DNA of 64,000 bases from an uncultured Pseudomonadales bacterium. GTDB lineage: Bacteria; Pseudomonadota; Gammaproteobacteria; Pseudomonadales; Azotimanducaceae. Positions within the stretch are counted from its first letter, which is position 1, and each line of letters begins with the position of its first letter. Positions 1 through 64,000 of the stretch are shown piece by piece. Both the position numbers and the translations under genes were made by a program. The stretch lies in the NCBI GenBank assembly GCA_958296295.1, contig OY282460.1, positions 2,666,001 through 2,730,000 on the forward strand. The letters run 5' to 3'. The notes under the pieces were generated by a model. That model did not search any database. It saw nothing but the letters and a program-made list of their open reading frames with translations, and had not been told where the DNA came from.

Positions 1-504
1 CCGTTCGGCGGCGGCTTGAATGGCCTGCCACGCGCTACGCGAATCCTCCTCGCGTCCTTTCTCCGCCAAAGTGGCGAAGCAGCCGCGAAACGCCGCGCCA
101 CGCTCGGCGATCGTGCTTGCGAACGCGCAGCGCTTCACGTCCTCGTCGCCCGCCGCGGGATGCGCCGGATCCCGCCAAGCCCAGAACATGCCGAGGTAAA
201 AGGCGTGATCGGTGACGGCGAGGAAATCCAACGGGCGGTCGATCTGGAGATCGAAGCCCGCCGCGTGCGGCACCGATTCGCCCTTGGCGAAACGGTAGGC
301 GTCGTCCGGCGAGGTCAGCGTGCCGAACAGGTAGGCATCGAACGAATAGCGGGTATGAACGTGCAGATCACCGAAAAAGGCGTGCTTCGTCTCGGCATCG
401 GCCGCCGCCGCTTGCAGGCAAACCGCGCCGACAAGGGCCGAAAACCAGCGGCCAAGCGACGAGGCACGGCCAACGGCGCGAACTACTTGGTGGCAAAAGA
501 CCAT
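1..504 (-). CDS. DUF3604 family protein, N-terminal part (runs off left edge)
   Basis: The minus strand is open from an ATG at 504 to the window edge, giving the first 168 residues. The N-terminus is a likely signal peptide: a hydrophobic stretch ([17 protein letters not shown]) precedes the mature start, so the product is probably exported. The segment [19 protein letters not shown], followed by a [12 protein letters not shown]-like stretch and [14 protein letters not shown], is the characteristic opening of DUF3604 proteins, a PHP-like family with His-rich putative metal sites (HVH, DH). The biochemical role is not established. The C-terminal half is outside the window, so integrity cannot be judged. 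Confidence 0.8.
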
Positions 505-851
505 GTGGCGGCTCCCCCCAATTCAACCGCGTCAAACCGCGAACGCGCCGCCAACGTCAATGGCGGAGCTCGCGGCTTCTCCTTAGAGGGGCAAATAGTA
601 CCTTGCCTTCGGGCTGCCCGGTGGTGCGGCGGGCCAACGCATGGCGGTGCGGCTGGCCATGTCGCCATGCATACCGCGGGAAGTGGCGGGATCGGCGTCA
701 ATCGACAACCGGGGCGAACACCGGCGCGGCTTCGCCAAGGCACCGTTTCTTCCGTTTCTTGTCTAGGCGCGCCAGCTGATGAATCGCGTTGCAGGTTTCG
801 CAACTATCGGTGGCCCCGCTGCGCCAGGTTGGCCACGAGCTGACGCCGTTC
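505..851. other. Gene-free stretch
   Basis: This is about 350 bases between the DUF3604 start and the pspC-like stop. Open frames here are arginine/proline-rich and look like shadows of GC-rich DNA. I see no conserved protein, tRNA or convincing terminator. It should hold the DUF3604 promoter, but no clear -10/-35 pair stands out. Confidence 0.4.
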
Positions 852-1076
852 CTACGGCGCCAACTCCGAGTCGTTTTTCGGCGGCAGGAGTATCCAAGCC
901 ACGGCGTAGACGACGAGCGCGATCTTCCAAGCGAACAGGCATGCCACCACGAACCCCACCCGGAAGAAGGCGGGTTCCGTGTTGAAGTGGCCGGCGATGC
1001 CGGCGCAAACGCCACCAAGCCAACCATTGCGACGGTCCCGCGCCAACCGCTGGCGGACTCGGTTGAATGCGCTCAT
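852..1076 (-). CDS. pspC: PspC-domain membrane protein
   Basis: A 74-residue PspC-family protein. The hallmark segment GWLGGVCAGIAGHF is followed by one transmembrane helix (FRVGFVVACLFAWKIALVVYAVAWILLP). In enterobacteria PspC is the inner-membrane sensor of the phage-shock response and sequesters PspA; stand-alone PspC domains are common elsewhere and their partners vary. The ATG at 1076 overlaps the stop of the upstream 57-aa gene as ATGA, which fixes the start and suggests translational coupling. An in-frame start at 1091 is possible but would lie deeper inside the upstream gene. No pspA or pspB is present nearby. Transcription probably comes from the sigma-32-like promoter at 1272-1303. 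Confidence 0.85.
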   Translation of the reverse strand: MSAFNRVRQRLARDRRNGWLGGVCAGIAGHFNTEPAFFRVGFVVACLFAWKIALVVYAVAWILLPPKNDSELAP

Positions 1077-1246
1077 CGCTGATCCTCCCACGCCAAGCCG
1101 CAGGGATGGTGTTCGGCACGGGCCGTTTCGGTCTGGAGGACGGCTTCGCGGTCTGCCAAGGCGGCGACGCCCAGCATGGCCAAGGCCAGCAGGACTATGG
1201 CGAGGATGCTCGCCCGCGGAGCGGTGATTCGAGAGATTCGGGTCAT
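1073..1246 (-). CDS. 57-aa single-pass membrane peptide, unknown function
   Basis: A short ORF of 57 residues starting MTRISRITAPRASILAIV. A near-perfect Shine-Dalgarno (AGGAGG) lies about 10 bases upstream of the ATG at 1246. Residues about 13-30 form one hydrophobic helix; the remainder is a short charged tail ending in EDQR. Its stop overlaps the pspC start (ATGA), so the two are co-translated. By position it is in the place PspB takes next to PspC, but the sequence does not resemble PspB and I do not assign a family. The strong ribosome-binding site, the overlap and the promoter just upstream together argue that it is real. Confidence 0.65.
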   Translation of the reverse strand: MTRISRITAPRASILAIVLLALAMLGVAALADREAVLQTETARAEHHPCGLAWEDQR

Positions 1247-1271
1247 GGCCTTGGTGCCTCCTGGTGCCTCA

Positions 1272-1303
1272 TAAGATGCGGTCGCCTACGGTCTTTTCAA
1301 GGG
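1272..1303 (-). promoter_or_regulatory. Sigma-32 (RpoH)-like promoter for the 57-aa/pspC unit
   Basis: On the minus strand CCCTTGAAAA (complement of 1294-1303) is followed after 14 bases by CCGCATCTTA (complement of 1272-1281). The E. coli RpoH consensus is CTTGAA, 13-17 bases, CCCCATnT. The -35 is exact and the -10 differs at one position. Transcription would begin about 15-20 bases before the 57-aa ORF. Prediction from sequence only. Confidence 0.5.
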
Positions 1304-1551
1304 CCGTGCCAAACCGGTTTGATTCCACCGGCTGTTGGAAAATAGCACTCCAACCCGTTGATTTTTAGGCTTTGACCACGCCGAGCGGCGCAAGTTCAAT
1401 ACGGCGCGTTTCGCCAAATCGTGGCGGATTTCGCTCACCCGCCGGCGCCGCACGACACCGCTTCCCAAAGCGGACGAGACGCGCCGCACGACATTCCTGT
1501 TGCGCTACGGTTAAACTGGCCCGCAAGGGAGGCCAAGGGAAACCCAACCGC

Positions 1552-3213
1552 ATGGCCATGCAACGCCAACCGCTTCTGATGTCGCGGTTGATCGAACGTG
1601 GCGCCAAGGTGCAGCCGAACGCGGAGATCGTCACCGCCACAGCGCGCGGGACGCGCCGCCGGAATTTGGCGGCAACCCGCGACCGCGCGCACCAACTGGC
1701 GCATGCGCTGGCCGCGGCGGGCGTCCGCCCGGGCGACCGGGTAGGCACCTTCCTGTGGAACGGCTCGCGGCATCTGGAGGCGTACCACGCCTGCGCCGGC
1801 ATGGGGGCGGTGCTGCACACGCTGAACCTGCGCCTCGGCCCGGCTGATCTCGAGTACATCATCCGCCACGGCGAGACCGGGATCATCATCGCGGACGCCG
1901 ATACGCTGCCGCTGCTCGCGCCACTGGCGGGGCGCGTCCCGTCGGTGCGGCGAATCGTCGTCGCCGCCGAGGCGGAGGGTTCCGGCAGCCCGGACACGCA
2001 GGTCGCGCCCGCCGTCGACTACGAGGAGTTCATCGCCGGCCACGAGACCCGCTTCGACTGGCCGGAACTGGACGAAAACGCGCCTTTGGGCCTGTGCTAC
2101 ACGAGCGGCACGACCGGACGGCCGAAGGGCGTGGAGTACGAGCACCGCTCGCAGTACCTGCACACGATGGCGCTGTCCATGACGGACGCGCTGGGCCTCT
2201 CCGGCGCCGACGCCGTGCTCGGCATCGTGCCGATGTTCCACGTCATGGGCTGGGGCATCCCCTGGGCGGCCTTGATGCTCGGCTGCAAACAGGTGATGCC
2301 GCATCGTTTCATGACGCCCGAGCGGCTGGTGGAGCTAATGGCCGCGGAAGGTGTTACGTTGTCGGCCGGCGTGCCGACCATCTGGCAGGGCGTCAAAACC
2401 GTGCTGGAAGCCGAGCCGGACGCCTACGACCTTTCCGCGCTGTCGCGGGTGACCTGCGGCGGCTCGGCAGCGCCGCCATCGCTGATCCGCTGGTATCAGG
2501 ACGCGCTGGGCGTGGAGATGATCCAAGGCTGGGGAATGACCGAGACGAGCCCCTTGGCCACCCTTTCCCGACAACGGATGAAGCACGAGCACCGGGAGCT
2601 GCCGTTGGCCGAGCGCCTGGCCAATGTCGCCAAGGCCGGCCAACTGCTGCCCGGGCTCGAACTCGACATCTTCGACGAGCATTTCAACCGCTTGCCGCAC
2701 GATGGCGAGAGCGTGGGCGAAATACTGGTGCGCGGCCCGTGGATCTGCTCGGACTACTACAAGGACCCGCAGCCGGCGCGGTTCCACGACGACTGGCTGA
2801 TCACCGGCGACATGGGAAGCATCGACCCGGGCGAATACCTCGTCATCGCCGATCGCTCCAAGGACCTGGTGAAGAGCGGCGGCGAGTGGATCTCGTCCGT
2901 GGACCTCGAAAACCACATCGTCGCCATGGACGGCGTCGCCTCCGCCTGCGTGGTGGCGCAGCCGCATCCGAAGTGGGACGAGCGCCCGGTCGCCCTGGTG
3001 GTGCTTGCCGCGGGCGCCGACGTGCCGCCGAAGGAAATCCTCGACCACTGCGCCACGCGATTCGCCAAGTGGCAGCTGCCGGACGACATCCTCTTTGTGG
3101 ACAGCATCCCGCTCACCTCCACCGGCAAATTGGACAAGAAGGCCGCGAGGGCGGATTTGGCCGCCCAACACTATCGGTTGCCGAGTTTGCGCGACGCCGA
3201 GTTCGGGGATTGA
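1552..3213 (+). CDS. Medium/long-chain fatty acyl-CoA ligase (AMP-forming)
   Basis: A 553-residue ANL-superfamily enzyme that activates a carboxylic acid to its acyl-CoA through an acyl-adenylate. The P-loop-like motif YTSGTTGRPKG and the adenylate motif GWGMTETSP are intact. The C-terminal hinge and lysine region (LITGDMGSID..., SKDLVKSGGEWIS, LTSTGKLDKK) is also complete, including the catalytic lysine region in STGKLDKK. The overall pattern fits the fatty-acyl-CoA synthetase family rather than acetyl- or aryl-CoA ligases; substrate chain length cannot be read from sequence. The chosen ATG at 1552 follows AAGGGA; ATGs at 1558 and 1579 are alternatives. It lies 2 bases before the permease gene, so the two are probably co-transcribed. 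Confidence 0.88.
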   Translation: MAMQRQPLLMSRLIERGAKVQPNAEIVTATARGTRRRNLAATRDRAHQLAHALAAAGVRPGDRVGTFLWNGSRHLEAYHACAGMGAVLHTLNLRLGPADLEYIIRHGETGIIIADADTLPLLAPLAGRVPSVRRIVVAAEAEGSGSPDTQVAPAVDYEEFIAGHETRFDWPELDENAPLGLCYTSGTTGRPKGVEYEHRSQYLHTMALSMTDALGLSGADAVLGIVPMFHVMGWGIPWAALMLGCKQVMPHRFMTPERLVELMAAEGVTLSAGVPTIWQGVKTVLEAEPDAYDLSALSRVTCGGSAAPPSLIRWYQDALGVEMIQGWGMTETSPLATLSRQRMKHEHRELPLAERLANVAKAGQLLPGLELDIFDEHFNRLPHDGESVGEILVRGPWICSDYYKDPQPARFHDDWLITGDMGSIDPGEYLVIADRSKDLVKSGGEWISSVDLENHIVAMDGVASACVVAQPHPKWDERPVALVVLAAGADVPPKEILDHCATRFAKWQLPDDILFVDSIPLTSTGKLDKKAARADLAAQHYRLPSLRDAEFGD

Positions 3214-3215
3214 AC

Positions 3216-4955
3216 GTGGAGCGCACGACTGTTCGGTACGAGCCGCCGGAAAAGCCGCCGTTCCCGCTGGCGTTCGGCATCGGCTTTCAACAAGTCGCGC
3301 TCTGCCTGCCGGGCATCGTGCTCACTCCGGCCATCGTCATTCGCGCCGCCGACGGCAGCGCGGAATATCTTGCCTGGGCGGTTTTCGCCGCCTTGCTCGT
3401 GAGCGGCGTCACCACCGTGCTGCAGGCGGTGCGCCTCGGCCCCATCGGCGCCGGCTATCCGCTCCTGATGGGCACCTCCGCGGTCTTCATCTCGGTCAGC
3501 ATCGCCGCCTTGACCGACGGCGGGCCCGGAATGCTGGCGACCTTGCTGCTTTGCTCGGCGCTCGGCCAATTCGCCTTGGCGGCCCGCCTTTCGTGGTTGC
3601 GGCGGATCATCACGCCGGCGGTCGCCGGCACGGTGATCATGCTTATCGCGGTGACGGTGATGCCGATCATGTTCGACATGCTGACGCATGTGCCGCCAGA
3701 GGCGCCGCCCGAGGCGGGGCCGGTGAGCGCGGGGGCGACGCTCGCCGTCATCGCGGGGCTCGCGATGCGCGCCAAGGGCTGGCTGCGACTCTGGGTGCCA
3801 GTCGTCGGCTTGGCCGCCGGCTGCGCCGTCGCCGCCTTTTACGGAATGTACGACACCACCAGCATTGCCGAGGCGCGGTGGATCGGCATGCCGAATCCGG
3901 CCGGCTGGCCGGTGCCGGACTTCACGTTCGGGCCCGCGTTCTGGGCCTTGTTGCCGATGTTCCTGATTGCCACTTGGATCGGCGCCATCGAGACGATCGG
4001 CGACGCGGCCGCGGTGCAGAGCGTGGCGTGGCGCACGCCGCGCGCGACGGACTACCGCGAAGTGCAAGGCGCTGTTGCCGCGGACGGCATCGGCAACGTT
4101 CTTTCCGGTCTCGGCGGCACGGTGCCGAACACCACTTATTCGAGCAGCATCGCCGCCACGGAGCTGACGGGCATCGCCGCCCGCCGGGTCGGCATCTGCA
4201 TCGGCGTGACCTTCGTGATGTTGGCTTTCCTGCCAAAAGCCGCGGCGGCGCTGTTGGTGATTCCCGGGCCGGTGGTGGCGGCTTTCGTCACCGTGTTGCT
4301 GGCGATGTTGTTCGTGCTCGGCATGCGCCTCGTCGTGCGCGATGGCGTGGACTACCGCAAGGCCGTTGTGGTCGGCTTGTCGTTCTGGATCGGCGTCGGC
4401 TTCCAAAACGAAGTGATCTTCGCCGACCAGCTGCACGGCCTGTGGGGCGACGCGCTGGGCAACGGCATGGCGAGCGGCGGCTTCGTGGCCATCGTGCTTA
4501 CCTTGTTCATGCAGCTCACCGGCCGTCGTCGGCACCGCATGGAAACCGCGTTGAACACGGAATCGCTAGCGGCGATCGACAACTTCCTGCAGGAGTTCGC
4601 GAGCCATCGCGGCTGGAACGAGGAAGCGAAAGCTCGCCTGCGCTCGGTCGGCGAAGAGGCGTTGCTCTGCCTGATCGGCGCGCAAGACAGCGACGACGCC
4701 GATGAAACGAAAGCCAAGCGCCTGCGCCTAACCGTCGCGATGGAAGGCCACGACGCCGAGCTGGAGTTCCGCGCCGCACCGGGGCAACACAACTTGGAAG
4801 ATCTGCTGTCGGCGCTGGCCGACTCGCCCAGCGAAGCCGCGGAACGCGAGCTGTCCTTGCGCCTGCTGCGCACCCGGGCCACCTCCGTGCGCCATCACCA
4901 GTACCACAGCATGGACATCCTCACGGTGAGCGTGGACAGCGGATCGGCCCCATAG
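3216..4955 (+). CDS. NCS2 (xanthine/uracil) family permease with C-terminal HATPase-like domain
   Basis: Residues about 1-430 form a nucleobase:cation symporter-2 transporter. The N-terminus has the family opening GFQQVALCLPGIVLTPAIV, and about 12 hydrophobic segments follow. The NCS2 signature region (ETIGDAAAVQ, then GLGGTVPNTTYSSSIAATELTG) is intact, so transport looks feasible. After the last helix (residue about 430) come about 145 soluble residues not found in normal NCS2 proteins. LAAIDNFLQEFASHRGWNEE, then LRSVGEEALLCLIG and a beta-rich stretch LRLTVAMEGHDAELEF, resemble the RsbW/SpoIIAB type of HATPase fold. The usual N-box Asn after EEAL is replaced by Cys, so ATP binding is doubtful. 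Start is GTG 3216 (TTG 3210 is possible). Confidence 0.82.
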   Translation: MERTTVRYEPPEKPPFPLAFGIGFQQVALCLPGIVLTPAIVIRAADGSAEYLAWAVFAALLVSGVTTVLQAVRLGPIGAGYPLLMGTSAVFISVSIAALTDGGPGMLATLLLCSALGQFALAARLSWLRRIITPAVAGTVIMLIAVTVMPIMFDMLTHVPPEAPPEAGPVSAGATLAVIAGLAMRAKGWLRLWVPVVGLAAGCAVAAFYGMYDTTSIAEARWIGMPNPAGWPVPDFTFGPAFWALLPMFLIATWIGAIETIGDAAAVQSVAWRTPRATDYREVQGAVAADGIGNVLSGLGGTVPNTTYSSSIAATELTGIAARRVGICIGVTFVMLAFLPKAAAALLVIPGPVVAAFVTVLLAMLFVLGMRLVVRDGVDYRKAVVVGLSFWIGVGFQNEVIFADQLHGLWGDALGNGMASGGFVAIVLTLFMQLTGRRRHRMETALNTESLAAIDNFLQEFASHRGWNEEAKARLRSVGEEALLCLIGAQDSDDADETKAKRLRLTVAMEGHDAELEFRAAPGQHNLEDLLSALADSPSEAAERELSLRLLRTRATSVRHHQYHSMDILTVSVDSGSAP

Positions 4956-5102
4956 TGGGCGAACCGCCTCGGCACCGGCCGCCGAGCGTGGTGACCGCTA
5001 GCGACTGCACCGCCAATACACCCGCGCCGGTCAATCGCTTGCGCCCTTTGGGAGCATTGGCAGCCGCGCGGTGGCCGGGCGACGGACGCCGGCCGCGGCG
5101 CT

Positions 5103-6287
5103 TCAACCCGCGGCCGCGTTGAACACGCGCACGCTCAGCACTTCGTCAATGGCCTCGATGCGGCGCACCGCTTGCGGCGAAAGCGGCGTGTCCAAGTCGA
5201 TGAGGTTGTAGGCCACGTCGTCCTGGCTTTTGTTGATCATGTCGATGACGTTGATCTCCGCTTCGGCGAAAACGGTCGTCAGCTGCCCCAACATGCCGGC
5301 GACGTTCAAGTTGGTCACGGCGACGCGGTGGCCGGCCGGCGCGTCCAAAGACACGGTGGGGAAGTTCACCGAGTTGGCGACCGTGCCGTGGCGCAGGAAG
5401 GCGCGCAGCCGATCCGCCGCCATCACGGCGCAGTTCTCCTCCGCTTCGACCGTGCTCGCCCCCAGATGCGGCGTCGCGTACACGCCGGCCACGCCGGCGA
5501 GGGCGACGGTGGGAAAGTCCGAGAAGTAGGCGCGCAGGCGCTTCGTCTCCAAAGCCGCCTTGACCGCTGCGGCGTTCACGATCTCTTGCCGGGCGAAGTT
5601 GAGCAGCACGGCGCCGGGCCGACAGTGGCGCAACACGCGCTCGTCGACGAGGCCGACGGTGTCCGGCAGCGCGGGAAGGTGCAACGTCACATAGTCCGAA
5701 CGCGCCAGCAGCGCCGGCAGACTTTCCATGCGCCGCACTTCGCTCGGCAACCGCCACGCCGCATCCACCGACAACGCCGGGTCGTGGCCGAGCACGTCCA
5801 TGCCGAGCTGCAAGCCGGCGCGCGCCACCCGGGAGCCGACCGCGCCCAAGCCGACGATGCCGAGCGCTCGACCGGCCACTTCGTGGCCCCTGAAACGGCG
5901 CTTGTCCGCTTCGACTCGGCGATGCAACGCGTCGTCGTCGCCCACCGTGGCCAGCGAACGCGCGAAGTCGAAGCCGCCGAGCACATCGCGGGAGGCCAGA
6001 AAGAGGGCCGCCAGCACCAGTTCCTTCACCGAGTTGGCGTTCGCGCCGGGCGTGTTGAACACCACGATGCCCCGCCGCGTGCAATCCGCGACGGGCACGT
6101 TGTTGACGCCGACGCCGGCGCGCGCCACGGCAGCGAGACCCGGCGGCAGGTCGTCCACGCCGAGGCGATGGCTGCGCAGCAGCAAGGCGTGCGGTTCGGC
6201 CGTATCCGGCCCCACTTGGAAGCCCTCCCCCGACAGTCGCGCCAAGCCCTTGGCGGCTATCTGGTTGTAGGTTCTCACTCGATACAT
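5103..6287 (-). CDS. serA: D-3-phosphoglycerate dehydrogenase with C-terminal ACT domain
   Basis: Catalyses the first step of serine synthesis, NAD-dependent oxidation of 3-phosphoglycerate. The N-terminal substrate domain contains ARAGVGVNNVPV and NTPGANANSVKELVLAALF. The Rossmann domain has GIVGLGAVGSRVA, then the catalytic Arg in FARQEIV and the His in TPHLGAST. The C-terminal 80 residues (HRVAVTNLNVAGMLGQLTTV onward) are an ACT domain for allosteric control. The short form has no intervening ASB domain, and the usual catalytic Glu segment (DVFxxEP) is replaced by SDFPTVALAGV, a feature of this subfamily. ATG 6287 matches the family N-terminus (MYRVRTYNQIAAKGL); an upstream GTG at 6350 overlaps the murG stop and could also be used. 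No serB or serC is nearby. Confidence 0.88.
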   Translation of the reverse strand: MYRVRTYNQIAAKGLARLSGEGFQVGPDTAEPHALLLRSHRLGVDDLPPGLAAVARAGVGVNNVPVADCTRRGIVVFNTPGANANSVKELVLAALFLASRDVLGGFDFARSLATVGDDDALHRRVEADKRRFRGHEVAGRALGIVGLGAVGSRVARAGLQLGMDVLGHDPALSVDAAWRLPSEVRRMESLPALLARSDYVTLHLPALPDTVGLVDERVLRHCRPGAVLLNFARQEIVNAAAVKAALETKRLRAYFSDFPTVALAGVAGVYATPHLGASTVEAEENCAVMAADRLRAFLRHGTVANSVNFPTVSLDAPAGHRVAVTNLNVAGMLGQLTTVFAEAEINVIDMINKSQDDVAYNLIDLDTPLSPQAVRRIEAIDEVLSVRVFNAAAG

Positions 6288-6346
6288 CGCGCCCGACTCT
6301 CCCGCCCTGCTTGCCGCCCCACGCGATCGCGTCTCGGAAGCCTCAC

Positions 6347-7471
6347 TCACCGGTCGACAGTGCTGGCCGCCCGCTCCAGCTCGCGGATGACGAGGCCCAC
6401 GCTGTCACGGGCTTGGAAACCGGCGAGACGCCGCCGGATGCGGGGGGATTCGGCTGCCAGTTTAGCCAAACCGTCCAGCAAAGTCTTGGGGTTCAGCGCG
6501 TCTTCGTGCAGCACCTCGCTCCAACCTTGCGCCGCGGCGAACGCCGCGTTCTCGATCTGATCGCCGCGACTGGCGCGTTTCGGCAAGGGCACCAACAAGT
6601 GGGGCTTGCCCAAGGCCAGCCATTCGTAGAGGGCGCCGGCCCCGGCGCGCGACACCACCAGCTCCGCCGCGGCAATGATGTCGCCCCAGCCGGCTTCCAC
6701 GTATTCCAGCTGCGTGTAGCCCGTGAGGTCGCGCAACGCGGGCGCGATCTTGCCGGCGCCGCAGACGTGGACCACCGAATAGGTGGCGAGCAGCTCCCCC
6801 AAGGCGTCCCGCACCACCGCGTTCAACCGGGCGGCTCCCAGACTGCCCCCCACCACGAGCAGCACCGGCTTCTCATCGGCGAGGTTGAGGCGCGCCCGAC
6901 CTCGCGCCGCGTCGCCGGCCAGCAGGGCCTCGCGCAGCGGCGTGCCGGTCACCGCCACGGCCCGGTCGGCCGGGCTCTGCGGCTCGAAGTTCACGCACAG
7001 GCGGGCGACGAACGGAGCGGCCAGCCTATTGGCGAGACCCGGCGTCAAGTCCGATTCGTGGGCCACCGCCGGAATGCGGCGCAGCCAGGCGCCGAGCACG
7101 ACCGGAAAGGAAACGAATCCACCTTTGGAGAAGACCACCTGCGGGCGCAATCTGCCCAGCAGACGCCACGCCTGCCACACGCCGACCGGCACACGAAAAC
7201 AGTCCACGAGGTTTTGCAGGGAGAAGTAGCGGCGCAGCTTGCCGGTGGTGATGCCGTGGTAGGCGGTGGCGGACGGCGTCGCCAAACGCCTTTCGATGCC
7301 ATTCAAACCGCCGACGAAATGCACTTCCACGCCTTGTCGGCCAAGCGCCTCCATCACCGGCAGCGCCGGCACGACGTGGCCGGCGCTGCCGCCCCCCGCC
7401 ACCACCACCCGCGACAAGCGCCGGCCGCCATCGGCGTTCGCCGGCGCCTGGTGGCCCGCCCGCTCGGTCAC
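6347..7471 (-). CDS. murG: MurG-type UDP-GlcNAc:lipid I N-acetylglucosaminyltransferase
   Basis: A 374-residue GT28 enzyme that converts lipid I to lipid II on the cytoplasmic membrane face. Seen: the N-terminal glycine loop VVVAGGGSAGHVVPAL, the acceptor-side region SKGGFVSFPVVLGAWLRR followed by HESDLTPGLANR, the donor-domain loop GGSLGAARLN, and the UDP-GlcNAc pocket RAGAGALYEWLALGKPHLLVPLP. HESD-TPGLAN instead of the HEQN-GLTN of typical gammaproteobacterial MurG places it closer to Firmicute MurG. It lies outside a dcw cell-wall cluster, between hda and serA. Its GTG start overlaps the hda stop (GTGA). It may be a second or replacement MurG; whether a dcw copy exists cannot be told from here. 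Confidence 0.85.
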   Translation of the reverse strand: MTERAGHQAPANADGGRRLSRVVVAGGGSAGHVVPALPVMEALGRQGVEVHFVGGLNGIERRLATPSATAYHGITTGKLRRYFSLQNLVDCFRVPVGVWQAWRLLGRLRPQVVFSKGGFVSFPVVLGAWLRRIPAVAHESDLTPGLANRLAAPFVARLCVNFEPQSPADRAVAVTGTPLREALLAGDAARGRARLNLADEKPVLLVVGGSLGAARLNAVVRDALGELLATYSVVHVCGAGKIAPALRDLTGYTQLEYVEAGWGDIIAAAELVVSRAGAGALYEWLALGKPHLLVPLPKRASRGDQIENAAFAAAQGWSEVLHEDALNPKTLLDGLAKLAAESPRIRRRLAGFQARDSVGLVIRELERAASTVDR

Positions 7472-8139
7472 AGCGACAGCACATCCTTCACGAACGGAAT
7501 CGTGATACGCCGTTGCGCGGCCAACGACGACCGATCCAGCAAGTCGAGCAAGCGCAACAGCTCCCGTTGGTCGCGGTCGGCGCGGGCAAGAAGGAAACGC
7601 ACCACTTCCGGCGTCAGCGACAGGCTGCGGCGGCGCGCGGCGCGGGTGAGCAGCAGTGCGCGGTCGCCGTCGTCAAGGGCCGCGACCCGGTAGCACGCCG
7701 CGGCCCGCAAGCGCGAGCCGAGGTCCGGCAACGCGAACGCCATTTCCATCGGCGAACGCCCCGCGGTCACCACGAGTTGAGCACGTCTCTGGGCCAATTG
7801 GTTGTAAAGGCCGAAAAACGCCAGCTCCGCTTGACGACAGCCGAGCCAGAACCCCAGGTCGTCCACGCTCACGGCCCTGAACTCCGCGTAGCCGGCGAGC
7901 ACCCCGCCGGAAGCCCGCATACGGCCGGCGGGGATGTACGCGCTGCCGGCGTGCTTGTGGCAGAACGCCTGCAACAGGTGCGTCTTGCCAACGCCCCGAT
8001 CGCCAAAGAGCCAAACGCATTCGAAGTCTTCCGCCGGGCGGCGCAGGCGAGCCACCAGTTCGCCGTTGGCGCCGCCTACGAAATGGTCGAAGGTGGCGTG
8101 TTGGCGCAACGCGAACGGCAACGCGAGCTGGAGGGTCAC
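7468..8139 (-). CDS. hda: DnaA regulatory inactivator Hda
   Basis: A 223-residue DnaA-like AAA+ protein without the DNA-binding domain. With the beta clamp, Hda stimulates hydrolysis of DnaA-ATP and so prevents re-initiation of replication. The N-terminal LQLALPF contains a clamp-binding-like motif (QLALPF), as in known Hda proteins. The Walker A is a GDRGVGKTHLL variant, Walker B is VSVDDLGFW, and an arginine-finger region (LGSRLRAAACYRV) is present. GTG 8139 overlaps the upstream stop as GTGA. Placement after DUF2066 and near purM is the conserved gammaproteobacterial neighbourhood. Confidence 0.88.
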   Translation of the reverse strand: MTLQLALPFALRQHATFDHFVGGANGELVARLRRPAEDFECVWLFGDRGVGKTHLLQAFCHKHAGSAYIPAGRMRASGGVLAGYAEFRAVSVDDLGFWLGCRQAELAFFGLYNQLAQRRAQLVVTAGRSPMEMAFALPDLGSRLRAAACYRVAALDDGDRALLLTRAARRRSLSLTPEVVRFLLARADRDQRELLRLLDLLDRSSLAAQRRITIPFVKDVLSL

Positions 8140-8759
8140 GGAACGTGCTCGGCCGCTTCCCGTTTGCGCCGCGAGGCCAGCTTGGCGCGATGACTCCACA
8201 CGGCGACGTATTGGCCGCCGGAAAGCACCGCGAAACCGGCCACCAGCGCGAATGCCCACGGATCGACGATGGCCGCGCAGAACGACGCCACCGGATCGAG
8301 ATCGGTCCTCGCCACCAGCACCAGCAGCACGGTGACTATCTGCAGCCCGGTGTTGGCCTTGCTGAGCATCGTCGGCGCTATGTCCAAGTGGCCGAACAGG
8401 CGACGGTAGGTAAGCGCGCCGGAAACGATCACGATGTCGCGCAAGACCACGACGGCCAGCAGCCACACCGGCAGATGCCCCTTGATAGCCAACACGGCGC
8501 AAACCACGACGACCAGCAGCTTGTCCGCGGCCGGATCAGCGATGGCGCCGAACCGCGTGCGCCAGTCGAAACGCCGCGCCAGCTCGCCGTCGATGGCGTC
8601 CGACACGCCGGCGATAGCGATGAGCACCAGCGCGTGCGTCACGTAGTCGTGCCACAGCAGCCACGCCGCTGGGGCGACGAGAAGAACCCGCGCCACCGTG
8701 ATGACGTTCGGCAACTGCCGCGCGCGTAGCAGCCGATGCGTTGGTGGCGCGGCGTTCAC
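8136..8759 (-). CDS. CDP-alcohol phosphatidyltransferase (PgsA-like)
   Basis: A membrane enzyme of the CDP-alcohol phosphatidyltransferase family, which transfers a phosphatidyl group from CDP-diacylglycerol to an alcohol; PgsA itself makes phosphatidylglycerol phosphate. The catalytic motif DAIDGELARRFDWRTRFGAI followed by ADPAADK contains all expected Asp residues and the DG/AR pair. About six hydrophobic helices are visible. A start at GTG 8759 overlaps the DUF2066 stop as GTGA; the frame extends to TTG 8774. The alcohol acceptor is not proven by sequence. It sits between DUF2066 and hda and is coupled to both. Confidence 0.82.
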   Translation of the reverse strand: MNAAPPTHRLLRARQLPNVITVARVLLVAPAAWLLWHDYVTHALVLIAIAGVSDAIDGELARRFDWRTRFGAIADPAADKLLVVVVCAVLAIKGHLPVWLLAVVVLRDIVIVSGALTYRRLFGHLDIAPTMLSKANTGLQIVTVLLVLVARTDLDPVASFCAAIVDPWAFALVAGFAVLSGGQYVAVWSHRAKLASRRKREAAEHVP

Positions 8760-10171
8760 TTCGAGCCCAGCCAAGTGATGTCCATACCCTCGCTGTTCCG
8801 TTCACAGGCCAGTTTATCGTCTTGTTTGAGGAGCTCGTGCAGCTGCGTGAAGCTGGACCGCGTGCGCAGGCGGATTTCCAGTGTCTTGGGCGTCGCGGCG
8901 ATCACGTCCACGCCGTCAATGTACTCCCGCGTGCCGAGGTGTTCGAGCAACGCCGCATAGCCGCGCAACGTCTGCGCGCCCCGCACAGTGGCGCGAAACG
9001 CCCGATCGGCGCCGCCGCGCACCGCGAAACGCGCCGCCAAAGCGTCCGCCAAGGCGTCCACAGTCAGGTGCGCGATTTCCTCCGGCGAGGTGGCCTGATG
9101 ATGAAATCGGCCACCGAGGCGCCCCTCGGACACGCGCAATACGGTTTGCCGGCTTTCGCCGGCGAGCTCCAAGCGGCGTTCAGCCACATCGGTGCCAACA
9201 GCGCGATCAACGACATCAGCGTCACCGGCGACATCGGCGCCAGCGGCGACATCGACGACAACGGCCTCATCGCCGCCGCGCGCGCTCGCGCCCGGCAAGG
9301 GGCCGCGGCCGTCAACCTCCACGCCGCCCGGCTCGAATCGGCGCAGCGACCGCAGCGCCCAGTCCGCCGTCCAGCCATCGCGACTCGGCGCGGCGCGCCC
9401 GGCCAGCAGCAAGTCCGGCCGGTAGCGGCCGGACGCCGCCTCCATGGCCGCCCAAAAACGCCCCCAGACCGCTGCCGCCGGAAGGTCGGCATCGGTCATG
9501 TCCATGAGCGGCAACAGGATGTTGAGCCCGCGCCGGCGCGCGCCCGCCAACAGCGCTCTGCGCCAATCTCCGGCCGCGTCGGCCGCCACGATGAGGCCGG
9601 GGCCGCGCTCGCGCACCGCCAGCCAGACCAGGATCACCGGCCGATCGGCGGCCCAAATGGGAAGCTGGGCGTCGCGCACCAATCCGCGCACGGCTTCAGC
9701 GTCGAAGCGCACTGCAAGCCGCAAGCGGTCGGCGTCGCGCTCCGGGCCAGCGGCTTCCGCCAAATCACCCAAGTCCGGCGGGATCGGCACCGGCAGAGGT
9801 TCAAGAATGGAGAACCGGTAGCTCAGCGCGTAGTGCTCCGGCGCCGCCAACGCGGCGGCGATGTGGTTGGTCAGCGGCACGTTGGCCATGCCCGTCACGC
9901 GGGTGAGCACTTGCGCAAGCGCCACCGATGCGGCGTGTTGCCGATCCGCCTCGGATTGGGATGCGATCGGAACCTCGGCCTCGTAAAGCCACGGGATCAC
10001 CTCCGCGCCGGGCGCTTGGCAGAGAACGGCGCAAGTGCCGAGCGCCAGATGCCGGATCGCCCGCCGGACGCGGCGGGTTATAGTGCGCCAACGTTCGGGC
10101 TCGATGCCGCCTACGGCGAGTGGCGGATTCGTTCGCGCTTGGCCCCGCGCCCTTGTCGAGGCGGCCGTCAT
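8756..10171 (-). CDS. DUF2066 domain-containing protein
   Basis: A protein of about 471 residues matching DUF2066, the family normally found between purM and hda. The N-terminal part carries a hydrophobic segment (HLALGTCAVLCQAPGAEV) consistent with export, then LYEAEVPIASQSEADRQHA and LTRVTGMANVP, the conserved DUF2066 opening. The middle is interrupted by a low-complexity Val/Asp/Ala-rich stretch (about 9190-9290). The C-terminal half (GYAALLEHLGTREYIDGVDV, ending in ITWLGSK) is well conserved in style. No catalytic residues are known. ATG 10171 is the nearest start upstream of the hydrophobic segment, but it leaves a long polar leader, so the start is uncertain. It is divergent from purM. 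Confidence 0.78.
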   Translation of the reverse strand: MTAASTRARGQARTNPPLAVGGIEPERWRTITRRVRRAIRHLALGTCAVLCQAPGAEVIPWLYEAEVPIASQSEADRQHAASVALAQVLTRVTGMANVPLTNHIAAALAAPEHYALSYRFSILEPLPVPIPPDLGDLAEAAGPERDADRLRLAVRFDAEAVRGLVRDAQLPIWAADRPVILVWLAVRERGPGLIVAADAAGDWRRALLAGARRRGLNILLPLMDMTDADLPAAAVWGRFWAAMEAASGRYRPDLLLAGRAAPSRDGWTADWALRSLRRFEPGGVEVDGRGPLPGASARGGDEAVVVDVAAGADVAGDADVVDRAVGTDVAERRLELAGESRQTVLRVSEGRLGGRFHHQATSPEEIAHLTVDALADALAARFAVRGGADRAFRATVRGAQTLRGYAALLEHLGTREYIDGVDVIAATPKTLEIRLRTRSSFTQLHELLKQDDKLACERNSEGMDITWLGSK

Positions 10172-10418
10172 GGCCCGGTGCGCAGCCGCCGGCCGAGGTC
10201 TTTCGAGCGGGTTTGTGCGTTGGCGAATGGCGAAGACTCCTTGAGCGCCGTCGCCGGCATCGGGTTGTAAGCGGCAAGGCGGCCCGCGGGACGAAGTCGA
10301 GCGGTTCGCGTGTACTTGGGCATAGTCTAATGAAAGCGCGGTTTTTGACGCTAGAGGCCAGCCGCCGATCGCGGCGCGCATGGCGCAGCCAATTGCGACT
10401 CGGTCGGCGGATCCAAAC

Positions 10419-11450
10419 ATGCCCCTGACCTACCGCGCCGCCGGCGTGGACATCGACGCCGGCAACGAGCTGGTGCGCCGCATCGCTCCCGCGGTGGCGC
10501 GCGCGCGGCGGCCCGAACTGCTCACCGGGCTCGGCGGCTTCGCGGCAGTGGCGGCGTTGCCCGCCGGCTACCGCGAACCGGTGTTGGTGGTTGGCACCGA
10601 CGGGGTCGGCACCAAGCTCCGGTTGGCCATCGATCACGGCCGCCACGACGGCGTGGGCCAGGATCTGGTGGCGATGTGCGTCAACGACGTGCTGGCGGTC
10701 GGCGCCGAGCCGTTCCTGTTTTTGGACTATTACGCCACCGGCGCGCTGGATGTCGAGGTGGCCGCGCGCGTTGTCGCCAGCATCGCCCAGGCCTGCGAGC
10801 TGGCCGGCTGCGCCTTGGCCGGCGGCGAAACGGCCGAGCTGCCCGGCTTCCACAAACCCGGCGATTACGAACTCGCGGGGTTTTGCGTCGGCGTCGGGGA
10901 GCGCGGCCGGATCGCCACCGGCGACGGCGCTAGCGAAGGCGATGCGCTGATCGGGGTCGCCTCCAGCGGCCCCCACGCCAACGGCTATTCCTTGATCCGG
11001 CGGGTACTGCTAGACAGCGGCGAGAACGTGTCCGAAGACCTGCTCGCGCAACTGCTGCGGCCGACGCGCATCTATTTGGAGGCTGCCCGGGCGTTGCAAG
11101 GCGCGATGAAGGGCGCGAGCCATATCACCGGCGGCGGATTCGTGGACAACCTGCCGCGAATGTTCGCAAGTGATCTCGCCGCGCACGTCGACTTGGCCGC
11201 GTGGCCGCGCCCGCCGGTGTTCGAATTTCTGCAACGCGCCGGCGGAGTCGACGAACTCGAGATGTGGCGCGTCTTCAACAACGGCATCGGTTTCGTGGCC
11301 TGCGTGGCGGCAACGCACGCCGATCGCGTTTGCGCGGATCTGGCGGCGGCGGGAGAAGACGCTCGGATAATCGGCCGATTGGCGCGGCGCGGCGCGGCGG
11401 CCCCTTCTGGGCACCTTGTCGTGGCCCGCGACCACGCCGAATTGACGTGA
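10419..11450 (+). CDS. purM: Phosphoribosylformylglycinamidine cyclo-ligase (AIR synthase)
   Basis: Fifth step of purine synthesis: ATP-dependent ring closure of FGAM to aminoimidazole ribonucleotide. Signature segments are AGVDIDAGNELV at the N-terminus, the ATP-binding GTDGVGTKLRLA, MCVNDVLAVGAEPFLFLDYY, GGETAELPGF and the C-terminal HITGGGFVDNLPR. Length (343 aa) fits the family. ATG 10419 gives a compact N-terminus; ATG 10380 in the same frame is an equally legal alternative. purN, the usual downstream partner, is missing; a nucleotidyltransferase follows instead. It diverges from DUF2066 across about 250 bases that should hold both promoters. Confidence 0.93.
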   Translation: MPLTYRAAGVDIDAGNELVRRIAPAVARARRPELLTGLGGFAAVAALPAGYREPVLVVGTDGVGTKLRLAIDHGRHDGVGQDLVAMCVNDVLAVGAEPFLFLDYYATGALDVEVAARVVASIAQACELAGCALAGGETAELPGFHKPGDYELAGFCVGVGERGRIATGDGASEGDALIGVASSGPHANGYSLIRRVLLDSGENVSEDLLAQLLRPTRIYLEAARALQGAMKGASHITGGGFVDNLPRMFASDLAAHVDLAAWPRPPVFEFLQRAGGVDELEMWRVFNNGIGFVACVAATHADRVCADLAAAGEDARIIGRLARRGAAAPSGHLVVARDHAELT

Positions 11451-11645
11451 CCGGCCTCGCCCGTCAGCCGCATCGTCCGCAAATGGGGTACCATGCGCAG
11501 CCGCCGGCGCCTGGGCATGTCCGCCGCGCCGCACGGCGTCCAAATCCAACGGTTCCAAACCAATGAACAGGAGTTTGCGCGTGGCCAACATTCGCGTGTC
11601 GGGCGCGACGACGCCAACCGCGGCGCGAACGGCAAAGCGCAGCCC

Positions 11646-12551
11646 ATGACCGGCCCCCGCAAGACAAAGGGCATTGTTCTCGCCGGCGGCCGCAACATGC
11701 GCCTGCACCCGGTCACCATCGGCGTGTGCAAGCAGCTGCTGCCGATCTACGACAAACCCATGGTGTACTACCCGTTGACGACGCTGATGCTTGGCGGCGT
11801 GCGCGAAGTGCTCGTGGTTTCCACCCCGCGCGACACGCCGCGGCTGCGCGAACTGCTGGGCGACGGCGCGCAGTGGGGCATGCGCATCTCCTACGTCGTG
11901 CAAGGCCAACCCAAGGGTTTGGCCCACGCGTTTGTGGTCGGGCGCGACTTCGTCGGCGACGATTCGGTGGCGCTGATCCTCGGCGACAACGTGTTTTTCG
12001 GCAGCGAACTGCCGCGCAAGGCACGAGCAGCCATCGACGCCAATCGCGGCGCCACCGTGTTCACCTATCCGGTGCAAAATCCGAGCGAGTTCGGCGTGCT
12101 GGAGGTCGATTCCGTCGGACGACCTTTGGCGATAACCGAGAAGCCGGCGGTTCCGCGTTCCAACCTTGCCGTCACGGGGTTGTACGTCTACGACAACGAC
12201 GTGTTGGACATCGCCGCGTCGCTTACGCCGTCGGCCCGCGGCGAGCTGGAGATAACCGATGTGAACCGGGAATATCTGCGCGCCGGCCGCCTCGACGTGG
12301 TGCGGTTCGGACGCGGCATGGCCTGGCTCGACACCGGCACGCCCGAATCGCTGCTCGAAGCCAGCCTGTTCGTGCAAACCATCGAGCATCGGCAAGGTCT
12401 GAAGATCGCCTGCCCGGAGGAGGTGGCTTGGCGCATGGGATGGATCGCCGATGCCGGGTTGGCCGCTTTGGCCGAGCGGTCCCGCGGCCAACCGTATCGC
12501 GACTATTTGCAGGGTTTGCTGGTCGAGGGCCGCGAGGCGAACGGCGACTGA
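11646..12551 (+). CDS. rmlA: Glucose-1-phosphate thymidylyltransferase, variant nucleotide loop
   Basis: RmlA makes dTDP-glucose, the first step to dTDP-L-rhamnose. Almost the whole family pattern is present: KQLLPIYDKPMVYYPLTTLM, STPRDTPRLRELLGDG, LGDNVFFG, ITEKPAVPRSN, TDVNREYL and AWLDTGTPESLLEA. The exception is the N-terminal phosphate-binding loop. Where the family has GGSGTRL, this protein has GGRNMRL, so the second Gly and the Thr are lost. The catalytic Arg and the downstream lysine (SK/CKQLLP) remain. ATG 11646 is chosen because homologous sequence begins there; the frame is open further upstream. It opens the polysaccharide island; rmlB is absent from the window. Confidence 0.85.
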   Translation: MTGPRKTKGIVLAGGRNMRLHPVTIGVCKQLLPIYDKPMVYYPLTTLMLGGVREVLVVSTPRDTPRLRELLGDGAQWGMRISYVVQGQPKGLAHAFVVGRDFVGDDSVALILGDNVFFGSELPRKARAAIDANRGATVFTYPVQNPSEFGVLEVDSVGRPLAITEKPAVPRSNLAVTGLYVYDNDVLDIAASLTPSARGELEITDVNREYLRAGRLDVVRFGRGMAWLDTGTPESLLEASLFVQTIEHRQGLKIACPEEVAWRMGWIADAGLAALAERSRGQPYRDYLQGLLVEGREANGD

Positions 12552-12755
12552 GCCGCGACGTGTGCCGTTCGCGACAGCGTGGAGCCGCGCGCGCCGAAAA
12601 CGCCTTTGGCCATGCCCGTGTCTCGGCTGGCGGGCCAGGCAGGTTCCCGTCGCGATTCGCCGACCACGCCCGGCGGCCGGCGTGAAAGCGCCGCGACCAC
12701 TCCCAGACGGAAGACCGCGCGACACCGAGGCGGTCTTTCGCGATCCGGCGAAATC

Positions 12756-13535
12756 GTGATTCTCATCCAAACGCATCTGTGGCGGTACGCCCTGTACCGC
12801 GCCTATCTGAACTTGGTGGGCGAAGCGGCCAAACTGCATTTGGGCTGGTTGTGGTGGTTCCTCGAGCCGATAGCCATGACCGCGGTGTTTTTCGCGGTCT
12901 TCACCTATCTGCGGCCCATGCGCGGCGGCGGCATCGAGAACTTCACCGCCTTCCTGATCATTGGCGTGACGACTTGGCTTTGGTTCGCCAACGCGGTGGG
13001 AAACTGCACGGACGTGCTGGTTGGCGCGCGCGCCATCGTTTCGCAGATGCGTCTGCCAAAACTGCTCTTTCCGACCATTGCCGTGGTTTCCGCGTCTTTG
13101 AAACAAGTGTTCGTGTTCGTGGTGCTCCTGTTGTTCATCGGCGCCATGTTCGGGGTCTCCTGGACGTGGCTGTTCCTGCCGCTTCTCGCGGTGACCCAGC
13201 TAGTGATCATTCTCGCCACTGCCGCGGTGGTGGCGTTCGTGTGCTGCTGCGTCCGTGATGTTCGTTTTCTTGTGCGTTCCGGCCTCACCTTGATGATGTT
13301 CTGCTCCGGGCTGTTTTTTTCCATCGACGATCTCGGCGCCGAGTGGCGCTTCTGGTTTCGTCTGAACCCCATGGCGGTGATCATCGAACAGTATCGGGCG
13401 GTGCTGCTTCACCACTCGTCGCCTGACGTGGCGTGGTGCCTGGGCGCGGTGGCGGTGGGTGCGCTTTTCCTCTTCGGCCTCAAGTGGCTGTATCAGCGTT
13501 TCGACCGGACGCTCACTCGCCGGATCATCGCCTGA
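12756..13535 (+). CDS. wzm: ABC-2 type polysaccharide export permease (Wzm/KpsM-like)
   Basis: A 259-residue integral membrane protein with six predicted helices, the transmembrane half of an ABC-2 transporter that moves lipid-linked polysaccharide across the inner membrane. GWLWWFLEPIAMTAVFF near residue 30 and RLPKLLFPTIAVVSASLKQ are typical of the O-antigen/capsule exporter family. GTG 12756 starts at the first conserved residues; the reading frame upstream to 12579 is arginine/proline-rich and does not look coding. Its stop overlaps the ATPase start (TGATG), so both transporter halves are made together. Confidence 0.85.
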   Translation: MILIQTHLWRYALYRAYLNLVGEAAKLHLGWLWWFLEPIAMTAVFFAVFTYLRPMRGGGIENFTAFLIIGVTTWLWFANAVGNCTDVLVGARAIVSQMRLPKLLFPTIAVVSASLKQVFVFVVLLLFIGAMFGVSWTWLFLPLLAVTQLVIILATAAVVAFVCCCVRDVRFLVRSGLTLMMFCSGLFFSIDDLGAEWRFWFRLNPMAVIIEQYRAVLLHHSSPDVAWCLGAVAVGALFLFGLKWLYQRFDRTLTRRIIA

Positions 13536-14230
13536 TGCGGCTCGCTGGCGTGTCCGTCGTGTACACGGAAACCGGCCTCGACTCGCCCGGCGCCCGCGTC
13601 GCGGCGTTGCGCGACGTCTCGGTGCGCGTCGCCCGGGGCGAGAAGCTCGGCGTGGTGGGTGCGAACGGCGCCGGCAAATCCACGCTGCTCAGGGTGATGG
13701 CGGGCGTTGTCAAGCCGGACGCGGGGCAAGTGGACGATGGCGGATTGTCCTGCGCGTTCCTGTCGTTGCAGGCCGGTTTCGACAACGAACTGTCCGGCGA
13801 GCGGAACATCGTGATGCACGGCATGTTGACCGGGCTCACGCGCAAGGAAGCTCAAGCCCGTATCCCGGCGGTGGCCGAGATGTCCGGCCTCGGGGACGCT
13901 TTGGCGCGGCGCGTCAGCACCTATTCCACCGGAATGCGCGGTCGGCTCTGCTTTTCCACGGCGATAGATCTGGATCCCGAGGTGCTGCTGCTCGACGAGA
14001 TCTTCAGCGTCGGCGACATCGAGTTCCGGGAAAAATCCGAACGGATAATGTTGGAGCGGTTTCAAGGCGACAAGGCGGTGGTCTTTGTCTCGCACAATCT
14101 CAAGATGATGGAGCGCGTTTGCGGGCGCGTCATCTGGCTGGACAACGGCCGCGTCCGGGCCGCAGGCGCTGCGCGCGACTTGATCGCGCAATACCGCAAA
14201 GCGAGTTCACAGACCGCCGACGGCGCCTAA
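13535..14230 (+). CDS. wzt: ABC transporter ATPase for polysaccharide export (Wzt/KpsT-like)
   Basis: A 231-residue nucleotide-binding subunit partnering the permease just upstream. Walker A GANGAGKST, the signature YSTGMRGRL (the modified form usual in polysaccharide exporters), Walker B VLLLDEIFSVGD and the switch His in VFVSHNLKMM are all present. The protein ends right after the ATPase core. It lacks the C-terminal carbohydrate-binding domain that lets some Wzt proteins recognise a capped chain end, so export is more likely of the KpsT-like, cap-independent type. It converges with rmlD, overlapping it by four bases. Confidence 0.87.
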   Translation: MRLAGVSVVYTETGLDSPGARVAALRDVSVRVARGEKLGVVGANGAGKSTLLRVMAGVVKPDAGQVDDGGLSCAFLSLQAGFDNELSGERNIVMHGMLTGLTRKEAQARIPAVAEMSGLGDALARRVSTYSTGMRGRLCFSTAIDLDPEVLLLDEIFSVGDIEFREKSERIMLERFQGDKAVVFVSHNLKMMERVCGRVIWLDNGRVRAAGAARDLIAQYRKASSQTADGA

Positions 14231-15126
14231 CCGACGGGCGGGATGTGCGCCTTGGCGCGCAGATAGCGATCCAGCGCGTCCCGCCATGTCGCCATTTCCC
14301 CAAAGTCGGCAGTGGCTTTGGCATTGTCGAGCACGCTGTACGCCGGCCGCCGCGCCCGCGTTGGATAATCGCTGCTCGCGCATGGGGTCACTTCGGTGTC
14401 GATGCCAACGCGACGGATGATTGCCTTGGCGAAGTCGAACCACGTGGCCGCGCCCGTGTTGACGACGTGGTAGACGCCCGTGGCCCGTTCCACGAGGGCG
14501 CGCACCATCGTTCGGGCCACATCGTGGGTGCCGGTCGGCGACATGAACTGATCGTGTACCACCCGCAACGGGCCGCGCCGGCCGGCGTTGATGATCGTCT
14601 CGACGAAGTTCCCCCCCTTGGCGCTGGCGCCACGCACACCGAACAACGAGGCCACCCGCAACACCAGGACGTCGTCGCACTCCTCCAGCGCGTTGACTTC
14701 TCCAAGCGCTTTGGAGGCGCCGTAGACGTTCACCGGCGCCACCGGCGCCGTCTCTGCAAGAGGCGCGCGGCGAGCCGCGTCGCCGCCGAACACGTAGTCC
14801 GTGCTGATGTGCGTCAATCGGGCTTTTTTGCGCGCGCAGACCCGCGCCATCACGCGCACGGCCTCGGTATTCACTTGGAAGGCCAAGGCGGGATTGTCCT
14901 CGGCTTCGTCCGTCTTGTGATAGCCGGTGCAGTTGACGAGGATGTCGAAGCGTTGGGCCGCCAAGCGGCTTTCGGCGTCTGCTGAGGCGACGTCCAGTTG
15001 GCCGCGGGCCAAGCCATGCAACTCGAACGGTTCGCCCGCAGCGGCATGGGCCTTGCGAAAGTCGGCGCCAAGCTGGCCGCGCGCGCCAAGCAGCACCAGG
15101 CGCGGGCGTCTGCCCGGGCGAGTCAT
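14227..15126 (-). CDS. rmlD: dTDP-4-dehydrorhamnose reductase
   Basis: Last step of dTDP-L-rhamnose synthesis: reduction of the 4-keto sugar. The N-terminal nucleotide loop is LLGARGQLGADF. VNCTGYHKTDEAEDNPALAF, ISTDYVFGGD and the catalytic pair YGASK follow. The C-terminus has RRPAYSVLDNAK, a hallmark of RmlD. At 299 residues it is full length. Strand and spacing put it at the 3' end of a minus-strand operon (cysC, fusion protein, GT4, rmlC, epimerase, rmlD). Confidence 0.9.
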   Translation of the reverse strand: MTRPGRRPRLVLLGARGQLGADFRKAHAAAGEPFELHGLARGQLDVASADAESRLAAQRFDILVNCTGYHKTDEAEDNPALAFQVNTEAVRVMARVCARKKARLTHISTDYVFGGDAARRAPLAETAPVAPVNVYGASKALGEVNALEECDDVLVLRVASLFGVRGASAKGGNFVETIINAGRRGPLRVVHDQFMSPTGTHDVARTMVRALVERATGVYHVVNTGAATWFDFAKAIIRRVGIDTEVTPCASSDYPTRARRPAYSVLDNAKATADFGEMATWRDALDRYLRAKAHIPPVG

Positions 15127-15148
15127 CCGGCGAACCTGGGCCGTATCG

Positions 15149-16177
15149 TCATATGTCCAGAATGCCGCCGTGCAGTTCCACTTCGCGGATCACGCCGTGC
15201 CAATGCGCGAGCTGGCGATACCAGTCCAACGTGATCGTCTTCGCGGTCTTCTCCACGGCGCCGCGCGCAAGCGCCTCGCAGATTTCCGCGACGCCGTCGA
15301 TCGCGTTCCATTTCACGCGAAATCCGAGAGCTTCGATCTTCCCGAACGCAACGCGGTAGCTGCGATGATCCGGTTCCCCGTACCACGCGACTTCCACGTT
15401 CCGCGGCACGTTCTCGGCCACAAGATCGCCAAGCGGCCCGATCTGGTAGGTGTTGTCGCCCGAACCGACATTGAACGTCTGCCCGTTCACCGCCGCGCTC
15501 GCCGCCTCCAAGGCGAAGATCTGCGCCCGCGCCGCGTCGCGCACGTGCAGCATCGGCCGCCACTGCGAGCCGTCGCGCATCAGCGGCAGTCTGCCGGTGC
15601 TCCACGCGCCGTAGGTCATGCCGTTGATGGCAAGGTCGAAGCGCATCCGCGGCGACAGGCCGAAAACAGTCGCCTGACGCAACGCCACCACGCAAAAGTC
15701 CGCGGCCGCCAGCGGCAAGATGTCGCGTTCGGCCATCGCGTTGGCTCGAGCGTAGTGGGTAAGCGGTTTTGGCGGCGTGTTTTCGTCCGCCACCACATCG
15801 CCCTGCTGAAATCCGTAGATGCTGCACGACGACGGCAGAACATACCGTTCGGCACCGGCGGCTCGCGCCAGACGCGCGCACCGAACCCGCGCTTCGTGGT
15901 TGATCTGATACGTGGCGTGTTCGAAAAACTCGCTGGACGGGTCGTTGGAGATCGCCGCCAGATCGATCACCGCGTCCACTCCCTCGAAGTGCGAGGCGGT
16001 CAGCTTGCGGCAGTCCTCCACGACCACCTCGAGCCCTTCGTCCGCGGCCAGCAGATCGCGTCCAAAAAAGAACCGATCCACCGCGCGGACCCGGTAGCCG
16101 GAATCCAGCAGCATCGGCGTCAGAACGGTGCCGATGTAGCCGCCGGCGCCTGTCACCAGCACGCGCTTCACGGGCAT
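15149..16177 (-). CDS. NAD-dependent sugar epimerase/dehydratase (extended SDR), atypical active site
   Basis: A 342-residue extended short-chain dehydrogenase/reductase acting on nucleotide sugars. The NAD loop is VLVTGAGGYIGTVL, the adenine-site Asp is in VDRFFFG, and the serine strand is LPSSCSIYGF. The catalytic Tyr is in HYARANAM: the expected YxxxK is YARAN, so the general-base lysine is Asn. RPMLHVRDAARAQ and FNVGSGDNTYQI are typical of the family. It is not RmlB, whose motifs differ. ATG 16177 is the first start before the Rossmann fold. It lies between rmlC and rmlD, so it probably modifies another sugar of the same glycan. Confidence 0.8.
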   Translation of the reverse strand: MPVKRVLVTGAGGYIGTVLTPMLLDSGYRVRAVDRFFFGRDLLAADEGLEVVVEDCRKLTASHFEGVDAVIDLAAISNDPSSEFFEHATYQINHEARVRCARLARAAGAERYVLPSSCSIYGFQQGDVVADENTPPKPLTHYARANAMAERDILPLAAADFCVVALRQATVFGLSPRMRFDLAINGMTYGAWSTGRLPLMRDGSQWRPMLHVRDAARAQIFALEAASAAVNGQTFNVGSGDNTYQIGPLGDLVAENVPRNVEVAWYGEPDHRSYRVAFGKIEALGFRVKWNAIDGVAEICEALARGAVEKTAKTITLDWYRQLAHWHGVIREVELHGGILDI

Positions 16178-16247
16178 TCCGCCTGTTGGCACATGCGAAT
16201 GAAACCCTCGCTTCCACCGCCACGCGCGCTGCTCGCGAACTCGCTTC

Positions 16248-16832
16248 TCACGTCCCCGTTCCAGCGCCGGGGCCGTTGTACACGAACGGCGATGACGCCT
16301 CGGCGAGCCGCGGCAAAGCGCGGTCGCGATCGGAAACGATGGCCTCCCCCGCCGCGATCGGCCATTCGATGCCCAGCGCCGCATCGCTCCACAAGACGCC
16401 GCGATCGTGGCTCGGCGCGTAGTAGGCGCCAACCTTGTAGAGTATCTCGGTGTCCGCCTCCAGCGTCATCAGCCCGTGCGCGAAACCCGCCGGAACAAAC
16501 AACTGGTTCCCGGCGTCGGCGGACAACACGACAGCGACGTGGCGCCCGTAGGTTGGCGAGCCGCATCGCACATCCAACGCCACGTCGTAAACGGAACCGC
16601 GAACCACCCGCACGAGCTTGTGCTGGTCGTGGGGCGGTTCTTGGAAGTGCAGCCCGCGCACGGTGCCCCGGTCCGCGGAGAACGAGTGATTGTCCTGCAC
16701 GAACTCCGCGTCCACGCCGACTTGGGCGAACGTCCTGCGATTGTAGACCTCGGAAAAGAAGCCGCGTTTGTCCCCGTGCCTGGCCGGTGTCAAGAGAACC
16801 ACGTCGGGTATGGCGAGTTCTCGCACTTGCAT
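16248..16832 (-). CDS. rmlC: dTDP-4-dehydrorhamnose 3,5-epimerase
   Basis: A 194-residue cupin enzyme converting dTDP-4-keto-6-deoxyglucose to dTDP-4-keto-L-rhamnose. FFSEVYNRRTFAQVG, FVQDNHSFS, the catalytic His in VRGLHFQEPP, KLVRVVRGSVYDVALDVR, PAGFAHGLMTL and WSDAALGIEWP all match RmlC, and the catalytic Asp lies in SDRDRALP. It starts 4 bases after the glycosyltransferase stop, so the two are in one operon. With rmlA and rmlD it supplies three of the four steps to dTDP-L-rhamnose. Confidence 0.92.
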   Translation of the reverse strand: MQVRELAIPDVVLLTPARHGDKRGFFSEVYNRRTFAQVGVDAEFVQDNHSFSADRGTVRGLHFQEPPHDQHKLVRVVRGSVYDVALDVRCGSPTYGRHVAVVLSADAGNQLFVPAGFAHGLMTLEADTEILYKVGAYYAPSHDRGVLWSDAALGIEWPIAAGEAIVSDRDRALPRLAEASSPFVYNGPGAGTGT

Positions 16833-16835
16833 GAT

Positions 16836-18005
16836 TCAGACCGCGCCGCCGTTCGGGGCCTCGGCATCATCGCCAGCAGTCCATTGCGCGTAAAAGAGCT
16901 CCAACGCGTCCTGCAAGCCGTCCAGCTTGGCGGCGCTTTCCACGAAGGGCGGCGCGCGCTCGGCCACGGTCTCGTGCCACCGCCCAACCTCGCCGGCCAG
17001 CACACGCGGCAACATCGCGACGATGCGCTCGACGCTCGGCCGGCCGTTCAGGGCGTAGCCGAGCCGAGCCAACAAGGCCGCGCTCGCCCCCGTGCCGGTG
17101 AACGCCACGACTTTGCGGCCCAGCAGCAACGCCTCCGCCACCACGAGCGGGTTCGGATCCTCGCGCGAGGTCAACAAGAACGCGTCGGCGCGGCGAAGAT
17201 GCGCATAGGGGTTCTCGGTGATTCCCGTGAAGTAGAAGTTCCGCACCCGGAGGGATTGGAAACGCTCGTAGGTCTTGTCGTTGAGATCCGTTTCCGCCGG
17301 CGCCCACGGGCCTACCCAGACAAAATCGTACTGCTGCAACCGCTCGGCGACCGCCAAGAAGATGTCCGCGCCTTTGCGAGGCTGCGCCAGCCCGCACATG
17401 GCGACCGCCAGCCGGTCGCTGCTGGCCGGCAGCGCCTCGCCGCGCTCGTTCACCGGCGGCGGCACAGCCTGCTCCCCGCCCGCCCGCACGACGTCCCCAT
17501 CCACGAAAATGCCGATGTCCAGCGTCTTCGCCACGGACGTGGACGTGAGTTCCTGCAGATCCTCCAGAGCCGTTCGCGACGCCCCGACCAAGAGGTCCGC
17601 GAAGCGCAGCACTCGGGGCGTACACACGCTGGACAACAGCGACGGCAGACTGTCCCGGGTCTCGTGGGTGTGCAGCACCACGGCCACGCCGGATCTCTTG
17701 CCGGCCTCGCACCACTCCCCGGCGCTCACCGAGTTCACATACAGGAGATCGGGTTTCAGTTCGGCAAGAATCCGCTCGGCGTGGACAACCCGTTGCCGGT
17801 ACGTTTGATCGCAGACTTCGTGGCTCGTGTTCAACACTCGATACGACGGGCGCAAGTGCTCGTACCACGGAAAGTCGATGAGGGGCCCCTTCTTCTTGGC
17901 GAGCAGCGAAACCTCGTGCGTTCGCGCCAAGTGGGCGGCGATATCGAAGCCGATGCGCGGCGCGCCCGTCAAACTCGCGTCGTGGCAAACCACGCAAACC
18001 CGCAT
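16836..18005 (-). CDS. GT4-family glycosyltransferase
   Basis: A 389-residue GT-B glycosyltransferase. The N-terminus MRVCVVCHDASLTGAPR, followed by LLYVNSV and HTHETRDSLPSL, is the acceptor domain. The C-terminal donor domain has GLAQPRKGADIFL, FTGITENPYAHLRRADAFLL and the nucleotide-sugar signature SREDPNPLVVAEALLLGRKVVAF, including the E-x7-E type pair. Donor and linkage cannot be read from sequence; the neighbours (rmlC, sulfotransferase-RgpF fusion) suggest a rhamnose-containing surface glycan. It is separated from the fusion gene by 7 bases. Confidence 0.85.
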   Translation of the reverse strand: MRVCVVCHDASLTGAPRIGFDIAAHLARTHEVSLLAKKKGPLIDFPWYEHLRPSYRVLNTSHEVCDQTYRQRVVHAERILAELKPDLLYVNSVSAGEWCEAGKRSGVAVVLHTHETRDSLPSLLSSVCTPRVLRFADLLVGASRTALEDLQELTSTSVAKTLDIGIFVDGDVVRAGGEQAVPPPVNERGEALPASSDRLAVAMCGLAQPRKGADIFLAVAERLQQYDFVWVGPWAPAETDLNDKTYERFQSLRVRNFYFTGITENPYAHLRRADAFLLTSREDPNPLVVAEALLLGRKVVAFTGTGASAALLARLGYALNGRPSVERIVAMLPRVLAGEVGRWHETVAERAPPFVESAAKLDGLQDALELFYAQWTAGDDAEAPNGGAV

Positions 18006-18012
18006 GGGCTTG

Positions 18013-21000
18013 CTACCGCCATTCCACGCGGAGGCCCATGTCGCGCGCCACCGCCGGGAAAACCCGCTCGATGGCGTGCGCCCATTGCCCGTCGCGATGA
18101 AACGTCAAGGATTTCTCGTCGCCGCGTTCGAACTCTATCGCCGCTTCTCCCGCCTCGGTCGCCGTTCCGGCCGCCGCCGCCACCCCGACGAAGACGCGTT
18201 CCAGCACTTCTCGACGCAGGAACATCATCGTGCCCGAGAGGAAGTCCACGACCCGGTGTTCCTCCCTCACGCCCAGGCGATCCAGCAGATCGAAATACTT
18301 GTCGGGATTGTCGTTCAGTTGCGTGTACCGGCACCGCTCGGCGCCGAGCATGCCGATCGACTCGTCGGCCAGCAGGCGGCGGACGTTGTCGCTCGCGGTT
18401 TCCGCCGTGCCGAGCAAAGGCGTCAACAACTTTCGTCGCCAGAGCTGCACCTCGCCCTTGCCCATGTGCGGGCTCTTTTTCGTGTGAACCAGACAGAACA
18501 GCGGGTAATCCGCCATGCGGATGTTCCGCAACGTCTGAAAATGGCCGCCGATGTCGCGGCCTTCGTTCTTGCTGATGAAAACCCTGGCCTCGGGAAAGTC
18601 GTCCCGCACGCTCGTCAGCAATTCCTGGGTGAACGTCGTGTCCACCAGATTGACGTACAAGTCGTGGCAATTCGGCGCCAAGTTCGCCAGATAGCCGGAC
18701 AGTTCCGGCCAAAGCTCCGGATAGTAGACGTGCGCGAGAACGCACAACGCCTTGGCGCCGACCCTTGGCTCGGCGGCCGTATCGACGCCGGCCGGCGATG
18801 GCGCCCCGGACTTGCCATTGTCGTTTCGCAAAGTGTGCAAACGCGGCTCCCAGCGTCCGGCGGACATGTAGTGCCGCAGAACCTCAAGGGCCGGCTTGTT
18901 CGCGAACCCGGCCTGAAGATCCGGATACAAGCCGAGGTACTCGTCGGCTTGAAAGTCGATGGGGATCTCGCGCGGGCTGTCGCAAATCGTCCGCAAGAAC
19001 TCGCCTTTGGAGCAGATGCGGGATTCGGCGTGGCCGTGTTTCTCGTAGTGGGTCCGCAACGCGGCGTCGTCCAATCCGGCAAGATCCGCATGCAGCGCGC
19101 CGTAGAACGCCGGGTCGAAGGCGAAGGCGTCTGGCGCCGACAGGTCGCAGCGATGCAGATCGCGGATCAGCGGATCCAGCTCGTCGTCGGAGATGTCGAT
19201 CGGCAGTCGGCCTTCCGAGTATCCCGCCTCCATATAGTGGGTGAGCGGATCTTGCTCGGCGGCTCGAACATCGTCGTTGGTCGCCAAGTAGTATTCGGGA
19301 TCGAACAAAATCGGCACCGTCGCGTTGTTGCGCGACGCCTCGAAGTTTCGATCCGCCAAATCCAAGCGCCCGCAATGGCCGTAGGTCCGGGCCGACGGGG
19401 CGCGCGAAAGCAAGTGCCGGCCGGCGCCGTCGGGAAGAGCCTTCACGATCCGGCCCTTCCACCGCGTTCGCCTTGCCGCCCCGACCGGCAACAACCGCCA
19501 AAACGCCCGCAGCGCGTAGTAGCGCGGCCGAGGTGTTCTCGCCGCGACCGCTGGCGGGCCCGCCTCCTCATCCGCGGCCTCGCCGGCCGGTTCGCCGCCC
19601 AGCTTCGTTCGCACCCAGCGCAACGGTTTGGTGACCCGCCAAGACGTGGACGACCGCAACGCGTCGATGGCCTGGTTGAGCTCACTAGCGTGGGCCGCGC
19701 CATCCGCCAAGGCTCGGCGCAAACCGCCGATGCGCCCGTCCCGCTCGGCGATGCGCCCGTCCCGCTCGGCGATGCGCTCGTCCCGTTCGGCGATGCGTTC
19801 ATCCCGCTGCGCGAGGTGCATGTCCCGCTCGGCGATGGTGTTGGCGAGCGCGTTGGCGCGCGCCTCGTGCTCGGCCACCGCCGAGCCCAGCTGGTCGATG
19901 CGGACGTCGCGCTCGGCCACCTTCTCGCCGAGCCAGGCGAGGCGTTCGTCCCGCTCGGCAACCCTGTTCGCAAGCGCGCTGGCGCGCGCCTCGTGCTCGG
20001 CCGCCGCCGAGCCCAGCTGGTCGATGCGGACGTCGCGCTCGGTCATCTTCTCGCCGAGCCAGGCGAGGCGTTCGTCCCGCTCGGCAACCCTGTTCGCAAG
20101 CGTGTTGGCGCGCGCCTCGTGCTCGGCCACCACCGAGCCCAGCCGGTCGATGCGGACGTCGCGTTCGATCAGTGCCGTGTTCATCTGGCCGATCTGCCTG
20201 TCGCGCGCCTGCACGGTTTCGTTCGTGGCGTTGAGCATGCCGTCTCGCTCGGCTACCGCATGGATCAACGCATCCGTTCGAACATCCCGATCAACGATGG
20301 CCTGGTCTAGCGAAGCCAGTTGGTCTTGTTGTCTTTCGATGTCCTTGTTCAGGCCGTCTATGACGTCGTCTCTGTCCCGCACGGCACGACTCGACGAATC
20401 GAGCTGAACTTCGTGCCGCGCGATCACCTCGTCCCTGTCCCGCACCGCTTGATTCAACGAGTCGAGCTGAACTTCGTGCCGGGCGATCACCTCGTCCCTG
20501 TCCCGCACGGCCTGTCTCAACGAGTCGCGCCGACCTTGGTGCCCGGCGATAACCTCGTCCCTGTCGCGCACGGCTTGTCCCAACGAGTCTATTTCGCGGT
20601 CGCGCGCGGCGATCACGTTGCCTTGCGCTTGCAGTTCCTTTTCCAACGCGCTGTTGCGCTTGCCAAGCCGCGCGCTGACGATGACCGGTTGGCGAAATAC
20701 GGCGCAGGCGTCGTCGAACTCGCTGCGGACCGCATCCAGCCGGCCCGCGTCGTCCGCGTCACGTTGCCCGCGCGACCAGCGCGAGAGAATGTCGAACGTC
20801 GACCTCGTCCAACGCGACAAGGCCGGATCCGCAAGGGCATCGTCCGCCTTTTGATGCCGCAACGCGGGCGAAACACGCTGATCCAGCTCGATGGCGGCGG
20901 TGGCGGACGGCTTTGGCCAAACGACGCCCAAGTCGCTGCCGAGGCGCTCCGCCACGGTCGACCAGTCTTCGAGCGTGTCGTCGTAGCGCGCGAACGCCCG

Positions 21001-21612
21001 CCGGTGCGGGCGCGAACCTTCTTCGGCTGCCAGCACGTTGCGCAGCCACAAGAGCATGCCCACCGATGGCGGGATGGCGTCGCGGTCGGCCAGAGACGCC
21101 GACGTTTCCAAGGGATTGCGCAGCGCAACGGCAATACGCGGCTCGGCACCGGCCCGTTGCGCGACATCGCACCAGAAGGGCAGGAGGCGGCACAACCGAG
21201 GATCCTTCAACACGAACAAGCCGCTATCGGCGAATTCGCTCTCGAGCAGCGCTTGGGCTTGGGGGCGGAACGCCTGGGCGGCCGGCGAAGCGAACCAGTC
21301 CGCGCTCAAGTGTTCCCAATCGTCCCACGCCGAACCGGCGGACTTCAGCATGGCGTCATTCAAAGCCGTGACCTTTGTCGATTCCCAATACCCCGTGCCG
21401 TTGTATTCGTCCGCTTCCATCAATGTCTTGGGCGCGTCGCAACCCAAACCCACGAGCACTTGGGTCAGCAAGGACGTGCCGCTACGGTGCATTCCCGCCA
21501 CCAGCACCGCCACCCGGGCCGTTGTGTTCGCCGCAGCGCCGGCGTTGCCCCGCCGCTTGGTCTTCGGGTCGCGAGCGCCGGGGCCACCCGCGCTTCTGGC
21601 GCCTGCGCCCAT
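18013..21612 (-). CDS. Sulfotransferase / coiled-coil / rhamnan-synthesis F (RgpF) fusion
   Basis: A 1199-residue three-part protein. Residues about 30-280: a PAPS-dependent sulfotransferase, with the 5'-phosphosulfate loop VLVAGMHRSGTSLL and a 3'-phosphate region ALRNPLETSASLADRD. Residues about 320-655: a long acidic/basic coiled coil made of nested repeats, ending in the SSTSWRVTKPLRW motif often seen before glycan-enzyme domains. Residues about 770-930: three diverged copies of a FDPEYYLATNDDV...HYMEAG motif. Residues about 955-1195: an RgpF-type domain (AHVYYPELWPELSGYL, ISKNEGRDIGGHF, LVHTKKSPH). The ATG at 21612 overlaps the cysC stop (TGATG), linking it to the PAPS source. Likely role: adding sulfate and/or sugars to a rhamnan-like glycan; inference. 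Confidence 0.85.
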   Translation of the reverse strand: MGAGARSAGGPGARDPKTKRRGNAGAAANTTARVAVLVAGMHRSGTSLLTQVLVGLGCDAPKTLMEADEYNGTGYWESTKVTALNDAMLKSAGSAWDDWEHLSADWFASPAAQAFRPQAQALLESEFADSGLFVLKDPRLCRLLPFWCDVAQRAGAEPRIAVALRNPLETSASLADRDAIPPSVGMLLWLRNVLAAEEGSRPHRRAFARYDDTLEDWSTVAERLGSDLGVVWPKPSATAAIELDQRVSPALRHQKADDALADPALSRWTRSTFDILSRWSRGQRDADDAGRLDAVRSEFDDACAVFRQPVIVSARLGKRNSALEKELQAQGNVIAARDREIDSLGQAVRDRDEVIAGHQGRRDSLRQAVRDRDEVIARHEVQLDSLNQAVRDRDEVIARHEVQLDSSSRAVRDRDDVIDGLNKDIERQQDQLASLDQAIVDRDVRTDALIHAVAERDGMLNATNETVQARDRQIGQMNTALIERDVRIDRLGSVVAEHEARANTLANRVAERDERLAWLGEKMTERDVRIDQLGSAAAEHEARASALANRVAERDERLAWLGEKVAERDVRIDQLGSAVAEHEARANALANTIAERDMHLAQRDERIAERDERIAERDGRIAERDGRIGGLRRALADGAAHASELNQAIDALRSSTSWRVTKPLRWVRTKLGGEPAGEAADEEAGPPAVAARTPRPRYYALRAFWRLLPVGAARRTRWKGRIVKALPDGAGRHLLSRAPSARTYGHCGRLDLADRNFEASRNNATVPILFDPEYYLATNDDVRAAEQDPLTHYMEAGYSEGRLPIDISDDELDPLIRDLHRCDLSAPDAFAFDPAFYGALHADLAGLDDAALRTHYEKHGHAESRICSKGEFLRTICDSPREIPIDFQADEYLGLYPDLQAGFANKPALEVLRHYMSAGRWEPRLHTLRNDNGKSGAPSPAGVDTAAEPRVGAKALCVLAHVYYPELWPELSGYLANLAPNCHDLYVNLVDTTFTQELLTSVRDDFPEARVFISKNEGRDIGGHFQTLRNIRMADYPLFCLVHTKKSPHMGKGEVQLWRRKLLTPLLGTAETASDNVRRLLADESIGMLGAERCRYTQLNDNPDKYFDLLDRLGVREEHRVVDFLSGTMMFLRREVLERVFVGVAAAAGTATEAGEAAIEFERGDEKSLTFHRDGQWAHAIERVFPAVARDMGLRVEWR
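19729..19812 (-). repeat. Four 7-residue (21-bp) coiled-coil repeats
   Basis: Four tandem heptads AQRDERI, AERDERI, AERDGRI, AERDGRI within the fusion protein. At DNA level they are near-identical 21-bp units, the smallest of three nested periods in this coiled coil. Confidence 0.85.
19789..20166 (-). repeat. Three 42-residue (126-bp) coiled-coil repeats
   Basis: Three tandem copies of a unit beginning ERDVRID(R/Q)LGS and containing AEHEARA(N/S)(T/A)LAN. The first two copies are almost identical; the third diverges at its end into the 7-residue repeats. DNA is highly similar, so recent unequal exchange is likely. Confidence 0.9.
20383..20571 (-). repeat. Three 21-residue (63-bp) coiled-coil repeats
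   Basis: Three tandem copies of VRDRDEVIA(G/R)H...DS...A in the fusion protein. The second and third copies are identical over their first 16 residues. A fourth, more diverged unit (VRDRDDVIDGL) follows. Confidence 0.85.
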
Positions 21613-22247
21613 CAACCGGGTTCCTTTTCGCCAAGGCCGGCGGCGAAGCGGGAAGTCACGAAACGGGTCAAGGTGGCAAGCGACCGCGCCACGCTTTCCT
21701 TTGTCGTGTCGATGACGAGCGACGGACGCTCGGGGGCCTCATAGACGTCGTCCACCGCCGTGAAGCGTTTGATCTGGCCGGCCCGCGCCTTGCGGTAGAG
21801 GCCTTTGGGATCGCGCATTTCGCAGGTGGCGAGATCGGCGCGAACGTACACCTCGTGGAACCGCCCCGGCGGCAAGTCGCGCATGACCGCCTGGCGCGCC
21901 TTCTCGCGATCGGCGCGGTACGGAGAAATGAAGGCGGAAACGCAAATGTAGCCCAACATGGCCAACAGCGCCGCGACATGGCCGACGCGACGTATGTTCT
22001 CCGTGCGATCCGCATGCGCGAAGCCGAGGTCGTCGTTCAAGCCGTGGCGCATGTTGTCGCCATCGAGCACGGCGATCTGAAAACCGTCGCGAAACAGTGT
22101 TTCTTCAAGCGCGAAGGCCAGTGTGGATTTGCCCGCCCCCGATAAACCCGTGAGCCAAAGCACGCCGCCGGCGTGTCCGCTTCGCGCCTCGCGCTCGGCG
22201 AGCGAGACGCGATGTTCTATCGGCTTGATGTCGGCGGCGTGGATCAT
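21612..22247 (-). CDS. cysC: Adenylylsulfate (APS) kinase
   Basis: A 211-residue kinase making PAPS from APS and ATP. The Walker A GLSGAGKSTLA, the APS-site LDGDNMRHGLNDDLGF, RTENIRRVGHVAALLAMLG and SPYRADREKAR, and the C-terminal FTAVDDVYEAPERPSLVIDT are all family signatures. ATG 22247 is chosen because upstream residues do not match the family. No sulfate-assimilation genes (cysDN, cysH) are nearby. Its stop overlaps the start of the sulfotransferase fusion, so this copy most likely feeds PAPS to glycan sulfation rather than to cysteine synthesis. Confidence 0.9.
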   Translation of the reverse strand: MIHAADIKPIEHRVSLAEREARSGHAGGVLWLTGLSGAGKSTLAFALEETLFRDGFQIAVLDGDNMRHGLNDDLGFAHADRTENIRRVGHVAALLAMLGYICVSAFISPYRADREKARQAVMRDLPPGRFHEVYVRADLATCEMRDPKGLYRKARAGQIKRFTAVDDVYEAPERPSLVIDTTKESVARSLATLTRFVTSRFAAGLGEKEPG

Positions 22248-22342
22248 GCGGGCGTGAGTGCTGCAAGGCTTGGGATTATACGCTTGCGGTGGTTTCGTTC
22301 GCTGTTCGGGCCGGCACCGCAAGAGGCGCTTGCGTTGTGCCG

Positions 22343-23164
22343 TCAACTCCCGGCGTCCCGCGCCCACTTGGCGAGGGCTTGATTCTGGCGCTTGATCTCC
22401 GCCGCGATCTGGGCGAGTTCGCCGGCCATCTGCTGCACGGCGGCGCTCACCATGTCGGTGCCGCCGGCGATGGAGACCAATGCGCCGATGTGCTTGCCAA
22501 GATTCTCCTCGGCGGATTGGATGGCTTCGACGATCGCGCCGATCGTTTCCCGGGTGGTCGGCTCTTGGGTGGTCGATGTCTCAACATACGGTTCGGCAAC
22601 GGGTAGCGGCGCCACCGTGGTGGAGGCGATGGCCGGCGGCACCGTCTCGACCGCGGTCGTCGAAGGTTCAAGAGAGGCGTCCGCGACGGTCTGGGCGGGC
22701 GTGAAAGCAACGGTCCCCGTGGCGTAGGCCGCGTCGCCCGGCGGGACCTCGGCGAACATTCCCGGCGAGACCAGCGAGCCGTCCTCCCGTTCCGTCAGCA
22801 GGGGCGGTTCCGGGGCTTGCGGCCGCGGCGGCAGACTGTCCAACGACAAGCTACCCATGCCGGAGGCCGCGGCGTCCATTCGCTCGGCCAGATCAGCCCG
22901 TTGCCCGGCATCCAACGCGAAAAGGCCCAAGGCTGCTTGGCGGATCAGGTCGGCGGCCTCGGCGGTGGGCGGCACCCAGCCGTCCAACTGGACGCCAAGC
23001 AGGTTTTCCGCCGAGCGCGCCAGTTCACCGACCGGCCCGACGCCCGCCGTCGCGCGGACGTCGGCAAAGGCCGCGCGCAGCCCCGCCAAGGCGCCAGCGT
23101 GGCTCGGCTCCCGGCCCAGACGGGCGAGGTCGGCCTCGGCTTCACGGAGAAATCGCTCTTCCAT
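22343..23164 (-). CDS. Uncharacterised protein with degenerate HPt-like N-terminus
   Basis: About 273 residues, no clear family. Residues 1-110 are helical and follow the HPt/CheA P1 pattern: MEERFLREAEADLARL, then AFADVRATAGVGPVGELARSAENLLG, then QAALGLFAL. In true HPt domains the corresponding helix carries HTLKGSA with the phospho-accepting His; here no His is present, so phosphotransfer is unlikely. The middle (about 120-200) is Pro/Thr/Ala-rich and probably disordered. The last 60 residues (IGAIVEAIQSAEENLGKHIG to IAAEIKRQNQALAKWARD) form amphipathic helices, possibly a coiled coil. ATG 23164 is chosen; the frame is open to TTG 23212. It lies upstream of cysC on the same strand. Confidence 0.55.
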   Translation of the reverse strand: MEERFLREAEADLARLGREPSHAGALAGLRAAFADVRATAGVGPVGELARSAENLLGVQLDGWVPPTAEAADLIRQAALGLFALDAGQRADLAERMDAAASGMGSLSLDSLPPRPQAPEPPLLTEREDGSLVSPGMFAEVPPGDAAYATGTVAFTPAQTVADASLEPSTTAVETVPPAIASTTVAPLPVAEPYVETSTTQEPTTRETIGAIVEAIQSAEENLGKHIGALVSIAGGTDMVSAAVQQMAGELAQIAAEIKRQNQALAKWARDAGS

Positions 23165-23250
23165 CAAGCTACGATTCGGCACCGTGGAAACGGCGCGGAG
23201 TCCTGCCGCCAATGTGAGCGTGGCGAATGTTGGACATGTTCTTTAGCACG

Positions 23251-23637
23251 CTAGGGCTTGGCGGGCGGCGTCCACTGGCCCACCGGGATGGTGGGCAGAC
23301 GCGAGGCGTTCCGCTCTTTCAATTCGTCCAAGTAGCGCTGCCAATAGCGCTCCCGATGTGCCGCGAGGTCGCGCAAGAACGACCAAGAGTATATGCCGGT
23401 GTCGTGGCCGTCGTCGAACACTATGCGGATGGCGTAGTTGCCCACCGGCACGATCTCGCGGACGCCCACGCGCTTCTTGCCCGTTTGCAGCACCCTCTCG
23501 CTCTCCGCGTGGCCGCGCACTTCGGCCGATGGCGAATACACCCGCAGCAGTTCCGCCGGCAGCGTGGCGGAGCTGTCCGAGTAGGTTAGCTCCAAGGTCT
23601 TGGAGCGCTTGTGGTAGATGATGCGGGTGGGATTCAC
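23251..23637 (-). CDS. DUF971 domain-containing protein
   Basis: A 128-residue protein of the DUF971 (gamma-butyrobetaine hydroxylase N-terminal-like) family. The start RIIYHKRSKTLELTYSD, the central LPAELLRVYSPSAEVRGH and the late FDDGHDTGIYSWSFLRDLA are the family pattern. DUF971 genes commonly follow hslVU in Gammaproteobacteria, and this one lies 31 bases after hslU. GTG 23637 is the best start; upstream residues in frame belong to hslU DNA. Function unknown; a zinc-binding fold is known for related domains. Confidence 0.85.
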   Translation of the reverse strand: MNPTRIIYHKRSKTLELTYSDSSATLPAELLRVYSPSAEVRGHAESERVLQTGKKRVGVREIVPVGNYAIRIVFDDGHDTGIYSWSFLRDLAAHRERYWQRYLDELKERNASRLPTIPVGQWTPPAKP

Positions 23638-23668
23638 AGCGCTTGCGACGAGGTTGGGCGAGCCGGGG

Positions 23669-24988
23669 TCAGAGTATGTAACGCGAGAGGTCCTGATCCC
23701 GGGCGATGTCGGCGAGATGCTCGTCCACATAGGCGGCGTCTATCGTCGTCGGCACGTCGTCGGCGCGGGTCTCGAAGGAAATGTCGTCCAGCAGCCGCTC
23801 CATCACCGTGTGCAGCCGCCGCGCGCCGATGTTCTCCGTGTTCTCGTTCACCTCGAAGGAGATCTCGGCGATGCGGATGAGGGCGTCGTCTTCAAAGCGC
23901 ACGTCCATGCCTTCGGTGGCCAGCAGCGCCCGGTACTGCTCGGTGAGGGAGGCGTCCGGCTCCGAGAGAATGCGGCGAAAGTCCTCCGGCGTCAGTGCCG
24001 CCAACTCCACCCGGATGGGCAGCCGGCCCTGCAACTCCGGTATGAGGTCCGAGGGTTTGGCGAAGTGGAAGGCGCCGGAAGCGATGAACAGAATGTGATC
24101 CGTGCGCACCATGCCGTGCTTCGTGTTGACGGTGCAGCCCTCGATGAGGGGCAACAAATCCCGTTGCACGCCTTCGCGCGAAACATCCGCGCCGATGCTC
24201 TCGCTGCGCTTCGCCACCTTGTCCAGTTCGTCCAAGAACACGACGCCCGTCTGCTCCACCGCCGTGATGGCGCGGGTCTTCAGTTCGTCCTCGTTGATGA
24301 GCTTGAACGCTTCCTCTTCGCGCAGCCGGCGGAAGGCGTCTCGCACTTTCATGCGGGCCATGCGCGGCTTGCCGGTGGGCAGGTTCGCGAACATGTTCTG
24401 CAACTGCCCGGTGAGCTCCTCCATGCCCGGCGGCGCCATGATTTCAACGCCGATGGCGGAATGGTCCAACTCGATGGACACCTCGCGCTCGTCGAGTTCC
24501 CCGGCGCGCAGGCGTTCGCGGAACTTCTGCCGCGTCTCGGCGGCGCGACCACCACCGTCTTCGCCGGCGTGGGACGACGGCCCCGGCAGCAACGCGTCGA
24601 GAATGCGATCCTCGGCGGCGTCCTCGGCACGGGCCCGCACCCGCTCCATGGCCTGTTCGCGCAGCATCTTCACCGACACGTCCGCCAGATCCCGCACGAT
24701 GGACTCCACATCGCGCCCCACATAGCCCACCTCGGTGAACTTGGTGGCCTCGACCTTGATGAAGGGCGCGTTGGAAAGCCGCGCCAAACGTCGGGCGATC
24801 TCGGTCTTGCCGACGCCGGTCGGCCCGATCATGAGGATGTTCTTCGGGGTTACCTCGTCGCGCAGCGCGTCGTCGAGCTGCATGCGCCGCCAGCGGTTGC
24901 GCAGCGCGATGGCCACGGCGCGCTTGGCTTTGTCTTGGCCAATGATGTGTTTGTCGAGCTCGTGGACGATCTCGCGTGGGGTCATCAT
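23669..24988 (-). CDS. hslU: HslU ATPase of the HslVU protease
   Basis: A 439-residue AAA+ unfoldase that feeds substrates to HslV. Seen: [25 protein letters not shown], Walker [13 protein letters not shown], the pore loop in [19 protein letters not shown], Walker [11 protein letters not shown], and the C-terminal [16 protein letters not shown] plus terminal residues DLSRYIL, which dock into HslV. An I-domain lies between. The ATG at 24988 overlaps the hslV stop, so the pair is coupled. In E. coli the operon is heat-shock controlled; I did not find a sigma-32 promoter ahead of hslV here. Confidence 0.96.
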
Positions 24989-25524
24989 GCTTCTAATGTC
25001 TCGATAGTCGTGTGCTGGTTGGTGAACACGCAGATGTCGGCGGCGATGGCCAGGCTCTTGGCGACGATGTCGCGGGCCGGCAAGTCGGTCTCAGCGAGCA
25101 TCGCCCGAGCCGCCGCCTGCGCGTAAGGCCCGCCCGAGCCGATGGCGATCAAGCCGCCTTCGGGCTCCACCACATCCCCATTGCCCGTGACGAGAAGCGA
25201 CGTGGTCTTGTCGGCCACCGCCAACAACGCCTGCAACCGGCGCAGCACGCGATCAGCGCGCCAATCCTTGGCCAGCTCCACCGCGGCTCGCGTCAGATTG
25301 CCCTGGTACTTCTCCAAGGCGCCCTCGAAGCGCTCGAACAGGGTGAAGGCGTCCGCCGTTCCGCCGGCGAAACCGGCGAGCACGCTGCCCTCGTGGAGCC
25401 GCCGCACCTTGCGGGCGTTGCTCTTCAGGATCGTGTTGCCGAACGAGACTTGGCCGTCTCCGCCAAGCACGACGCTGGCCCCACGCCGCACGCAAACGAT
25501 AGTTGTGCCGCTGAACTGCTCCAC
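24985..25524 (-). CDS. hslV: HslV peptidase, with short propeptide
   Basis: The proteolytic chamber of HslVU, a 179-residue N-terminal-nucleophile hydrolase. The mature protein starts at the Thr in [10 protein letters not shown], here preceded by the six residues MEQFSG from a GTG at 24985+539 (24-base gap to the nearest upstream Gly-rich DNA). The form with an MEQxxG leader is known in several bacterial groups and must be cleaved to free Thr. The lysine in [16 protein letters not shown], the GGTADAF turn and the [13 protein letters not shown] segment are intact. It is followed by hslU in the standard order. Confidence 0.94.
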
Positions 25525-25675
25525 GGGCGTCTCTTGAGGTCTTGCGGGCGCTGGCGACGCCGCACGATGCGACGCCGTGACGGCCAGTTTAGCACCGCCG
25601 CCAAGAGGCGACTTTCTCGCGCCGCCAAGCGGCGGCCGAGCCCATCCCGAACCTCGGTTTCGCGGCGCGGCGCCG

Positions 25676-26287
25676 TCAGCCCGGCGTTTGCCCGCCGCTC
25701 GTTTCGCGCACCAAGGGCAGTGCCGGGATGTCCTTGGCACGCAACTGCGTCAAGGCGCGGCGCATCTCCACACGATCGGCGAAGGGGCCCACCAGCACCC
25801 GATGCCAAGCGCCGCCGGCGGCGCGCGGCACCTCGCTGACGTTCGCCTCCATGCCTTCAAGCAGGAGTTCCGCACGCATGGCGTGGGCGTCGTTCTCGCG
25901 CAGGAACGAGGCCGCCTGAAGCAAATACACTTGGGTTGCGGGGTCCGCGGCGGGCGCCTCCAACACCGGCTGATAGGGATCGACGTGCGTGCGCACCACC
26001 TCCTTCGGCAACCGATCCATGAACTCGTATTTGAGCTTCGGTGCGGCCGCCGCCACGGATTCCGCGGCGACATGCTCATCGCCAGGCAGAAACGCGGCCA
26101 ATGGCGGCGCGTGCTCGACGGCGAAAACGGCAATGGCGCAACACACCACGCCGGCGACGAAGGACCCCGCCGAGAAGACGCGGGGCGTCTTGCTTTTGGC
26201 CTTGCGCGCACCGTGCGCAACACGCGCACCGCGCAGGAAACGAGCACCGGCCGGCCGTTTGGCCTTGGGTGCGAAGTCCTTCTGCAT
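25676..26287 (-). CDS. ftsN: SPOR-domain cell-division protein (FtsN-like)
   Basis: A 203-residue bitopic protein. The short cytoplasmic start [17 protein letters not shown] is like FtsN, followed by one transmembrane helix ([16 protein letters not shown]), a proline/alanine linker and a C-terminal SPOR domain ([39 protein letters not shown]). SPOR domains bind denuded glycan at the septum. The neighbourhood priA - SPOR protein - hslV - hslU matches the ftsN position of E. coli, so the FtsN assignment rests on context plus architecture. ATG 26287 chosen; 26296 is an alternative. Confidence 0.78.
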
Positions 26288-26426
26288 AAAGCCCATCCTT
26301 GGCAACCGAGCAAGCGCACCATACTCGAACCCGCGCCGGCCGTCAAAAGCGGCGCAAGCACAAGCAATCCAAGGCGATCCTCGGCGTGCGAATGGCGCCC
26401 AAGTTGAAGGAGCGATCGTCCGGCCG

Positions 26427-28571
26427 CTACAGCGCGTCAATGGGATCCACGTCTATGGCCCAAGACACCGCGGGCACTTGCGGATCGGTATCGGCCAATC
26501 GCGCCAGCGCCCGATGCAACCGCGGTCTTCGCCCCAGCGCCAGCAGTTGCCAGCGATGCAGGTCCGCGCGCCGCGCAACGGGCGCCGGCGCCGGGCCCAG
26601 CGTTTCCACTGCTTCGTCTTGCGCCAGAATGTCGGCGGCCTGCGCCAGCATCGCCTGCGCCGCCGGCGCGGACTTGCTGCGCGCCCGCACCAGCGCCAAC
26701 GCCGCGAACGGCGGCATGCCGGCGGCGGCCCGGGCGGCGCGTTCGGTGGCGATGAAACCGTGGTAGCCAAAGCGAATCAGCGCCCGCAGGTTCGCGTTGT
26801 CCGGGTCGAATGACTGGATCAGCACCTCGCCGGGGCGCTGCGCCCGGCCGGCGCGTCCCGCCACTTGCACGATCAGCTGCGCGGCGCGCTCCGGGGCGCG
26901 AAAGTCCGCCGCCAGAAAGCCGCTGTCCGCGTCCATCACCGCCACCAGCGTCACGCCGGGCAAGTGGTGTCCCTTGGCGAGCATCTGCGTGCCGACGAGA
27001 ATGGCCGGCGCGCCGGCGTGGACGGCGTCCAATTCCGCCGCCAACCTTCGCACGCTGCGCGTCGTGTCGCTGTCCACCCGGTAGATCGGCGTGTCCGGAT
27101 GCCGTTCACGAAGCGCCTCTTCAACGCGCTGGGTGCCGCTGCCGACCAGCGCGAGTTCGCCGTCAACGCAGGACGGACACCGCTGCGGCGGGGCGCGCCA
27201 GGCCCCGCAGTGGTGGCAGCGCAACTGCCGCGGGCTGGTGTGGAACGTCAGGTGCACGTCGCACCGGGCGCAGCGCGCGCGCCAGGCGCAGCGCGAACAG
27301 AGCAGCACCGGCGCGTAGCCGCGACGATTGATGAACACCAGCACTTGGTTGCCGGCCGCCAAGTGTTTGGCGATGGCGTCTTGCAAAGCCGGGGACAAGC
27401 CGCGGTCAAGGCGCGCGGCGCGAATGTCCACGACATGGAACGCCGGCAACGTCGCGCCGCCGACGCGAGCGGTGAGCCGCAGCCGCCGATAGCGCTTGGC
27501 GCGGGCGTTCTCCAAAGACGCCAAAGACGGCGTGGCGCTGCCGAGCACCACCGGAATGGACAGCATCTGGCCACGTTTCACGGCCACGTCGCGGGCCGAA
27601 TAGGGCAGACCCTCGGTCTGCTTGAACGAGCCGTCGTGCTCCTCGTCCACCACGATGACGCCCAGCGCGGCGAAAGGCGCCAGCGCCGCCGAGCGCGTGC
27701 CGATCAACACGCGGTGCGTGCCATCGCGGCACTTCAGCCAAGCGTCGAAGCGCTGGGCGTCGGTGGCGGCCGAGTGCAACGTGGCCACAGCGCCGAATCG
27801 CTCCGAAAAACGCGCCACCGTCTGCGGCGTGAGGGCGATTTCCGGCACCAGCACCAAGGCTTGACGCCCGGCCCGCAGCACCTCGGCGATGACGCGCAGG
27901 TACACCTCGGTCTTGCCGCTGCCGGTGACGCCATCCAGCAAATGCACCGCCCGCCCGTTCAGCGTGGCCGCGATGGCCGCCACCGCCGCGGCCTGCTCGG
28001 CGCTGGGCTCGTGCGGCGACGCGTTGACCACCGCCGGCTCGGCCGCGACCGCTACGCGGCGGACCAGGCGTTTCGCCTCCAACGCCACCAAAGCGCGGCG
28101 CGCGAGGCCGACAGCGCGCAGTTCGGAATCGAGCGCCCCGCCCAAGGCGCGCAGCCGCTCGTGTACTTCTCGTTGCCGTGGCGCGCGCGCCAAGTCCGCG
28201 GGCGCCGCGTCGCAAGGCCGCCACATCGTGGCTTGGACTTGACGAGCCGGGGCGCCGCGACGCGCCTTCGCGGGCAGCATCGTGGACACCACTTCGCCGA
28301 TGGGATGGTGGTAGTAGGCCGCCAGCCAGCCCGCCAACTCCACCAAATCCGGCGGCAAGAACGGTTCGGTGTCCAGAACGTTCAGAACTGCCTTGAGCGA
28401 ATGCCGGGAGCCGCTCTTGTGGCCGGCGACAACGCCCACCGTCCGAGCGCTCGCGAACGGCACTCGCACCCGCGCGCCCACCGGCGGCGCCGGACGCGGC
28501 GCCGCGTAGTCGAACAACCGGCGCAACGGCCGCGGCACCGCGACTTGCACAACAGCGGACTCTTCGGACAT
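26427..28571 (-). CDS. priA: Primosomal helicase PriA
   Basis: A 714-residue 3'-5' helicase that restarts stalled replication forks. The N-terminal 3'-DNA-binding domain ([16 protein letters not shown]) is followed by the helicase core. Walker A is [12 protein letters not shown], the DEAH-type box is VVDEEHD, and LGSATPSL is motif III. The zinc-binding cysteines lie in [20 protein letters not shown] and CPSC. Motif V/VI is [20 protein letters not shown] and [11 protein letters not shown] 28571 gives [13 protein letters not shown] at the conserved start; the frame runs on upstream without homology. Confidence 0.95.
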
Positions 28572-28880
28572 TTCGGCGGCGGCGTCCCGGCGTTCAACTC
28601 TTTGGAATCGCCGCGGCGCTTCACGTCGCCTTGCGACGATGCCGGCGCAACAGGCGCGGTGAAGGCAAGGCCAAAGCGGCAACGCGACGAGGCGGCCCGC
28701 GACTCCTGCAAGCCGGCGAGTCTGACAGAACCAACCCGTCGACGCACTCCCGCCAGATCGTGTCTCGCGTGCCAGATCGCGCGTCGCCGGCCAACCAAGC
28801 GAGCGTGCGCGAGCGAGTATTCGCGGCGCGGGTTCTGTAAGATGCGACCTGACGGAACAAACGCCGGTAGGCAAAGGGCC
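28572..28880. other. Divergent intergenic region between priA and sufB
   Basis: About 310 bases holding both promoters. I see no ORF with protein-like composition and no clear IscR/SufR operator. A weak TGTAAGAT element at 28836-28843 could be a -10 for the suf operon. sufB could alternatively start at an in-frame ATG at 28842. Confidence 0.35.
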
Positions 28881-30380
28881 ATGCCATCCTCCAACCCCGC
28901 AATCGACGCGCTTGTGAATCGCGAGTACGCGGCGGGCTTCGTCACGGACATCGACGCCGAGACGTTGCCGCCGGGGCTCGACGAAAGCGTCGTGCGGGCC
29001 ATTTCGGCCAAGAACCAAGAGCCGGAATGGCTCACCGCGTGGCGCTTGGACGCGCTCGACCGCTGGCGCGCGATGCAGCCGCCGCGGTGGGCCCATGTCG
29101 CCTTCCCGGACATCGACTTTCAGGCCATCTCGTACTACTCGGCCCCGAAGGGCGAACGGCCGAAATCCTTGGACGACGTGGATCCGGCGCTGCTGCGCAC
29201 CTACGAGAAGCTCGGCGTGCCGCTTCACGAGCGGGCGCGATTGGCCGGCGTGGAAGCACCGCAAGCCGACACCGAAGGCCTGGCGTCACGCGGGCCGGCC
29301 GCGCCGGTGGCGGTGGACGCCGTGTTCGACAGCGTTTCCATCGCCACCACGTTCAAGGACGAACTGGCCAAAGCCGGCGTGGTGTTCTGCTCCATCTCCG
29401 AGGCGGTGCGCGAACATCCGGATCTCGTGCGCAAGTATCTCGGCAGCGTGGTGCCGAAGCCGGACAATTTCTACGCGGCGTTGAACTCCGCCGTGTTCAG
29501 CGACGGATCCTTCGTCTATGTGCCCAAACACACCCGTTGTCCAATGGAGGTGGCCACGCAGTTCCGCATCAACGCCGAAAACACCGGCCAGTTCGAGCGC
29601 ACGCTCATCATCGCGGACGAGGGCGCGTATGTGAGCTATCTCGAAGGCTGCACCGCTCCCATGCGCGACGAAAACCAGCTGCACGCCGCGGTGGTGGAGC
29701 TGGTCGCCTTGGAAGACGCCGAAATCAAATACTCCACGGTGCAGAACTGGTACCCCGGGGACGAGCACGGCCGCGGCGGCATCTACAACTTCGTCACCAA
29801 GCGCGGCGCGTGTCTCGGCGCGCGCTCGAAGATCAGCTGGACGCAGGTGGAAACCGGCTCCGCCATCACGTGGAAGTACCCCAGCGTGGTGTTGCGCGGC
29901 GCGGATTCGGTGGGCGAGTTCCACTCGGTGGCGCTCACCCACAACCGCCAGCAGGCGGACACCGGCACCAAGATGATCCACATCGGCCCGCGCACCAAGA
30001 GCACCATCGTTTCCAAAGGCATCAGCGCCGGGCACAGCCAAAACAGCTACCGCGGCCTCGTGCGGATAAACCGCGGCGCGGCCGGCGCCCGCAACCACAC
30101 GCAGTGCGACTCGCTGTTGATCGGCGACCACTGCGGCGCCCACACCTTCCCGTACATCGAATCCAACCGACCGGGCGCGGTGATCGAGCACGAGGCCACC
30201 ACCTCCAAGGTGAGCGACGAGCAGCTCTTCTTGTGCCAGCAACGCGGGCTTGACGCCGAGAAGGCCGTGGCGATGATCGTGAACGGGTTTTGCAAGGACG
30301 TGTTCCGCACCCTGCCGATGGAGTTCGCCGTCGAAGCCGCCCAGCTGCTCGAGGTGAGCTTGGAGGGCGCCGTGGGGTGA
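28881..30380 (+). CDS. sufB: Fe-S cluster scaffold subunit SufB
   Basis: A 499-residue core scaffold of the SUF system, forming SufBC2D. The N-terminal region [20 protein letters not shown] and [13 protein letters not shown], then [40 protein letters not shown], and the C-terminal [20 protein letters not shown] and [22 protein letters not shown] are classical SufB. Conserved cysteines used for cluster assembly are in place. ATG 28881 chosen from the start of homology. First gene of a seven-gene operon; its stop overlaps sufC as GTGA. Confidence 0.95.
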
Positions 30381-31123
30381 CCCTGCTGGCGGTTGAGAAT
30401 CTTCATGTGGAGGTGGACGGCAAGCCGATTCTCAACGGCTTGAGCCTTGCCGTCCCGGCTGGCCAGGTGCATGCCGTGATGGGGCCGAACGGTTCCGGCA
30501 AGAGCACCTTCGCCAATGTGCTGGCCGGCCGGCCGGACTACACCGTGACCGCCGGCAGCGTCGCGATGGACGGCGAGCAGCTGCTCGATCTGGCGCCGGA
30601 GGAGCGTGCGAGGAAGGGCCTTTTCCTGGCCTTCCAGTACCCGGTGGAGATCCCCGGCGTCTCCAACATGGAGTTCCTGAAGGCCGCCACGGACGCCCAA
30701 GCGAAGGCCGCCGGCCAGCAGGCGCCGTCCGCGGTGGAGTTCATCGGCCGCGCCCGGCAAGCCGCGGCGGATCTGCGGCTGAGCGCGGACTTCCTGAAAC
30801 GCGGCGTGAACGAGGGCTTCTCCGGCGGCGAGAAGAAGCGCAACGAGATATTGCAATTGCTGCTGTTGCGGCCGCGCCTGGCCATCCTCGACGAGACGGA
30901 CTCCGGCCTCGACATCGACGCGCTGAAAGTGGTGGCGGCCGGCATCAACGCGTTCCGCGCCGCGCACAACGCGGTGGTGCTCGTGACGCACTACCAGCGT
31001 CTGCTCGACCACGTGGTGCCCGATCGCATCCACGTGCTGGCCGGCGGCGGCATCGTCCGCTCCGGCGACAAGTCGCTGGCCCACGCCTTGGAGGCGAAAG
31101 GCTATGGCTGGCTCGACAGCTGA
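30377..31123 (+). CDS. sufC: Fe-S assembly ATPase SufC
   Basis: A 248-residue ABC-type ATPase of the SufBCD complex, cytosolic rather than membrane-linked. Walker [17 protein letters not shown], the Q-loop in [19 protein letters not shown], signature [16 protein letters not shown] and Walker [20 protein letters not shown] are complete. GTG 30377 overlaps the sufB stop (GTGA). The 3' end overlaps the sufD start by 20 bases. Confidence 0.96.
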
Positions 31124-32240
31124 GGCCACCGCCCTCGCCCGTCGCCTGTCGGAACGCGGAGAAGACGCGGCGCGCTACGCGCCCTGGTTCGACCGCGGCC
31201 GCTGCCGCGAAGCGCTGGCCGGCAATGGACTGCCGCGTTTCCACGCCGAGGCGTGGCGCCACACCAATCCGCGGCCCTGGTACGCGGCGGCCTTGGGCGC
31301 CAACGGTGGCGGCGCGGATGTGCGCGTACAGGCGCCGCCGGGCGTGGATGTCGCAACCTTCGACGAGCCTCGCGCCGCCGACCTCTTCGCCCGGCACAGC
31401 GGCGACATCTTGGATCCGGCGGAGCATCCGCTGGCGGCGGTGAACGGCCTCTTGCTTGGGGCCGGCGTGGTCGTCCATGCGCCGGCGGGTCTCCAAGCCG
31501 CGACCCCGGTGCGCATCGACGGGCTTGGCGCGGCGTTCCAGCACGTGCTGGTGGTGGCGCAGCCCGGGGCCGCTTTGACCGTGCTGGAAACCCCGTCCGC
31601 CTTCGCCCACCGCGTGGTGGAGTGCGTCGTGGCGGCCGGCGCGCGGCTCACCCACCTGCGGCGTCAAGACGCCTCTGGCGGCTGCGAGTGCAGCTTGGTG
31701 GCGGCGACGGTGGCGGAAGGCGGCCGCTACGAACTCGCGCAGCTCTCCAAAGGCGCGGCGTTGCGCCGCAACGATCTGGTGGCACGCATCGACGGCCCCA
31801 ACGCCGGGGCGCATATCCGCGCCGCTTGGCGGCTCGACGACGGCCATTTGGACAACCAGGTCCGCATAAGCCACGCCGAGGGCGGCGGCACCAGCCGACA
31901 GACCTACCGGGGTGTGGCCGGCGGGCGCAGCCGCGCCGTGCTGAACGGCGCCATCCACATCGCGCCCGGCGCCGATGGCTCGGACGCCAGCTTGACGGCC
32001 AAGAACCTCCTCACCAGCGCCACCGCCCAGGTTTTCGCCAAACCCGCTCTGGAGATCAACGCCAGCGACGTGAAATGCGCCCACGGCGCGACGGTGGGCG
32101 CGTTGGACGAAGAGGCCGTTCTTTATTTGCGTTCACGCGGCATCGGCGAGAGCGACGCTCGCGATCTGCTGGTTCGCGCCTTCCTTGCCGAGGCCATCGT
32201 AGATGAAGAAGGCGCCCGCTCGCTCGGGTTGTCGGGGTGA
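31104..32240 (+). CDS. sufD: Fe-S cluster assembly protein SufD
   Basis: A 378-residue paralogue of SufB in the SufBC2D complex. The first half is variable: FHAEAWRHTNPRPW matches the usual 'E.WR.T' segment near residue 50. The C-terminal beta-helix part is conserved: SRQTYRGVAGGRSRAVLNGAI, TAKNLLTSATAQVFAKPALEI, DVKCAHGATVGALDEEAVLYLRSRGI, and the family ending LLVRAFLAEAI. The conserved His in KCAHGATVG is present. It overlaps sufC by 20 bases and sufS by four (GTGA). Confidence 0.93.
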   Translation: MAGSTAEATALARRLSERGEDAARYAPWFDRGRCREALAGNGLPRFHAEAWRHTNPRPWYAAALGANGGGADVRVQAPPGVDVATFDEPRAADLFARHSGDILDPAEHPLAAVNGLLLGAGVVVHAPAGLQAATPVRIDGLGAAFQHVLVVAQPGAALTVLETPSAFAHRVVECVVAAGARLTHLRRQDASGGCECSLVAATVAEGGRYELAQLSKGAALRRNDLVARIDGPNAGAHIRAAWRLDDGHLDNQVRISHAEGGGTSRQTYRGVAGGRSRAVLNGAIHIAPGADGSDASLTAKNLLTSATAQVFAKPALEINASDVKCAHGATVGALDEEAVLYLRSRGIGESDARDLLVRAFLAEAIVDEEGARSLGLSG

Positions 32241-33493
32241 AGACGAATCCCGCCACGTCGGTGGCGAAAACCGGCGCCGCGACCACGCGGTGGAATCCGT
32301 CCCCGTGGCGGCAGGACTTCCCGCTCATCGCCGAGCAGACCGGCTTGGCGTATCTCGACAACGCCGCCACAACGCAGAAGCCAACGGCGGTGCTGAACGC
32401 GGTGCGCGCCTACTACCGCGAACGAAACGCCAACGTGCATCGCGCCGCCCACCAGCTGTCGGACGCCGCCACGCGCGCCTTCGAGGCGGCGCGGGAGAAG
32501 GTGGCGGCGCGTTTCGGCGCAAGCTCCGCCAAGGAGGTGATCTGGACGCGGGGCACCACCGAGGCCATCAACCTCGTGGCCGCCGCCTACGCGCCGCTGG
32601 TGCTTGCCGAGGGCGACAACGTGCTCATCTCCCGCATGGAGCACCATTCGAACATCGTGCCGTGGCAGATCGCCTGTTCGCGGTTCGGCGCGAGGTTGCG
32701 CGCCGTCGCCGTGCTGCCGAATGGCGAGCTGGACTTGGACGACTTCGACGCCAAGCTGGACGAGCGCACCAAAATCGTCGCCTTGAGCCACGTCTCGAAC
32801 GCGCTCGGCACGGTGAATCCTGTCGCCGATCTGACCGCTCGCGCCAAGGCCGCCGGCGCCGCGGTGGTGGTGGACGGCGCCCAAGCCGCGGCGCACATCG
32901 AGATCGACTTGCGCGCGCTCGGCTGCGACTTCTACGCCTTCTCCGGGCACAAGATGTACGCGCCCACCGGAATCGGCGCGTTGATCGGGCGCCAAGAACT
33001 GCTCGAGGCGATGCCGCCGTGGCAGACCGGCGGCGAGATGATCGAGCATGTGCGCATAGAGGCCACCACCTACGCGCCGCCGCCGTTCAAGTTCGAGGCC
33101 GGCACGCCGAACATCGCCGGGGCCATCGGATTGGCGGCGGCGGTGGATTACCTGAACGATTTGGACTTCGCCCGCGTCGCCAGCCACGAGGCGGACCTGT
33201 TGGCCTATGCCACCGCGTCTCTCAATCAAATCAACGGTCTGCGCATTGTGGGCACCGCGGGGAACAAAAGCCCGGTGCTCTCTTTCTTGGCGCAAGGCGC
33301 CCATCCCCACGACATCGGGGCCCTGCTCGATCAGCAAGGCGTGGCGGTGCGCGCCGGCCACCACTGCGCCATGCCGCTCATGGAAACGCTGGGTTTGCCC
33401 GGAACCGTGCGCGCGTCCTTCGGGTTGTATAATTCGCGGGCGGATGTGGACGCGCTGGTGACAGCCGTTCACAAGGCGCTTTCGCTGTTGTAG
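32237..33493 (+). CDS. sufS: Cysteine desulfurase SufS
   Basis: A 418-residue PLP enzyme that extracts sulfur from cysteine and hands it to SufE. YLDNAATTQKP near the N-terminus, NVHRAAHQLS, the cofactor His in MEHHSNIVPWQ, DGAQAAAHIEID and the PLP lysine in FSGHKMYAPTGIG are intact. The catalytic Cys377 lies in RAGHHCAMPLM, the short-loop form of group II desulfurases, which depend on SufE-type partners; sufE is in this operon. GTG 32237 overlaps the sufD stop. Confidence 0.95.
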   Translation: MKTNPATSVAKTGAATTRWNPSPWRQDFPLIAEQTGLAYLDNAATTQKPTAVLNAVRAYYRERNANVHRAAHQLSDAATRAFEAAREKVAARFGASSAKEVIWTRGTTEAINLVAAAYAPLVLAEGDNVLISRMEHHSNIVPWQIACSRFGARLRAVAVLPNGELDLDDFDAKLDERTKIVALSHVSNALGTVNPVADLTARAKAAGAAVVVDGAQAAAHIEIDLRALGCDFYAFSGHKMYAPTGIGALIGRQELLEAMPPWQTGGEMIEHVRIEATTYAPPPFKFEAGTPNIAGAIGLAAAVDYLNDLDFARVASHEADLLAYATASLNQINGLRIVGTAGNKSPVLSFLAQGAHPHDIGALLDQQGVAVRAGHHCAMPLMETLGLPGTVRASFGLYNSRADVDALVTAVHKALSLL

Positions 33494-33516
33494 CAGACGC
33501 CGCGAGGCTCAAGCTA

Positions 33517-33894
33517 ATGGACGCACGCATTTACGATCCCGCCGCGGACCTGCCGGACACTCTCTCCATGACGCCGGCGGCGCGGGCGCATGTGCGCCGG
33601 CAGCTGGTGCGGGAAGGCGCCGAGGCGCTGCTGCTCGACATCACCCAAAGCGGCTGCAACGGCTACATGTACGACCTGAAGTTCGTCCAACAGCAACCGG
33701 GCGGCGCCCGCGCCTTCACCTTCGGCGAGCTGCGCGTGTTCGTGGCGGACGCGCATTGGGGACTGGTGCGCGGCACCGAGATCGACTACGTCACCAGCGG
33801 CCTCAACTCCGCGCTCACCTTCAAGAATCCGAACGCCAGCGGCGAGTGCGGCTGCGGCGAGAGCTTCTCCGTGGACGCGGGCGCCCCGCCGTGA
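33517..33894 (+). CDS. sufA: A-type Fe-S carrier (SufA/IscA/HesB family)
   Basis: A 125-residue carrier that receives clusters and delivers them to apo-proteins. Of the three conserved cysteines the first is in ITQSGCNGYMYDLKFV and the last pair is the CGCGESF motif near the C-terminus. The core SGLNSALTFKNPNASGECGCGE is typical, though GCNGYMY departs from the more common GCSGF/GCSGY. Its stop overlaps sufT as GTGA. Being inside the suf operon supports SufA rather than ErpA. Confidence 0.88.
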   Translation: MDARIYDPAADLPDTLSMTPAARAHVRRQLVREGAEALLLDITQSGCNGYMYDLKFVQQQPGGARAFTFGELRVFVADAHWGLVRGTEIDYVTSGLNSALTFKNPNASGECGCGESFSVDAGAPP

Positions 33895-34415
33895 AACGCC
33901 AAGTGATCCCGCTCCGGCGCGAAACGCCGGCGCGGCTGGTGCCGACCGGCACGCATTGCACACTGCCGGCCGGCGCGTTCGTGACCCTCACGCAGTCCCT
34001 GGGCGGCGCCTACACGGTGATCCACAACGGCAACATGGCGCGCATCGACGGGGAGGACGCGGACGCGCTGGGCTTCGCGCCGGAGGTGTTGAACCTGCCG
34101 CCGCCGGCCGACGGCAGAGTTTCGCAAGAGCAGGTTTGGCAGGTTCTCGCCACGGTCGCCGACCCGGAAATCCCGGTGAACATCGTCGCGCTCGGCTTGG
34201 TCTACGGCTGCGAGCTGAAGGGCCGCGACGTGCATATCCGCATGACGCTGACCGCCCCCGGCTGCGGCATGGGCCCGGTGCTGGTGCAGGATGTCGAACG
34301 CCGTGTGGGAAAAGTGCCGCACGTGGGCGATGTGCATGTGGACCTGGTGTTCGACCCGCCCTGGGAACGGGGCATGATGTCGGAGGAGGCGCAGCTGGAG
34401 CTGGGCCTGTATTGA
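33891..34415 (+). CDS. sufT: SufT-type Fe-S maturation protein (DUF59/MIP18)
   Basis: A 174-residue protein with a C-terminal MIP18 (DUF59) domain. QVWQVLATVADPEIPVNIVALGLVYG opens the domain and MTLTAPGCGMGPVLVQDVERRV follows, with a conserved Cys. The N-terminal 70 residues (LVPTGTHCTLPAGAFVTLTQSLGGAYTVI) are the SufT-specific extension. SufT helps Fe-S protein maturation under high demand in several bacteria. GTG 33891 overlaps the sufA stop. Confidence 0.9.
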   Translation: MKRQVIPLRRETPARLVPTGTHCTLPAGAFVTLTQSLGGAYTVIHNGNMARIDGEDADALGFAPEVLNLPPPADGRVSQEQVWQVLATVADPEIPVNIVALGLVYGCELKGRDVHIRMTLTAPGCGMGPVLVQDVERRVGKVPHVGDVHVDLVFDPPWERGMMSEEAQLELGLY

Positions 34416-34419
34416 TCCC

Positions 34420-34839
34420 GTGCCGGCGCAAACCGCGTCACTCGACGACATCCGCGCGAGCTTCGCGTTCTTCGACAACTGGGAGGATCGGTACCGGTTC
34501 CTCATCGATCTCGGCCGGGCGATACCACCGCTGCCCGACGAGCAGCGCACCGAGCGCAACCTGGTACGCGGCTGCCAGAGCCAAGTGTGGCTGGTGGCCC
34601 GCCACGACGAGAAAGAACGCCTGCACTTGGCCATCGACAGCGATGCCCACATCGTTCGCGGCCTCATCGCCGTGGTGCTGGCCGCCTACCACGGCAAGTC
34701 CCCGGCGGAGACGGTCCGGTTCGATGTCGAGGCGCTGTTCGAGGAACTGGCGCTGCTTAGCCACCTGACACCCACTCGGGGCAACGGGTTGCGGGCGATA
34801 GTGTCGCGCATCCGATCCGTCGCCGCGGCCCAGGACTGA
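34420..34839 (+). CDS. sufE: Sulfur acceptor SufE
   Basis: A 139-residue sulfur-transfer partner of SufS. The active cysteine is in LVRGCQSQVWL and the conserved IDSDAHIVRGLIAVVLAAYHGKSP follows. The N-terminal helix (FAFFDNWEDRYRFLIDLGR) and the C-terminal HLTPTRGNGLRAIVSRIR match SufE. GTG 34420 sits 4 bases after sufT and closes the operon. Confidence 0.93.
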   Translation: MPAQTASLDDIRASFAFFDNWEDRYRFLIDLGRAIPPLPDEQRTERNLVRGCQSQVWLVARHDEKERLHLAIDSDAHIVRGLIAVVLAAYHGKSPAETVRFDVEALFEELALLSHLTPTRGNGLRAIVSRIRSVAAAQD

Positions 34840-34946
34840 ACCGGCTTCCTTCGCGCCGCATCCGCCCCGCTCCCCTCGCCCGGCGGCGAACAAGCGCAAA
34901 CAAGCGAATAAAGTGCGCGTAGGGGGTGCCATTCGCCGGCGCAAGT

Positions 34947-34955
34947 TGCTACACT
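34947..34955 (+). promoter_or_regulatory. Extended -10 promoter for the 63-aa gene
   Basis: TGCTACACT at 34947-34955 is an extended -10 element (TG-n-TACACT). A start near 34962 would give a leader of about 155 bases before the gene at 35117, containing a short hairpin (GGCGC...GCGCC near 35010-35030). No clear -35 is visible, as is common for extended -10 promoters. Confidence 0.4.
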
Positions 34956-35116
34956 CGGCCCCGCATTAGGGTACCACCGTAGGGTAGTAGTGGGGAAAGG
35001 ACTCACTGCGCGGCGCACCGACGCGCCATCCAAGGCACCCAATACTCCCAACTTTGTTGCCGCCGGCGGCCGTTGCGCTCGTCGGTGTCGTTCACCATTG
35101 ATTGAGGAGAAGCACG

Positions 35117-35308
35117 TTGAGCCGTCCCCAAAGGAAATTGCCACAGAACAACATTGAAATGCGCAAGACCATCGAGCAGGATGTGGAAGCCTTCCTGGCC
35201 GCTGGCAAGAAAATCCAAGTCATACCCATGGGCGTCAGCGGCCAAGACAAGATGGGGCGAAGCAAGAACATCGTCATCTCCCGGAAACGCCGCGCCGCCT
35301 TGGCCTAG
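35117..35308 (+). CDS. 63-aa basic protein, SutA-like motif
   Basis: A small protein starting at TTG 35117, set by the Shine-Dalgarno GAGGAG seven bases upstream. The central segment MRKTIEQDVEAFLAAGKKI followed by QVIPMGVSGQD resembles the 'eeFLarGGkIq.ip' stretch of the RNA-polymerase-binding regulator SutA and related gammaproteobacterial small proteins. The tail is very basic (GRSKNIVISRKRRAALA), consistent with nucleic-acid contact. The acidic N-terminal half of SutA is missing, so homology is tentative. The well-placed ribosome-binding site, the extended -10 promoter and composition unlike its surroundings support a real gene. Confidence 0.65.
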   Translation: MSRPQRKLPQNNIEMRKTIEQDVEAFLAAGKKIQVIPMGVSGQDKMGRSKNIVISRKRRAALA

Positions 35309-35697
35309 CGTGTCCAACGGTCGCTGAGGTCGCGTTCGAGCCACGCGCCGCGCCGTCGCCACGGCGCAGAACTCTTAGCCGTCCACCGAAGCCGCGCCTT
35401 CGCCGCCGTTTGCGCGTCGGCGCAGCACCAGTCCGCTTGCCGCAAGCCGGGAAGCCGCAACAGTCGGCCCTGTCGCCGCGGGTTCCGCGCCGATTGGCGA
35501 ACCGGTCGGTGCCGTTCCACCCCCCGCATAGGCGCGCCAATCACGGCGCGGGCGGTTCGCATGTCGCTCGCCCAACCGTTTGCCTAGCGCCGCTCTCGCC
35601 GGTAGCGCTTTCTCATCCGCAGCCCCTTCGCTCGGTTCCTTACCGCCCGGTTCCTTCGGCGTCGCGATACGCGCGCGATGGGCAGGTAGGAATCACC
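35309..35697. other. Gene-free stretch
   Basis: About 390 bases between the 63-aa gene and the phosphoesterase. Open frames on both strands are short and dominated by Arg, Gly and Ala without recognisable motifs. I see no tRNA and no U-tract terminator. It may contain the phosphoesterase promoter. Confidence 0.4.
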
Positions 35698-36483
35698 ATG
35701 AACAAGTATGATTCGGCCATGAAACTGCAGGTGCTTTCGGACCTCCATCTCGAGGCGCACAATCCTATTCCGCGGCTGGCCGAGGACGCGGATGTCGTGG
35801 TGCTCGCCGGCGACTTGGCGCCCTACCTGCCACGCACGCTGCACGCCGTGGCCGCGGCTTGGGCCGCGGCCGAGCGCGTCCTCTATGTGCCCGGCAACCA
35901 CGAGTTCTACCAGGGCGAAATAGATGCCGTGCGCGGCGCGCTGGCCGAAACCTGCGGCGAACTCGGCATCGAGCTTCTGGATCGGCGGGCCGTCATCATC
36001 GGCGACGTCCGCTTCATCGGCGCCACGTTGTGGACGGATTTCGCCTTGCACGGCGTTGCCCAGTCGCCTTGGGCCAAGTCCGTCGCGGTACGCGGCATGG
36101 GTGATTTCATGGGCCTAATCCGGCACCGCGGCGGGTTGTTCACACCCACCGAGTCCTGCCGCCGCCATCTCGCCGACCGCAGCTTCATCGAGCGCGAACT
36201 CGAAGCCGCCGGCGTGGCCGGGGAAACCGCGGTGGTGATCACCCACCACGCGCCAACGCCCCGATCGATCCGCCCGTGGTACGAGGGCAACGCCTTGAAC
36301 CCGGCGTTCGCGTCCGACTTGGAAGCCTTGATCAGTCGCCACGCTCCACCGCTGTGGATTCATGGCCACATGCACGACAGCATCGACGAGGCCTTGGGCG
36401 ACACCCGGGTGCTGGCCAACCCGGGCGGCTACACCAAGACCGAGAACCCGCTCTTCGACCCCGAACTTTGCGTGGAGGTTTAG
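35698..36483 (+). CDS. Calcineurin-like metallophosphoesterase
   Basis: A 261-residue cytosolic phosphoesterase. The metal-binding signature is complete: DLHLEAH (first block), LAGDLAPYL (GDxx), VPGNHEFYQG (GNH[E]), ITHHAPTPRS, and the C-terminal IHGHMHDSIDEAL (GHxH). These residues hold two divalent metals. The substrate is unknown. ATG 35698 follows GGTAGGA; ATG 35719 is a possible internal start (MKLQVLSDLHL). It sits 111 bases before the formyltransferase and is probably transcribed with it. Confidence 0.85.
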   Translation: MNKYDSAMKLQVLSDLHLEAHNPIPRLAEDADVVVLAGDLAPYLPRTLHAVAAAWAAAERVLYVPGNHEFYQGEIDAVRGALAETCGELGIELLDRRAVIIGDVRFIGATLWTDFALHGVAQSPWAKSVAVRGMGDFMGLIRHRGGLFTPTESCRRHLADRSFIERELEAAGVAGETAVVITHHAPTPRSIRPWYEGNALNPAFASDLEALISRHAPPLWIHGHMHDSIDEALGDTRVLANPGGYTKTENPLFDPELCVEV

Positions 36484-36594
36484 CGGCATGGCGCTGTCGC
36501 ACGCCGGCACCCGAACAACGACAATTTCACCAGCGCGGCCGAAGGACGGGACGGCGCCCGCCAACGCCGTCGCTGGAAACGCAAGGAGGCAATA

Positions 36595-37611
36595 ATGCGC
36601 ATCATCGTCAATGGTCAGCAGGCGTTCGGGCGCGCCGTTCTCGACGCCTTGGTGGAGCGGGGCGAGGACGTGGTCGGCGTGTACACGGCACCGGACCGCG
36701 AGGGCAAACCGCCAGACCCGCTGAAGGCGGGGGCGGTTGAACACGGCCTGCCGGTGTTTCAGCCCAAGTCCTTTCGCCGCCAGCAGGTGTGGGCGCAGAT
36801 GCGGGAACTCGCTCCGGACCTCGCCGTGATGGCCTACGTCACGTTGTTCGTGCCGCAAGAGGCGTTGGCGGCGCCCCGGCTCGGCACCATCCAATACCAT
36901 CCCTCGCTGTTGCCAATGCACCAGGGGCCGAGCGCCATCAACTGGCCCATCATCTTCGGCGAGACGCGCACCGGGCTTACGATCTTCTGGCCGGACGAGG
37001 GCTTGGACACCGGCCCCGTGCTGCTCCGCAAGGCCGTCACCATCGGCCCGGAAGACACCTTGGGCAGCCTTTATTTCGACCACTTGTTCCCGCTAGGCGT
37101 CCAAGGCCTGCTCGAAGCCGTGGACCTGGTGCGCGGCGGCAAAGCCCCCAAGACGCCGCAGGCGGAACTCTTGGACGCCGAGACGCGCGCCGCCATGCGG
37201 CGAGTGCGGGCCAAGCACACCGGCGTTCAGCGGCAAGTGGAGATCGGCACTTACGAAGGCTGGTGCCGCGCCGAGCAGGCCCAAATCGATTGGCACGCCA
37301 GCACCGAAGATGTCCGCAACCTCATTCGCGGCTGCGATCCGCAACCGGGAGCGTGGACGACCCTCCACCGCCGGAAACTGCAGATCTTCACCTGCCGCAC
37401 GGCGCAAGGCGCGATCGCCGGCGATGGCCCGCCGGGGAGCGTGGTGGCGGGTGACGCGGATTCGTTCTCGGTGCGCACCGGCGACGGCGGCGCGATAGAA
37501 GTGCTCCGCGTGCGCCCCCAAGGCGAAGCGAAAACCGCGGCCGGGGCCTTCGCCGCCGAGGTCCAGCTGAGCATCGGCGATCGGCTTGGCGCGGACGGCG
37601 ATGCGGCCTAG
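36595..37611 (+). CDS. Formyltransferase-fold protein like the hydrolase domain of 10-formyl-THF dehydrogenase
   Basis: A 338-residue protein of the methionyl-tRNA formyltransferase superfamily. MRIIVNGQQAFGRAVLDALVERG opens the Rossmann-like domain. The catalytic segment is QYHPSLLPMHQGPSAINWPI with the conserved His, and the Asp is in IFWPDEGLDTGPVLLRK. The INW/GFTIFW pattern and the C-terminal INW-like 'IDWHASTEDVRNLIRGCDPQPGAW' region match the N-terminal formyl-THF hydrolase domain of ALDH1L-type enzymes better than true Fmt. The carrier and aldehyde-dehydrogenase domains of those enzymes are absent. It has a strong SD (AAGGAGG). Located before a CoA-transferase fusion, so a one-carbon or formyl-transfer pathway is possible; inference. 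Confidence 0.75.
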   Translation: MRIIVNGQQAFGRAVLDALVERGEDVVGVYTAPDREGKPPDPLKAGAVEHGLPVFQPKSFRRQQVWAQMRELAPDLAVMAYVTLFVPQEALAAPRLGTIQYHPSLLPMHQGPSAINWPIIFGETRTGLTIFWPDEGLDTGPVLLRKAVTIGPEDTLGSLYFDHLFPLGVQGLLEAVDLVRGGKAPKTPQAELLDAETRAAMRRVRAKHTGVQRQVEIGTYEGWCRAEQAQIDWHASTEDVRNLIRGCDPQPGAWTTLHRRKLQIFTCRTAQGAIAGDGPPGSVVAGDADSFSVRTGDGGAIEVLRVRPQGEAKTAAGAFAAEVQLSIGDRLGADGDAA

Positions 37612-37690
37612 CGCCGACGCCTTTGGCGCTCCGGGGTTGATCCGAGTGCCCCGCTCGCGCAAAGTGCCCCACGATCCATCGGCTTGAGGA

Positions 37691-37716
37691 AGCTGTGAGG
37701 GGGGAGCTGTGAGGGG
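37691..37716 (+). repeat. Tandem 14-bp repeat at the CoA-transferase start
   Basis: AGCTGTGAGGGG occurs at 37691-37702 and again at 37705-37716. Each copy carries a GTG and a purine-rich SD-like run. A third GTG lies at 37721. The duplication multiplies possible start sites. Confidence 0.7.
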
Positions 37717-40057
37717 AATAGTGGGCCCGCTCGCGCGTTTTCGCATCATCGAACTTGGCATCGGCCCGGCGTCCGGTTTGGCCACCATGATGCTGGCGGA
37801 CTTCGGGGCGGACGTGATCAAGGTCGTGCCCAAAGGCGGCGACCCGTTCCAAGGCATGGCGTCTTGGCCGCTTTGGAGCCGCGGCAAGCGCCTCGTGGAG
37901 GCCGATTTGCGCAACGAGACCGATGTCGCCGCCTTGCGCGATCTCATCGTCGGCTCCGCGGACGCGGTCCTCACGACGCTGAACAAGCGGACGCGGCTGC
38001 GGCTGCGGCTCGATGCCGGCGGTCTCGGCCGCGACGACCTGGTGCTGGGCGTCATCTCCGGCTTTGGCGAGGACGGGCCGTACGCCGGCTACCCCGGCTA
38101 CGAGCCGGTGGTGGCCGCCAAGTCCGGGCGAATGCTCGGTTTCGCCGGCGTCGCGGACCGCGACGGGCCGAACTACGCCGCGCTCCAAGTGGGAACCCAC
38201 GCCACCGCCCAAAGCGCCGCGGCGGCGCTGCTCGCCGCGCTGGTCGGCCGCGAGGCCACCGGGCGCGGATTCGCCTTCGACACATCCTTGCTGCGCGGCA
38301 TGATGCCGTACGAGATGGGCATCATGGCGATGGCGCAGCTCTGGGACAAAGGCATTCTGGAGCGGCCAAAGGCGCGACGCGACCGCACGCGGTCCATGCC
38401 GACCTTGAACTACCATCCGGTTCGCACCAAAGACGGCAAGTGGCTGCAGCTCGGCAACCTCTTGCCGCACCTGCTGCGCAACTTCTTTCGCGCCGCGGGC
38501 CTGGCCGAGGAGTTGCGGGGCGACGAGCACCGCGGCGACCCCTTGCGTTGGCCGCGGCCCGTGCTTGAACGCTTTCGCGAGCGCTTGTTCGAGCACATGC
38601 AATCGAAGACGCTGGCGGAGTGGACGAGCATCTTCGAAGCCGATGGCGGCGTCGTTTCCCACCCTTACCAGACCACCCAAGAAGCCTTGGCGGACCCGGA
38701 CGTGGTGGCCAACCACCACGTGGCGCGGCGCAACGGCATGACGCAACTCGGCTTGCTGGCCAAGCTCACGCGAACGCCGGGGGCGGTGGGCGGCCCCGCC
38801 GTGCAGACCACGTTCGACGCCATCGACGCGCGGCCGGTGGAACCGCCGGCGCGCCGCGGCCGGCAAGGCGCCAAACCGCTCGCCGGCGTTACGGTGGTGG
38901 AAAGCGCCACCATCATCGCCGCGCCTTTGGGCGCTTCGGTGCTGGCGGATCTGGGCGCGCGCGTCATCAAGATCGAACCACCGACGGGCGATCCCTTCCG
39001 CAGCATGTTCCACGGCTTCGGCGCCTCGAAGTGCAACGCCGGCAAGGAGAGCATCTGCTTGGATCTCAAGGCCGCCGAGGGCCAGAACATCGCCGGACGC
39101 CTTGCCGCGAAAGCGGACATCTGGATTCACAACTACCGGGTGGGCGTGCCGGAGAAACTCGGCATCGGCTACCAGCAACTGGCCGCTGAGAACCCCGCCC
39201 TCGTCTATGTCTCCGCCAACGGCTACGGCCCCGAGGGCCCCGGCGCGAAGCGGCCTTCCACCCACCCTATTCCCGGCGCCGCGCTCGGCGGCGCCCTTTG
39301 GCAGTTCGGCCATTTGCCGTCCGCCGACGAGCCGCTCGACAACGGCATGCTGCGCGAAACCGCCCGCAAATTGCTGCGCGCGAACGACGTGAACCCGGAC
39401 CCCAACACCTCCATGGTCGTCGCCACCGCCGCGCTCATGGGTCTCGCCGCCCGGCGCACGCATGGACGCGGGCAGAAGATCTACGTGGACATGTTCGGCG
39501 CCAACGCCTACGCCAACTGGGACGACTTCCTCGCCTACGACGGCAAGCCGGAACGCCCGGCCGTGGACGATCAAGGTCTTGGTCTCGGCCCGCTGCACCG
39601 GCTGTACCGCTGCGCCGAGGGTTGGGTGTTCCTGATGATCGCCAACGCCGGGCAGTGGCGAACGCTCCAAGAAGCGTTGGCGCTGAAGGCCGAACCAGAC
39701 GACCCGGATGTCGCCGAAAAGCTCGCCAAGGCCTTCGCGGCGGGAAGCGCCGACGACTTCGAGCAGCGCCTCGCGCCGAGAGGCGTCGGCTGCGTGCGCG
39801 CCGACGGCGCCGAGCCGCCGGACTTCCTGCTCTACGACGAGCACTGCGCCATTGAAGAGCTGCGCGTTCCGGCGCGCCATCCGGATTGGGGCGACTACTA
39901 TCGCAACGGCCCCATGGCGCGGTTTCGCAAAGGCGACGACTACCCCGGCGCCAGCGCGATGGGCGATTCCACCCTTGCGCTCTTGGACGAGCTCGGCTAC
40001 CGCCGCGAGGATGTGGCGGCGCTGGTGGCCAACCGAACGGTGTACGCGCGCGAATGA
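37709..40057 (+). CDS. Tandem-fused CaiB/BaiF (family III) CoA transferase
   Basis: A 782-residue protein made of two family III CoA-transferase domains. Half one (about 1-390): RIIELGIGPASGLATMMLADFGADVIKVV, SGFGEDGPYAGYPGYEPVV, and the Asp in FAFDTSLLRGMM at the catalytic position. Half two (about 395-780): GVTVVESATIIAAPLGASVLADLGARVIKIE, ANGYGPEGPGAKRPS, and the Asp in IYVDMFGANAY. Most family members are about 400-residue homodimers, so the fusion mimics the dimer in one chain. Both halves keep the putative catalytic Asp. Start is GTG 37709 or GTG 37721-37726 region; the SD is ambiguous because of a local repeat. Substrates unknown. Confidence 0.83.
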   Translation: MRGIVGPLARFRIIELGIGPASGLATMMLADFGADVIKVVPKGGDPFQGMASWPLWSRGKRLVEADLRNETDVAALRDLIVGSADAVLTTLNKRTRLRLRLDAGGLGRDDLVLGVISGFGEDGPYAGYPGYEPVVAAKSGRMLGFAGVADRDGPNYAALQVGTHATAQSAAAALLAALVGREATGRGFAFDTSLLRGMMPYEMGIMAMAQLWDKGILERPKARRDRTRSMPTLNYHPVRTKDGKWLQLGNLLPHLLRNFFRAAGLAEELRGDEHRGDPLRWPRPVLERFRERLFEHMQSKTLAEWTSIFEADGGVVSHPYQTTQEALADPDVVANHHVARRNGMTQLGLLAKLTRTPGAVGGPAVQTTFDAIDARPVEPPARRGRQGAKPLAGVTVVESATIIAAPLGASVLADLGARVIKIEPPTGDPFRSMFHGFGASKCNAGKESICLDLKAAEGQNIAGRLAAKADIWIHNYRVGVPEKLGIGYQQLAAENPALVYVSANGYGPEGPGAKRPSTHPIPGAALGGALWQFGHLPSADEPLDNGMLRETARKLLRANDVNPDPNTSMVVATAALMGLAARRTHGRGQKIYVDMFGANAYANWDDFLAYDGKPERPAVDDQGLGLGPLHRLYRCAEGWVFLMIANAGQWRTLQEALALKAEPDDPDVAEKLAKAFAAGSADDFEQRLAPRGVGCVRADGAEPPDFLLYDEHCAIEELRVPARHPDWGDYYRNGPMARFRKGDDYPGASAMGDSTLALLDELGYRREDVAALVANRTVYARE

Positions 40058-40656
40058 CGCCGAGCGCGGAGGCGTTGCGGCGCTTGGCCGCCTGGGCCGC
40101 AGGCGCGTTCGCGGCCGGTGGCGTGTTGCCCGCCCTCGGCGGCTGCGACGCCAAGCCTCCCGCCAGCCAGGCCGATGTGGTGCGCGCCTTGGTGCGCGAC
40201 TTCGCGCCGCCACTGCGCAACGCGTTGTTCGTCGGCGGAACAAGCGACTGCCGATCCGACGGCGTGACGAGCGCTCCTGTGGAAGCGGACGCTTTCGGCG
40301 CGTTTCTGACCGCCAACGTGGGCGCTCCGGCGCTGGACCTCACGCCGTGGGCCGACCGGCTGCAATTGGACGCGAGCGGCGCGCTGCCGAACGTCCTGGC
40401 GGCCCGCGAGGGAAGGCCCGTGGTGGCTCTGTCCCGGCCCGGCCTGGCCGGCGATATCGCGCTCCTGTGCGCCGAGGTCTACAGTACCGACAAGCGCGGG
40501 TATCTGCTGCGTTTCGTCCGCGACCACGCCGGCGAGTGGGCGCTGCGGGCGGAGTTCGAGGTCTGGCGGGAAGACGCCCAGCGCGTTGAGGAACTGCCAA
40601 GCGGCGAGGCGCTGAACAAGCGTGCCGCTTCCCGGTCGACACGCGACGGCGCATAG
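40054..40656 (+). CDS. Putative lipoprotein, unknown function
   Basis: A 200-residue protein whose ATG overlaps the CoA-transferase stop (ATGA). The N-terminus is a signal peptide ending in a lipobox (VLPALGGC, Cys near residue 31), so membrane anchoring is likely. The mature part (DVVRALVRDFAPPLRNALFV, later REGRPVVALSRPGLAGDIALL and YLLRFVRDHAGEWALRAEFEVW) is a mixed alpha/beta sequence that I cannot place in a family. It is followed 105 bases later by another lipoprotein, the MltF-like enzyme. Confidence 0.65.
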   Translation: MTPSAEALRRLAAWAAGAFAAGGVLPALGGCDAKPPASQADVVRALVRDFAPPLRNALFVGGTSDCRSDGVTSAPVEADAFGAFLTANVGAPALDLTPWADRLQLDASGALPNVLAAREGRPVVALSRPGLAGDIALLCAEVYSTDKRGYLLRFVRDHAGEWALRAEFEVWREDAQRVEELPSGEALNKRAASRSTRDGA

Positions 40657-40761
40657 CCGGCCTTGAGGCATGCGAAGGTGGCGCAAACCAGCGGTCGGTG
40701 CCGGCAAATGGCGGAAGGTCCCAAGGGCCGGCCTCCAAATAGACCAAGAGGGACCAGCAAA

Positions 40762-42777
40762 GTGAAACGGTGGGCGGCGATCGCGATCTCGGCAGTTGCC
40801 GTTTCCGGTTGCGAATCAAAGGTGGACACGCCAGACCCGCCGGCCGTGCCAAGCGGCTGGGCCGGCATTGTCGAACGCGGATCCATACGCCTTGCCGGCC
40901 GCGCTTGGGATGGATTCGACACGCTGCCTTCCCGCGGTCTTCCCGCCGAGCGGTACCGCCAACTGGCGGAGGAGTTCGCGGCGCGGCACGAACTCGACGT
41001 CGAGTGGCGCATGGCGTCCAGCATCGCCGAAACGCTGGCCTTGGTGGCCGGTGGCCACGCGGACATCGGCGTCGCCAACATCACCGTCACGCCCGCGCGC
41101 GCCGAGCACGTGGCGTTCTCCTTGCCCCTCACCCGTTCGCAAGAGTGGGTGATCGGCGCGCGCGAGACGGGCAGCTTCGGCGTCGCCGCGGGCACCGCTT
41201 ACGAGGAGACGCTGGCCGCGCACTACCCCGACGCCCGCCGGGCGCCGGTGCCCGGGGACGCGGACCCGCCGCGCTTCATCGACCTCATCGAGCAAGGGGT
41301 GGTGGACGCGACCATCATGGACGAGGCGGCCGCACGAGTCGTGGTTGCGGCCAGTCCCGACATCCACATGCTGCGCGAACTGCCGGCCCTGCGCGACCAC
41401 GCGTGGGCGCTGCCACTGGCGGCGCAAGGGCTGAAAGGCAAGCTGGACGAGTTCCTGCTCGAACGCCACGTGTTCGACGAGCGCGGCGACGAGGTGCGGG
41501 ACTGGGAGGCCATCGTCGCCGCCGGGCGACTGCGGATGCTCACCGTGAACGCCCCCACGACCTACTACCTGTGGCGCGGCGAACTCTTGGGCTACGAGTT
41601 CGAAATGGTGCGGGCGTTCGCGGACCGCCACAATCTGCAACTGGAAGTGGTGGTGGCGAGCGATTTCTCCGAGCTCTTCGACTGGCTGGCGGCGGGCAAA
41701 GGAGATCTCATCGCCGCCGGGCTGACGCGCACGCCAGGGCGCGAGGCGCGCGGAATGCGTTTCACCACCCGCTATCTGGAGGTGCGCGAGACTTTCGTCA
41801 CCGCCGCGGCGCCGGTGTCGTCTCTGTCGGACTTGGCCGGGCGCACGGTGACCGTGCATCCAGACACCAGTTACGCGGCCACGCTGGCGGCGCTCGGCGA
41901 CGGCCCGGCACCGGACTTCACCGTGGAGTTCGTCAGGCAGAGCACGCAATCGATTCTCGACGCGGTGGCCGCCGGCACGCTGGACGTGACTCTCGCGGAC
42001 AGCCACCGCGCCCAACTGGCCGCGACTTTCCACTCCAATCTCCAGCTCGGCTTGGCGATGGCGCCCCAAGGCCTCGCCTGGGCCGTTCTGGCCGAGAACG
42101 AAGGCCTGCTCGCGCGGCTGAACGAACACGTCCGCGCCGGCTACCGCGGCTACGATTTCAACGTGCTGCGCAACAAGTACTTCGTCAACCAGCGCCGCAT
42201 GACCCGCCAACACCAACACCGCGTCACCGGCGATTCGCTTTCGCCCTACGACGAACTGGTCAAGCCGGCCGCCCGATCGGCGGATCTGGATTGGCGGTTG
42301 GTGGTGGCGCAGATGTATCAAGAGAGCGGCTTCGATCCGCAGGCGGTGAGTTTCGCCGGCGCGAAAGGGCTGCTGCAGGTGTTGCCGCGCACGGCGCAGG
42401 AGCTCGGGCTGGATCCGGGACGCCTGGACGAGCCGGAGGTCAGCATCCGCGCCGGCGTCAGCTACCTGGCGTGGACGCGGCAGCGGTTTCCTTCCCTGCC
42501 GGTGGGCGAGCAGTTGAAGTTCGCTTTGGCGGCGTACAACGCCGGCGCCGGCCATGTGCGCGATGGACGAAGGCTGGCGCGCCGGCTTGGCCTTGACGGT
42601 TCGCTCTGGTTCGACAACGTCGAACAAGCGATGCTCAAGCTAGCGGAGCCGGAGCATGCCCGTCGGGCCGCGCACGGCTATGTGCGCGGCTCGGAGGTGG
42701 TGAACTACGTGCGCGAGATAAACCACCGCTACCGGGCCTACCTGGATCACTTCCGCGTGCTGGAGAACGGCGGCTGA
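40762..42777 (+). CDS. mltF: MltF-like lytic transglycosylase with two solute-binding domains
   Basis: A 671-residue lipoprotein (AISAVAVSGCESK, lipid Cys near residue 15). Residues about 30-240 and 250-470 are two successive SBP_bac_3-type domains; the second begins LRMLTVNAPTTYYLWRGELLGYEFEMVRAFA. The C-terminal 200 residues are a goose-lysozyme/SLT domain with the catalytic Glu in VVAQMYQESGFDPQAVSFAGA, then GLLQVLPRTAQELG and FALAAYNAGAGHVRDGR. E. coli MltF is about 518 aa with one sensor domain, so this protein has an extra one. GTG 40762 chosen because the signal peptide starts there. It cleaves peptidoglycan at the outer-membrane inner face. Confidence 0.85.
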   Translation: MKRWAAIAISAVAVSGCESKVDTPDPPAVPSGWAGIVERGSIRLAGRAWDGFDTLPSRGLPAERYRQLAEEFAARHELDVEWRMASSIAETLALVAGGHADIGVANITVTPARAEHVAFSLPLTRSQEWVIGARETGSFGVAAGTAYEETLAAHYPDARRAPVPGDADPPRFIDLIEQGVVDATIMDEAAARVVVAASPDIHMLRELPALRDHAWALPLAAQGLKGKLDEFLLERHVFDERGDEVRDWEAIVAAGRLRMLTVNAPTTYYLWRGELLGYEFEMVRAFADRHNLQLEVVVASDFSELFDWLAAGKGDLIAAGLTRTPGREARGMRFTTRYLEVRETFVTAAAPVSSLSDLAGRTVTVHPDTSYAATLAALGDGPAPDFTVEFVRQSTQSILDAVAAGTLDVTLADSHRAQLAATFHSNLQLGLAMAPQGLAWAVLAENEGLLARLNEHVRAGYRGYDFNVLRNKYFVNQRRMTRQHQHRVTGDSLSPYDELVKPAARSADLDWRLVVAQMYQESGFDPQAVSFAGAKGLLQVLPRTAQELGLDPGRLDEPEVSIRAGVSYLAWTRQRFPSLPVGEQLKFALAAYNAGAGHVRDGRRLARRLGLDGSLWFDNVEQAMLKLAEPEHARRAAHGYVRGSEVVNYVREINHRYRAYLDHFRVLENGG

Positions 42778-42798
42778 CGCGGGGATCGCTCAAGCGTT

Positions 42799-43431
42799 TC
42801 AGGGCCCGGGCGCGACGCGCCGCACGGACAGGATGGTGACGGGTTCCACAGGCACGTCGCGCATGCGTTCCACGGTATGGGTGGGCTTGCGCTCGATCCG
42901 CTCCGCCACATCCATGCCGGCGACCACGCGCCCGAACACGGTGTAGCCGGGTTTGCCCTTCTTGGCGTCCAAGTGGGGCGACGCCACCATGTTGATGTAG
43001 AACTGCGCCCCGGCGGACTCGGGATCCGCCGTGCGCGCCATGGCGATGGCGCCGCGTTCGTGCGACAAGCCGCCGACCGACTCGTTCGGCACATTGCGCG
43101 GTGCCGGGCGGCGGTTCATGGCCGCGTCGTAGCCGCCAACTTGGATCATGAAGTCCGGGATCACGCGGTGAAAGATCAAACCGTCGTAAAAGCGCTCGTC
43201 CACCAACGCGAGGAAATTGGCCACCGTGCGGGGCGCCCGATCGGGCCGCAATTGCACCGTTATGGGCCCCTCGCTGGTGACGATTTCAACGGTCGGGCGC
43301 GGTGCGGCGTCCGCGCTCGCCGCGTCTTCGGCTTGGGCGACCACCGCCGCAGCGCCGACCGCCGCGCCGGACACGGCATGGAGCAAGCGGCGCAGGCGGC
43401 GAAGCGGGTGCGCGGGATAGCGATTCGACAT
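42799..43431 (-). CDS. ppiA: Periplasmic cyclophilin-type peptidyl-prolyl isomerase
   Basis: A 210-residue cyclophilin with an N-terminal signal peptide (LLHAVSGAAVGAAAVVAQA). The domain has VEIVTSEGPITVQLRPDRAPRTVANFL, FYDGLIFHRVIPDFMIQVGG with the catalytic Arg, AMARTADPESAGAQFYINM and the GYTVFGRVVAGMDV ending. Export suggests a periplasmic folding role, like PpiA. It begins 3 bases after pdxJ stops, so the two form an operon although their functions are unrelated. Confidence 0.9.
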   Translation of the reverse strand: MSNRYPAHPLRRLRRLLHAVSGAAVGAAAVVAQAEDAASADAAPRPTVEIVTSEGPITVQLRPDRAPRTVANFLALVDERFYDGLIFHRVIPDFMIQVGGYDAAMNRRPAPRNVPNESVGGLSHERGAIAMARTADPESAGAQFYINMVASPHLDAKKGKPGYTVFGRVVAGMDVAERIERKPTHTVERMRDVPVEPVTILSVRRVAPGP

Positions 43432-43434
43432 GGG

Positions 43435-44220
43435 TCAGTTCTCCAAAGCGGCCAGATAGCGCTTGACGGTTTCCGCCAAGCCGAACTCCAAGGCGTCGGC
43501 GACGAGGGCTTGGCCGATGGACACCTCGGCGACGGCGCAAACGGACACGAACTGGCGCAGGTTCGCCAAATTGAGATCGTGGCCGGCGTTCACTCCGAGG
43601 CCGAGGCTCGCCGCGTGCGACGCCGCGGCGCGGTATTGCTCCAAACAATCGGCCGTCTCTTGGTGGCGCAGCCCGCGAGACGCCACGAGTTCCGCGTACG
43701 GCCCGGTGTAGAGCTCGATGCGATCCGCGCCAACGCCTTTGGCGCGCGTGATCTGCTCGACATCCGGCGCCATGAACAGGCTCACCCGCGCGCCGCAAAC
43801 GCGACAGCGTTCCACGGCGGCACGCACTTCTTCGCGGGTCTCGGCGGCGGCCAGGCTCCAGCCGTGATCGGACGTCAGCTGCTCGTCGGCATCGGGCACG
43901 AGCGTGCATTGGTGGGGACGCGCCGTTTCGACGAGCGCGGCGAAGCCCGGGTAGCCGGGCCGCGGCGGCGCGTGCGGGTTGCCTTCGATGTTGAACTCCG
44001 CGCCGGGATGTTCGTGTACCAGCGCGCTCAAGGCGTGGACATCGGCGGCGCGAATGTGTCTGCCGTCCGGCCGCGGATGCACGGTGATACCGCCGGCACC
44101 GGCCGCGAGCGCGATGCGGGCGCAAGCGACCACGTCCGGCCGCGAGCCGTCCAGCCCAGGTCCGGAGCGGGCGTTGCGCAACCACGCGATCTTGTTCACG
44201 TTGACGGAGAGAACGGTCAT
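43435..44220 (-). CDS. pdxJ: Pyridoxine 5'-phosphate synthase
   Basis: A 261-residue TIM-barrel enzyme that condenses deoxyxylulose 5-phosphate with aminoacetone 3-phosphate to make PNP in vitamin B6 synthesis. LSVNVNKIAWLRNARSGPGL, AGAGGITVHPRPDGRHIR, FNIEGNP, CTLVPDADEQLTSDHGW, RIELYTGPYAE and VNAGHDLNLANLRQF are diagnostic, including the catalytic Glu and His positions. The first motif usually has VN-D/HxAT-R; here NKIAWLRNAR. ATG 44220 overlaps the stop of the upstream ORF. No recO or acpS neighbour, which often flank pdxJ. Confidence 0.93.
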   Translation of the reverse strand: MTVLSVNVNKIAWLRNARSGPGLDGSRPDVVACARIALAAGAGGITVHPRPDGRHIRAADVHALSALVHEHPGAEFNIEGNPHAPPRPGYPGFAALVETARPHQCTLVPDADEQLTSDHGWSLAAAETREEVRAAVERCRVCGARVSLFMAPDVEQITRAKGVGADRIELYTGPYAELVASRGLRHQETADCLEQYRAAASHAASLGLGVNAGHDLNLANLRQFVSVCAVAEVSIGQALVADALEFGLAETVKRYLAALEN

Positions 44221-44669
44221 CCCAACCCCGGCACATTCCGCGCCCCACCCGCTTGGCCGCGGACGGACACGGCGAGCGGCCCGCAATGGCGGAGTGGGCG
44301 ATCATACCTTGGCTGCCCTTCGATCTCCTGCGCGGCGCGCCTGGACAGTCCCGCCTCCGTCGGCCCTAAAATGTGATCGGTCAGAATCGACAGGTCGTTG
44401 CCGTTCTTCCACGACTGCGCCGCGAGTTGCTCCAAGCCGCAAGGCAACGTTGAGAGAACACGGACAACCTTGAGCAGCGCATCGCTCCGCGACCGGATCT
44501 TGTTCGCCGCAATCCCATGCGATTCGAGGAATTGCCTCACCAGCCACAGATCGGGAAGAAACCCTTTTGCTTCATACGCGAATGCAAGTTCCTCGCCGAT
44601 TTTTGGCCTGCCGCGATAACGCTCCTCGCGTGGCAGGTGGCGTTGATCCTCTCGGAGAATTGCGGGCAA
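44217..44669 (-). CDS. Hypothetical ORF in a lower-GC patch, possibly a gene remnant
   Basis: A 150-codon ORF that I do not recognise. Residues about 20-100 (RPKIGEELAFAYEAKGFLP, LVRQFLESHGIAANKIRSRS, VVRVLSTLPCGLEQLAAQSW, NDLSILTDHILG) have good protein composition, with balanced hydrophobic and charged residues and little Arg/Gly bias. The last 45 residues look like random GC-rich translation. The DNA of 44380-44780 is visibly less GC-rich than its surroundings. The stop overlaps the pdxJ start as ATGA, which may be chance. It may be the 5' part of a truncated imported gene. Confidence 0.4.
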   Translation of the reverse strand: MPAILREDQRHLPREERYRGRPKIGEELAFAYEAKGFLPDLWLVRQFLESHGIAANKIRSRSDALLKVVRVLSTLPCGLEQLAAQSWKNGNDLSILTDHILGPTEAGLSRRAAQEIEGQPRYDRPLRHCGPLAVSVRGQAGGARNVPGLG

Positions 44670-44866
44670 GGCACCCGGCGCTTAGTGCTCGGCCTGCAAA
44701 TCGCTATTCCGAAGCCTCATGCCACGCTTGGTCCGGCCCATCAAGGACGATGGCGAGATGATCACTATCCATCCAAACAGGCTTGGAAAGATGAGAGCAG
44801 GCGCGCCGGCATAGGCGATCGAAGTGGAACGGTTGAACGATCGCCCGGGCGGACGCCGACGGCGGT

Positions 44867-45448
44867 TCAGGCCAGATCGGTGGCGAGAGACGCCACGCTC
44901 TCGGCGGTCAGTGTGGCTTGGCAGCGCAATTCGTCGTGGTCTATGCCGAACGTCACCGGTTGCCCGCCGCGCACCGCGTCCACCTGCCTCTGCGATAGCT
45001 CGAAGCGCAGAAAATGCACGGCGGCGGTCTTGTCGCGGCTGGTGCGTTGCAAGTCGTCGTTGGCGAACGCGAGGGTGCGGGGCAGATCGCCCGCCGCAAG
45101 CCAAACGTGGTGCTCCACGCCCGGCATGCGGGCAAGCGCGGCGGCGCGTTCCCCGGCGTCCTCGTATTCGATCAGGAAGGTCGCCTTCCAGTTCCTGCCG
45201 TCCGGGATGAGCGCGTTGTAGGTGTCGATCTCTTGGGCGATGGCCGCCGGCTCGAAGATGCGCTCCACGCGCAGCATCTCTTGCACCTGGTATTTCATGG
45301 TGAGGAAATCCTCGAACAGCAGCGTCGCGTGGTCTCCCAAAGCGATTCGGCGGGGTTTCTTGTGGGCCAGCACGCGCTCGCGGAACGCGCCCCGCTCCAC
45401 GGCGTAGCGCTCCAGGCTCCAGAGCTGCTCGCGGCTCAGCTTGTCCAT
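44867..45448 (-). CDS. DUF3501 family protein
   Basis: A 193-residue protein with the DUF3501 pattern: MDKLSREQLWSLERYAVERG, FRERVLAHKKPRRIALG, LLFEDFLTMKYQVQEMLRVERIFE, ALIPDGRNWKATFLIEY, and KTAAVHFLRFEL near the C-terminus. The biochemical function is unknown. DUF3501 genes regularly accompany a rubrerythrin and a GlpC-like Fe-S protein, as here, so a role with them in peroxide or redox chemistry is likely. It lies 36 bases after the Fe-S protein. Confidence 0.88.
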   Translation of the reverse strand: MDKLSREQLWSLERYAVERGAFRERVLAHKKPRRIALGDHATLLFEDFLTMKYQVQEMLRVERIFEPAAIAQEIDTYNALIPDGRNWKATFLIEYEDAGERAAALARMPGVEHHVWLAAGDLPRTLAFANDDLQRTSRDKTAAVHFLRFELSQRQVDAVRGGQPVTFGIDHDELRCQATLTAESVASLATDLA

Positions 45449-45484
45449 CGCCTCGCGCCCGTCACGCCGCGTCAGCGCAGCGTC

Positions 45485-46813
45485 TCAGATGCCGTACGCG
45501 CGGCGCAGCATGGAGATCGGATGCGTGGCGCGGGTTTCGTCGCCCAAGCCGTGCTCGATCATCCGGCCGGCCATCGGGCAGTCCGAGCCGTAGGCGTCCG
45601 GCTTCGCCTCGCGCACCGCGCGCACCACCGGCCGGGCGATCTTCATTGCGGCGGCGTAGGTCTCCGCCTTCACGGCGTAGGTGCCGTCGTGGCCGGAACA
45701 GCGTTCGATCATGGTCACGCGGGTGCCGGGGATCAGCGCGAGGAACTCGCGGGTGCGCCGGCCGACGGCTTGCACGCGCTGGTGGCAGGCGGCGTGGTAG
45801 GCCACTTCGCCCAACGAATTGGCGAAGCGCGTCGAGGCGAGGCCGTCCCGATGGCGGGCCACGAGGTACTCGAACGGATCGAAGAACGCGGCGCCCACTT
45901 TCGCCACCTGCTCGTCGCCTGGAAACAAGAGCGGGATCTCCTGCCGGTACATCAACGTGCAGGACGGAACGATGGACATGAGGTCGTAACCGGCTTCCAT
46001 CGCCTCCAGGAACACCGGCAGGTTGGCGTCCTTCTTGGCGGCCACGGCGTCCAAATCGCCAAGTTCCAGCTTCGGCATGCCGCAACAGCCGGCGTCCGCC
46101 AGCAGCTTGACGGCGACGCCGTTGTGCCGCAACACGCGCACCAGATCCTCCACCACGTCCGGCTCGTTGTGCTCGCCGTAGCAGGTGACGTAAACCGCCA
46201 CCTTGCCGGTGGTGCCGGCGCCGGGCGTGGGCGTCACGTCCTCGTACACGGGCGCGACGCGCTTGCTGGCGGTGCGGGTTTGGAAGGTCGGCAGAGGCGC
46301 GTCCCGGTGGATGCCGGCCACCCGCTCGCCGATGCGGCGGAGGAGATTCGTCTTCGCCGCGCCGTTGGCCATCTGGCCGATGCCTGGCGTGGAGGCCACC
46401 TTGAACACCGGCGAGGTGCTGGTGATGAGGCGATCGCGCCAACGCGGCTTCTGCTCCTTGAACCGGGCCGCCTTGGCGCGCAGCATCAGATGCGGAAAGT
46501 CCACGGCCCAGTCGTGGGGCGGCAGGTACGGGCACTTGGTTTCGGCGCAAAGGTCGCACAGGTAGCACTGGGCCACCACCTTGTCGTAGTCCGCCTTGGC
46601 CACGCCGTCCACCTCCATCGTGTCCGATTCGTCGACCAGATCGAACAAGGTGGGAAACGCCGCGCACAGGTTCACGCAGCGGCGGCAACCGTGGCAAATG
46701 TCGAACACCCGTTCGAGTTCGGCGTCCACGGCGTCGCGGTCGTGGAAGTCCGCGCCCTGCCAGTCGATGGGCAGGCGCTTGGGCGCTTGGAGATTGCCTT
46801 CGGCGATGGGCAT
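45485..46813 (-). CDS. GlpC/heterodisulfide-reductase-like Fe-S oxidoreductase
   Basis: A 442-residue protein with two 4Fe-4S ferredoxin-type clusters near the N-terminus ([17 protein letters not shown] and [16 protein letters not shown]) and two CCG domains behind them ([11 protein letters not shown], and HAACHQRV...[11 protein letters not shown]). This is the layout of GlpC and HdrD-type electron-transfer subunits. It lacks a flavin or membrane anchor and probably passes electrons to its neighbour, the rubrerythrin (46848-47264), which needs a reductant. Middle member of the rubrerythrin - Fe-S protein - DUF3501 operon. Confidence 0.87.
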
Positions 46814-46847
46814 GTGGCGGGGCCGCCGTTTACCTAAAGGCGAAGCG

Positions 46848-47264
46848 CTATGCCAGCGCTTCCAAAGCTCTTTGGAAGCGGTTGGCGTGGGATCGCTCGG
46901 CCTTGGCGAGCGTCTCGAACCAGTCCGCGATCTCCTCGAAGCCTTCTTGGCGCGCCGTCTTGGCCATGCCCGGGTACATGTCCGTGTACTCGTGCGTCTC
47001 GCCGGCGATGGCCGCCTTCAGATTGTCGCCGGTGGCGCCGATGGGCAAGCCGGTGGCCGGATCACCCACGGCCTCCAAGTACTCCAGATGGCCGTGCGCG
47101 TGACCGGTCTCGCCTTCGGCGGTGGAACGGAACACGGCGGCCACGTCGTTCTCGCCTTCAATGTCGGCCTTGGCCGCGAAGTAGAGGTAGCGGCGGTTGG
47201 CCTGGGATTCGCCGGCGAAGGCGTCCTTCAGGTTTTGCAGGGTTTGGCTTGCCCCGAGTTGCAT
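46848..47264 (-). CDS. rbr1: Rubrerythrin-family diiron peroxidase, copy 1
   Basis: A 138-residue four-helix-bundle protein: [58 protein letters not shown] and [17 protein letters not shown] supply the paired E-x-x-H/E ligands for a diiron site. It lacks the C-terminal rubredoxin domain of classical rubrerythrin, so an external electron donor is needed. Rubrerythrins reduce hydrogen peroxide. It is 129/138 identical to the second copy at 48448-48864, counted directly. An OxyR box lies just upstream, and the Fe-S protein and DUF3501 genes follow. Confidence 0.9.
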
Positions 47265-47293
47265 GGCGATCGCCTCTTGCTGTGACTTGCGAA

Positions 47294-47299
47294 CACGAT
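47294..47299 (-). promoter_or_regulatory. Candidate -10 of the rbr1 operon
   Basis: TATCGT on the minus strand, with TGGCAT 16 bases upstream as a weak -35. The OxyR box ends next to this -35, the arrangement expected for OxyR-activated promoters, which usually have poor -35 elements. Confidence 0.35.
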
Positions 47300-47322
47300 A
47301 CCCCGAGGCGCGGCGAATGCCA

Positions 47323-47359
47323 GTTGAATCTCTCTATGACAACGATAGGCGCGGACTAT
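47323..47359 (-). promoter_or_regulatory. OxyR binding site upstream of rbr1
   Basis: On the minus strand the order is ATAG (47356-47359), 7 bases, CTAT (47345-47348), 7 bases, ATAG (47334-47337), 7 bases, CAAC (47323-47326). The OxyR consensus is ATAGnTnnnAnCTAT, 7 bases, ATAGnTnnnAnCTAT. Three of four tetramers are exact and all three spacers are exactly seven bases. The site overlaps the oxyR stop codon and sits about 60-95 bases before the rbr1 start. Confidence 0.7.
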
Positions 47360-48252
47360 CGCGCTGGCCCGGAGCGGTGCGCCATCGCTTCGCGCAGCAG
47401 GCGCGTGAGCACCTCGAACAGGGGCGTGCGCGTCGAGCTCGCCCGCCAGCAGATGCCGATGGTGCGGTGCGGCCCGTCGCGGTCCGCGAAGGGAATGTAG
47501 CGAACATTGGGCGGGCCTTGGGCGGCGAGTTCCGGCATCAACGTGACGCCCATGTTCGCCGCCACCATCTGCCGCAAGGTCTCAAGGCTGGTGGCCCGGA
47601 AGCTCTTGTTCTCCACCGCCCTGCTCGACCGGCAGATCGCCAACGCCTGATCGCGCAAACAATGGCCGTCCTCCAACAGCAACACCTGCTCCTGATCGAG
47701 TTCGGCCTCGAAGACGGCTTCCCGCTCGGCGTGCCGGTGGCGCGGCGAAACGGCGAAATAGAAGGGCTCGTCGAAAATCGGCGCTTCGGCCACATCGTCC
47801 AACTGCGCCGGCAACGCGACAATGACGGCTTCCACCTCGGCGCGCTCCAGCTGGCCCAGGATGTCGGCGGTGCGGCCTTCCACCACCTCCATGTCGAGAT
47901 TCGGCAGCCGCGCGTACACGGCGGGAAGCACCAGCGGCAAGAGGTACGGCGCCACGGTGGGTATCACGCCGAGGCGCAAGGTGCCGCCGAGGGGGTCGCG
48001 GTGCTCGCGCGCCAACCGCACCAGGGCGTCCACGCCGCGCAAAACCTCGTTGGCTTGCGCAACGACGCGCCGACCAACCGCTGTCGGCACCACCCGTCTG
48101 CCACGCTCGATGAGGCGCGCGCCGAGCGCCTCCTCCAGCTTCCTGATCTGCGAGGAGAGCGTTGGTTGCGTCACATGGCAGGCCTCGGCCGCCCGGCCAA
48201 AGTGGCGATGTTCGGCCACAGCCACCAGGTACCTGAGGTCGCGCAGGTTCAC
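47356..48252 (-). CDS. oxyR: Peroxide-sensing LysR-type regulator OxyR
   Basis: A 298-residue LysR regulator. The helix-turn-helix is in [20 protein letters not shown] and [16 protein letters not shown], almost identical to known OxyR. The redox switch is preserved: Cys198 in [12 protein letters not shown] and Cys207 in ALAICRSS, nine residues apart as in E. coli Cys199/Cys208. Peroxide forms the disulfide and turns on transcription. GTG 48252 gives the canonical OxyR start; an ATG at 48330 would add 26 residues without homology. It is flanked by two rubrerythrin genes in the same direction; an OxyR box overlaps its stop codon. Confidence 0.95.
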
Positions 48253-48447
48253 ACGCCGCGCGTCACGCGCCGCCGGCGTTGCCGATTCGCTAACCGAGGG
48301 ATCGCGAGTTGCCTGCCCGCCGGACGTCATGCGGCTTGCGCGCCAAGCTCGATCGGGCATCGCGTGGCGAGCGCTGGCGCGCCGCCGCCGACGAGCGGCC
48401 CACGCCCGCCATCGTTTCCGCCGGCGGGCGTTTGTCGCCGGGGCGGT

Positions 48448-48864
48448 CTACGCCATAGCGTCCAGCGCCTTCTGGAAGCGGTTGGCGTGCGAGCGTTCGG
48501 CCTTGGCGAGGGTCTCGAACCAGTCCGCGATCTCCTCGAAACCCTCGTCCCGCGCCGTCTTGGCCATGCCCGGGTACATGTCGGTGTACTCGTGCGTCTC
48601 GCCGGCGATGGCGGCCTTCAGGTTGTCGCCGGTGCCGCCGATGGGCAACCCGGTGGCCGGATCGCCCACGCCTTCCAAGTACTCCAAGTGGCCGTGCGCG
48701 TGGCCCGTCTCCCCCTCGGCGGTGGAGCGGAACACCGCCGCCACGTCGTTCTCGCCTTCGATGTCGGCCTTGGCCGCGAAGTAGAGGTAGCGGCGGTTCG
48801 CTTGGGATTCGCCGGCGAAGGCGTCCTTCAGGTTCTGCAAGGTTTGGCTGGTGCTGAGTTCCAC
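48448..48864 (-). CDS. rbr2: Rubrerythrin-family diiron peroxidase, copy 2
   Basis: 138 residues, differing from copy 1 at nine positions, mostly at the two ends and in the EGVGD/GGTGD turn. All diiron ligands ([46 protein letters not shown]) are retained, and the rubredoxin domain is again missing. Start GTG 48864 has a strong SD (GAAGGGAG). TATGAT on the minus strand near 48897-48902 is a candidate -10. I found no OxyR box here equal to the one before copy 1. It lies upstream of oxyR on the same strand and divergent from the MATE gene. Confidence 0.9.
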
Positions 48865-48981
48865 GTTGGCTCCCTTCTATCGTGGTGCGGGTCGTGATCA
48901 TACAACCCCACGACGCCGCGCGGCCACGTTCGGCATCGCTTGTACAATTCCGTCCCCCTTCTTCCCTTCCAAGGCCACGAA

Positions 48982-50436
48982 ATGCGCCACGCCGCGCTGG
49001 CCGAATTGCGCACGCTCGGCGCGCTCGCCGCCCCCATCGTCATCACCCAGCTCTCGCAGATGGCCATGGGCGTCGCGGACGCGGTGATGGCCGGCAACGT
49101 CAGCGCCACCGACCTCGCCGGAGTCACCCTCGGCGGCAGCCTGTATTGGCCAATCCTGTTGTTCATGCAGGGCCTGGTGATGGCGGTGGCGCCGACCGTT
49201 TCGCAACTGCACGGCGCCGGGCGCACGGGCGAGGCCGGAGCGCATGTGCGCCAAGCGCTGTGGGTCGCCGTGAGCGGAGGGGTGCTGGTCACCATCGCGC
49301 TGCACCACGCCGAGCCTCTCTACCGGCTGGTGGGCGTGGACGAGCGGGGCATTCCGGTCGCGGTCGGGTATCTTGAAGCCGCGAGCCTTGGCTTGACGCC
49401 CCTGCTCGCCTACGTCGCCCTGCGCTACCTGTGCGAAGGCATGGCGTGGCCGCGCGCGGCGATGTGGATCAGCGCCACCGCCTTCCCGCTCAAGGTGGGA
49501 TTGAACTGGATTTTCATCCACGGCTGGCCGGCGGTCGGCTTGCCGGCGCTCGGCGGCGTGGGCTGCGGCTGGGCCACGGCCATCACCATGACCTACTCGC
49601 TGGTGGTGATGGTGTTCGTGGTCTCGCTGTCGCGCATTCGCGCCTCCAACGTGTTCGCCGCCTTCTCGGCGCCCTCAGCTCGGCGAATACGATCGTTGCT
49701 GGCCTTGGGTCTGCCCATCGGCTTCACGCTTTTTTTGGAGCTGGCCTTCTTCTCCTTCGTCTCGCTGCTGGTGGGACGCATAGGCGTCGAGACGGTGGCG
49801 GCGCATCAAGTGGCTTTCAACGTGGTCAGCGTGGCTTTCATGGTGCCGCTCGCCATCGGCATGGCCGCGACCGTGCGCGTTGGCGTGAACGTCGGCGCCG
49901 GGAACACCGCCGCGGCCAGAACATCGGCTTGGGTGGCGGTGGCCACGACTTGCGTCTGGGGCGTGGCCATCGCCACGGCACTCATGGTGTTGCGGCACGA
50001 AATAGTGACCAGCTACACGGACGAGCCGGAGGTGATCCGCCTCGCCGCGGCGCTGCTCGCCCTCGGCGCCCTCTTCCAAGTGTTCGACGCCACCCAAGTG
50101 ACCATCATGGGCGCGCTGCGCGGCTACAAGGACACCCGGGCGCCGATGGTGGTCGCCGCGTTCGCCTACTGGCTGGTTGGGTTGCCGATCGGCTACATCG
50201 CCTGTTTCGGAGACGCCGACGTGGTCGCAGCGTTGAACGCGGCGGTGAATGCGGTGCCGAAATGGGCGCGCGGCCCCGGCGGTGAACTTGCGATCAACCG
50301 CGTCGAAGGCATGGGCGTGCGCGGACTCTGGTGGGGGTTGGTGGCGGGATTGGCCGTCGCCGCCCTCGCCCTCGTGGCGCGGCTGGCCAGAGTGTCCGGC
50401 GATCCGGCGCGGATCGCGCAGCTGCGGCTCCGGTAG
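48982..50436 (+). CDS. MATE-family multidrug efflux transporter (NorM-like)
   Basis: A 484-residue membrane protein with 12 hydrophobic helices in two homologous halves. Half one starts RTLGALAAPIVITQLSQMAMGVADAVMAGN and continues LGGSLYWPILLFMQGLVMAVAPTVSQLHGAG; half two starts LLALGLPIGFTLFLELAFFSF and contains HQVAFNVVSVAFMVPLAIGMAATVRVG. This is the NorM branch, which exports cationic drugs in exchange for Na+ or H+. ATG 48982 is chosen because TACAAT at 48943-48948 looks like the -10. A stretch near residues 405-440 (AALNAAVNAVPKWARGPGGELAI) is a longer hydrophilic loop than usual. Divergent from rbr2. Confidence 0.88.
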   Translation: MRHAALAELRTLGALAAPIVITQLSQMAMGVADAVMAGNVSATDLAGVTLGGSLYWPILLFMQGLVMAVAPTVSQLHGAGRTGEAGAHVRQALWVAVSGGVLVTIALHHAEPLYRLVGVDERGIPVAVGYLEAASLGLTPLLAYVALRYLCEGMAWPRAAMWISATAFPLKVGLNWIFIHGWPAVGLPALGGVGCGWATAITMTYSLVVMVFVVSLSRIRASNVFAAFSAPSARRIRSLLALGLPIGFTLFLELAFFSFVSLLVGRIGVETVAAHQVAFNVVSVAFMVPLAIGMAATVRVGVNVGAGNTAAARTSAWVAVATTCVWGVAIATALMVLRHEIVTSYTDEPEVIRLAAALLALGALFQVFDATQVTIMGALRGYKDTRAPMVVAAFAYWLVGLPIGYIACFGDADVVAALNAAVNAVPKWARGPGGELAINRVEGMGVRGLWWGLVAGLAVAALALVARLARVSGDPARIAQLRLR

Positions 50437-50457
50437 CGACGCGCAACGCCAGCGGCG

Positions 50458-51243
50458 TCATTGCGCGCCGACGGAAAAGGCGACCATGGCGCAGGCGACA
50501 GCGTTGGTGAGCATGTGCAGGACGATGGGCACGGTGATGGTGTTCGTCCGGTGCCGCGCCACGCCGAGCAGCAGGCCGTAGGCGAATATGCCGCCCATCT
50601 CGAACGCGTCGTATTGCGCATGCAGGCCGGCCCACAACACCGCGGTAAGGAAAATCGTCCCGTGAGCCTTCAGCCGCGACAGGGCCCAGCCGCGAAAGAG
50701 AAAGCCCCTGAAGAACGCCTCTTCAAAGACCGGCGCCGCCACCACGAGGGCAAGCCAAAGCAGCGCCGGGCTGGTGGCCGTGGCGTAGACCTCCGCCATG
50801 AACGGCGACGCCTCGCGATCGAGGAGGAACGCCAACCCGTCGAAAACCGCCCAGAAACCGGCGGCGCCCAGAATCCACAACAGCAAAGACCGCAGCCGGG
50901 GGACTCTGATAGCGAGGTATTCGCGCGGCGACAATCGGCCGCGAAGGATCGCCAGCAGCAGCAGCAACGCCACGCAGACGAGCGCCGACACCAAAGTGGC
51001 GACCGCAACGTACATGCCATCGGTTGCCCATTCGGTGATGGGCCGTTCAACATCCGCGATAGCGACGAACGCCACGAGAGTGGCACCTTGCAAGCCCGCC
51101 CAGGCGGCGAAGACCAACAGGCCCCAGCCCGCCGTGCCCCAAAAGCCCGGAGGTGCTTCTTGCGTCCGCGTTCGGTTGTTTGGCGCTCCCTCTGGAACCG
51201 CTGGGTGCCGCTCGGCGCTCGGCGCTTGGTCGTTGGCGGTCAT
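50458..51243 (-). CDS. CPBP-family intramembrane glutamic endopeptidase
   Basis: A 261-residue membrane protein with about seven helices. The CPBP (CAAX protease, Abi) motifs are present: APVFEEAFFRGFLFRGW (EExxxR), AVLWAGLHAQYD (second motif, His), and PIVLHMLTNAVA (third motif). These residues form the intramembrane catalytic site. Targets in bacteria are mostly unknown. The N-terminal 50 residues are polar. ATG 51243 is taken as start; the frame runs on upstream. It converges with the MATE gene and precedes no partner. Confidence 0.85.
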   Translation of the reverse strand: MTANDQAPSAERHPAVPEGAPNNRTRTQEAPPGFWGTAGWGLLVFAAWAGLQGATLVAFVAIADVERPITEWATDGMYVAVATLVSALVCVALLLLLAILRGRLSPREYLAIRVPRLRSLLLWILGAAGFWAVFDGLAFLLDREASPFMAEVYATATSPALLWLALVVAAPVFEEAFFRGFLFRGWALSRLKAHGTIFLTAVLWAGLHAQYDAFEMGGIFAYGLLLGVARHRTNTITVPIVLHMLTNAVACAMVAFSVGAQ

Positions 51244-51301
51244 CGGCGAATCATGGCGGATGGCGGGGTGTCGGGCTGACGCCCGGCGCAAGGCCCGCCA
51301 C

Positions 51302-51847
51302 TCAAACGCGGCTGCTGCGCCAGTGCAGGAACGCCAGCGCCACGATCCCGACGAAACCGCCGAGCGCGAGCGCCGGGATCGTGGCGGATTGTTCCGCGCA
51401 TTCGCCGGTGCCGCTCAACATGGCGCGCAGAATGTCGCCGAGCGGGAAGGCGTCGAGCATGTAGCCGAAATCCACCCCGCAGCTGGGCACCTGGTCCGCC
51501 GGCAGCGTCAGCAGGTGCAGGTGGCGCACGGAGAAGTAGCCGCCGCCGACCGCCGCCAGCCCCGCGAGCACGGGATAGACGCGCCGGCGCGGGCTGTGCG
51601 CGAATCCGGCCAGGGCAACGAGCCCCGCCAGCAGAACCCAAAGCCGCTGATTGATGCACAGCGCGCACGGCACCTGCCCGAAACCGTATTCCAGAATCAG
51701 GGCGCCGCCGAGCAGCGCGGCGGTCCAACCGATCATGGCCAAGCTCCACCATTCGCGGCGGTCGATGGCGCGCCAAAGGGCGGGCAGCGCGCCGCCCGCC
51801 CCCGCCTTCGCCGGTCCCCCGCCGCTTGCGGTGGCCGCTCTGGCCAT
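51302..51847 (-). CDS. dsbB: Disulfide bond formation protein DsbB
   Basis: A 181-residue inner-membrane protein that reoxidises DsbA and passes electrons to quinone. Four helices and both periplasmic cysteine pairs are present: Cys61/Cys64 in QVPCALCINQRLW, and Cys123 and Cys150 in PSCGVDFGYMLDAF and GTGECAEQS. The arginine after CALC (NQR) interacts with quinone in E. coli DsbB. The N-terminus has 20 extra Ala/Gly-rich residues. The ATG overlaps the stop of the PBP1A gene (TGATG). No dsbA is in the window. Confidence 0.92.
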   Translation of the reverse strand: MARAATASGGGPAKAGAGGALPALWRAIDRREWWSLAMIGWTAALLGGALILEYGFGQVPCALCINQRLWVLLAGLVALAGFAHSPRRRVYPVLAGLAAVGGGYFSVRHLHLLTLPADQVPSCGVDFGYMLDAFPLGDILRAMLSGTGECAEQSATIPALALGGFVGIVALAFLHWRSSRV

Positions 51848-54387
51848 CAGAACACGTCCTCAGGACGCGCCGGCCGCGTGTCGCCCGGGCGCCGCGTCGG
51901 CGAAGCCGGCTGGCTCGATTCGGGCATATGCTCCTCCAAAAAGTACTCGAAAACGGCGTCGGGGTCGCCCGGTGACGCCACCCGCCCGGTGTCCGGATTC
52001 ACTTTCACGCTCACCACGCCCTCGGGAATGTTCGGCGACGCGACGGGCAGGTCCTCGAGGGCGGCACGCATGAAGTCCGTCCAGATGGCGAGCGGCGCCT
52101 TGGAGCCGAACTCGTTCTTGCCCGTGGAGCGGCCATCGGAGAAGCCGACCCACGTTGTGGCGACGAGCTTGGGGTGAAAGCCGTTGAACCAAGTGTCCGT
52201 CGCATCGTCCGTCGTGCCGGTCTTGCCGCCCAAGTCCGACCGCCCAAGCTGTTGACCGGCGCGCCGGCCGGTGCCGAGCCGCACCACATCCCCAAGCATG
52301 GAACGCATGATAAAGGCGTTGCGGGCGTCCAACACGCGCTCCGGCAACGGCGCCGTGTCCGCCGAGGACGCGGGGCAAGGATCGCAGACGACGGGACGCA
52401 CCGGCGCGGACACCAAGGTGCCATCCTGCTTTTGCACCCGGTCGACGATGTGCGGCGCCACCCGGTAGCCGCCATTGGCGATGATGGCGTAGCCGGCCGC
52501 CATCTCCAGCGGCGTGAACAGCATCTTGCCGCCGCCGATCGCCAGCTGGGTATTGCGCGGCAGCTTGTCGGCGGCGAAGCCGAACTTGGTCACGTGGTCT
52601 ACGGTGCGTTCGACCCCCACATCGAGCAGCACGCCGATGGAGATGCTGTTTTTAGATTTGTACAACCCGCGCCGCAACGGCATCTTGCCCTCGAAACCGC
52701 CTTCGTTGCGCGGCCGGTACTCCGTCTCCAGATTGGCGTCTTGGAAAACGCGCGGCACATCCCAATAGATGGTCGCCGGGGTCACGCCGCTGGCCAAGGC
52801 CGCCGAGTACACGAAGGGCTTGAAGCTGGAGCCGGGCTGCCGGCGCGCCTGGAGCGCGTGGTTGAACTGCTTGGCGTTGAAGTCCCAGCCGCCCACCATC
52901 GCCCGCACCGCGCCGCTATGCGAATCGAGCGCCACCAACGCCCCTTGCACGTCCGGCAGCTGGGCTAGCCGCCAACCGGAGGCGCCCGGTCGCAAGTAGA
53001 CGACGTCTCCCGGCGACACGACATCCGCGGCCTCTTTCGGCACCGGGCCAAGGCTGTCCGTCCCCAGGAACGGTCGCGCCCAGCGCAGGGCCTCCTCGCC
53101 GAGCGTCGCGAGTTGCCCGCCGCGCCGCACGACGACGGCTTCCCACCCCCGCACGCGCAACACCACCCCGGCCTGTAGATCGCCGCTGGCCGGGAAGTCG
53201 GCCAACGCGGCCGTCAGCGCCTCTTGATCAATCGTCGCGGCAAGTGGCGTCTCCCGCGTTGGCGCATCGCCGAGCGGCGCGACGCTGGCAAGATCCGCCC
53301 GCCCGGCGGGGCCCCGGTAGCCGTGACGCCGGTCGTATGCCAAGAGGCCCTCCCGCAACGCCCGTTGCGCCTCGGCCTGCAGCTTGGAATCCAACGTGGT
53401 GTACACGTCGAAACCGGTGTAGATGTCTCGACCGTGTTCCTTGAACAGCTCAACCCGCACCCACTCGGCGGGATAGGACGCCGGCAGGTCGATGCCGCGT
53501 TGGAACACCTTGGCGGTGATGGGAGCGGCCACCGCGGCTTCGTACTCGGCCCTGCCTATGGAACCTTGGGACAACATGCGCCGCAGTACCAGGTTGCGCC
53601 GCTTCACGGCCCATTCCGGGCCGTTGATCGGGTTGCCCCCTTCCGGCTTTTTCAGAATGCCCGCCAGCATGGCAAGCTGGGCGAGATCGAGTTCGGCGGC
53701 CGGCTTGCCGTAGTAGGTGTTCGCCGCCGCCTGCACGCCGTAGGCGTTTTTGCCGAACGACATGATGTTCACGTAGAGCTCGAGTATCTGCGCCTTGGTG
53801 AGGTCGCGCTCGATCTTGAGCGCCGTCAGCATCTCCTTGAACTTGCGGATGAACAACTGCTCGCGGTCGAACGAGACGACTTTGGCGAGCTGCATGGTGA
53901 TGGTGCTCGCGCCGGTGCGGACGTCGGAGGTGGCCAAGCTCACCACATCGTTTGCCAGCGACAAGAGATCGATGCCGAAATGCCAATAGAAACGCTTGTC
54001 TTCGGTGTCGATGAGGCCGTTGAGGAAGTGTTCCGGCACATCCGCGAGCGCGATGGGTATGAGCCGCCGCCCGAACTCGCCGATCAACGCGCTGTCGGCG
54101 GTGTAAATGCGCAACGGCGTTTCGTATCGGTAATCTCTGTACGTCTCTATGGACGGAATCCTAGGGTCCAAATAGACAAAAACTGACGCGAATCCGAGAG
54201 AAAACGTACAGACACCGGCTCCGGCAAGCCAGAAAATCACCCTGAGTACCCGACGCGCACGCGCCCTGCCGAGGAGGTTCCGGCCGGCTTTGCCGAGCGC
54301 CTTGGCGCGTGTTGACAGGAGCATCGCGAATGAGAGCCAAGCCGAAAATCCGACCCGAAGCCGGTGCCGCGCCATCCTTCGGGCCAT
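51847..54387 (-). CDS. mrcA: Penicillin-binding protein 1A (bifunctional)
   Basis: About 846 residues. After one transmembrane helix (VLRVIFWLAGAGVCTFSLGFASVFVYL) comes a GT51 glycosyltransferase with the catalytic EDKRFYWHFGID, TGASTITMQLAK and KKPEGGNPI region. An OB-like insert leads to a transpeptidase with SSFKPF (Ser nucleophile), SKNS and KTGTTDDATD. Together these polymerise and crosslink peptidoglycan. The start is uncertain: in-frame ATGs exist at 54387, 54375 and 54324, and the frame opens to 54552, but that would overlap the divergent pilM start. The ponA - pilM divergence is the usual gammaproteobacterial arrangement. Confidence 0.92.
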   Translation of the reverse strand: MARRMARHRLRVGFSAWLSFAMLLSTRAKALGKAGRNLLGRARARRVLRVIFWLAGAGVCTFSLGFASVFVYLDPRIPSIETYRDYRYETPLRIYTADSALIGEFGRRLIPIALADVPEHFLNGLIDTEDKRFYWHFGIDLLSLANDVVSLATSDVRTGASTITMQLAKVVSFDREQLFIRKFKEMLTALKIERDLTKAQILELYVNIMSFGKNAYGVQAAANTYYGKPAAELDLAQLAMLAGILKKPEGGNPINGPEWAVKRRNLVLRRMLSQGSIGRAEYEAAVAAPITAKVFQRGIDLPASYPAEWVRVELFKEHGRDIYTGFDVYTTLDSKLQAEAQRALREGLLAYDRRHGYRGPAGRADLASVAPLGDAPTRETPLAATIDQEALTAALADFPASGDLQAGVVLRVRGWEAVVVRRGGQLATLGEEALRWARPFLGTDSLGPVPKEAADVVSPGDVVYLRPGASGWRLAQLPDVQGALVALDSHSGAVRAMVGGWDFNAKQFNHALQARRQPGSSFKPFVYSAALASGVTPATIYWDVPRVFQDANLETEYRPRNEGGFEGKMPLRRGLYKSKNSISIGVLLDVGVERTVDHVTKFGFAADKLPRNTQLAIGGGKMLFTPLEMAAGYAIIANGGYRVAPHIVDRVQKQDGTLVSAPVRPVVCDPCPASSADTAPLPERVLDARNAFIMRSMLGDVVRLGTGRRAGQQLGRSDLGGKTGTTDDATDTWFNGFHPKLVATTWVGFSDGRSTGKNEFGSKAPLAIWTDFMRAALEDLPVASPNIPEGVVSVKVNPDTGRVASPGDPDAVFEYFLEEHMPESSQPASPTRRPGDTRPARPEDVF

Positions 54388-54463
54388 TCTCGCCGACAGG
54401 AGCGTTTTCTTGAGACCGTCCAATCGCTTACTTGGCTCCAGCCGAGTAGCCAAACCGAGCCCG

Positions 54464-55700
54464 GTGGTTGCCGGCCGTCGGCGAATTCCCCGCTTCGCGC
54501 CAAGACCGCGGCTTCGGCGCGGCGCCTTCGTTGGCGTCGACATCGGCACCACCGCGGTGAAGTTGGTCGAGTTGTCGCCAAGCCGCCAACTCGCGCCGAA
54601 TGCCGGTCATCGCGGGCCGCCTGTCGCGTTCTGGCGTGTGGACTCGAACCGCTGCCACCCGGCGCGGTCTCCGGGGCACAAGCCAATATAAGCGATCCGG
54701 GCGCGGTTGGCGAAGCCATCCGGCGCCCGCGCCGGCGAACCCGGGCGAAGGCGCGCAACGCCGCCCTTGCCATTCCCCATGCCGCGGCGGTGGTGAAGAC
54801 CCTGCGCTTGGACGCCACCTTGACGGATGACGAAATGGAACTGGAAGTCGCCTTGGAGGCGGAACACCTGTTCCCGTTCCCGCCTGGGAAACCGCGTTGG
54901 ACTTCGAGCCGGCGCAGCTCTGCCTGGACGACCCCGCGCTGGTGGAGGTGATCGTGGTGGGGTGCCGATCCGAGCACGCCCGCGCTCGGCAGGCCGCGGC
55001 GGCGGCCGGCGGGCTCAAAGCCACGGCCTTGGAGGTGGAGACCACGGCGCTCGCCCGGGCCGCGGCTTTGGCCCCACCCGCCTTGCTCGCCGTCGTTGAT
55101 CTCGGCGACACCAAGGCCACGCTGCTCGCGATCGAAGGCGGCGCTTTGCTGTTCGCCCGCCAGGAGCCCTTCGACGCGCACCAGACAGCCAATGGAACAG
55201 CGCCGGAAGTCGAAAGAACTGGTGCGCCAAATCTCCCGCCTGTTGCGGCTGTTCTTCGCCGCCCAAGGCGACGACCAGTACGCACTGGATCAACTGCTCG
55301 TCAGCGGCGGACGCGCCGGCACTCCCGGCCTCGCCGAAACCGCGACCGAAAAGTTGGGGCTGCCCGTAGCGCTGGCCGATCCGTTCGATCAAATGGCGTT
55401 CCGGATTGCCCGTCCGAGCAAAGACCGCGCCGGGAACACGCCAACGGCATTGCGCCACCTACGGCGACGGGCAACGCGCCTGTTTCCCGGCAGACGCCCC
55501 GCGCAGAAGACGGTGCGCCGCCGCCAGGGCAAGGCCCGCCGCCGATCCCGCACGGGGCGGGCGCACACGTCGACGCGGCCAAATCCCCGGTACTGGCCAC
55601 GGCCTGCGGCCTCGCGCTGCGGGGCGTGGCGGCCGAACCGGGGGAATGTCCGGCGGCGGTTGCCGAGACGCCCCCTCCCACCGTCGGGAGCCAGCCATGA
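54464..55700 (+). pseudogene. pilM: pilM pseudogene (type IV pilus ATPase-fold protein)
   Basis: PilM is the actin-like cytoplasmic subunit of the type IV pilus alignment complex. Its sequence can be followed here only by changing frame at least four times. Frame 2: GVDIGTTAVKLVELSPSRQ (about 54530-54600). Frame 1: VLACGLEPLPPGAVSGAQA to EAEHLFPFP (about 54640-54890). Frame 0: LDFEPAQLCLDDPALVEVIV to LALA (about 54895-55190). Frame 1: KELVRQISRLLRLFFAAQGD to GLPVALADPF (about 55205-55400). Frame 0: SPVLATACGLALRGVA (about 55580-55630). Order and length match PilM, so it is a decayed copy. Its last stop overlaps the pilN ATG. Confidence 0.85.
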
Positions 55701-56326
55701 ACCGCGTGAACCTGTCGCCGTGGCGCGAACACCGGCGGCAACGGCAGTTGCGGCTTTTCGCGACCGCGCTGGCCGCGTCCGTTCTTTTCGCAGCTGGCGC
55801 TGTGGCCCTCGCCGCGGCGCATGTCCGCGGGCGTGGAGCGCCAACGCGGCGTGAACGACGGCATCGCCACTTCGATCCAAGCGCTCGACGCCGGCATCTC
55901 CGAAGCGGATCGGTTGCGACGCGAGACGCGGGAGATCGACAACGGCGTGGCGCAATTGCGCGGCCTGCAGGCGAAACGGACGGTGGTGGCGGGATATTGG
56001 CGGCCATCGCCGAGACCGCGGTGCCCGGCGCGCACTACACGCGGTTGGCGCGGGAAGGCGGGAGTATCACGCTGGCGGCCACCAGCGCCCACACGTCGGC
56101 GGCGCCTGCCCCGGCGGAGCAACAGGCCGCGCCACCGCAAGCGGCGGCGGCGGTGTCGTCCAGCGCGCGGACGCCGGCGGCACCTAGCCCGTCGGAGGCA
56201 CAAGCCGCACCTCGGCAAGCGACTACGACGGTGTCGTCCACTCGCGAACAACGCCGGACGCGCCAACCCCGCGCGAAGCGCAAGGCGCGCGACCGCAAGC
56301 GACGGCCCGCGAACGCTTGTCGCTGA
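55697..56326 (+). pseudogene. pilN: pilN pseudogene (type IV pilus inner-membrane protein)
   Basis: Starts normally with MNRVNLSPWREHRRQRQLR and the transmembrane helix LFATALAASVLFAAGAVALA, as in PilN. The frame is then lost near 55825; the coiled-coil part continues in another frame (ATSIQALDAGISEADRLRRE to GLQAKRTVVAG), and the periplasmic part returns in the first frame (ILAAIAETAVPGAHYTRLAR, EGGSITLAATS). After this come two imperfect 26-residue Ala/Pro-rich repeats up to a stop at 56326. Genes pilO and pilP, which should follow, are absent: PilN tail and PilQ secretin are only about 200 bases apart. Confidence 0.82.
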
Positions 56327-57597
56327 ACTTGCGGAACGTGGAAACGCGCGCCGCGCTGCAGCTGATCGCGGACTTCGCGGATGTCAACCTGGTCGTGGCC
56401 GACGGCGTAACGGACACGGTCGCGCTGCGCTTGCGCGACATCTCCTGGGACGAGGCGTTGGACGTGATTCTCGCCAGCAACGGCCTCGGCAAACGGCAAC
56501 GCGGCAACGTGTTGCTGGTGGCGCCGGCCGAAGCCCTCGCCAGCCACGAGAAAATGGCGTTGGAGAGCGGACGCGCCCTTGCCGAGTTGGCGCCGCTCGC
56601 CACCGAGTTCATCCACATTCGTTACGCCGACGCCGCCACCCTCGCGGCGCTGTTCGATGCCGAAACCGGCGCGTGCGCCCGGTCGGAACGCGGGCGCGTG
56701 CTGGTGGACGCCCGCACCAACGCTCTCGTCGTCAGCGAGACCGCGGCCAACCTCGCCGCGAGACGCGGCGCCATCGCGCAGCTCGACGTTCCGGCGCGGC
56801 AGATGCGAATCGAGGCGCGGGTGGTAAGCGCCAACAACAACTTCTCCGAGCAGCTCGGCGTGCGCTGGGGCGGCGGCGGACATCGCGGCGTCGGGCAGCG
56901 GGGCAAACACCTGAAATGGGGCGGCAGCTTGCGAACGCTTTCGGAACTGCAGAACACCATCGCCGACGACGAAGTATCCCAAGCCGCGATCAGCCATCCC
57001 GGCGCGCATTGGTGGCGGACTTGGCGGTCACCGACCAGGCACAACCAGCATCGGCTTCGGCCTCACCGGCCCCGGTTTCCTGCTGGACTTGGAGCTTTCG
57101 GCGTTGGCGGCGGCCGGCGAAGCCGAGATCATCGCCCGCCCGAGCGTCGTCACCACAGACAAACGCACCGCGGTGATCGAAACCGGTGTGGAAATACCCT
57201 ATCAGGAGGCCACGCACGCCGGGGGCACTTCCATCTCGTTCAAGGAGGCGGTGCTGCAACTCGACGTCGCCCCGCAGGTGACGCCGGGCGGGAACATCTT
57301 GCTGGAGCTGGAAATCAAGCAAGACACGGTTGGCAAGATCTACTACGGCGTTCCCAGCATCAACACCACCCGCATCGCCACTCGCGCCTTCGTGGCCAAT
57401 GGCGAGACGGTGGTGATCGGTGGCATCTTCCAAACCGACAAGCACCACGCGACGACACGCACGCCGCTGCTGGGCGAGCTGCCGGTCTTCGGCAGGCTGT
57501 TCCGGCGCACGTTGCAGCGGGACGACAAGCGCGAGCTGTTCGTGTCATCACACCCGAAGTCGCGCAAGATCCCGCGCAAGGCAGCGCCGGCGGGTAG
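56317..57597 (+). pseudogene. pilQ: pilQ pseudogene (secretin), N-terminally truncated
   Basis: PilQ is the outer-membrane secretin of type IV pili. Present: the STN/N0 segment SLNLRNVETRAALQLIADFA and LRDISWDEALDVILASNGLG, an N1-like part LATEFIHIRYADAATLAALF, and the secretin core EIIARPSVVTTDKRTAVIET, EIPYQEATHAGGTS, GETVVIGGIFQ and TPLLGELPVFGRLFR. The reading frame changes near 57000 (frame 1 to 0), near 57040 (0 to 2) and near 57545 (2 to 1, where ITPEVAQDP completes the C-terminus). The AMIN domains of a full PilQ are missing. No signal peptide is left. Confidence 0.85.
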
Positions 57598-57654
57598 CCC
57601 GCGACAAGGAGCCGGGCCGCGCCACCGAGGTTTACACGAACAAAGGAAACAACC

Positions 57655-58176
57655 ATGATCAAACGCAACGTCTTTCTCGTCGGCATGATGGCCGTCGGAA
57701 AAACCACCATCGGTCGCCATCTCGCGACGCTCTTGGAGTTCGAGTTCGTGGACAGCGATCAGGAAATCGAACGCCGCGCCGGCACCGACATCTCGTGGAT
57801 CTTCGACATCGAAGGCGAGGCCGGCTTTCGCGACCGCGAACAACAGGTGCTCGCCGAGCTCGCCCAGCGCGAACGCGTGGTGCTGGCCACCGGCGGCGGC
57901 GCGGTGCTGCGGGAGCGGAACCGCGCCGTCCTGCGGGAGCACGGCACCGTGGTCCACATCAGCGCCAGCGTCGGGCAGATCGTCGCCCGCGCCAAACGCG
58001 ATCGCCGCCGACCGCTGCTGCAAGGTGGCGACCTTCGCGAACGGGTGCAGACGCTGCGCCGAGAACGCGAGCCGCTCTACAATGCCGCCGCGCATCTGGT
58101 GATCCACAGCAAAGGGCGCCCGTCGAAGGTCATCGCGGACGAGATTCTCGCGGCGTTGAACGCCACGCCACCATGA
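57655..58176 (+). CDS. aroK: Shikimate kinase
   Basis: A 173-residue kinase phosphorylating shikimate in aromatic amino-acid synthesis. Walker A is GMMAVGKTTIGRHLA, the shikimate-binding Asp is in DSDQEIERRAG, and the segments FRDREQQVL and VLATGGGAVL, the lid arginines (RDRRRPLL) and REPLYNAAAH are present. The family Walker A usually reads GxxGxGK; here MMAVGK is within normal variation. It survives intact directly behind the decayed pil genes. The ATG at 57655 follows AAAGGAAAC. It overlaps aroB by four bases (ATGA). Confidence 0.95.
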   Translation: MIKRNVFLVGMMAVGKTTIGRHLATLLEFEFVDSDQEIERRAGTDISWIFDIEGEAGFRDREQQVLAELAQRERVVLATGGGAVLRERNRAVLREHGTVVHISASVGQIVARAKRDRRRPLLQGGDLRERVQTLRREREPLYNAAAHLVIHSKGRPSKVIADEILAALNATPP

Positions 58177-59255
58177 GCCAACGGCTGGAAGTGCGCTTGG
58201 CGGGCGGGCGGGCGTACCCCATCGTCCTCGGCAGCGGTCTGCTCGGCGACCCCGAGGTGCTCGGGCCGCATACCGGCAAGCAAGCCCTTGTCGTCACCAA
58301 CGCAGAAGTGGCGGCCCGCTACCTCGGGGCGGTTCGCCGAAGCTTGGCTGCCGAGCAGGTGGACGTCTTCGAGATCGGCGATGGCGAGCGGTTCAAGACG
58401 CTGGACACCTACGCGGCGATACTGGACACGTTGGTGGCCAAGCGCCACAGCCGCTCCACAACCGTCGTCGCGCTTGGCGGCGGCGTGGTGGGCGACGTCG
58501 CCGGGTTCGCCGCCGCCACCTATCAGCGCGGCGTGGATCTGGTGCAGATACCCACCACGCTGCTCGCCCAAGTCGATTCGTCCGTAGGCGGCAAGACCGC
58601 GGTGAACCACCCGGCGGGCAAGAACCTCATCGGCGCGTTCCACCAGCCCCGGGCGGTGGTGGCGGACGTGGATACGCTGCACACGCTACCGAAGCGCGAA
58701 CTTCTCGCTGGGCTCGCCGAGGTGGTCAAATGCGGTGTCATCGCCGATGCGGGTTTTTTCGGCTGGCTGGAGGCCCACGCCGCGGAGGTGGCCGCGCTCG
58801 ACGCCGGGGCGACGCTCCACGCCGTGCGACGCTGCTGCGAAATCAAAGCGGAAGTCGTGGCCGCGGACGAGCGGGAACAGGGCCGGCGGGCCGTCTTGAA
58901 CTTCGGCCACACGTTCGGCCACGCGATCGAAGCGCTTACCGGCTATCAACGCTACCTGCACGGCGAGGCCGTTGCCATCGGCATGGCGATGGCGATGGCC
59001 CTGTCGGTGCGGCTCGGTTTGGCGCCCGGATCCGACGCGCAACGCGTGCAACGTCTGCTGCGCGCGGCCGGGTTGCCGGGCGCCGCCGAAGGGGTCTCGC
59101 CGGAAGCCATGCTGGACGCCATGGCGATGGACAAGAAAGCGCGGGACGGGCGGGTGCGGCTGGTCGTGTGCAAGGGCATCGGTCGGGTGTCGGTGATCGC
59201 CGACGCGCCGCGCAAGACGGTTCTCGCCGCGATGGAAGACTGGATCGCGGATTGA
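58173..59255 (+). CDS. aroB: 3-dehydroquinate synthase
   Basis: A 360-residue NAD- and zinc-dependent enzyme of the shikimate pathway converting DAHP to dehydroquinate. IGDGERFKTLDTYAAILD, VVALGGGVVGDVAGFAAATYQRG, PTTLLAQVDSSVGGKTAVNH, KNLIGAFHQP, and the zinc ligands in ELLAGLAEVVKCGVI, LNFGHTFGHAIEA and LHGEAVAIGM are intact. Order aroK-aroB is standard. It converges with the Dyp peroxidase gene, 25 bases away. Confidence 0.96.
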   Translation: MSQRLEVRLAGGRAYPIVLGSGLLGDPEVLGPHTGKQALVVTNAEVAARYLGAVRRSLAAEQVDVFEIGDGERFKTLDTYAAILDTLVAKRHSRSTTVVALGGGVVGDVAGFAAATYQRGVDLVQIPTTLLAQVDSSVGGKTAVNHPAGKNLIGAFHQPRAVVADVDTLHTLPKRELLAGLAEVVKCGVIADAGFFGWLEAHAAEVAALDAGATLHAVRRCCEIKAEVVAADEREQGRRAVLNFGHTFGHAIEALTGYQRYLHGEAVAIGMAMAMALSVRLGLAPGSDAQRVQRLLRAAGLPGAAEGVSPEAMLDAMAMDKKARDGRVRLVVCKGIGRVSVIADAPRKTVLAAMEDWIAD

Positions 59256-59280
59256 CGGCTGCCGCAGGCGTTGACCGTCG

Positions 59281-60159
59281 TCAATCCGCGAAGGCGGACG
59301 CCAGCGTGGACGCCGGCGGCGCGTAGTAGTAGGCGCCGGTGACCGGCCGCGTGTACGCCAACATGCGGTCAAGGCGACCGTCCTCGGCGAGGCCGAACAT
59401 GGAACGAAGCAGCGTGTCGAAGCGCGCCGCATCGGCGCTGAACGCCAAAAAGAAGAGCCCGGCATCCGCCACGCCGCCAACCGGAACGCTGCGACGGTAG
59501 ATTTTCACGCCGGGCAAATCGGTGCGGCTGACATGGCTGTCGGGAGGCATCGCCGGCCCCGCGAGTTCGACGCTGTCCGCTTTGGTGCGGCCGAACACGC
59601 GCTCCTGCTCCGCCACCGCCAGCTTGTCGAACCGCGCCAAGTCATGCACCCAGCGCTGCGCCAGCACGAAGCTGCCGCCGCGGTGCGCCGGTGCCGCAAG
59701 CAGCGCCGCGGCGTGCCGATCGTCGCCCTTCGGGTTCGCGGTGCCGTCCACGAAACCCGTGAGATCGCGGTTGTCCCGGAAGCGGAAGCCGTGGTTCTCG
59801 AAGGCGAGCTCGGCCACCGGTGCGAGTACACGCCGCCACGCCAAGGCCCGGGCGAAGAGCTCGTCGCGCAGGCCGCCGTGCAGCCAAACGAACATCGCCT
59901 GCTGCGTGGCCGGCGCCTTGGCGCCGCCGCGCCCGTCGATGGGCGCGAACGCGGGAAAGGCCGGGGCCCGTAGCCGCAGTTGCCGCAGAAACGCCTCGCC
60001 AAAGGCGATCACCTGCTCCCCGCCTCGCACCGGCGTCGCCGCCAGCGCCCTCCCCGGCAACGGGCCCGCGAACCGGTCACAAGCCCCGAACTCCAAGAAC
60101 ACATGGTGGCTGGCGCCTTCGGCGAAGATGCCCCGCTGGCAGTCGCGCAGATCGCCCAT
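59281..60159 (-). CDS. Dyp-type haem peroxidase
   Basis: A 292-residue member of the dye-decolorising peroxidase family (YfeX-like branch). The catalytic GXXDG motif is GFVDGTANPKGDD. RGGSFVLAQRWVHDLARFDKL, RTKADSVELAGPAMP, SHVSRTDLPGVKIYRRSVP and GLFFLAFSADAARFDTLLRSM follow the family pattern; the proximal haem His is most likely that of the SHVSR or WVHD segment. No signal peptide, so cytoplasmic. ATG 60159 has a good SD (GGGAGCG). It is divergent from the rhodanese gene across 127 bases. Confidence 0.88.
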   Translation of the reverse strand: MGDLRDCQRGIFAEGASHHVFLEFGACDRFAGPLPGRALAATPVRGGEQVIAFGEAFLRQLRLRAPAFPAFAPIDGRGGAKAPATQQAMFVWLHGGLRDELFARALAWRRVLAPVAELAFENHGFRFRDNRDLTGFVDGTANPKGDDRHAAALLAAPAHRGGSFVLAQRWVHDLARFDKLAVAEQERVFGRTKADSVELAGPAMPPDSHVSRTDLPGVKIYRRSVPVGGVADAGLFFLAFSADAARFDTLLRSMFGLAEDGRLDRMLAYTRPVTGAYYYAPPASTLASAFAD

Positions 60160-60247
60160 GCTTTCGCTCCCGCGTGTGCCGGCCGCCTTTTTGCCGCCGC
60201 AAGGCCCGGCGCGTGCTTTCGTCCGCATATCATAGACTCCAGCGTAG

Positions 60248-60261
60248 GCGCACCGGTGCGC
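60248..60261. promoter_or_regulatory. Perfect 14-bp palindrome in the peroxidase/rhodanese intergenic region
   Basis: GCGCACCGGTGCGC is a perfect inverted repeat lying just downstream of a TATCAT element and 26 bases before the rhodanese start. Its place fits an operator. No regulator is known to me for this sequence, and short GC palindromes can occur by chance here. Confidence 0.3.
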
Positions 60262-60286
60262 GACAGCGGCAGAATGGAGAGCGGAC

Positions 60287-60703
60287 ATGCCGATAAAGAG
60301 CATATTCGGGCTGGTCGAAGAGACCAAGCGCGACATCGAAAACCTCTCGGTGGCGGAACTGAAGGCCGAGCTCGACAGCCGCGACGTGCTGGTCGTCGAC
60401 ATCCGCGAGCTTCAAGAACGGGTGGACCTCGGCACCATCCCGGGGGCCAAGCACGCGCCGCGCGGGATGCTGGAGTTCTGGGCGGATCCGCACAGTCCCT
60501 ATTTCCGCAAATGGTTCCAAGAGAATCGGCGCATCGTGTTGTTCTGCGCGGCCGGCGGGCGTTCGGCTCTCGCCGCCAAGGCGCTCGGCGACATGGGCTT
60601 CACCAACGTGGCGCACCTAGAGCCCGGCTTCAAGGGCTGGCAGGACGCCGACGAAACCGTGGAGGACGTGCGCGCCACCAGCCGCTGGCGACGCCTCCGT
60701 TGA
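60287..60703 (+). CDS. Rhodanese-like sulfurtransferase
   Basis: A 138-residue single-domain rhodanese. SVAELKAELDSRDVLVVDIRE, ELQERVDLGTIPGAKHAPRG and the active loop VLFCAAGGRSALAAKAL with the catalytic Cys are present, followed by FTNVAHLEPGFKGW. Sulfur donor and acceptor are unknown. Its stop overlaps the exonuclease start (TGATG), so the two are coupled. Divergent from the Dyp peroxidase, which together could form a small stress locus. Confidence 0.87.
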   Translation: MPIKSIFGLVEETKRDIENLSVAELKAELDSRDVLVVDIRELQERVDLGTIPGAKHAPRGMLEFWADPHSPYFRKWFQENRRIVLFCAAGGRSALAAKALGDMGFTNVAHLEPGFKGWQDADETVEDVRATSRWRRLR

Positions 60704-61578
60704 TGCGGCTGCATCTGGTAGACGGCACGTTCGAGCTCTTCCGGGCGCACTACTCCAAACGCCCGGCCCGCGTCTCGCCGACCGGAATGGACGTCAAGGC
60801 CACGGTAGGCGTGGTCACGTCGCTTATCGGCTTGCTCGACGACCCCGACGAGCGCGTCTCGCACCTGGCGGTGGCGTTCGACAACCCGATAGAGTCGTTC
60901 CGCAACGACTTGTTCGCAGGCTACAAGACCGGCGAGGGCATGGATCCCGCCATCGTCGCGCAGTTCGACCTTGTGGAGGAAGCCGTGGCGGCGCTCGGCG
61001 TCACCGTCTGGTCGATGCGGCGTCACGAGGCGGACGACGCGCTCGCCACCGCCGCGCACCGCTGGCGCGACGAGGTGGCCGAGGTGCGGCTGCTGACGCC
61101 GGACAAGGACCTGGGGCAATGCGTCACCGGCAACCGCGTGGTGCAGGTGGACCGGGTGCGCCGGCGCGTCATAGACGAGGACGGCGTCGTCGCCCGCCAC
61201 GGCTGCCCGCCGGCCTCGGTGCCGGATTGGCTGGCCTTGGTCGGCGACGCCGCCGACGGCATTCCCGGCGTCCCCGGTTTCGGCGCGAAGACCGCCGGCC
61301 GGTTGCTCTCGCGCTACGGCACCGTGGAGGCGATTCCCAAGAGCGCCGCGGCTTGGCGTGTGCCGGTGCGCGGCGCCGCCCGGTTGGCGGCCCGGTTGAA
61401 CGCCATGCCGGAAGACGTGGCCCTGTACAAGCGTCTGGCCACCCTAGCCACGGATGTGCCGCTCGCCGAGACCCTGGACGACCTGCGTTGGCGCGGGGCG
61501 TCCCGCGCGCGCTTCCGGCGTTTGGCCGACAGCTTGGGCGGCATACCGGCACAGCCCCGCAGGGCCGCCGCCACCTGA
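60703..61578 (+). CDS. 5'-3' exonuclease (FEN/PolI N-terminal-like)
   Basis: A 291-residue stand-alone 5' nuclease. The metal-binding acidic residues are all in place: LVDGTFELFRAHYS (first Asp), AFDNPIESFRNDLFAGYK, RRHEADDALATAAHRW, LLTPDKDLGQCVTGN, and LVGDAADGIPGVPGFGAKTA with the helix-hairpin-helix. Stand-alone 5' exonucleases of this size occur in bacteria in addition to PolA and remove flaps or primers. It starts at ATG 60703 overlapping the rhodanese stop. A diverged duplicate follows 250 bases downstream. Confidence 0.88.
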   Translation: MRLHLVDGTFELFRAHYSKRPARVSPTGMDVKATVGVVTSLIGLLDDPDERVSHLAVAFDNPIESFRNDLFAGYKTGEGMDPAIVAQFDLVEEAVAALGVTVWSMRRHEADDALATAAHRWRDEVAEVRLLTPDKDLGQCVTGNRVVQVDRVRRRVIDEDGVVARHGCPPASVPDWLALVGDAADGIPGVPGFGAKTAGRLLSRYGTVEAIPKSAAAWRVPVRGAARLAARLNAMPEDVALYKRLATLATDVPLAETLDDLRWRGASRARFRRLADSLGGIPAQPRRAAAT

Positions 61579-61829
61579 CACCGGCGGTTCCGCCGCGCAC
61601 AAGCGTACCCGCGCACAACGTACATGCCCGTGCGTTTTCGTGTGCCACAATAGTCCGCGCTCCTTGCCGCGGCGCCGCCGGATACCCCGAGCGACGGCAT
61701 CGGAGCCACCGCGCCAGCTCGAGTGCGTGGGCGGCGGTCACGAGTCGTCCCAAGTCCAAGGCTTACGCCAAACAGCCGTCGCGGTGCCCACTTGGCGAGC
61801 TCGACGCCGCCGCTGTTGTGGAACCCCCA

Positions 61830-62704
61830 ATGCGCCTGCATATCGTCAACGGCACCCAAGCGTTGTTGGCCGCTCACACTTCCACGCGCCCGCGGCACCG
61901 CTCCCGGAGTGGGCGGGATCTCAAGGCGACGACCGGCGTCATGGCCTTCATCGTCAGTCTGCTCGAGGACCCGCGCGAGGCTGTCACACATATCGCGGTG
62001 GCGTTCGACAATCCGGTGCGTTCCTTTCGCAACGACATTTTCGCGGACTACCGCGTGGCGTCGGGCATGACGCCGGAAGTGACAGAACAGATCGGGCTCG
62101 CCGCGGACGCCGTCGCCGCGCTGGGCGTCAAAGTCTGGTCGATGGCGAACTTGGAAGCGAACGACGCGTTGGCCACCGCGGCCCGGCGTTGGCGCGACGA
62201 AGTGGAGCAGGTGCGCCTCTTTTCCGTGGATCCGGTGGTTGGCCAATGCGTGCGGGGGATCAGGTGGTGCAGGTGAACCAAAGGCTGCTCCGCGTGACGA
62301 CCGAACGCGAGATCCACGTCCGCTGCGGCTGTGGAGCGGCCCGGTTGCCCGATTGGCTGGCGCTGGTGGGCGATCCCGGCCACGGCATCCCCGGCATTCC
62401 CCAGTTCGGGGCCCGCTCGGCCGGCGCGCTGGTGGCGAAGTTCGGCGGCATTGAAGCAATCCCGGCGGACGGCGGCCGATGGCAGGTGGCCAAACGGCAC
62501 ACATCGCGCCTGGCCAACTCCTTGCGAAGTCGGCGGCCGACAGCGGCGCTCCACAAGCGGCTCGCGACGTTGGCCGTCGACGCGCCGATCTCGAACTCCC
62601 TAGCGGATCTGCGCTGGCATGGCGCGTACCCGGAGAAACTGGCGGCGCTCACTCGCGCTCACGGCATCGCGCCGACCCTGCCGCGGGCTTGGCGTTGGCT
62701 CTGA
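61830..62704 (+). pseudogene. Duplicate of the 5'-3' exonuclease, frameshifted and lacking catalytic Asp residues
   Basis: The 875-base stretch matches the preceding exonuclease over its whole length; with one base added it would encode exactly 291 residues, the same as copy 1. The frame is lost in a run of five G near 62254-62258: VGQCVRG in the first frame continues as DQVVQVNQRLLRV in the next. Independently, metal ligands are changed: LVDGT to IVNGT, EADDALA to EANDALA, PDKDLG to VDPVVG, and GDAADG to GDPGHG. The fold-forming segments (AFDNPVRSFRND, LPDWLALVGD, GIPGIPQFGARSAG) are well kept. The end overlaps the convergent SDR gene by 46 bases. Confidence 0.8.
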
Positions 62705-63645
62705 TGTGCCGGGGCGGCGGCGGCGGCCAGCGCGTCAAGCGTCTCGGCAAGCAGCACCTCGCCGCCCGGCCGCCAGCCGAGCGCTCGCAGGCCGGGCGTT
62801 CGCATCGGGTGCGAGGGCGCCGGCACCTTGCCGCCGGCCGATGCCAACCTCACCGCGGCGCGCTCGGCCAACGCGGTGGCGATGACGTGGTTGTCGACCA
62901 CCACATCCGAACAGTTGAACGTCCGCCCGGCCACCGCCGGCACCGGCGCGTTGAGCAGCAGCCAAACGGCGGCGGCGACGTCCCGGCCATGCACTTCGGT
63001 GCTTTGGCGGCGTGGCGGCAAGTTCTCCGCCGCCGCGCCTTCCCGCACGGCGCAGGCGATGTCGAACCATTTGCTGTTGGCCGGCGGCGTTGCCAAGCCG
63101 TACACGCCGGTGGGACGCAAGCTCGCGTAGCACACGCCGTCCACCGCGCTCAAGGCGGTGGCATGGGCCTCCAGGGCGAGCTTCATGGCCCCGTAGAGCG
63201 TGTCCGGCACGGCCCGCGTGTCGTCGTCCACGCCGCTTGGGCTCGGCGAGCCGCGGCCGAACACCGCCCGGCTGGAGAGCAACACCAGCCGCCCGACGCC
63301 GGCCCCGCGGGCGCGCTCCATGAGCTCGACCCCGGCCAACAGGTTGGCGCGCCAATAGCCGAATCTGTCATCGGCCTCGCCGCCCCGATACCGGCCTGGC
63401 GCATGCTGGTAGGCGCAATGCACCACGGCGTCCGCGCCGGCGACCAATCGCGCCACCGCGGACTCCTCCACGATGTCGCCTCGCAGCCGCTCCGCCCCGC
63501 CGAGCGCGCCGCTTCCCGGCCCGCCCCGCGTAAGGACGCGCACGCGGCAGCCCTCGGCGAGCAGACGCTCCACCACGAAGCGGCCGACGAATCCGGTGCC
63601 ACCCGTGACGGCGACGAGTGGCGAACAGGCGGCTGCGCTGTTCAC
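62659..63645 (-). CDS. NAD-dependent epimerase/dehydratase (extended SDR)
   Basis: A 328-residue extended SDR. The nucleotide loop is LVAVTGGTGFVGRFVVERLL, VVHCAYQHAPG covers the usual HxA strand, the serine strand is LVLLSSRAVFG, and the catalytic pair is in YGAMKLALE (Tyr and Lys four apart). RQSTEVHGRDVAAAVWLLL is the C-terminal family motif. The substrate is probably a nucleotide sugar. GTG 63645 overlaps the stop of the GT8 gene (GTGA). Together these two may belong to another glycan cluster beyond the right edge. Confidence 0.82.
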   Translation of the reverse strand: MNSAAACSPLVAVTGGTGFVGRFVVERLLAEGCRVRVLTRGGPGSGALGGAERLRGDIVEESAVARLVAGADAVVHCAYQHAPGRYRGGEADDRFGYWRANLLAGVELMERARGAGVGRLVLLSSRAVFGRGSPSPSGVDDDTRAVPDTLYGAMKLALEAHATALSAVDGVCYASLRPTGVYGLATPPANSKWFDIACAVREGAAAENLPPRRQSTEVHGRDVAAAVWLLLNAPVPAVAGRTFNCSDVVVDNHVIATALAERAAVRLASAGGKVPAPSHPMRTPGLRALGWRPGGEVLLAETLDALAAAAAPAHQSQRQARGRVGAMP

Positions 63646-64000
63646 GGCGTCTCGCTCGGCGCCGGAAGGTCGGCGGGCACGCCCTCGCCGCGCAGCACCC
63701 GCTTCCACAGATCGATCAACGGCCCCAGCTTGTCGGCTTTCGGATGGCCCGGCTGCCACGGCTTCTCGTATTGGTAATGCACCACTTTGATGCTCGACCA
63801 GCGCCAGAGGCCCGGCAGGTTGAAATACAGGTACTGCAAGGCGTTGTAGGTGTACGGCAGGCCGTGCCAATCCGGGAAGTAGTTTTCCAGAAACGTCTGG
63901 TCGGTGCGCCGCCAGAACGCGCCCGGCGCGTCCAAGCGGCGCAGCATGGATTCGTAAGTGGCCGGCGACGGCGCCGCCACAAACACGCCGGAATTGAGCC
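63642..64000 (-). CDS. GT8-family glycosyltransferase, C-terminal part (runs off right edge)
   Basis: The minus strand is open from the window end to a TGA at 63642, giving the last 118 residues. LNSGVFVAAPSPATYESMLRRL matches the FNSGV-type segment of GT8 (glycogenin-like) enzymes, DQTFLENYFPDWHGLPYTYNA supplies the acceptor side (DQ), and KVVHYQYEKPW carries the conserved His near the C-terminus. The DxD metal motif must lie beyond the edge. It is followed by the SDR with a four-base overlap. Confidence 0.75.
   Translation of the reverse strand, partial: LNSGVFVAAPSPATYESMLRRLDAPGAFWRRTDQTFLENYFPDWHGLPYTYNALQYLYFNLPGLWRWSSIKVVHYQYEKPWQPGHPKADKLGPLIDLWKRVLRGEGVPADLPAPSETP

Follow-up and report, generated by a model that had tools for sequence, protein, structure and literature searches.

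A predicted O-polysaccharide locus with a fused sulfotransferase gene

The window is a 64,000-nucleotide stretch of DNA from an uncultured Pseudomonadales bacterium (GCA_958296295.1 OY282460.1:2666001-2730000) and carries on its minus strand, at 18013-21612, a single open frame that begins with an ATG at 21612 and runs for 1,199 aa with 0 internal stops. The first-pass annotation gave no strand for this frame and described its product as a sulfotransferase, a giant coiled coil and an RgpF domain in one protein, a description borne out by the open frame, the domain matches, the structural models and nine orthologs; the fusion is real and forms one chain. Its setting, which was absent from that annotation, is a predicted ABC-transporter O-polysaccharide locus comprising wzm, wzt, rmlA, rmlC, rmlD and a GT4 gene. 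The plus strand (11493-14230) carries rmlA, wzm and wzt, and on the minus strand (14227-22367) cysC, the fusion gene, the GT4 gene, rmlC, an SDR gene and rmlD follow in series:

11493-12551, plus strand: rmlA (TIGR01207, 426.5 bits, over the cut-off)
12579-13535, plus strand: wzm, ABC-2 type permease for polysaccharide (PF01061, E 2.1e-8)
13535-14230, plus strand: wzt, exporter ATPase without a C-terminal cap-binding domain (best NCBIfam match galactan-type Wzt/RfbE; start estimated as the ATG overlapping wzm)
14227-15126, minus strand: rmlD (TIGR01214, 261.5 bits, over the cut-off)
15149-16178, minus strand: SDR-type sugar epimerase/dehydratase, start estimated (PF01370, E 1.7e-36)
16248-16832, minus strand: rmlC (TIGR01221, 219.6 bits, over the cut-off)
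16836-18005, minus strand: GT4-type glycosyltransferase directly downstream of the fusion (PF13692, E 1e-10; about 60% identical neighbour in related loci)
18013-21612, minus strand: sulfotransferase–coiled coil–RgpF protein, whole gene (open frame; same architecture in nine orthologs)
21612-22367, minus strand: cysC, APS kinase, which makes PAPS (TIGR00455, 229.5 bits against a cut-off of 138.7; stop overlaps the next start)

The window Wzt ends after its ATPase domain, and a search for Wzt_C (PF14524) gave no match anywhere in the genome. The glycan had been proposed to be rich in rhamnose, and of this the dTDP-rhamnose context stands, with rmlA, rmlC and rmlD in the locus; no genome match to RmlB (TIGR01181) reaches the cut-off (best 126 of 365 bits), so that the completeness of the dTDP-rhamnose pathway is not established from sequence.

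The cysC stop codon TGA and the ATG of the fusion share one base in a TGATG at 21614-21610, and an AAGGAA upstream of this ATG is a plausible ribosome-binding site. The genome encodes two APS kinases, the other of which, the assimilatory one, is located inside an 867-aa frame 2 kb from a PAPS/APS reductase; because that copy sits near the reductase, cysC of the window is taken to be an extra, local copy. The overlap and the second kinase together uphold the earlier proposal that PAPS supply is linked to its use. Immediately before cysC, also on the minus strand, is a 289-aa open frame (22343-23212) with no Pfam or NCBIfam match.

Domains of the fusion protein

The fusion protein is divided into the following parts, all on the minus strand:

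20758-21513, minus strand: predicted PAPS-dependent sulfotransferase domain, N-terminal, residues 34-285 (conserved GMHRSGTS and R-x-P-x5-S; AlphaFold pLDDT 94.7; Z 15.8 to tyrosylprotein sulfotransferase-1 with PAP)
19651-20751, minus strand: coiled coil, residues ~288-654, proposed ruler (heptad periodicity z 4.6; length varies among orthologs; first part modelled as one helix)
19597-19650, minus strand: STSWRVTKPLR motif and beginning of a basic helix where the coil ends, possible membrane contact (same motif in stand-alone relatives)
18778-19317, minus strand: three DPEYYLA-type helical repeats, residues 766-945 (from sequence; 53% identity among orthologs; helices of low to moderate model confidence)
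18016-18756, minus strand: RgpF domain, predicted GT-A type glycosyltransferase, residues 953-1199 (PF05045, E 1.2e-16; confident model part aligns to GT-A glycosyltransferases)

The N-terminal domain is predicted to be a PAPS-type sulfotransferase. GMHRSGTS at residue 40 corresponds to the 5'-PSB motif of PAPS enzymes and RNPLETSAS at 165 to the 3'-PB motif, and the key residues of both are invariant in an alignment of 60 relatives, in which a K-D-P-R motif is also conserved. The Pfam profile PF13469 (Sulfotransfer_3) scores 16.7 bits on the window protein, below its curated cut-off of 27, which is passed by relatives such as L034 (36.4 bits) and L117 (36.1 bits). The nearest solved folds to the AlphaFold model are PAPS sulfotransferases, namely the tyrosylprotein sulfotransferases and the CurM and OLS sulfotransferase domains (Z 13-16), which share only 11-18% identity with the window domain and differ in their acceptors. 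Superposition on tyrosylprotein sulfotransferase-1 with PAP (5wrj_A) extends over 208 residues at an rmsd of 3.7 (Z 15.8), and Foldseek returns the CurM domain 4gbm with an E-value of 1.5e-5. A PAPS-loop sulfotransferase at the N-terminus, as first annotated, thus agrees with both the intact motifs and the modelled fold; an N-terminal domain lacking PAPS binding, the outcome that was to count against the annotation, does not fit the conserved motifs at the sequence level.

The coiled coil had been put at about 330 residues, and this figure is retained: hydrophobic residues recur with a 3.5-residue period over ~288-654 (z = 4.6 against shuffles), proline and glycine together make up 5%, and the first part is modelled as a single helix. 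Matches of Pfam and NCBIfam coiled-coil families (HAUS1, SMC, Cbp1) were ignored as low-complexity matches, and a PDB sequence search gave coiled-coil or chance matches only. At the proximal end of the coil the helical moment is 0.28 in the window and 0.21-0.69 in relatives, and the basic helix located here possibly touches the membrane. Further downstream, the three DPEYYLA-type motifs of the first-pass annotation can be read from the sequence: a canonical FDPEYYLATNDDVRAA stands at 770, and two further copies, near 846 and 903, have diverged.

The C-terminal rhamnan-synthesis F domain passes its profile cut-off (PF05045, 60.9 bits against 25). The C-terminal model is usable for the last ~250 residues only, the rest being modelled poorly, and within this part the predicted fold of the RgpF domain is that of GT-A glycosyltransferases, with Z-scores of up to 13.1; the hyaluronan synthases reach 13 and the rhamnosyltransferase RmlT 11.6. 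This fold, and the failure to find a transmembrane segment in the fusion protein, speak against the suggestion that the protein tethers the glycan, and a tether or anchor role was dropped.

Orthologs and the wider family

The same sulfotransferase–coil–RgpF protein is encoded in nine genomes of a single sister genus within the family, among them the MAG RHO1_bin_84 (L053), which is identical to L150. The orthologs have cysC, GT4, rmlC/D or wzm/wzt nearby, and their Wzt, where seen, is short as well. Their sulfotransferase is 54% identical over its full length and their RgpF domain 60%, and the coil only 37% over a coverage of 54%, its length ranging about threefold (~110 to ~330 residues, or ~16-50 nm if each residue adds 0.15 nm). 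Coil lengths differing by whole heptads were considered as a signature and dropped: the pattern is suggestive among the nearest orthologs, and across the family, with 14 distinct lengths (p 0.37), other periods do equally well or better.

The window's own genus-mates encode a distant version in which the coil is followed by GT2 and GT4 modules, with rml genes and cysC alongside. The gene flanking the window locus (window 5103-6350) is also found close to the locus in four of these genus-mates, and it looks as if O-antigen cassettes were exchanged at one site.

A search of named genomes with the full-length protein as query found no relative. A motif-anchored scan of named genomes gave at least 558, and the 80 best of these, mostly from Alphaproteobacteria, were retained. 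The predicted sulfotransferase–coil family is widespread in Pseudomonadota. Among 124 sulfotransferase frames, 104 have a coiled-coil-like stretch behind the domain; the figure for other long frames is 118 of 534. The modules after the coil include GT2, GT4, RgpF with WsaF, and a methyltransferase with a GT; many relatives instead end with a basic tail shortly after an SWRxTxPLR motif, while others run on into glycosyltransferases. In many such stand-alone proteins the STSWRVTKPLR-type motif lies 17-29 residues before the stop. A Hyphomicrobiales MAG has a further RgpF fusion, and so does Mesorhizobium sp. B2-3-12, there together with WsaF domains. In the latter (L129:9806-13513, plus strand) a 1,236-residue frame joins the sulfotransferase, RgpF and WsaF_N/WsaF_C, and a Wzt bearing Wzt_C is encoded 1.6 kb downstream. 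The family tree needs four label changes, three of which are forced by well-supported branches; the doubtful fusion, L123, has a partial sulfotransferase match and a very long branch and was not counted. Predicted RgpF fusions arose at least twice more in the family. Recurrence of the two domains in one chain, which the first-pass annotation had named as a check, is therefore found both in the nine orthologs and in the further fusions.

Of 41 family loci, 15 have cysC no more than about 10 kb away, and a Wzt with the cap-reading Wzt_C is present in 8 of 119; in L023, L067 and L117 it is encoded directly upstream of the sulfotransferase gene on the same strand. In the Wzt ATPase of two genus-mates the place of Wzt_C is taken by a C-terminal sulfotransferase-like domain (L034:1299-2882, minus strand; L031:4916-6340, plus strand). 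The two domains are 32% identical, with the PAPS motifs intact in L034 (PF13469, E 9e-23) and lost in L031, and may either sulfate the chain at the exporter or do no more than recognise it. Such a fusion was rejected as a general rule, as only 2 of 206 genomes match the whole fused query. Two loci also have a stand-alone sulfotransferase gene, next to wzm in L034 (3531-4328) and next to wzt in L026 (2767-3588).

Known terminators and the proposed role of the fusion

In characterised terminators a coiled-coil ruler separates the terminating enzyme, at its distal end, from the glycosyltransferases at the other (PMC11231755), and the Wzt of these systems carries a cap-reading domain (PMC11231755; PMC9445017). 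ORF6 of Klebsiella pneumoniae O7 and WbbB of O12 are built like the window protein, as one chain with an N-terminal terminating enzyme, a long coiled coil and C-terminal glycosyltransferase module(s), and are also encoded in ABC-transporter O-polysaccharide loci; O7 in addition has rml genes and a rhamnose end (PMC11231755). They differ in having a methyltransferase-kinase or a Kdo transferase where the window has a sulfotransferase, and the window differs in its RgpF-type transferase, the cysC in its operon and a Wzt without a cap-binding module. WbdD of E. coli O9a and K. pneumoniae O3 and O5, with its distal modifying enzyme, coiled coil and membrane-proximal end, resembles the stand-alone proteins that end after SWRxTxPLR, but it is a kinase/methyltransferase that works with a separate polymerase and a Wzt with a cap-binding domain. 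Of the features of the terminator class, the window has a modifying enzyme and an extended coil in one chain, a GT module beyond the coil and Wzm/Wzt in the locus; Wzt_C on the Wzt is missing here and present in eight related loci. The window protein may work like a ruler–terminator, and, given a short Wzt and a genome without a Wzt_C match, it is not assigned to the cap-gated class. No description of a sulfotransferase as a coiled-coil terminator was found in the papers searched, and an earlier mention elsewhere is possible.

A second point of comparison is provided by the sulfated capsules of Cobetia marina KMM 1449 and Vibrio sp. KMM 8419, whose clusters, like the window, combine cysC/PAPS genes, rml, RgpF, a sulfotransferase and an ABC exporter. 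The Cobetia capsule contains 2-sulfated rhamnose in each repeat, and in its cluster sulfotransferase genes adjoin RgpF and rml; the Vibrio cluster has an extra cysNDC set. In contrast to the window, their sulfotransferases are described as separate genes with no coil fusion reported, export is of the Kps type and the sulfate is inside the repeat unit.

Sulfation is proposed, with slightly better than even confidence, to cap and size an ABC-exported, rhamnose-containing O-polysaccharide, the fusion being a polymerase–terminator with a built-in ruler. The mechanism is drawn from the domains, cofactor motifs, coil, gene neighbourhood and conserved ends around a coil of variable length, all read from sequence or model. 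The RgpF domain and the adjacent GT4 enzyme would extend a lipid-linked chain at the membrane, and the coiled coil would keep the sulfotransferase tens of nanometres from the membrane end, so that its length may determine which chains are long enough to reach the enzyme and receive sulfate from the PAPS of co-translated CysC. Sulfation of the end sugar would then stop growth, and Wzm/Wzt would export the chain, presumably as LPS O-antigen. The ruler–terminator reading is suggested by a domain order equal to that of characterised terminators (PMC11231755) and by the nine orthologs, in which both enzyme ends are conserved and the length of the coil varies. It is further suggested by relatives that either add polymerase modules after the coil or end with the SWRxTxPLR tail, which are the two known terminator layouts, and by the frequencies of Wzt_C-bearing Wzt, cysC and coils among related loci and frames given above. 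The Wzt of the two genus-mates with a sulfotransferase-like domain also points to a link between sulfation and export. Against this reading stand coil lengths that do not cluster by whole heptads, the lack of an RmlB over the cut-off and the poor C-terminal model outside the last 250 residues.

The main rival, possible though somewhat doubtful, holds that the enzyme sulfates rhamnose inside the growing chain, that the coil only oligomerises or spaces enzymes and that export determines chain length, as it does in galactan-type short-Wzt systems. The short Wzt, in the window and where seen in the orthologs, its best family match to a galactan-type exporter and the genome without PF14524 all favour this rival and count against capping, as do the Cobetia and Vibrio glycans, which are chemical precedents for sulfate within a repeat. 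Yet in these precedents the sulfotransferases are described as genes of their own, active sites held ~16-50 nm apart by a coil do not resemble a processive decoration site, the coil alone varies in length among the orthologs, and related sulfotransferase–coil genes occur with a cap-reading Wzt. That the sulfotransferase domain acts on another target, or is an inactive binding domain in a scaffold, is improbable; the sub-threshold Pfam match and the lost PAPS motif in the L031 Wzt would agree with it, but the window protein keeps its PAPS-site motifs unbroken, the alignment of 60 rows shows them conserved, and its translation is coupled to that of a second APS kinase. That two unrelated genes were joined by chance or by misassembly is refuted by the same domain order in nine orthologs from a family-mate genus, the family tree holding at least two further RgpF fusions, and is given practically no weight.

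Extended to the family, the ruler–terminator reading would make sulfate a new kind of O-antigen cap, with a widespread sulfotransferase–coil ruler family ending and sizing surface glycans and, in the window, elongation and termination in one chain with translationally coupled PAPS supply; this wider claim is held at just short of an even chance. If true, sulfate would be a new termination chemistry beside the caps that PMC9445017 and PMC11231755 name, which are methyl, phosphate, methylphosphate and Kdo. It would also explain many unassigned sulfotransferase-family genes in Alpha- and Gammaproteobacteria and predict where sulfated surface glycans occur, and the orthologs would be natural coil-length variants for the ruler model.

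Elsewhere in the window, two 138-aa genes on the minus strand (46848-47264 and 48448-48864) have near-identical N-termini, are rubrerythrin-like by eye and flank another gene; they are probably a local duplication.

Follow-up and report, generated by a model that had tools for sequence, protein, structure and literature searches.

In Escherichia coli-type OxyR operators, such as those of katG, ahpCF and dps, four tetramers at N7 spacing abut the -35 element of the promoter and are served by an OxyR protein with a cysteine pair. The locus described here, found in a window (the whole 64,000-nucleotide stretch of DNA that was analysed) from an uncultured Pseudomonadales bacterium, shares all of these features, but differs in its target, a rubrerythrin-RFO-DUF3501 gene set, in the presence of only one strong site in the genome, and in that the promoter-proximal half-element is degenerate in related rbr sites. 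The same three genes, likewise without a rubredoxin domain, make up the RBR-RFO-DUF3501 cluster of aerobic-type rubrerythrins (Cardenas et al. 2016, PMC5114695), whereas the window carries in addition a second rbr copy and an oxyR gene inserted upstream. That paper does not discuss regulation and mentions neither OxyR nor PerR. As in the window, oxyR is clustered with these genes in Sideroxydans lithotrophicus (DUF3501-RFO-RBR-OxyR; PMC7852563), where the part of the source that deals with the cluster reports the clustering and no operator. The rubrerythrins controlled by PerR or Irr, in anaerobes and in the cases of Bradyrhizobium blr7895 and Rhodobacter mbfA (PMC3413700), have in common with this locus the stress-linked control of a diiron protein but, unlike it, use a Fur-family repressor and a different operator. 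An initial sequence-only reading of this DNA had drawn its comparison with anaerobes and PerR, which is apt only in part, the protein here being of the aerobic, rubredoxin-less type already known to occur with DUF3501 and RFO (PMC5114695).

The genes in the window are arranged in the order MATE, rbr2, oxyR, OxyR box, rbr1, RFO and DUF3501. All lie on the minus strand except the divergent MATE-type transporter gene (48940..50436, plus strand), which takes its name from sequence reading. The rbr1 gene (46848..47264) encodes an aerobic-type rubrerythrin of 138 amino acids without a rubredoxin domain, which resembles solved rubrerythrins and sulerythrin. As had been claimed, it is followed by the gene for an Fe-S protein and then by that for DUF3501 (44867..45448); the former is RFO (45485..46813), a GlpC-like CCG-domain Fe-S oxidoreductase of the COG0247 type, from a family named in PMC5114695, and is the probable electron donor to Rbr1. 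The second rubrerythrin gene, rbr2 (48448..48864), lies on the far side of oxyR and is 93% identical to rbr1 in protein and 89% in DNA.

The box itself occupies positions 47323..47359 of the minus strand, where the letters from 47359 to 47323 read ATAG-TCCGCGC-CTAT-CGTTGTC-ATAG-AGAGATT-CAAC. Scored as the number of letters, out of 16, that match the four tetramers ATAG/CTAT/ATAG/CTAT at N7 spacing, this arrangement (ATAG-N7-CTAT-N7-ATAG-N7-CAAC) reaches 14/16, with the first three tetramers exact, two of four letters matched in the fourth and every spacer equal to 7, so that the half-elements and spacing described at the outset stand, as does the overlap with the oxyR stop codon, whose TAG (47356-47358) sits within the first ATAG. 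The description of the box as well formed holds for tetramers and spacing and less well elsewhere: ATAGntnnnanCTAT, the inner part of the E. coli consensus, is unmatched in both halves, and the adjoining -35-like element is poor. Since these inner letters are weak in related sites too, we do not treat this mismatch as disqualifying for a predicted OxyR operator.

The adjoining gene, oxyR (47356..48252, minus strand), was assigned to the LysR-type regulators by domain and family matches and by its cysteine pair. A GTG start at 48252 is favoured over the ATG at 48360 of a longer frame, because relatives align only from about residue 37 of the ATG frame onward. The protein has a LysR helix-turn-helix and substrate domain, a cysteine pair that aligns with Cys199 and Cys208 of E. 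coli, and matches to solved OxyR structures. Its best NCBIfam match is PRK11151 (OxyR) at 297.7 bits, below the cut-off of 329 bits, which is an equivalog threshold and not a mechanistic feature. Judged by these features, the neighbour of the box is a genuine OxyR-type protein.

A search for the motif upstream of rbr orthologues, named beforehand as a check, covered 117 rbr upstream regions from 80 public genome loci, 35 relatives and the window, the proteobacterial sample being mostly Gamma- and Betaproteobacteria. Sites of at least 12/16 were present in 45 of the 117 regions, against 0.8 expected from dinucleotide shuffles, and sites of at least 11/16 in 60, against 6.2 expected. Across the same loci, with only the rbr orientation counted, 46 sites of at least 12/16 lay no more than 200 bp upstream of rbr and the other 795 kb held 14, which makes such sites 113 times as frequent before rbr as elsewhere. 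OxyR control of the aerobic-type rubrerythrin is thus, on the evidence of these predicted operators, widespread. This qualifies the suggestion that such a regulon is rarely described: no description of OxyR control of an rbr-RFO-DUF3501 operon was found in the largely open-access literature examined, but the control itself is no oddity. That OxyR has a conserved target in this operon, whose annotation as a regulon member is new although the kind of system is known, is well supported as an inference.

The related sites also reveal a promoter context. In 44 of them, columns that do not contribute to the score are conserved, namely a T at position 38, an A at position 29 and a TATACT-like hexamer at positions 60-65. 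The corresponding -10-like element of the window, TATCGT (47295..47300, minus strand; box positions 60-65), begins 22 nt past the end of the box, in register with the consensus -10 of the 44 sites by column profile. A weak -35-like element, TGGCAT (47317..47322, minus strand), abuts the box, and 80% of related sites have a T at position 38. On the basis of this conserved T and the hexamer at 60-65, the box is predicted to abut the -35 element, the position of an activator. A poor -35-like sequence such as TGGCAT is what is expected of an activator-dependent promoter, and a generic promoter scan found no sigma-70 promoter scoring at least 9/12 at the box promoter. In most related sites the promoter-proximal half-element is degenerate (AT-N2...C-R-A-W, often ATTG...CAAT or ATNN...CRAW), which makes the CAAC of the window typical.

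The box also keeps company with its presumed regulator. Of the operon-bearing relatives, the 16 that have a canonical OxyR (at least 52% identity) all possess a box of at least 11/16, as do 3 of the 19 that lack such an OxyR (Fisher p=3e-7, with kinship ignored and the 11/16 cut picked after the scores had been seen); at a cut of 12/16 the figures were 11 of 16 and 2 of 19. Two of the three exceptions (G035 and G051) possess a more distant OxyR-like protein. In phylogenetically independent contrasts, 4-5 of 5 pairs agreed and none was opposite (p 0.06-0.125, the pairs being too few for significance). A link to peroxide comes from Burkholderia pseudomallei, in which bpss1837-1839, annotated as hypothetical, ferredoxin and rubrerythrin, rise together after 10 min in 100 uM H2O2 (values 3.31-3.37) in a partly sigma-E-dependent manner (PMC4175613). 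Gene order makes these the probable DUF3501-RFO-RBR triplet, and, given the sigma-E dependence, a second regulator may contribute there. Two environmental Burkholderia carry a box of 11-12/16 upstream of the rbr-RFO-DUF3501 operon.

These observations bear on whether the site might be used by another LysR-type regulator with T-N11-A geometry, or by OxyR as a repressor. Such operator geometry is common to LysR-type regulators, and in Corynebacterium diphtheriae a catalase gene is repressed by OxyR (PMC3306370). Against this, the box co-occurs with canonical OxyR and abuts a weak -35 element in the position of an activator, and the probable homologous triplet of B. pseudomallei is induced by peroxide (PMC4175613), so that we consider use by another regulator or by a repressor very unlikely.

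The oxyR gene adjoins rbr in 12 of 43 box-bearing loci; elsewhere the box is found upstream of rbr with oxyR at another location or convergent downstream of DUF3501. This recurrence argues against a site that mainly regulates oxyR itself, or marks its 3' end, with rbr1 lying downstream incidentally. E. coli OxyR represses its own promoter, and the box in the window overlaps the oxyR stop codon, but the promoter side of oxyR (48240-48470) has no OxyR box (best 8/16), and a site serving oxyR in this way is highly improbable.

That a G+C-rich genome produced the resemblance by chance, for which the lack of the box in same-genus relatives might speak, can scarcely be credited, given that no site with three or fewer mismatches arose in any of 100 shuffles of the window or was found in the rest of the 4.33 Mb genome, and that the box recurs at the same place before orthologues. 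The runner-up position in the window scores 10/16, and a search for a second strong OxyR target across the genome with two further patterns yielded only matches with two to three mismatches. We therefore regard the box as genuine and as a predicted OxyR operator. Separately, a weaker match to the box pattern occurs twice in identical form, 2.9 kb apart (G000:C1:1125317-1125353 and 1128244-1128280; L154 and L155), which suggests a repeated stretch.

Conservation of the tetramers holds across the family and beyond, but fails among close relatives: seven sister species of the same genus with rbr-RFO-DUF3501 have neither box nor canonical OxyR, and within the genus only the genome of the window has either. 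As the sisters that lack the box lack canonical OxyR too, a refutation from the genus alone was set aside, the box following the presence of OxyR. Some sisters (L156-L162) encode a divergent OxyR-like LysR protein of 40-43% identity, GHCLRGHTLDVC, with a tyrosine in place of the second cysteine in L157, L159 and L162.

A TATACT-like promoter hexamer is present in most of the seven sisters, and at least three of them have a directly divergent MATE gene. Through much of the family, by tblastn synteny, MATE is divergent from the rbr-RFO-DUF3501 operon with its box, and oxyR is convergent downstream. The MATE neighbour marks the ancestral rbr position in genus and family. In trees, the RFO of the window groups within its genus, and its OxyR groups with another genus, g34 (100/100), which suggests a horizontal gain of OxyR; a constrained placement with g7, the nearest genus in the RFO tree, was only marginally rejected (p-AU 0.052). 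The simplest reading, of which the trees are no proof, is that oxyR and operator were probably gained locally, together with the rbr duplication. Upstream of rbr2 there is no OxyR box (best 8/16), and we infer that rbr2 is basal and rbr1 inducible. The rbr2 upstream sequence TTGTATGATCAC resembles the promoters of the sister species, a genus-type promoter.

A second class of rbr promoter emerged from the same regions. A 15-bp palindrome, TTAGA-N5-TCTAA, which resembles Fur, Irr and PerR operators, takes the place of the OxyR box in 31 of the 117 (about 0.9 expected at a score of at least 9/10) and is found together with it in only one. Perfect 10/10 copies lie 28-150 bp upstream of rbr in L037, L038, L039, L041, L042, L046, L050, L051, L053, L054, L058, L064, L066 and other loci. 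In none of the 31 palindrome loci does oxyR adjoin rbr, and a motif regex found no Fur-type gene near them. In the window, neither rbr1 nor rbr2 has an upstream region that scores at least 9/10 for a PerR/Fur-type operator (7-1-7 or TTAGA-N5-TCTAA). It is about an even question whether, in the sampled Proteobacteria (mostly Gamma- and Beta-), the aerobic-type rbr operon stands under one of two near-exclusive regulators, OxyR through the box or another regulator, perhaps of the Fur family, through TTAGA-N5-TCTAA, with OxyR control gainable locally as a regulator-plus-operator unit, as would be illustrated by the catalase-less species of the window, in which a duplicated rbr has one basal and one inducible copy.

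Searched for KatG-type peroxidase (PF00141) and heme catalase (PF00199), this 96% complete single-contig genome yielded neither. It encodes a single peroxiredoxin with a 1-cysPrx_C domain, and near that gene the best match to the box reaches only 9/16. Given these absences, rubrerythrin may be a main inducible peroxide scavenger here.

In light of the textbook-type box, and of the same site before the same genes in many proteobacteria, peroxide very probably switches on the rbr1 gene set directly. An OxyR tetramer from the adjoining upstream gene would bind the four half-elements, H2O2 would convert Cys199 and Cys208 to a disulfide, and the oxidised protein would engage RNA polymerase at the weak -35/-10 elements that adjoin the box and so activate rbr1-RFO-DUF3501; Rbr1 would then reduce peroxide at its diiron site, with electrons probably arriving via RFO. 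One species would probably have acquired the OxyR-plus-box unit, with rbr duplicated around it, in a genus that otherwise has no box at its rbr promoter. We hold this account as a whole, comprising the operator, the peroxide-driven activation and the local gain, to be highly likely. In many Proteobacteria the OxyR regulon would then include a diiron peroxidase system that has received little study, and a function in peroxide defence would be predicted for RFO and the unnamed DUF3501 protein. The account would also offer a testable reason for the retention of OxyR in a species without a recognisable KatG or heme catalase, and a case in which regulator and operator were apparently gained together within one genus.

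Follow-up and report, generated by a model that had tools for sequence, protein, structure and literature searches.

What has become of a bacterium in which the operon for the alignment and secretin parts of the type IV pilus, pilMNOPQ, can no longer be read through? The question is raised by a locus in the window, the 64,000-nucleotide stretch of DNA analysed here (bases 2,666,001-2,730,000 of a genome assembled as one contig of 4,330,499 bases and 96% complete), in which none of the pil genes between mrcA and aroK-aroB has a frame open from end to end. Selection is believed to maintain natural transformation, and most reports of its loss describe single broken genes in individual strains. 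The evidence set out below indicates that relaxed selection is very probably dismantling pilus-dependent natural transformation, at several unlinked places, in a probably sponge-associated lineage of the Pseudomonadales.

The flanks of the locus are intact, as an earlier note on this DNA had described: mrcA, encoding PBP1A (51847-54552, minus strand), aroK (57655-58176, plus strand) and aroB (58173-59255, plus strand) are all open, the latter two with homologues at the same place in relatives. The true start of mrcA probably lies near 54282, because conservation is lacking over the first ~90 codons of the open frame. Between the flanks, and all on the plus strand, lie a pilM pseudogene (54510-55404), recognized through pieces of PF11104 and profile alignments, a pilN pseudogene (55697-56072, codons 1-127 of 190), a degenerate 78-base tandem repeat of 2.8 copies (56082-56304) and a pilQ pseudogene for a short secretin (56291-57589, codons 48-462 of 471). 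When the window was aligned, with frame changes allowed, to profiles from same-genus genomes, each built on 11 to 13 sequences, eight frame changes emerged in the assembled sequence: three in pilM (54617, 54880 and 55217), two in pilN (55834 and 55992) and three in pilQ (57001, 57039 and 57545). The decay reported in the earlier note is thus borne out, with eight frame changes where about nine had been counted. In addition, the last ~33 codons of pilM are unrecognisable, and order-level profiles find PilM as four pieces in changing frames and PilN and PilQ as two pieces each.

The middle of the operon is missing. Homology to pilN ends at codon 127 (56072) and homology to pilQ begins at codon 48 (56291), leaving an interval of 218 bases, mostly the tandem repeat, in place of the ~1.5 kb that holds the end of pilN, pilO, pilP and the start of pilQ in intact relatives; a collapse to about 200 bases had been noted before. 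A search of the whole genome gave no match to PilO, and order-level profiles recognise neither PilO nor PilP in the interval, in agreement with the earlier reading that both genes are gone. Genus profiles gave weak local scores for PilO and PilP in the interval (13.6 nats each), which were not counted; that for PilP falls on low-complexity repeat sequence. The position between mrcA and aroK-aroB, the order PilM, PilN, PilQ and the homology are those of the type IVa pilMNOPQ operon with its mrcA-pilMNOPQ-aroKB synteny, and PilO and PilP are lacking. Judged by its sequence, the locus is a real, partly decayed pilMNOPQ operon, predicted to be non-functional.

Comparison with the closest relatives, which the earlier note had proposed, reveals that most sisters hold a complete pilMNOPQ at the same place. 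PilM is present in all 29 genomes searched, and in 11 of the 15 same-genus relatives pilM, pilN, pilO, pilP and pilQ stand at this position in open frames; the other four comprise G008, where a contig end interrupts the locus, G010, whose pilQ occupies two frames, the damaged G013 and the very divergent G015. PilB, the extension motor of the pilus, is full-length or nearly so in 12 of the 15. Since most relatives keep a complete operon and PilB, the ancestor had the system and the state seen in the window is derived.

The locus varies in other ways across the group. Throughout the genus (L039-L052), PilM is divergent and is missing some 40 residues around profile positions 230-268, and PilQ is short, without the N-terminal part found in order-level relatives, so that the genus form differs from the type IVa pilMNOPQ operon in both proteins. 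In G007 and G008 (L045, 4674-6047; L046, 6478-7821), homology to PilO and PilP shares one open frame of about 330 codons, which suggests a PilO-PilP fusion in this sub-lineage. G015 (L053, 3630-7082) and two marine MAGs (L099 and L100) have a very divergent PilM and an intact PilQ, but neither PilN nor PilP can be recognised, so that another kind of system may occupy this position; G015 is also without PilB, PilT and PilO and keeps comEC, dprA and comM. In the wider group the operon has been lost repeatedly, leaving an mrcA-aroK gap of 0.2-0.4 kb without pil genes in L085, L087, L089, L090, L096 and L110 and operon fragments in L106, L107 and L111.

Elsewhere on the chromosome, other pilus genes are affected too. 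The arrangement in sister genomes places pilC and pilB close to argJ and secA, frequently together with pilD, and has one or two pilin genes oriented divergently to pilB. The corresponding neighbourhood of the window genome (argJ at 1607297) keeps intact secA, argJ and pilD, and in it the final ~110 codons of pilC meet the final ~50 of the first pilin gene within about 20 bases, beside a second pilin gene seemingly without a start. A single deletion of ~2.9-3.2 kb, a size judged from sister genomes, would explain the missing pilB and the missing greater part of pilC and of the first pilin gene. No protein in the genome scores over the PilB cut-off; the two relatives that are present are both GspE-like. 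Nor is there a duplicate operon, an eventuality raised in the earlier note along with the state of the remaining pil genes: in the 4.33 Mb genome, the sole match to PilM is the window locus, PilO is unmatched, and three further secretins fall below the PilQ cut-off and look GspD-type or Tad-type. Taken together, open genes for PilM, PilN, PilO, PilP, PilQ, PilB, PilC and the main pilin are all wanting, pilB being gone and pilC mostly gone, and pilD and pilT are intact. The prepilin peptidase PilD is needed by type II secretion too, and that system is represented by a GspE over its cut-off and by GspF.

The decay reaches the genes that act after the pilus. The inner-membrane DNA channel gene comEC, one open frame in nearly all relatives, is split here by two frame changes. 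The gene dprA, for DNA handling in the cytoplasm, is likewise split by two frame changes where most sisters have one uninterrupted frame; the genome also has a second, divergent DprA-like gene, with similarly divergent copies in several sisters. The branch-migration helicase gene comM, a single open frame in most sisters, is fragmented by four frame changes and has a gap of 51 codons, and comF has no match in the genome, the sole absence among 29 genomes. None of ComEC, DprA, ComF and ComM is therefore encoded intact, and these unlinked lesions lend weight to the loss of DNA uptake foreseen in the earlier note. Altogether, 12 of the 13 pathway genes are broken or absent (pilM, pilN, pilO, pilP, pilQ, pilB, pilC, the first pilin gene, comEC, comF, dprA and comM, pilT being spared), and the damaged ones sit at five located places, to which the missing comF is added.

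The following course of events is proposed. The lineage inherited type IV pilus-dependent natural transformation; pilB, with the greater part of pilC and of the first pilin gene, fell to a deletion, pilMNOPQ gained frameshifts and lost its middle (~1.5 kb), and the later-step genes comEC, comF, dprA and comM decayed too, while PilD, which type II secretion also needs, is retained. The lesions themselves are seen in the sequence; their order, and relaxed selection as their cause in a stable life that is probably associated with sponges, are put forward as the most plausible reconstruction. Given the established functions of these genes, the lesions predict a cell without type IVa pili, twitching or transformation.

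The intact PilT is a point against simple loss of the pathway, which does not predict it. The gene (L166, 8991-10217; chromosome about 411 kb) is an open frame of 409 codons that scores 436 bits to TIGR01420 and keeps its conserved motifs, in a genome that lacks PilB and the greater part of the pilus, and it bears no sign of relaxation: the identity of this retraction ATPase to relatives is 64%, against 69% among the relatives themselves, about as conserved as housekeeping genes. For pilM the corresponding values are 38% and 58%, whereas aroB and pilT are hardly depressed. At the rate of about two frame changes per kb seen in the decayed genes, an unselected gene of 1 kb has, by our own estimate, a chance of ~0.1 of escaping damage, so that the intact PilT may be a matter of luck or of a second function. 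That it is kept under selection after loss of the pilus, in a second role on, for example, the retained type II secretion or Tad machinery, is a tentative and rather doubtful suggestion.

Relaxed selection on the whole pathway shares its outcome with a variant that differs in cause, in which selection removed the pilus first (because it serves as a phage receptor, for instance, or is costly as a surface structure) and the genes for DNA uptake, then useless, decayed afterwards. In a relative, G013 (OY282447.1), pilM contains a frame change, pilQ is interrupted, pilB has a stop, and pilT and comEC are also frameshifted, with pilN, pilO, pilP, dprA and comM intact; if real, this state is an independent and earlier stage of loss, and its damaged pilus and comEC beside intact dprA and comM speak for a pilus-first course. 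In the window genome, on the other hand, the lesion density of dprA and comM about equals that of the pil genes, and no order can therefore be read from it. We regard this variant as a serious possibility, albeit not the favoured one.

A second explanation is that the genome is eroding as a whole, the pil and com genes being merely among the losses. Its size of 4.33 Mb, compared with 4.7-5.2 Mb in many sisters, is in keeping with such erosion. Frame changes were counted with a codon-usage HMM in the pil genes and in a background of 20 spaced regions of the same chromosome (300 kb, of which 258 kb is coding); as this model reads a frame change with a nearby stop and start as a gene boundary and misses some, as it did near 62260, the rates are lower bounds. 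The pil genes have six frameshift-like switches in 2.53 kb of coding sequence (2.4 per kb) and the background has 16 in 258 kb (0.06 per kb), a local excess of ~38-fold. By the 16 switches, broken genes would make up a few percent of the total, and another such gene lies inside the window: the second copy (61830-62686) of a 5'-3' exonuclease-like gene (first copy 60703-61575) changes frame near 62260 and is probably a decaying tandem duplicate. The earlier statement that the density of frameshifts is confined to the pil genes is accordingly a little too strong, since this copy and genes elsewhere are also broken. Yet at most ~6% of the sampled genes are affected, taking a gene as 1 kb, against 12 of 13 in the pathway, and PilD, which the pathway shares with another system, was spared; undirected erosion is thus an unlikely account of the pattern.

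It is more doubtful still that the pilus became dispensable through functional replacement. The genome does have a Tad-like locus, with a CpaF-like ATPase and a secretin, as well as a second GspE-like ATPase that carries a c-di-GMP motif, but both GspE-like ATPases have counterparts in sisters that also carry PilB, and the second is therefore not a substitute peculiar to this genome; nor would replacement account for the loss of comEC, dprA, comM and comF. Least probable is that the frame changes are uncorrected indels, for although the single-contig genomes (0.06 per kb here and 0.08 per kb in G013) exceed the fragmented G004 (0.02 per kb; the sister values from ten regions each), a ~38-fold excess on one contig next to open flanking genes, and losses of kilobases or whole genes (pilO, pilP, pilB and comF), lie beyond base-calling error and uphold the earlier attribution to relaxed selection and not to poor sequence.

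Relaxed selection on pilus-dependent transformation is also compatible with the likely habitat. The named relatives are unclassified Gammaproteobacteria or Pseudomonadales MAGs. Isolate names among them begin with RHO, COS and IRC, which match Rhopaloeides odorabile, Coscinoderma matthewsi and Ircinia ramosa, three species in a survey of coral-reef sponges (PMC8163846). Taking the prefixes to denote those sponges, the relatives appear to be mostly sponge-derived and the window lineage is probably sponge-associated, which fits the host-restricted life predicted in the earlier note.

A literature search returned no report on this lineage, and partial parallels are found in other bacteria. In Piscirickettsia salmonis, comEC is broken in all genomes (PMC12955456), so that the DNA-uptake channel gene is broken both in this host-associated gammaproteobacterium and in the window genome, for which the link to a host is drawn from its relatives. 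The breaks in P. salmonis were made by transposable elements and comEA, comFB, comM and dprA are intact (PMC12955456), whereas in the window genome the pilus genes, comEC, dprA, comM and comF are broken or gone through small indels and deletions. Pseudogenes of comM and pilQ in non-transformable strains of Acinetobacter baumannii and Legionella pneumophila have been linked to lost transformation (PMC11472951); the same genes are inactivated there, but as variation between strains and mostly singly, in contrast to the decay of a whole pathway in one genome. Of the Endomicrobium endosymbionts that live in termite-gut protists, one has a genome with numerous pseudogenes in the pilus region, but comEC, comF, comM and dprA, lost in the window genome, are kept and expressed (PMC8809381).

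Loss of transformation is therefore a known event, and what is new is its breadth across the pathway and the half-way state in which it is caught. With a decaying lineage beside sisters that are mostly intact, a matched comparison would become available for the effect of transformation loss on recombination, mobile-element load and host dependence. Some sponge-associated lineages, the finding suggests, are closing themselves off from gene flow by transformation.
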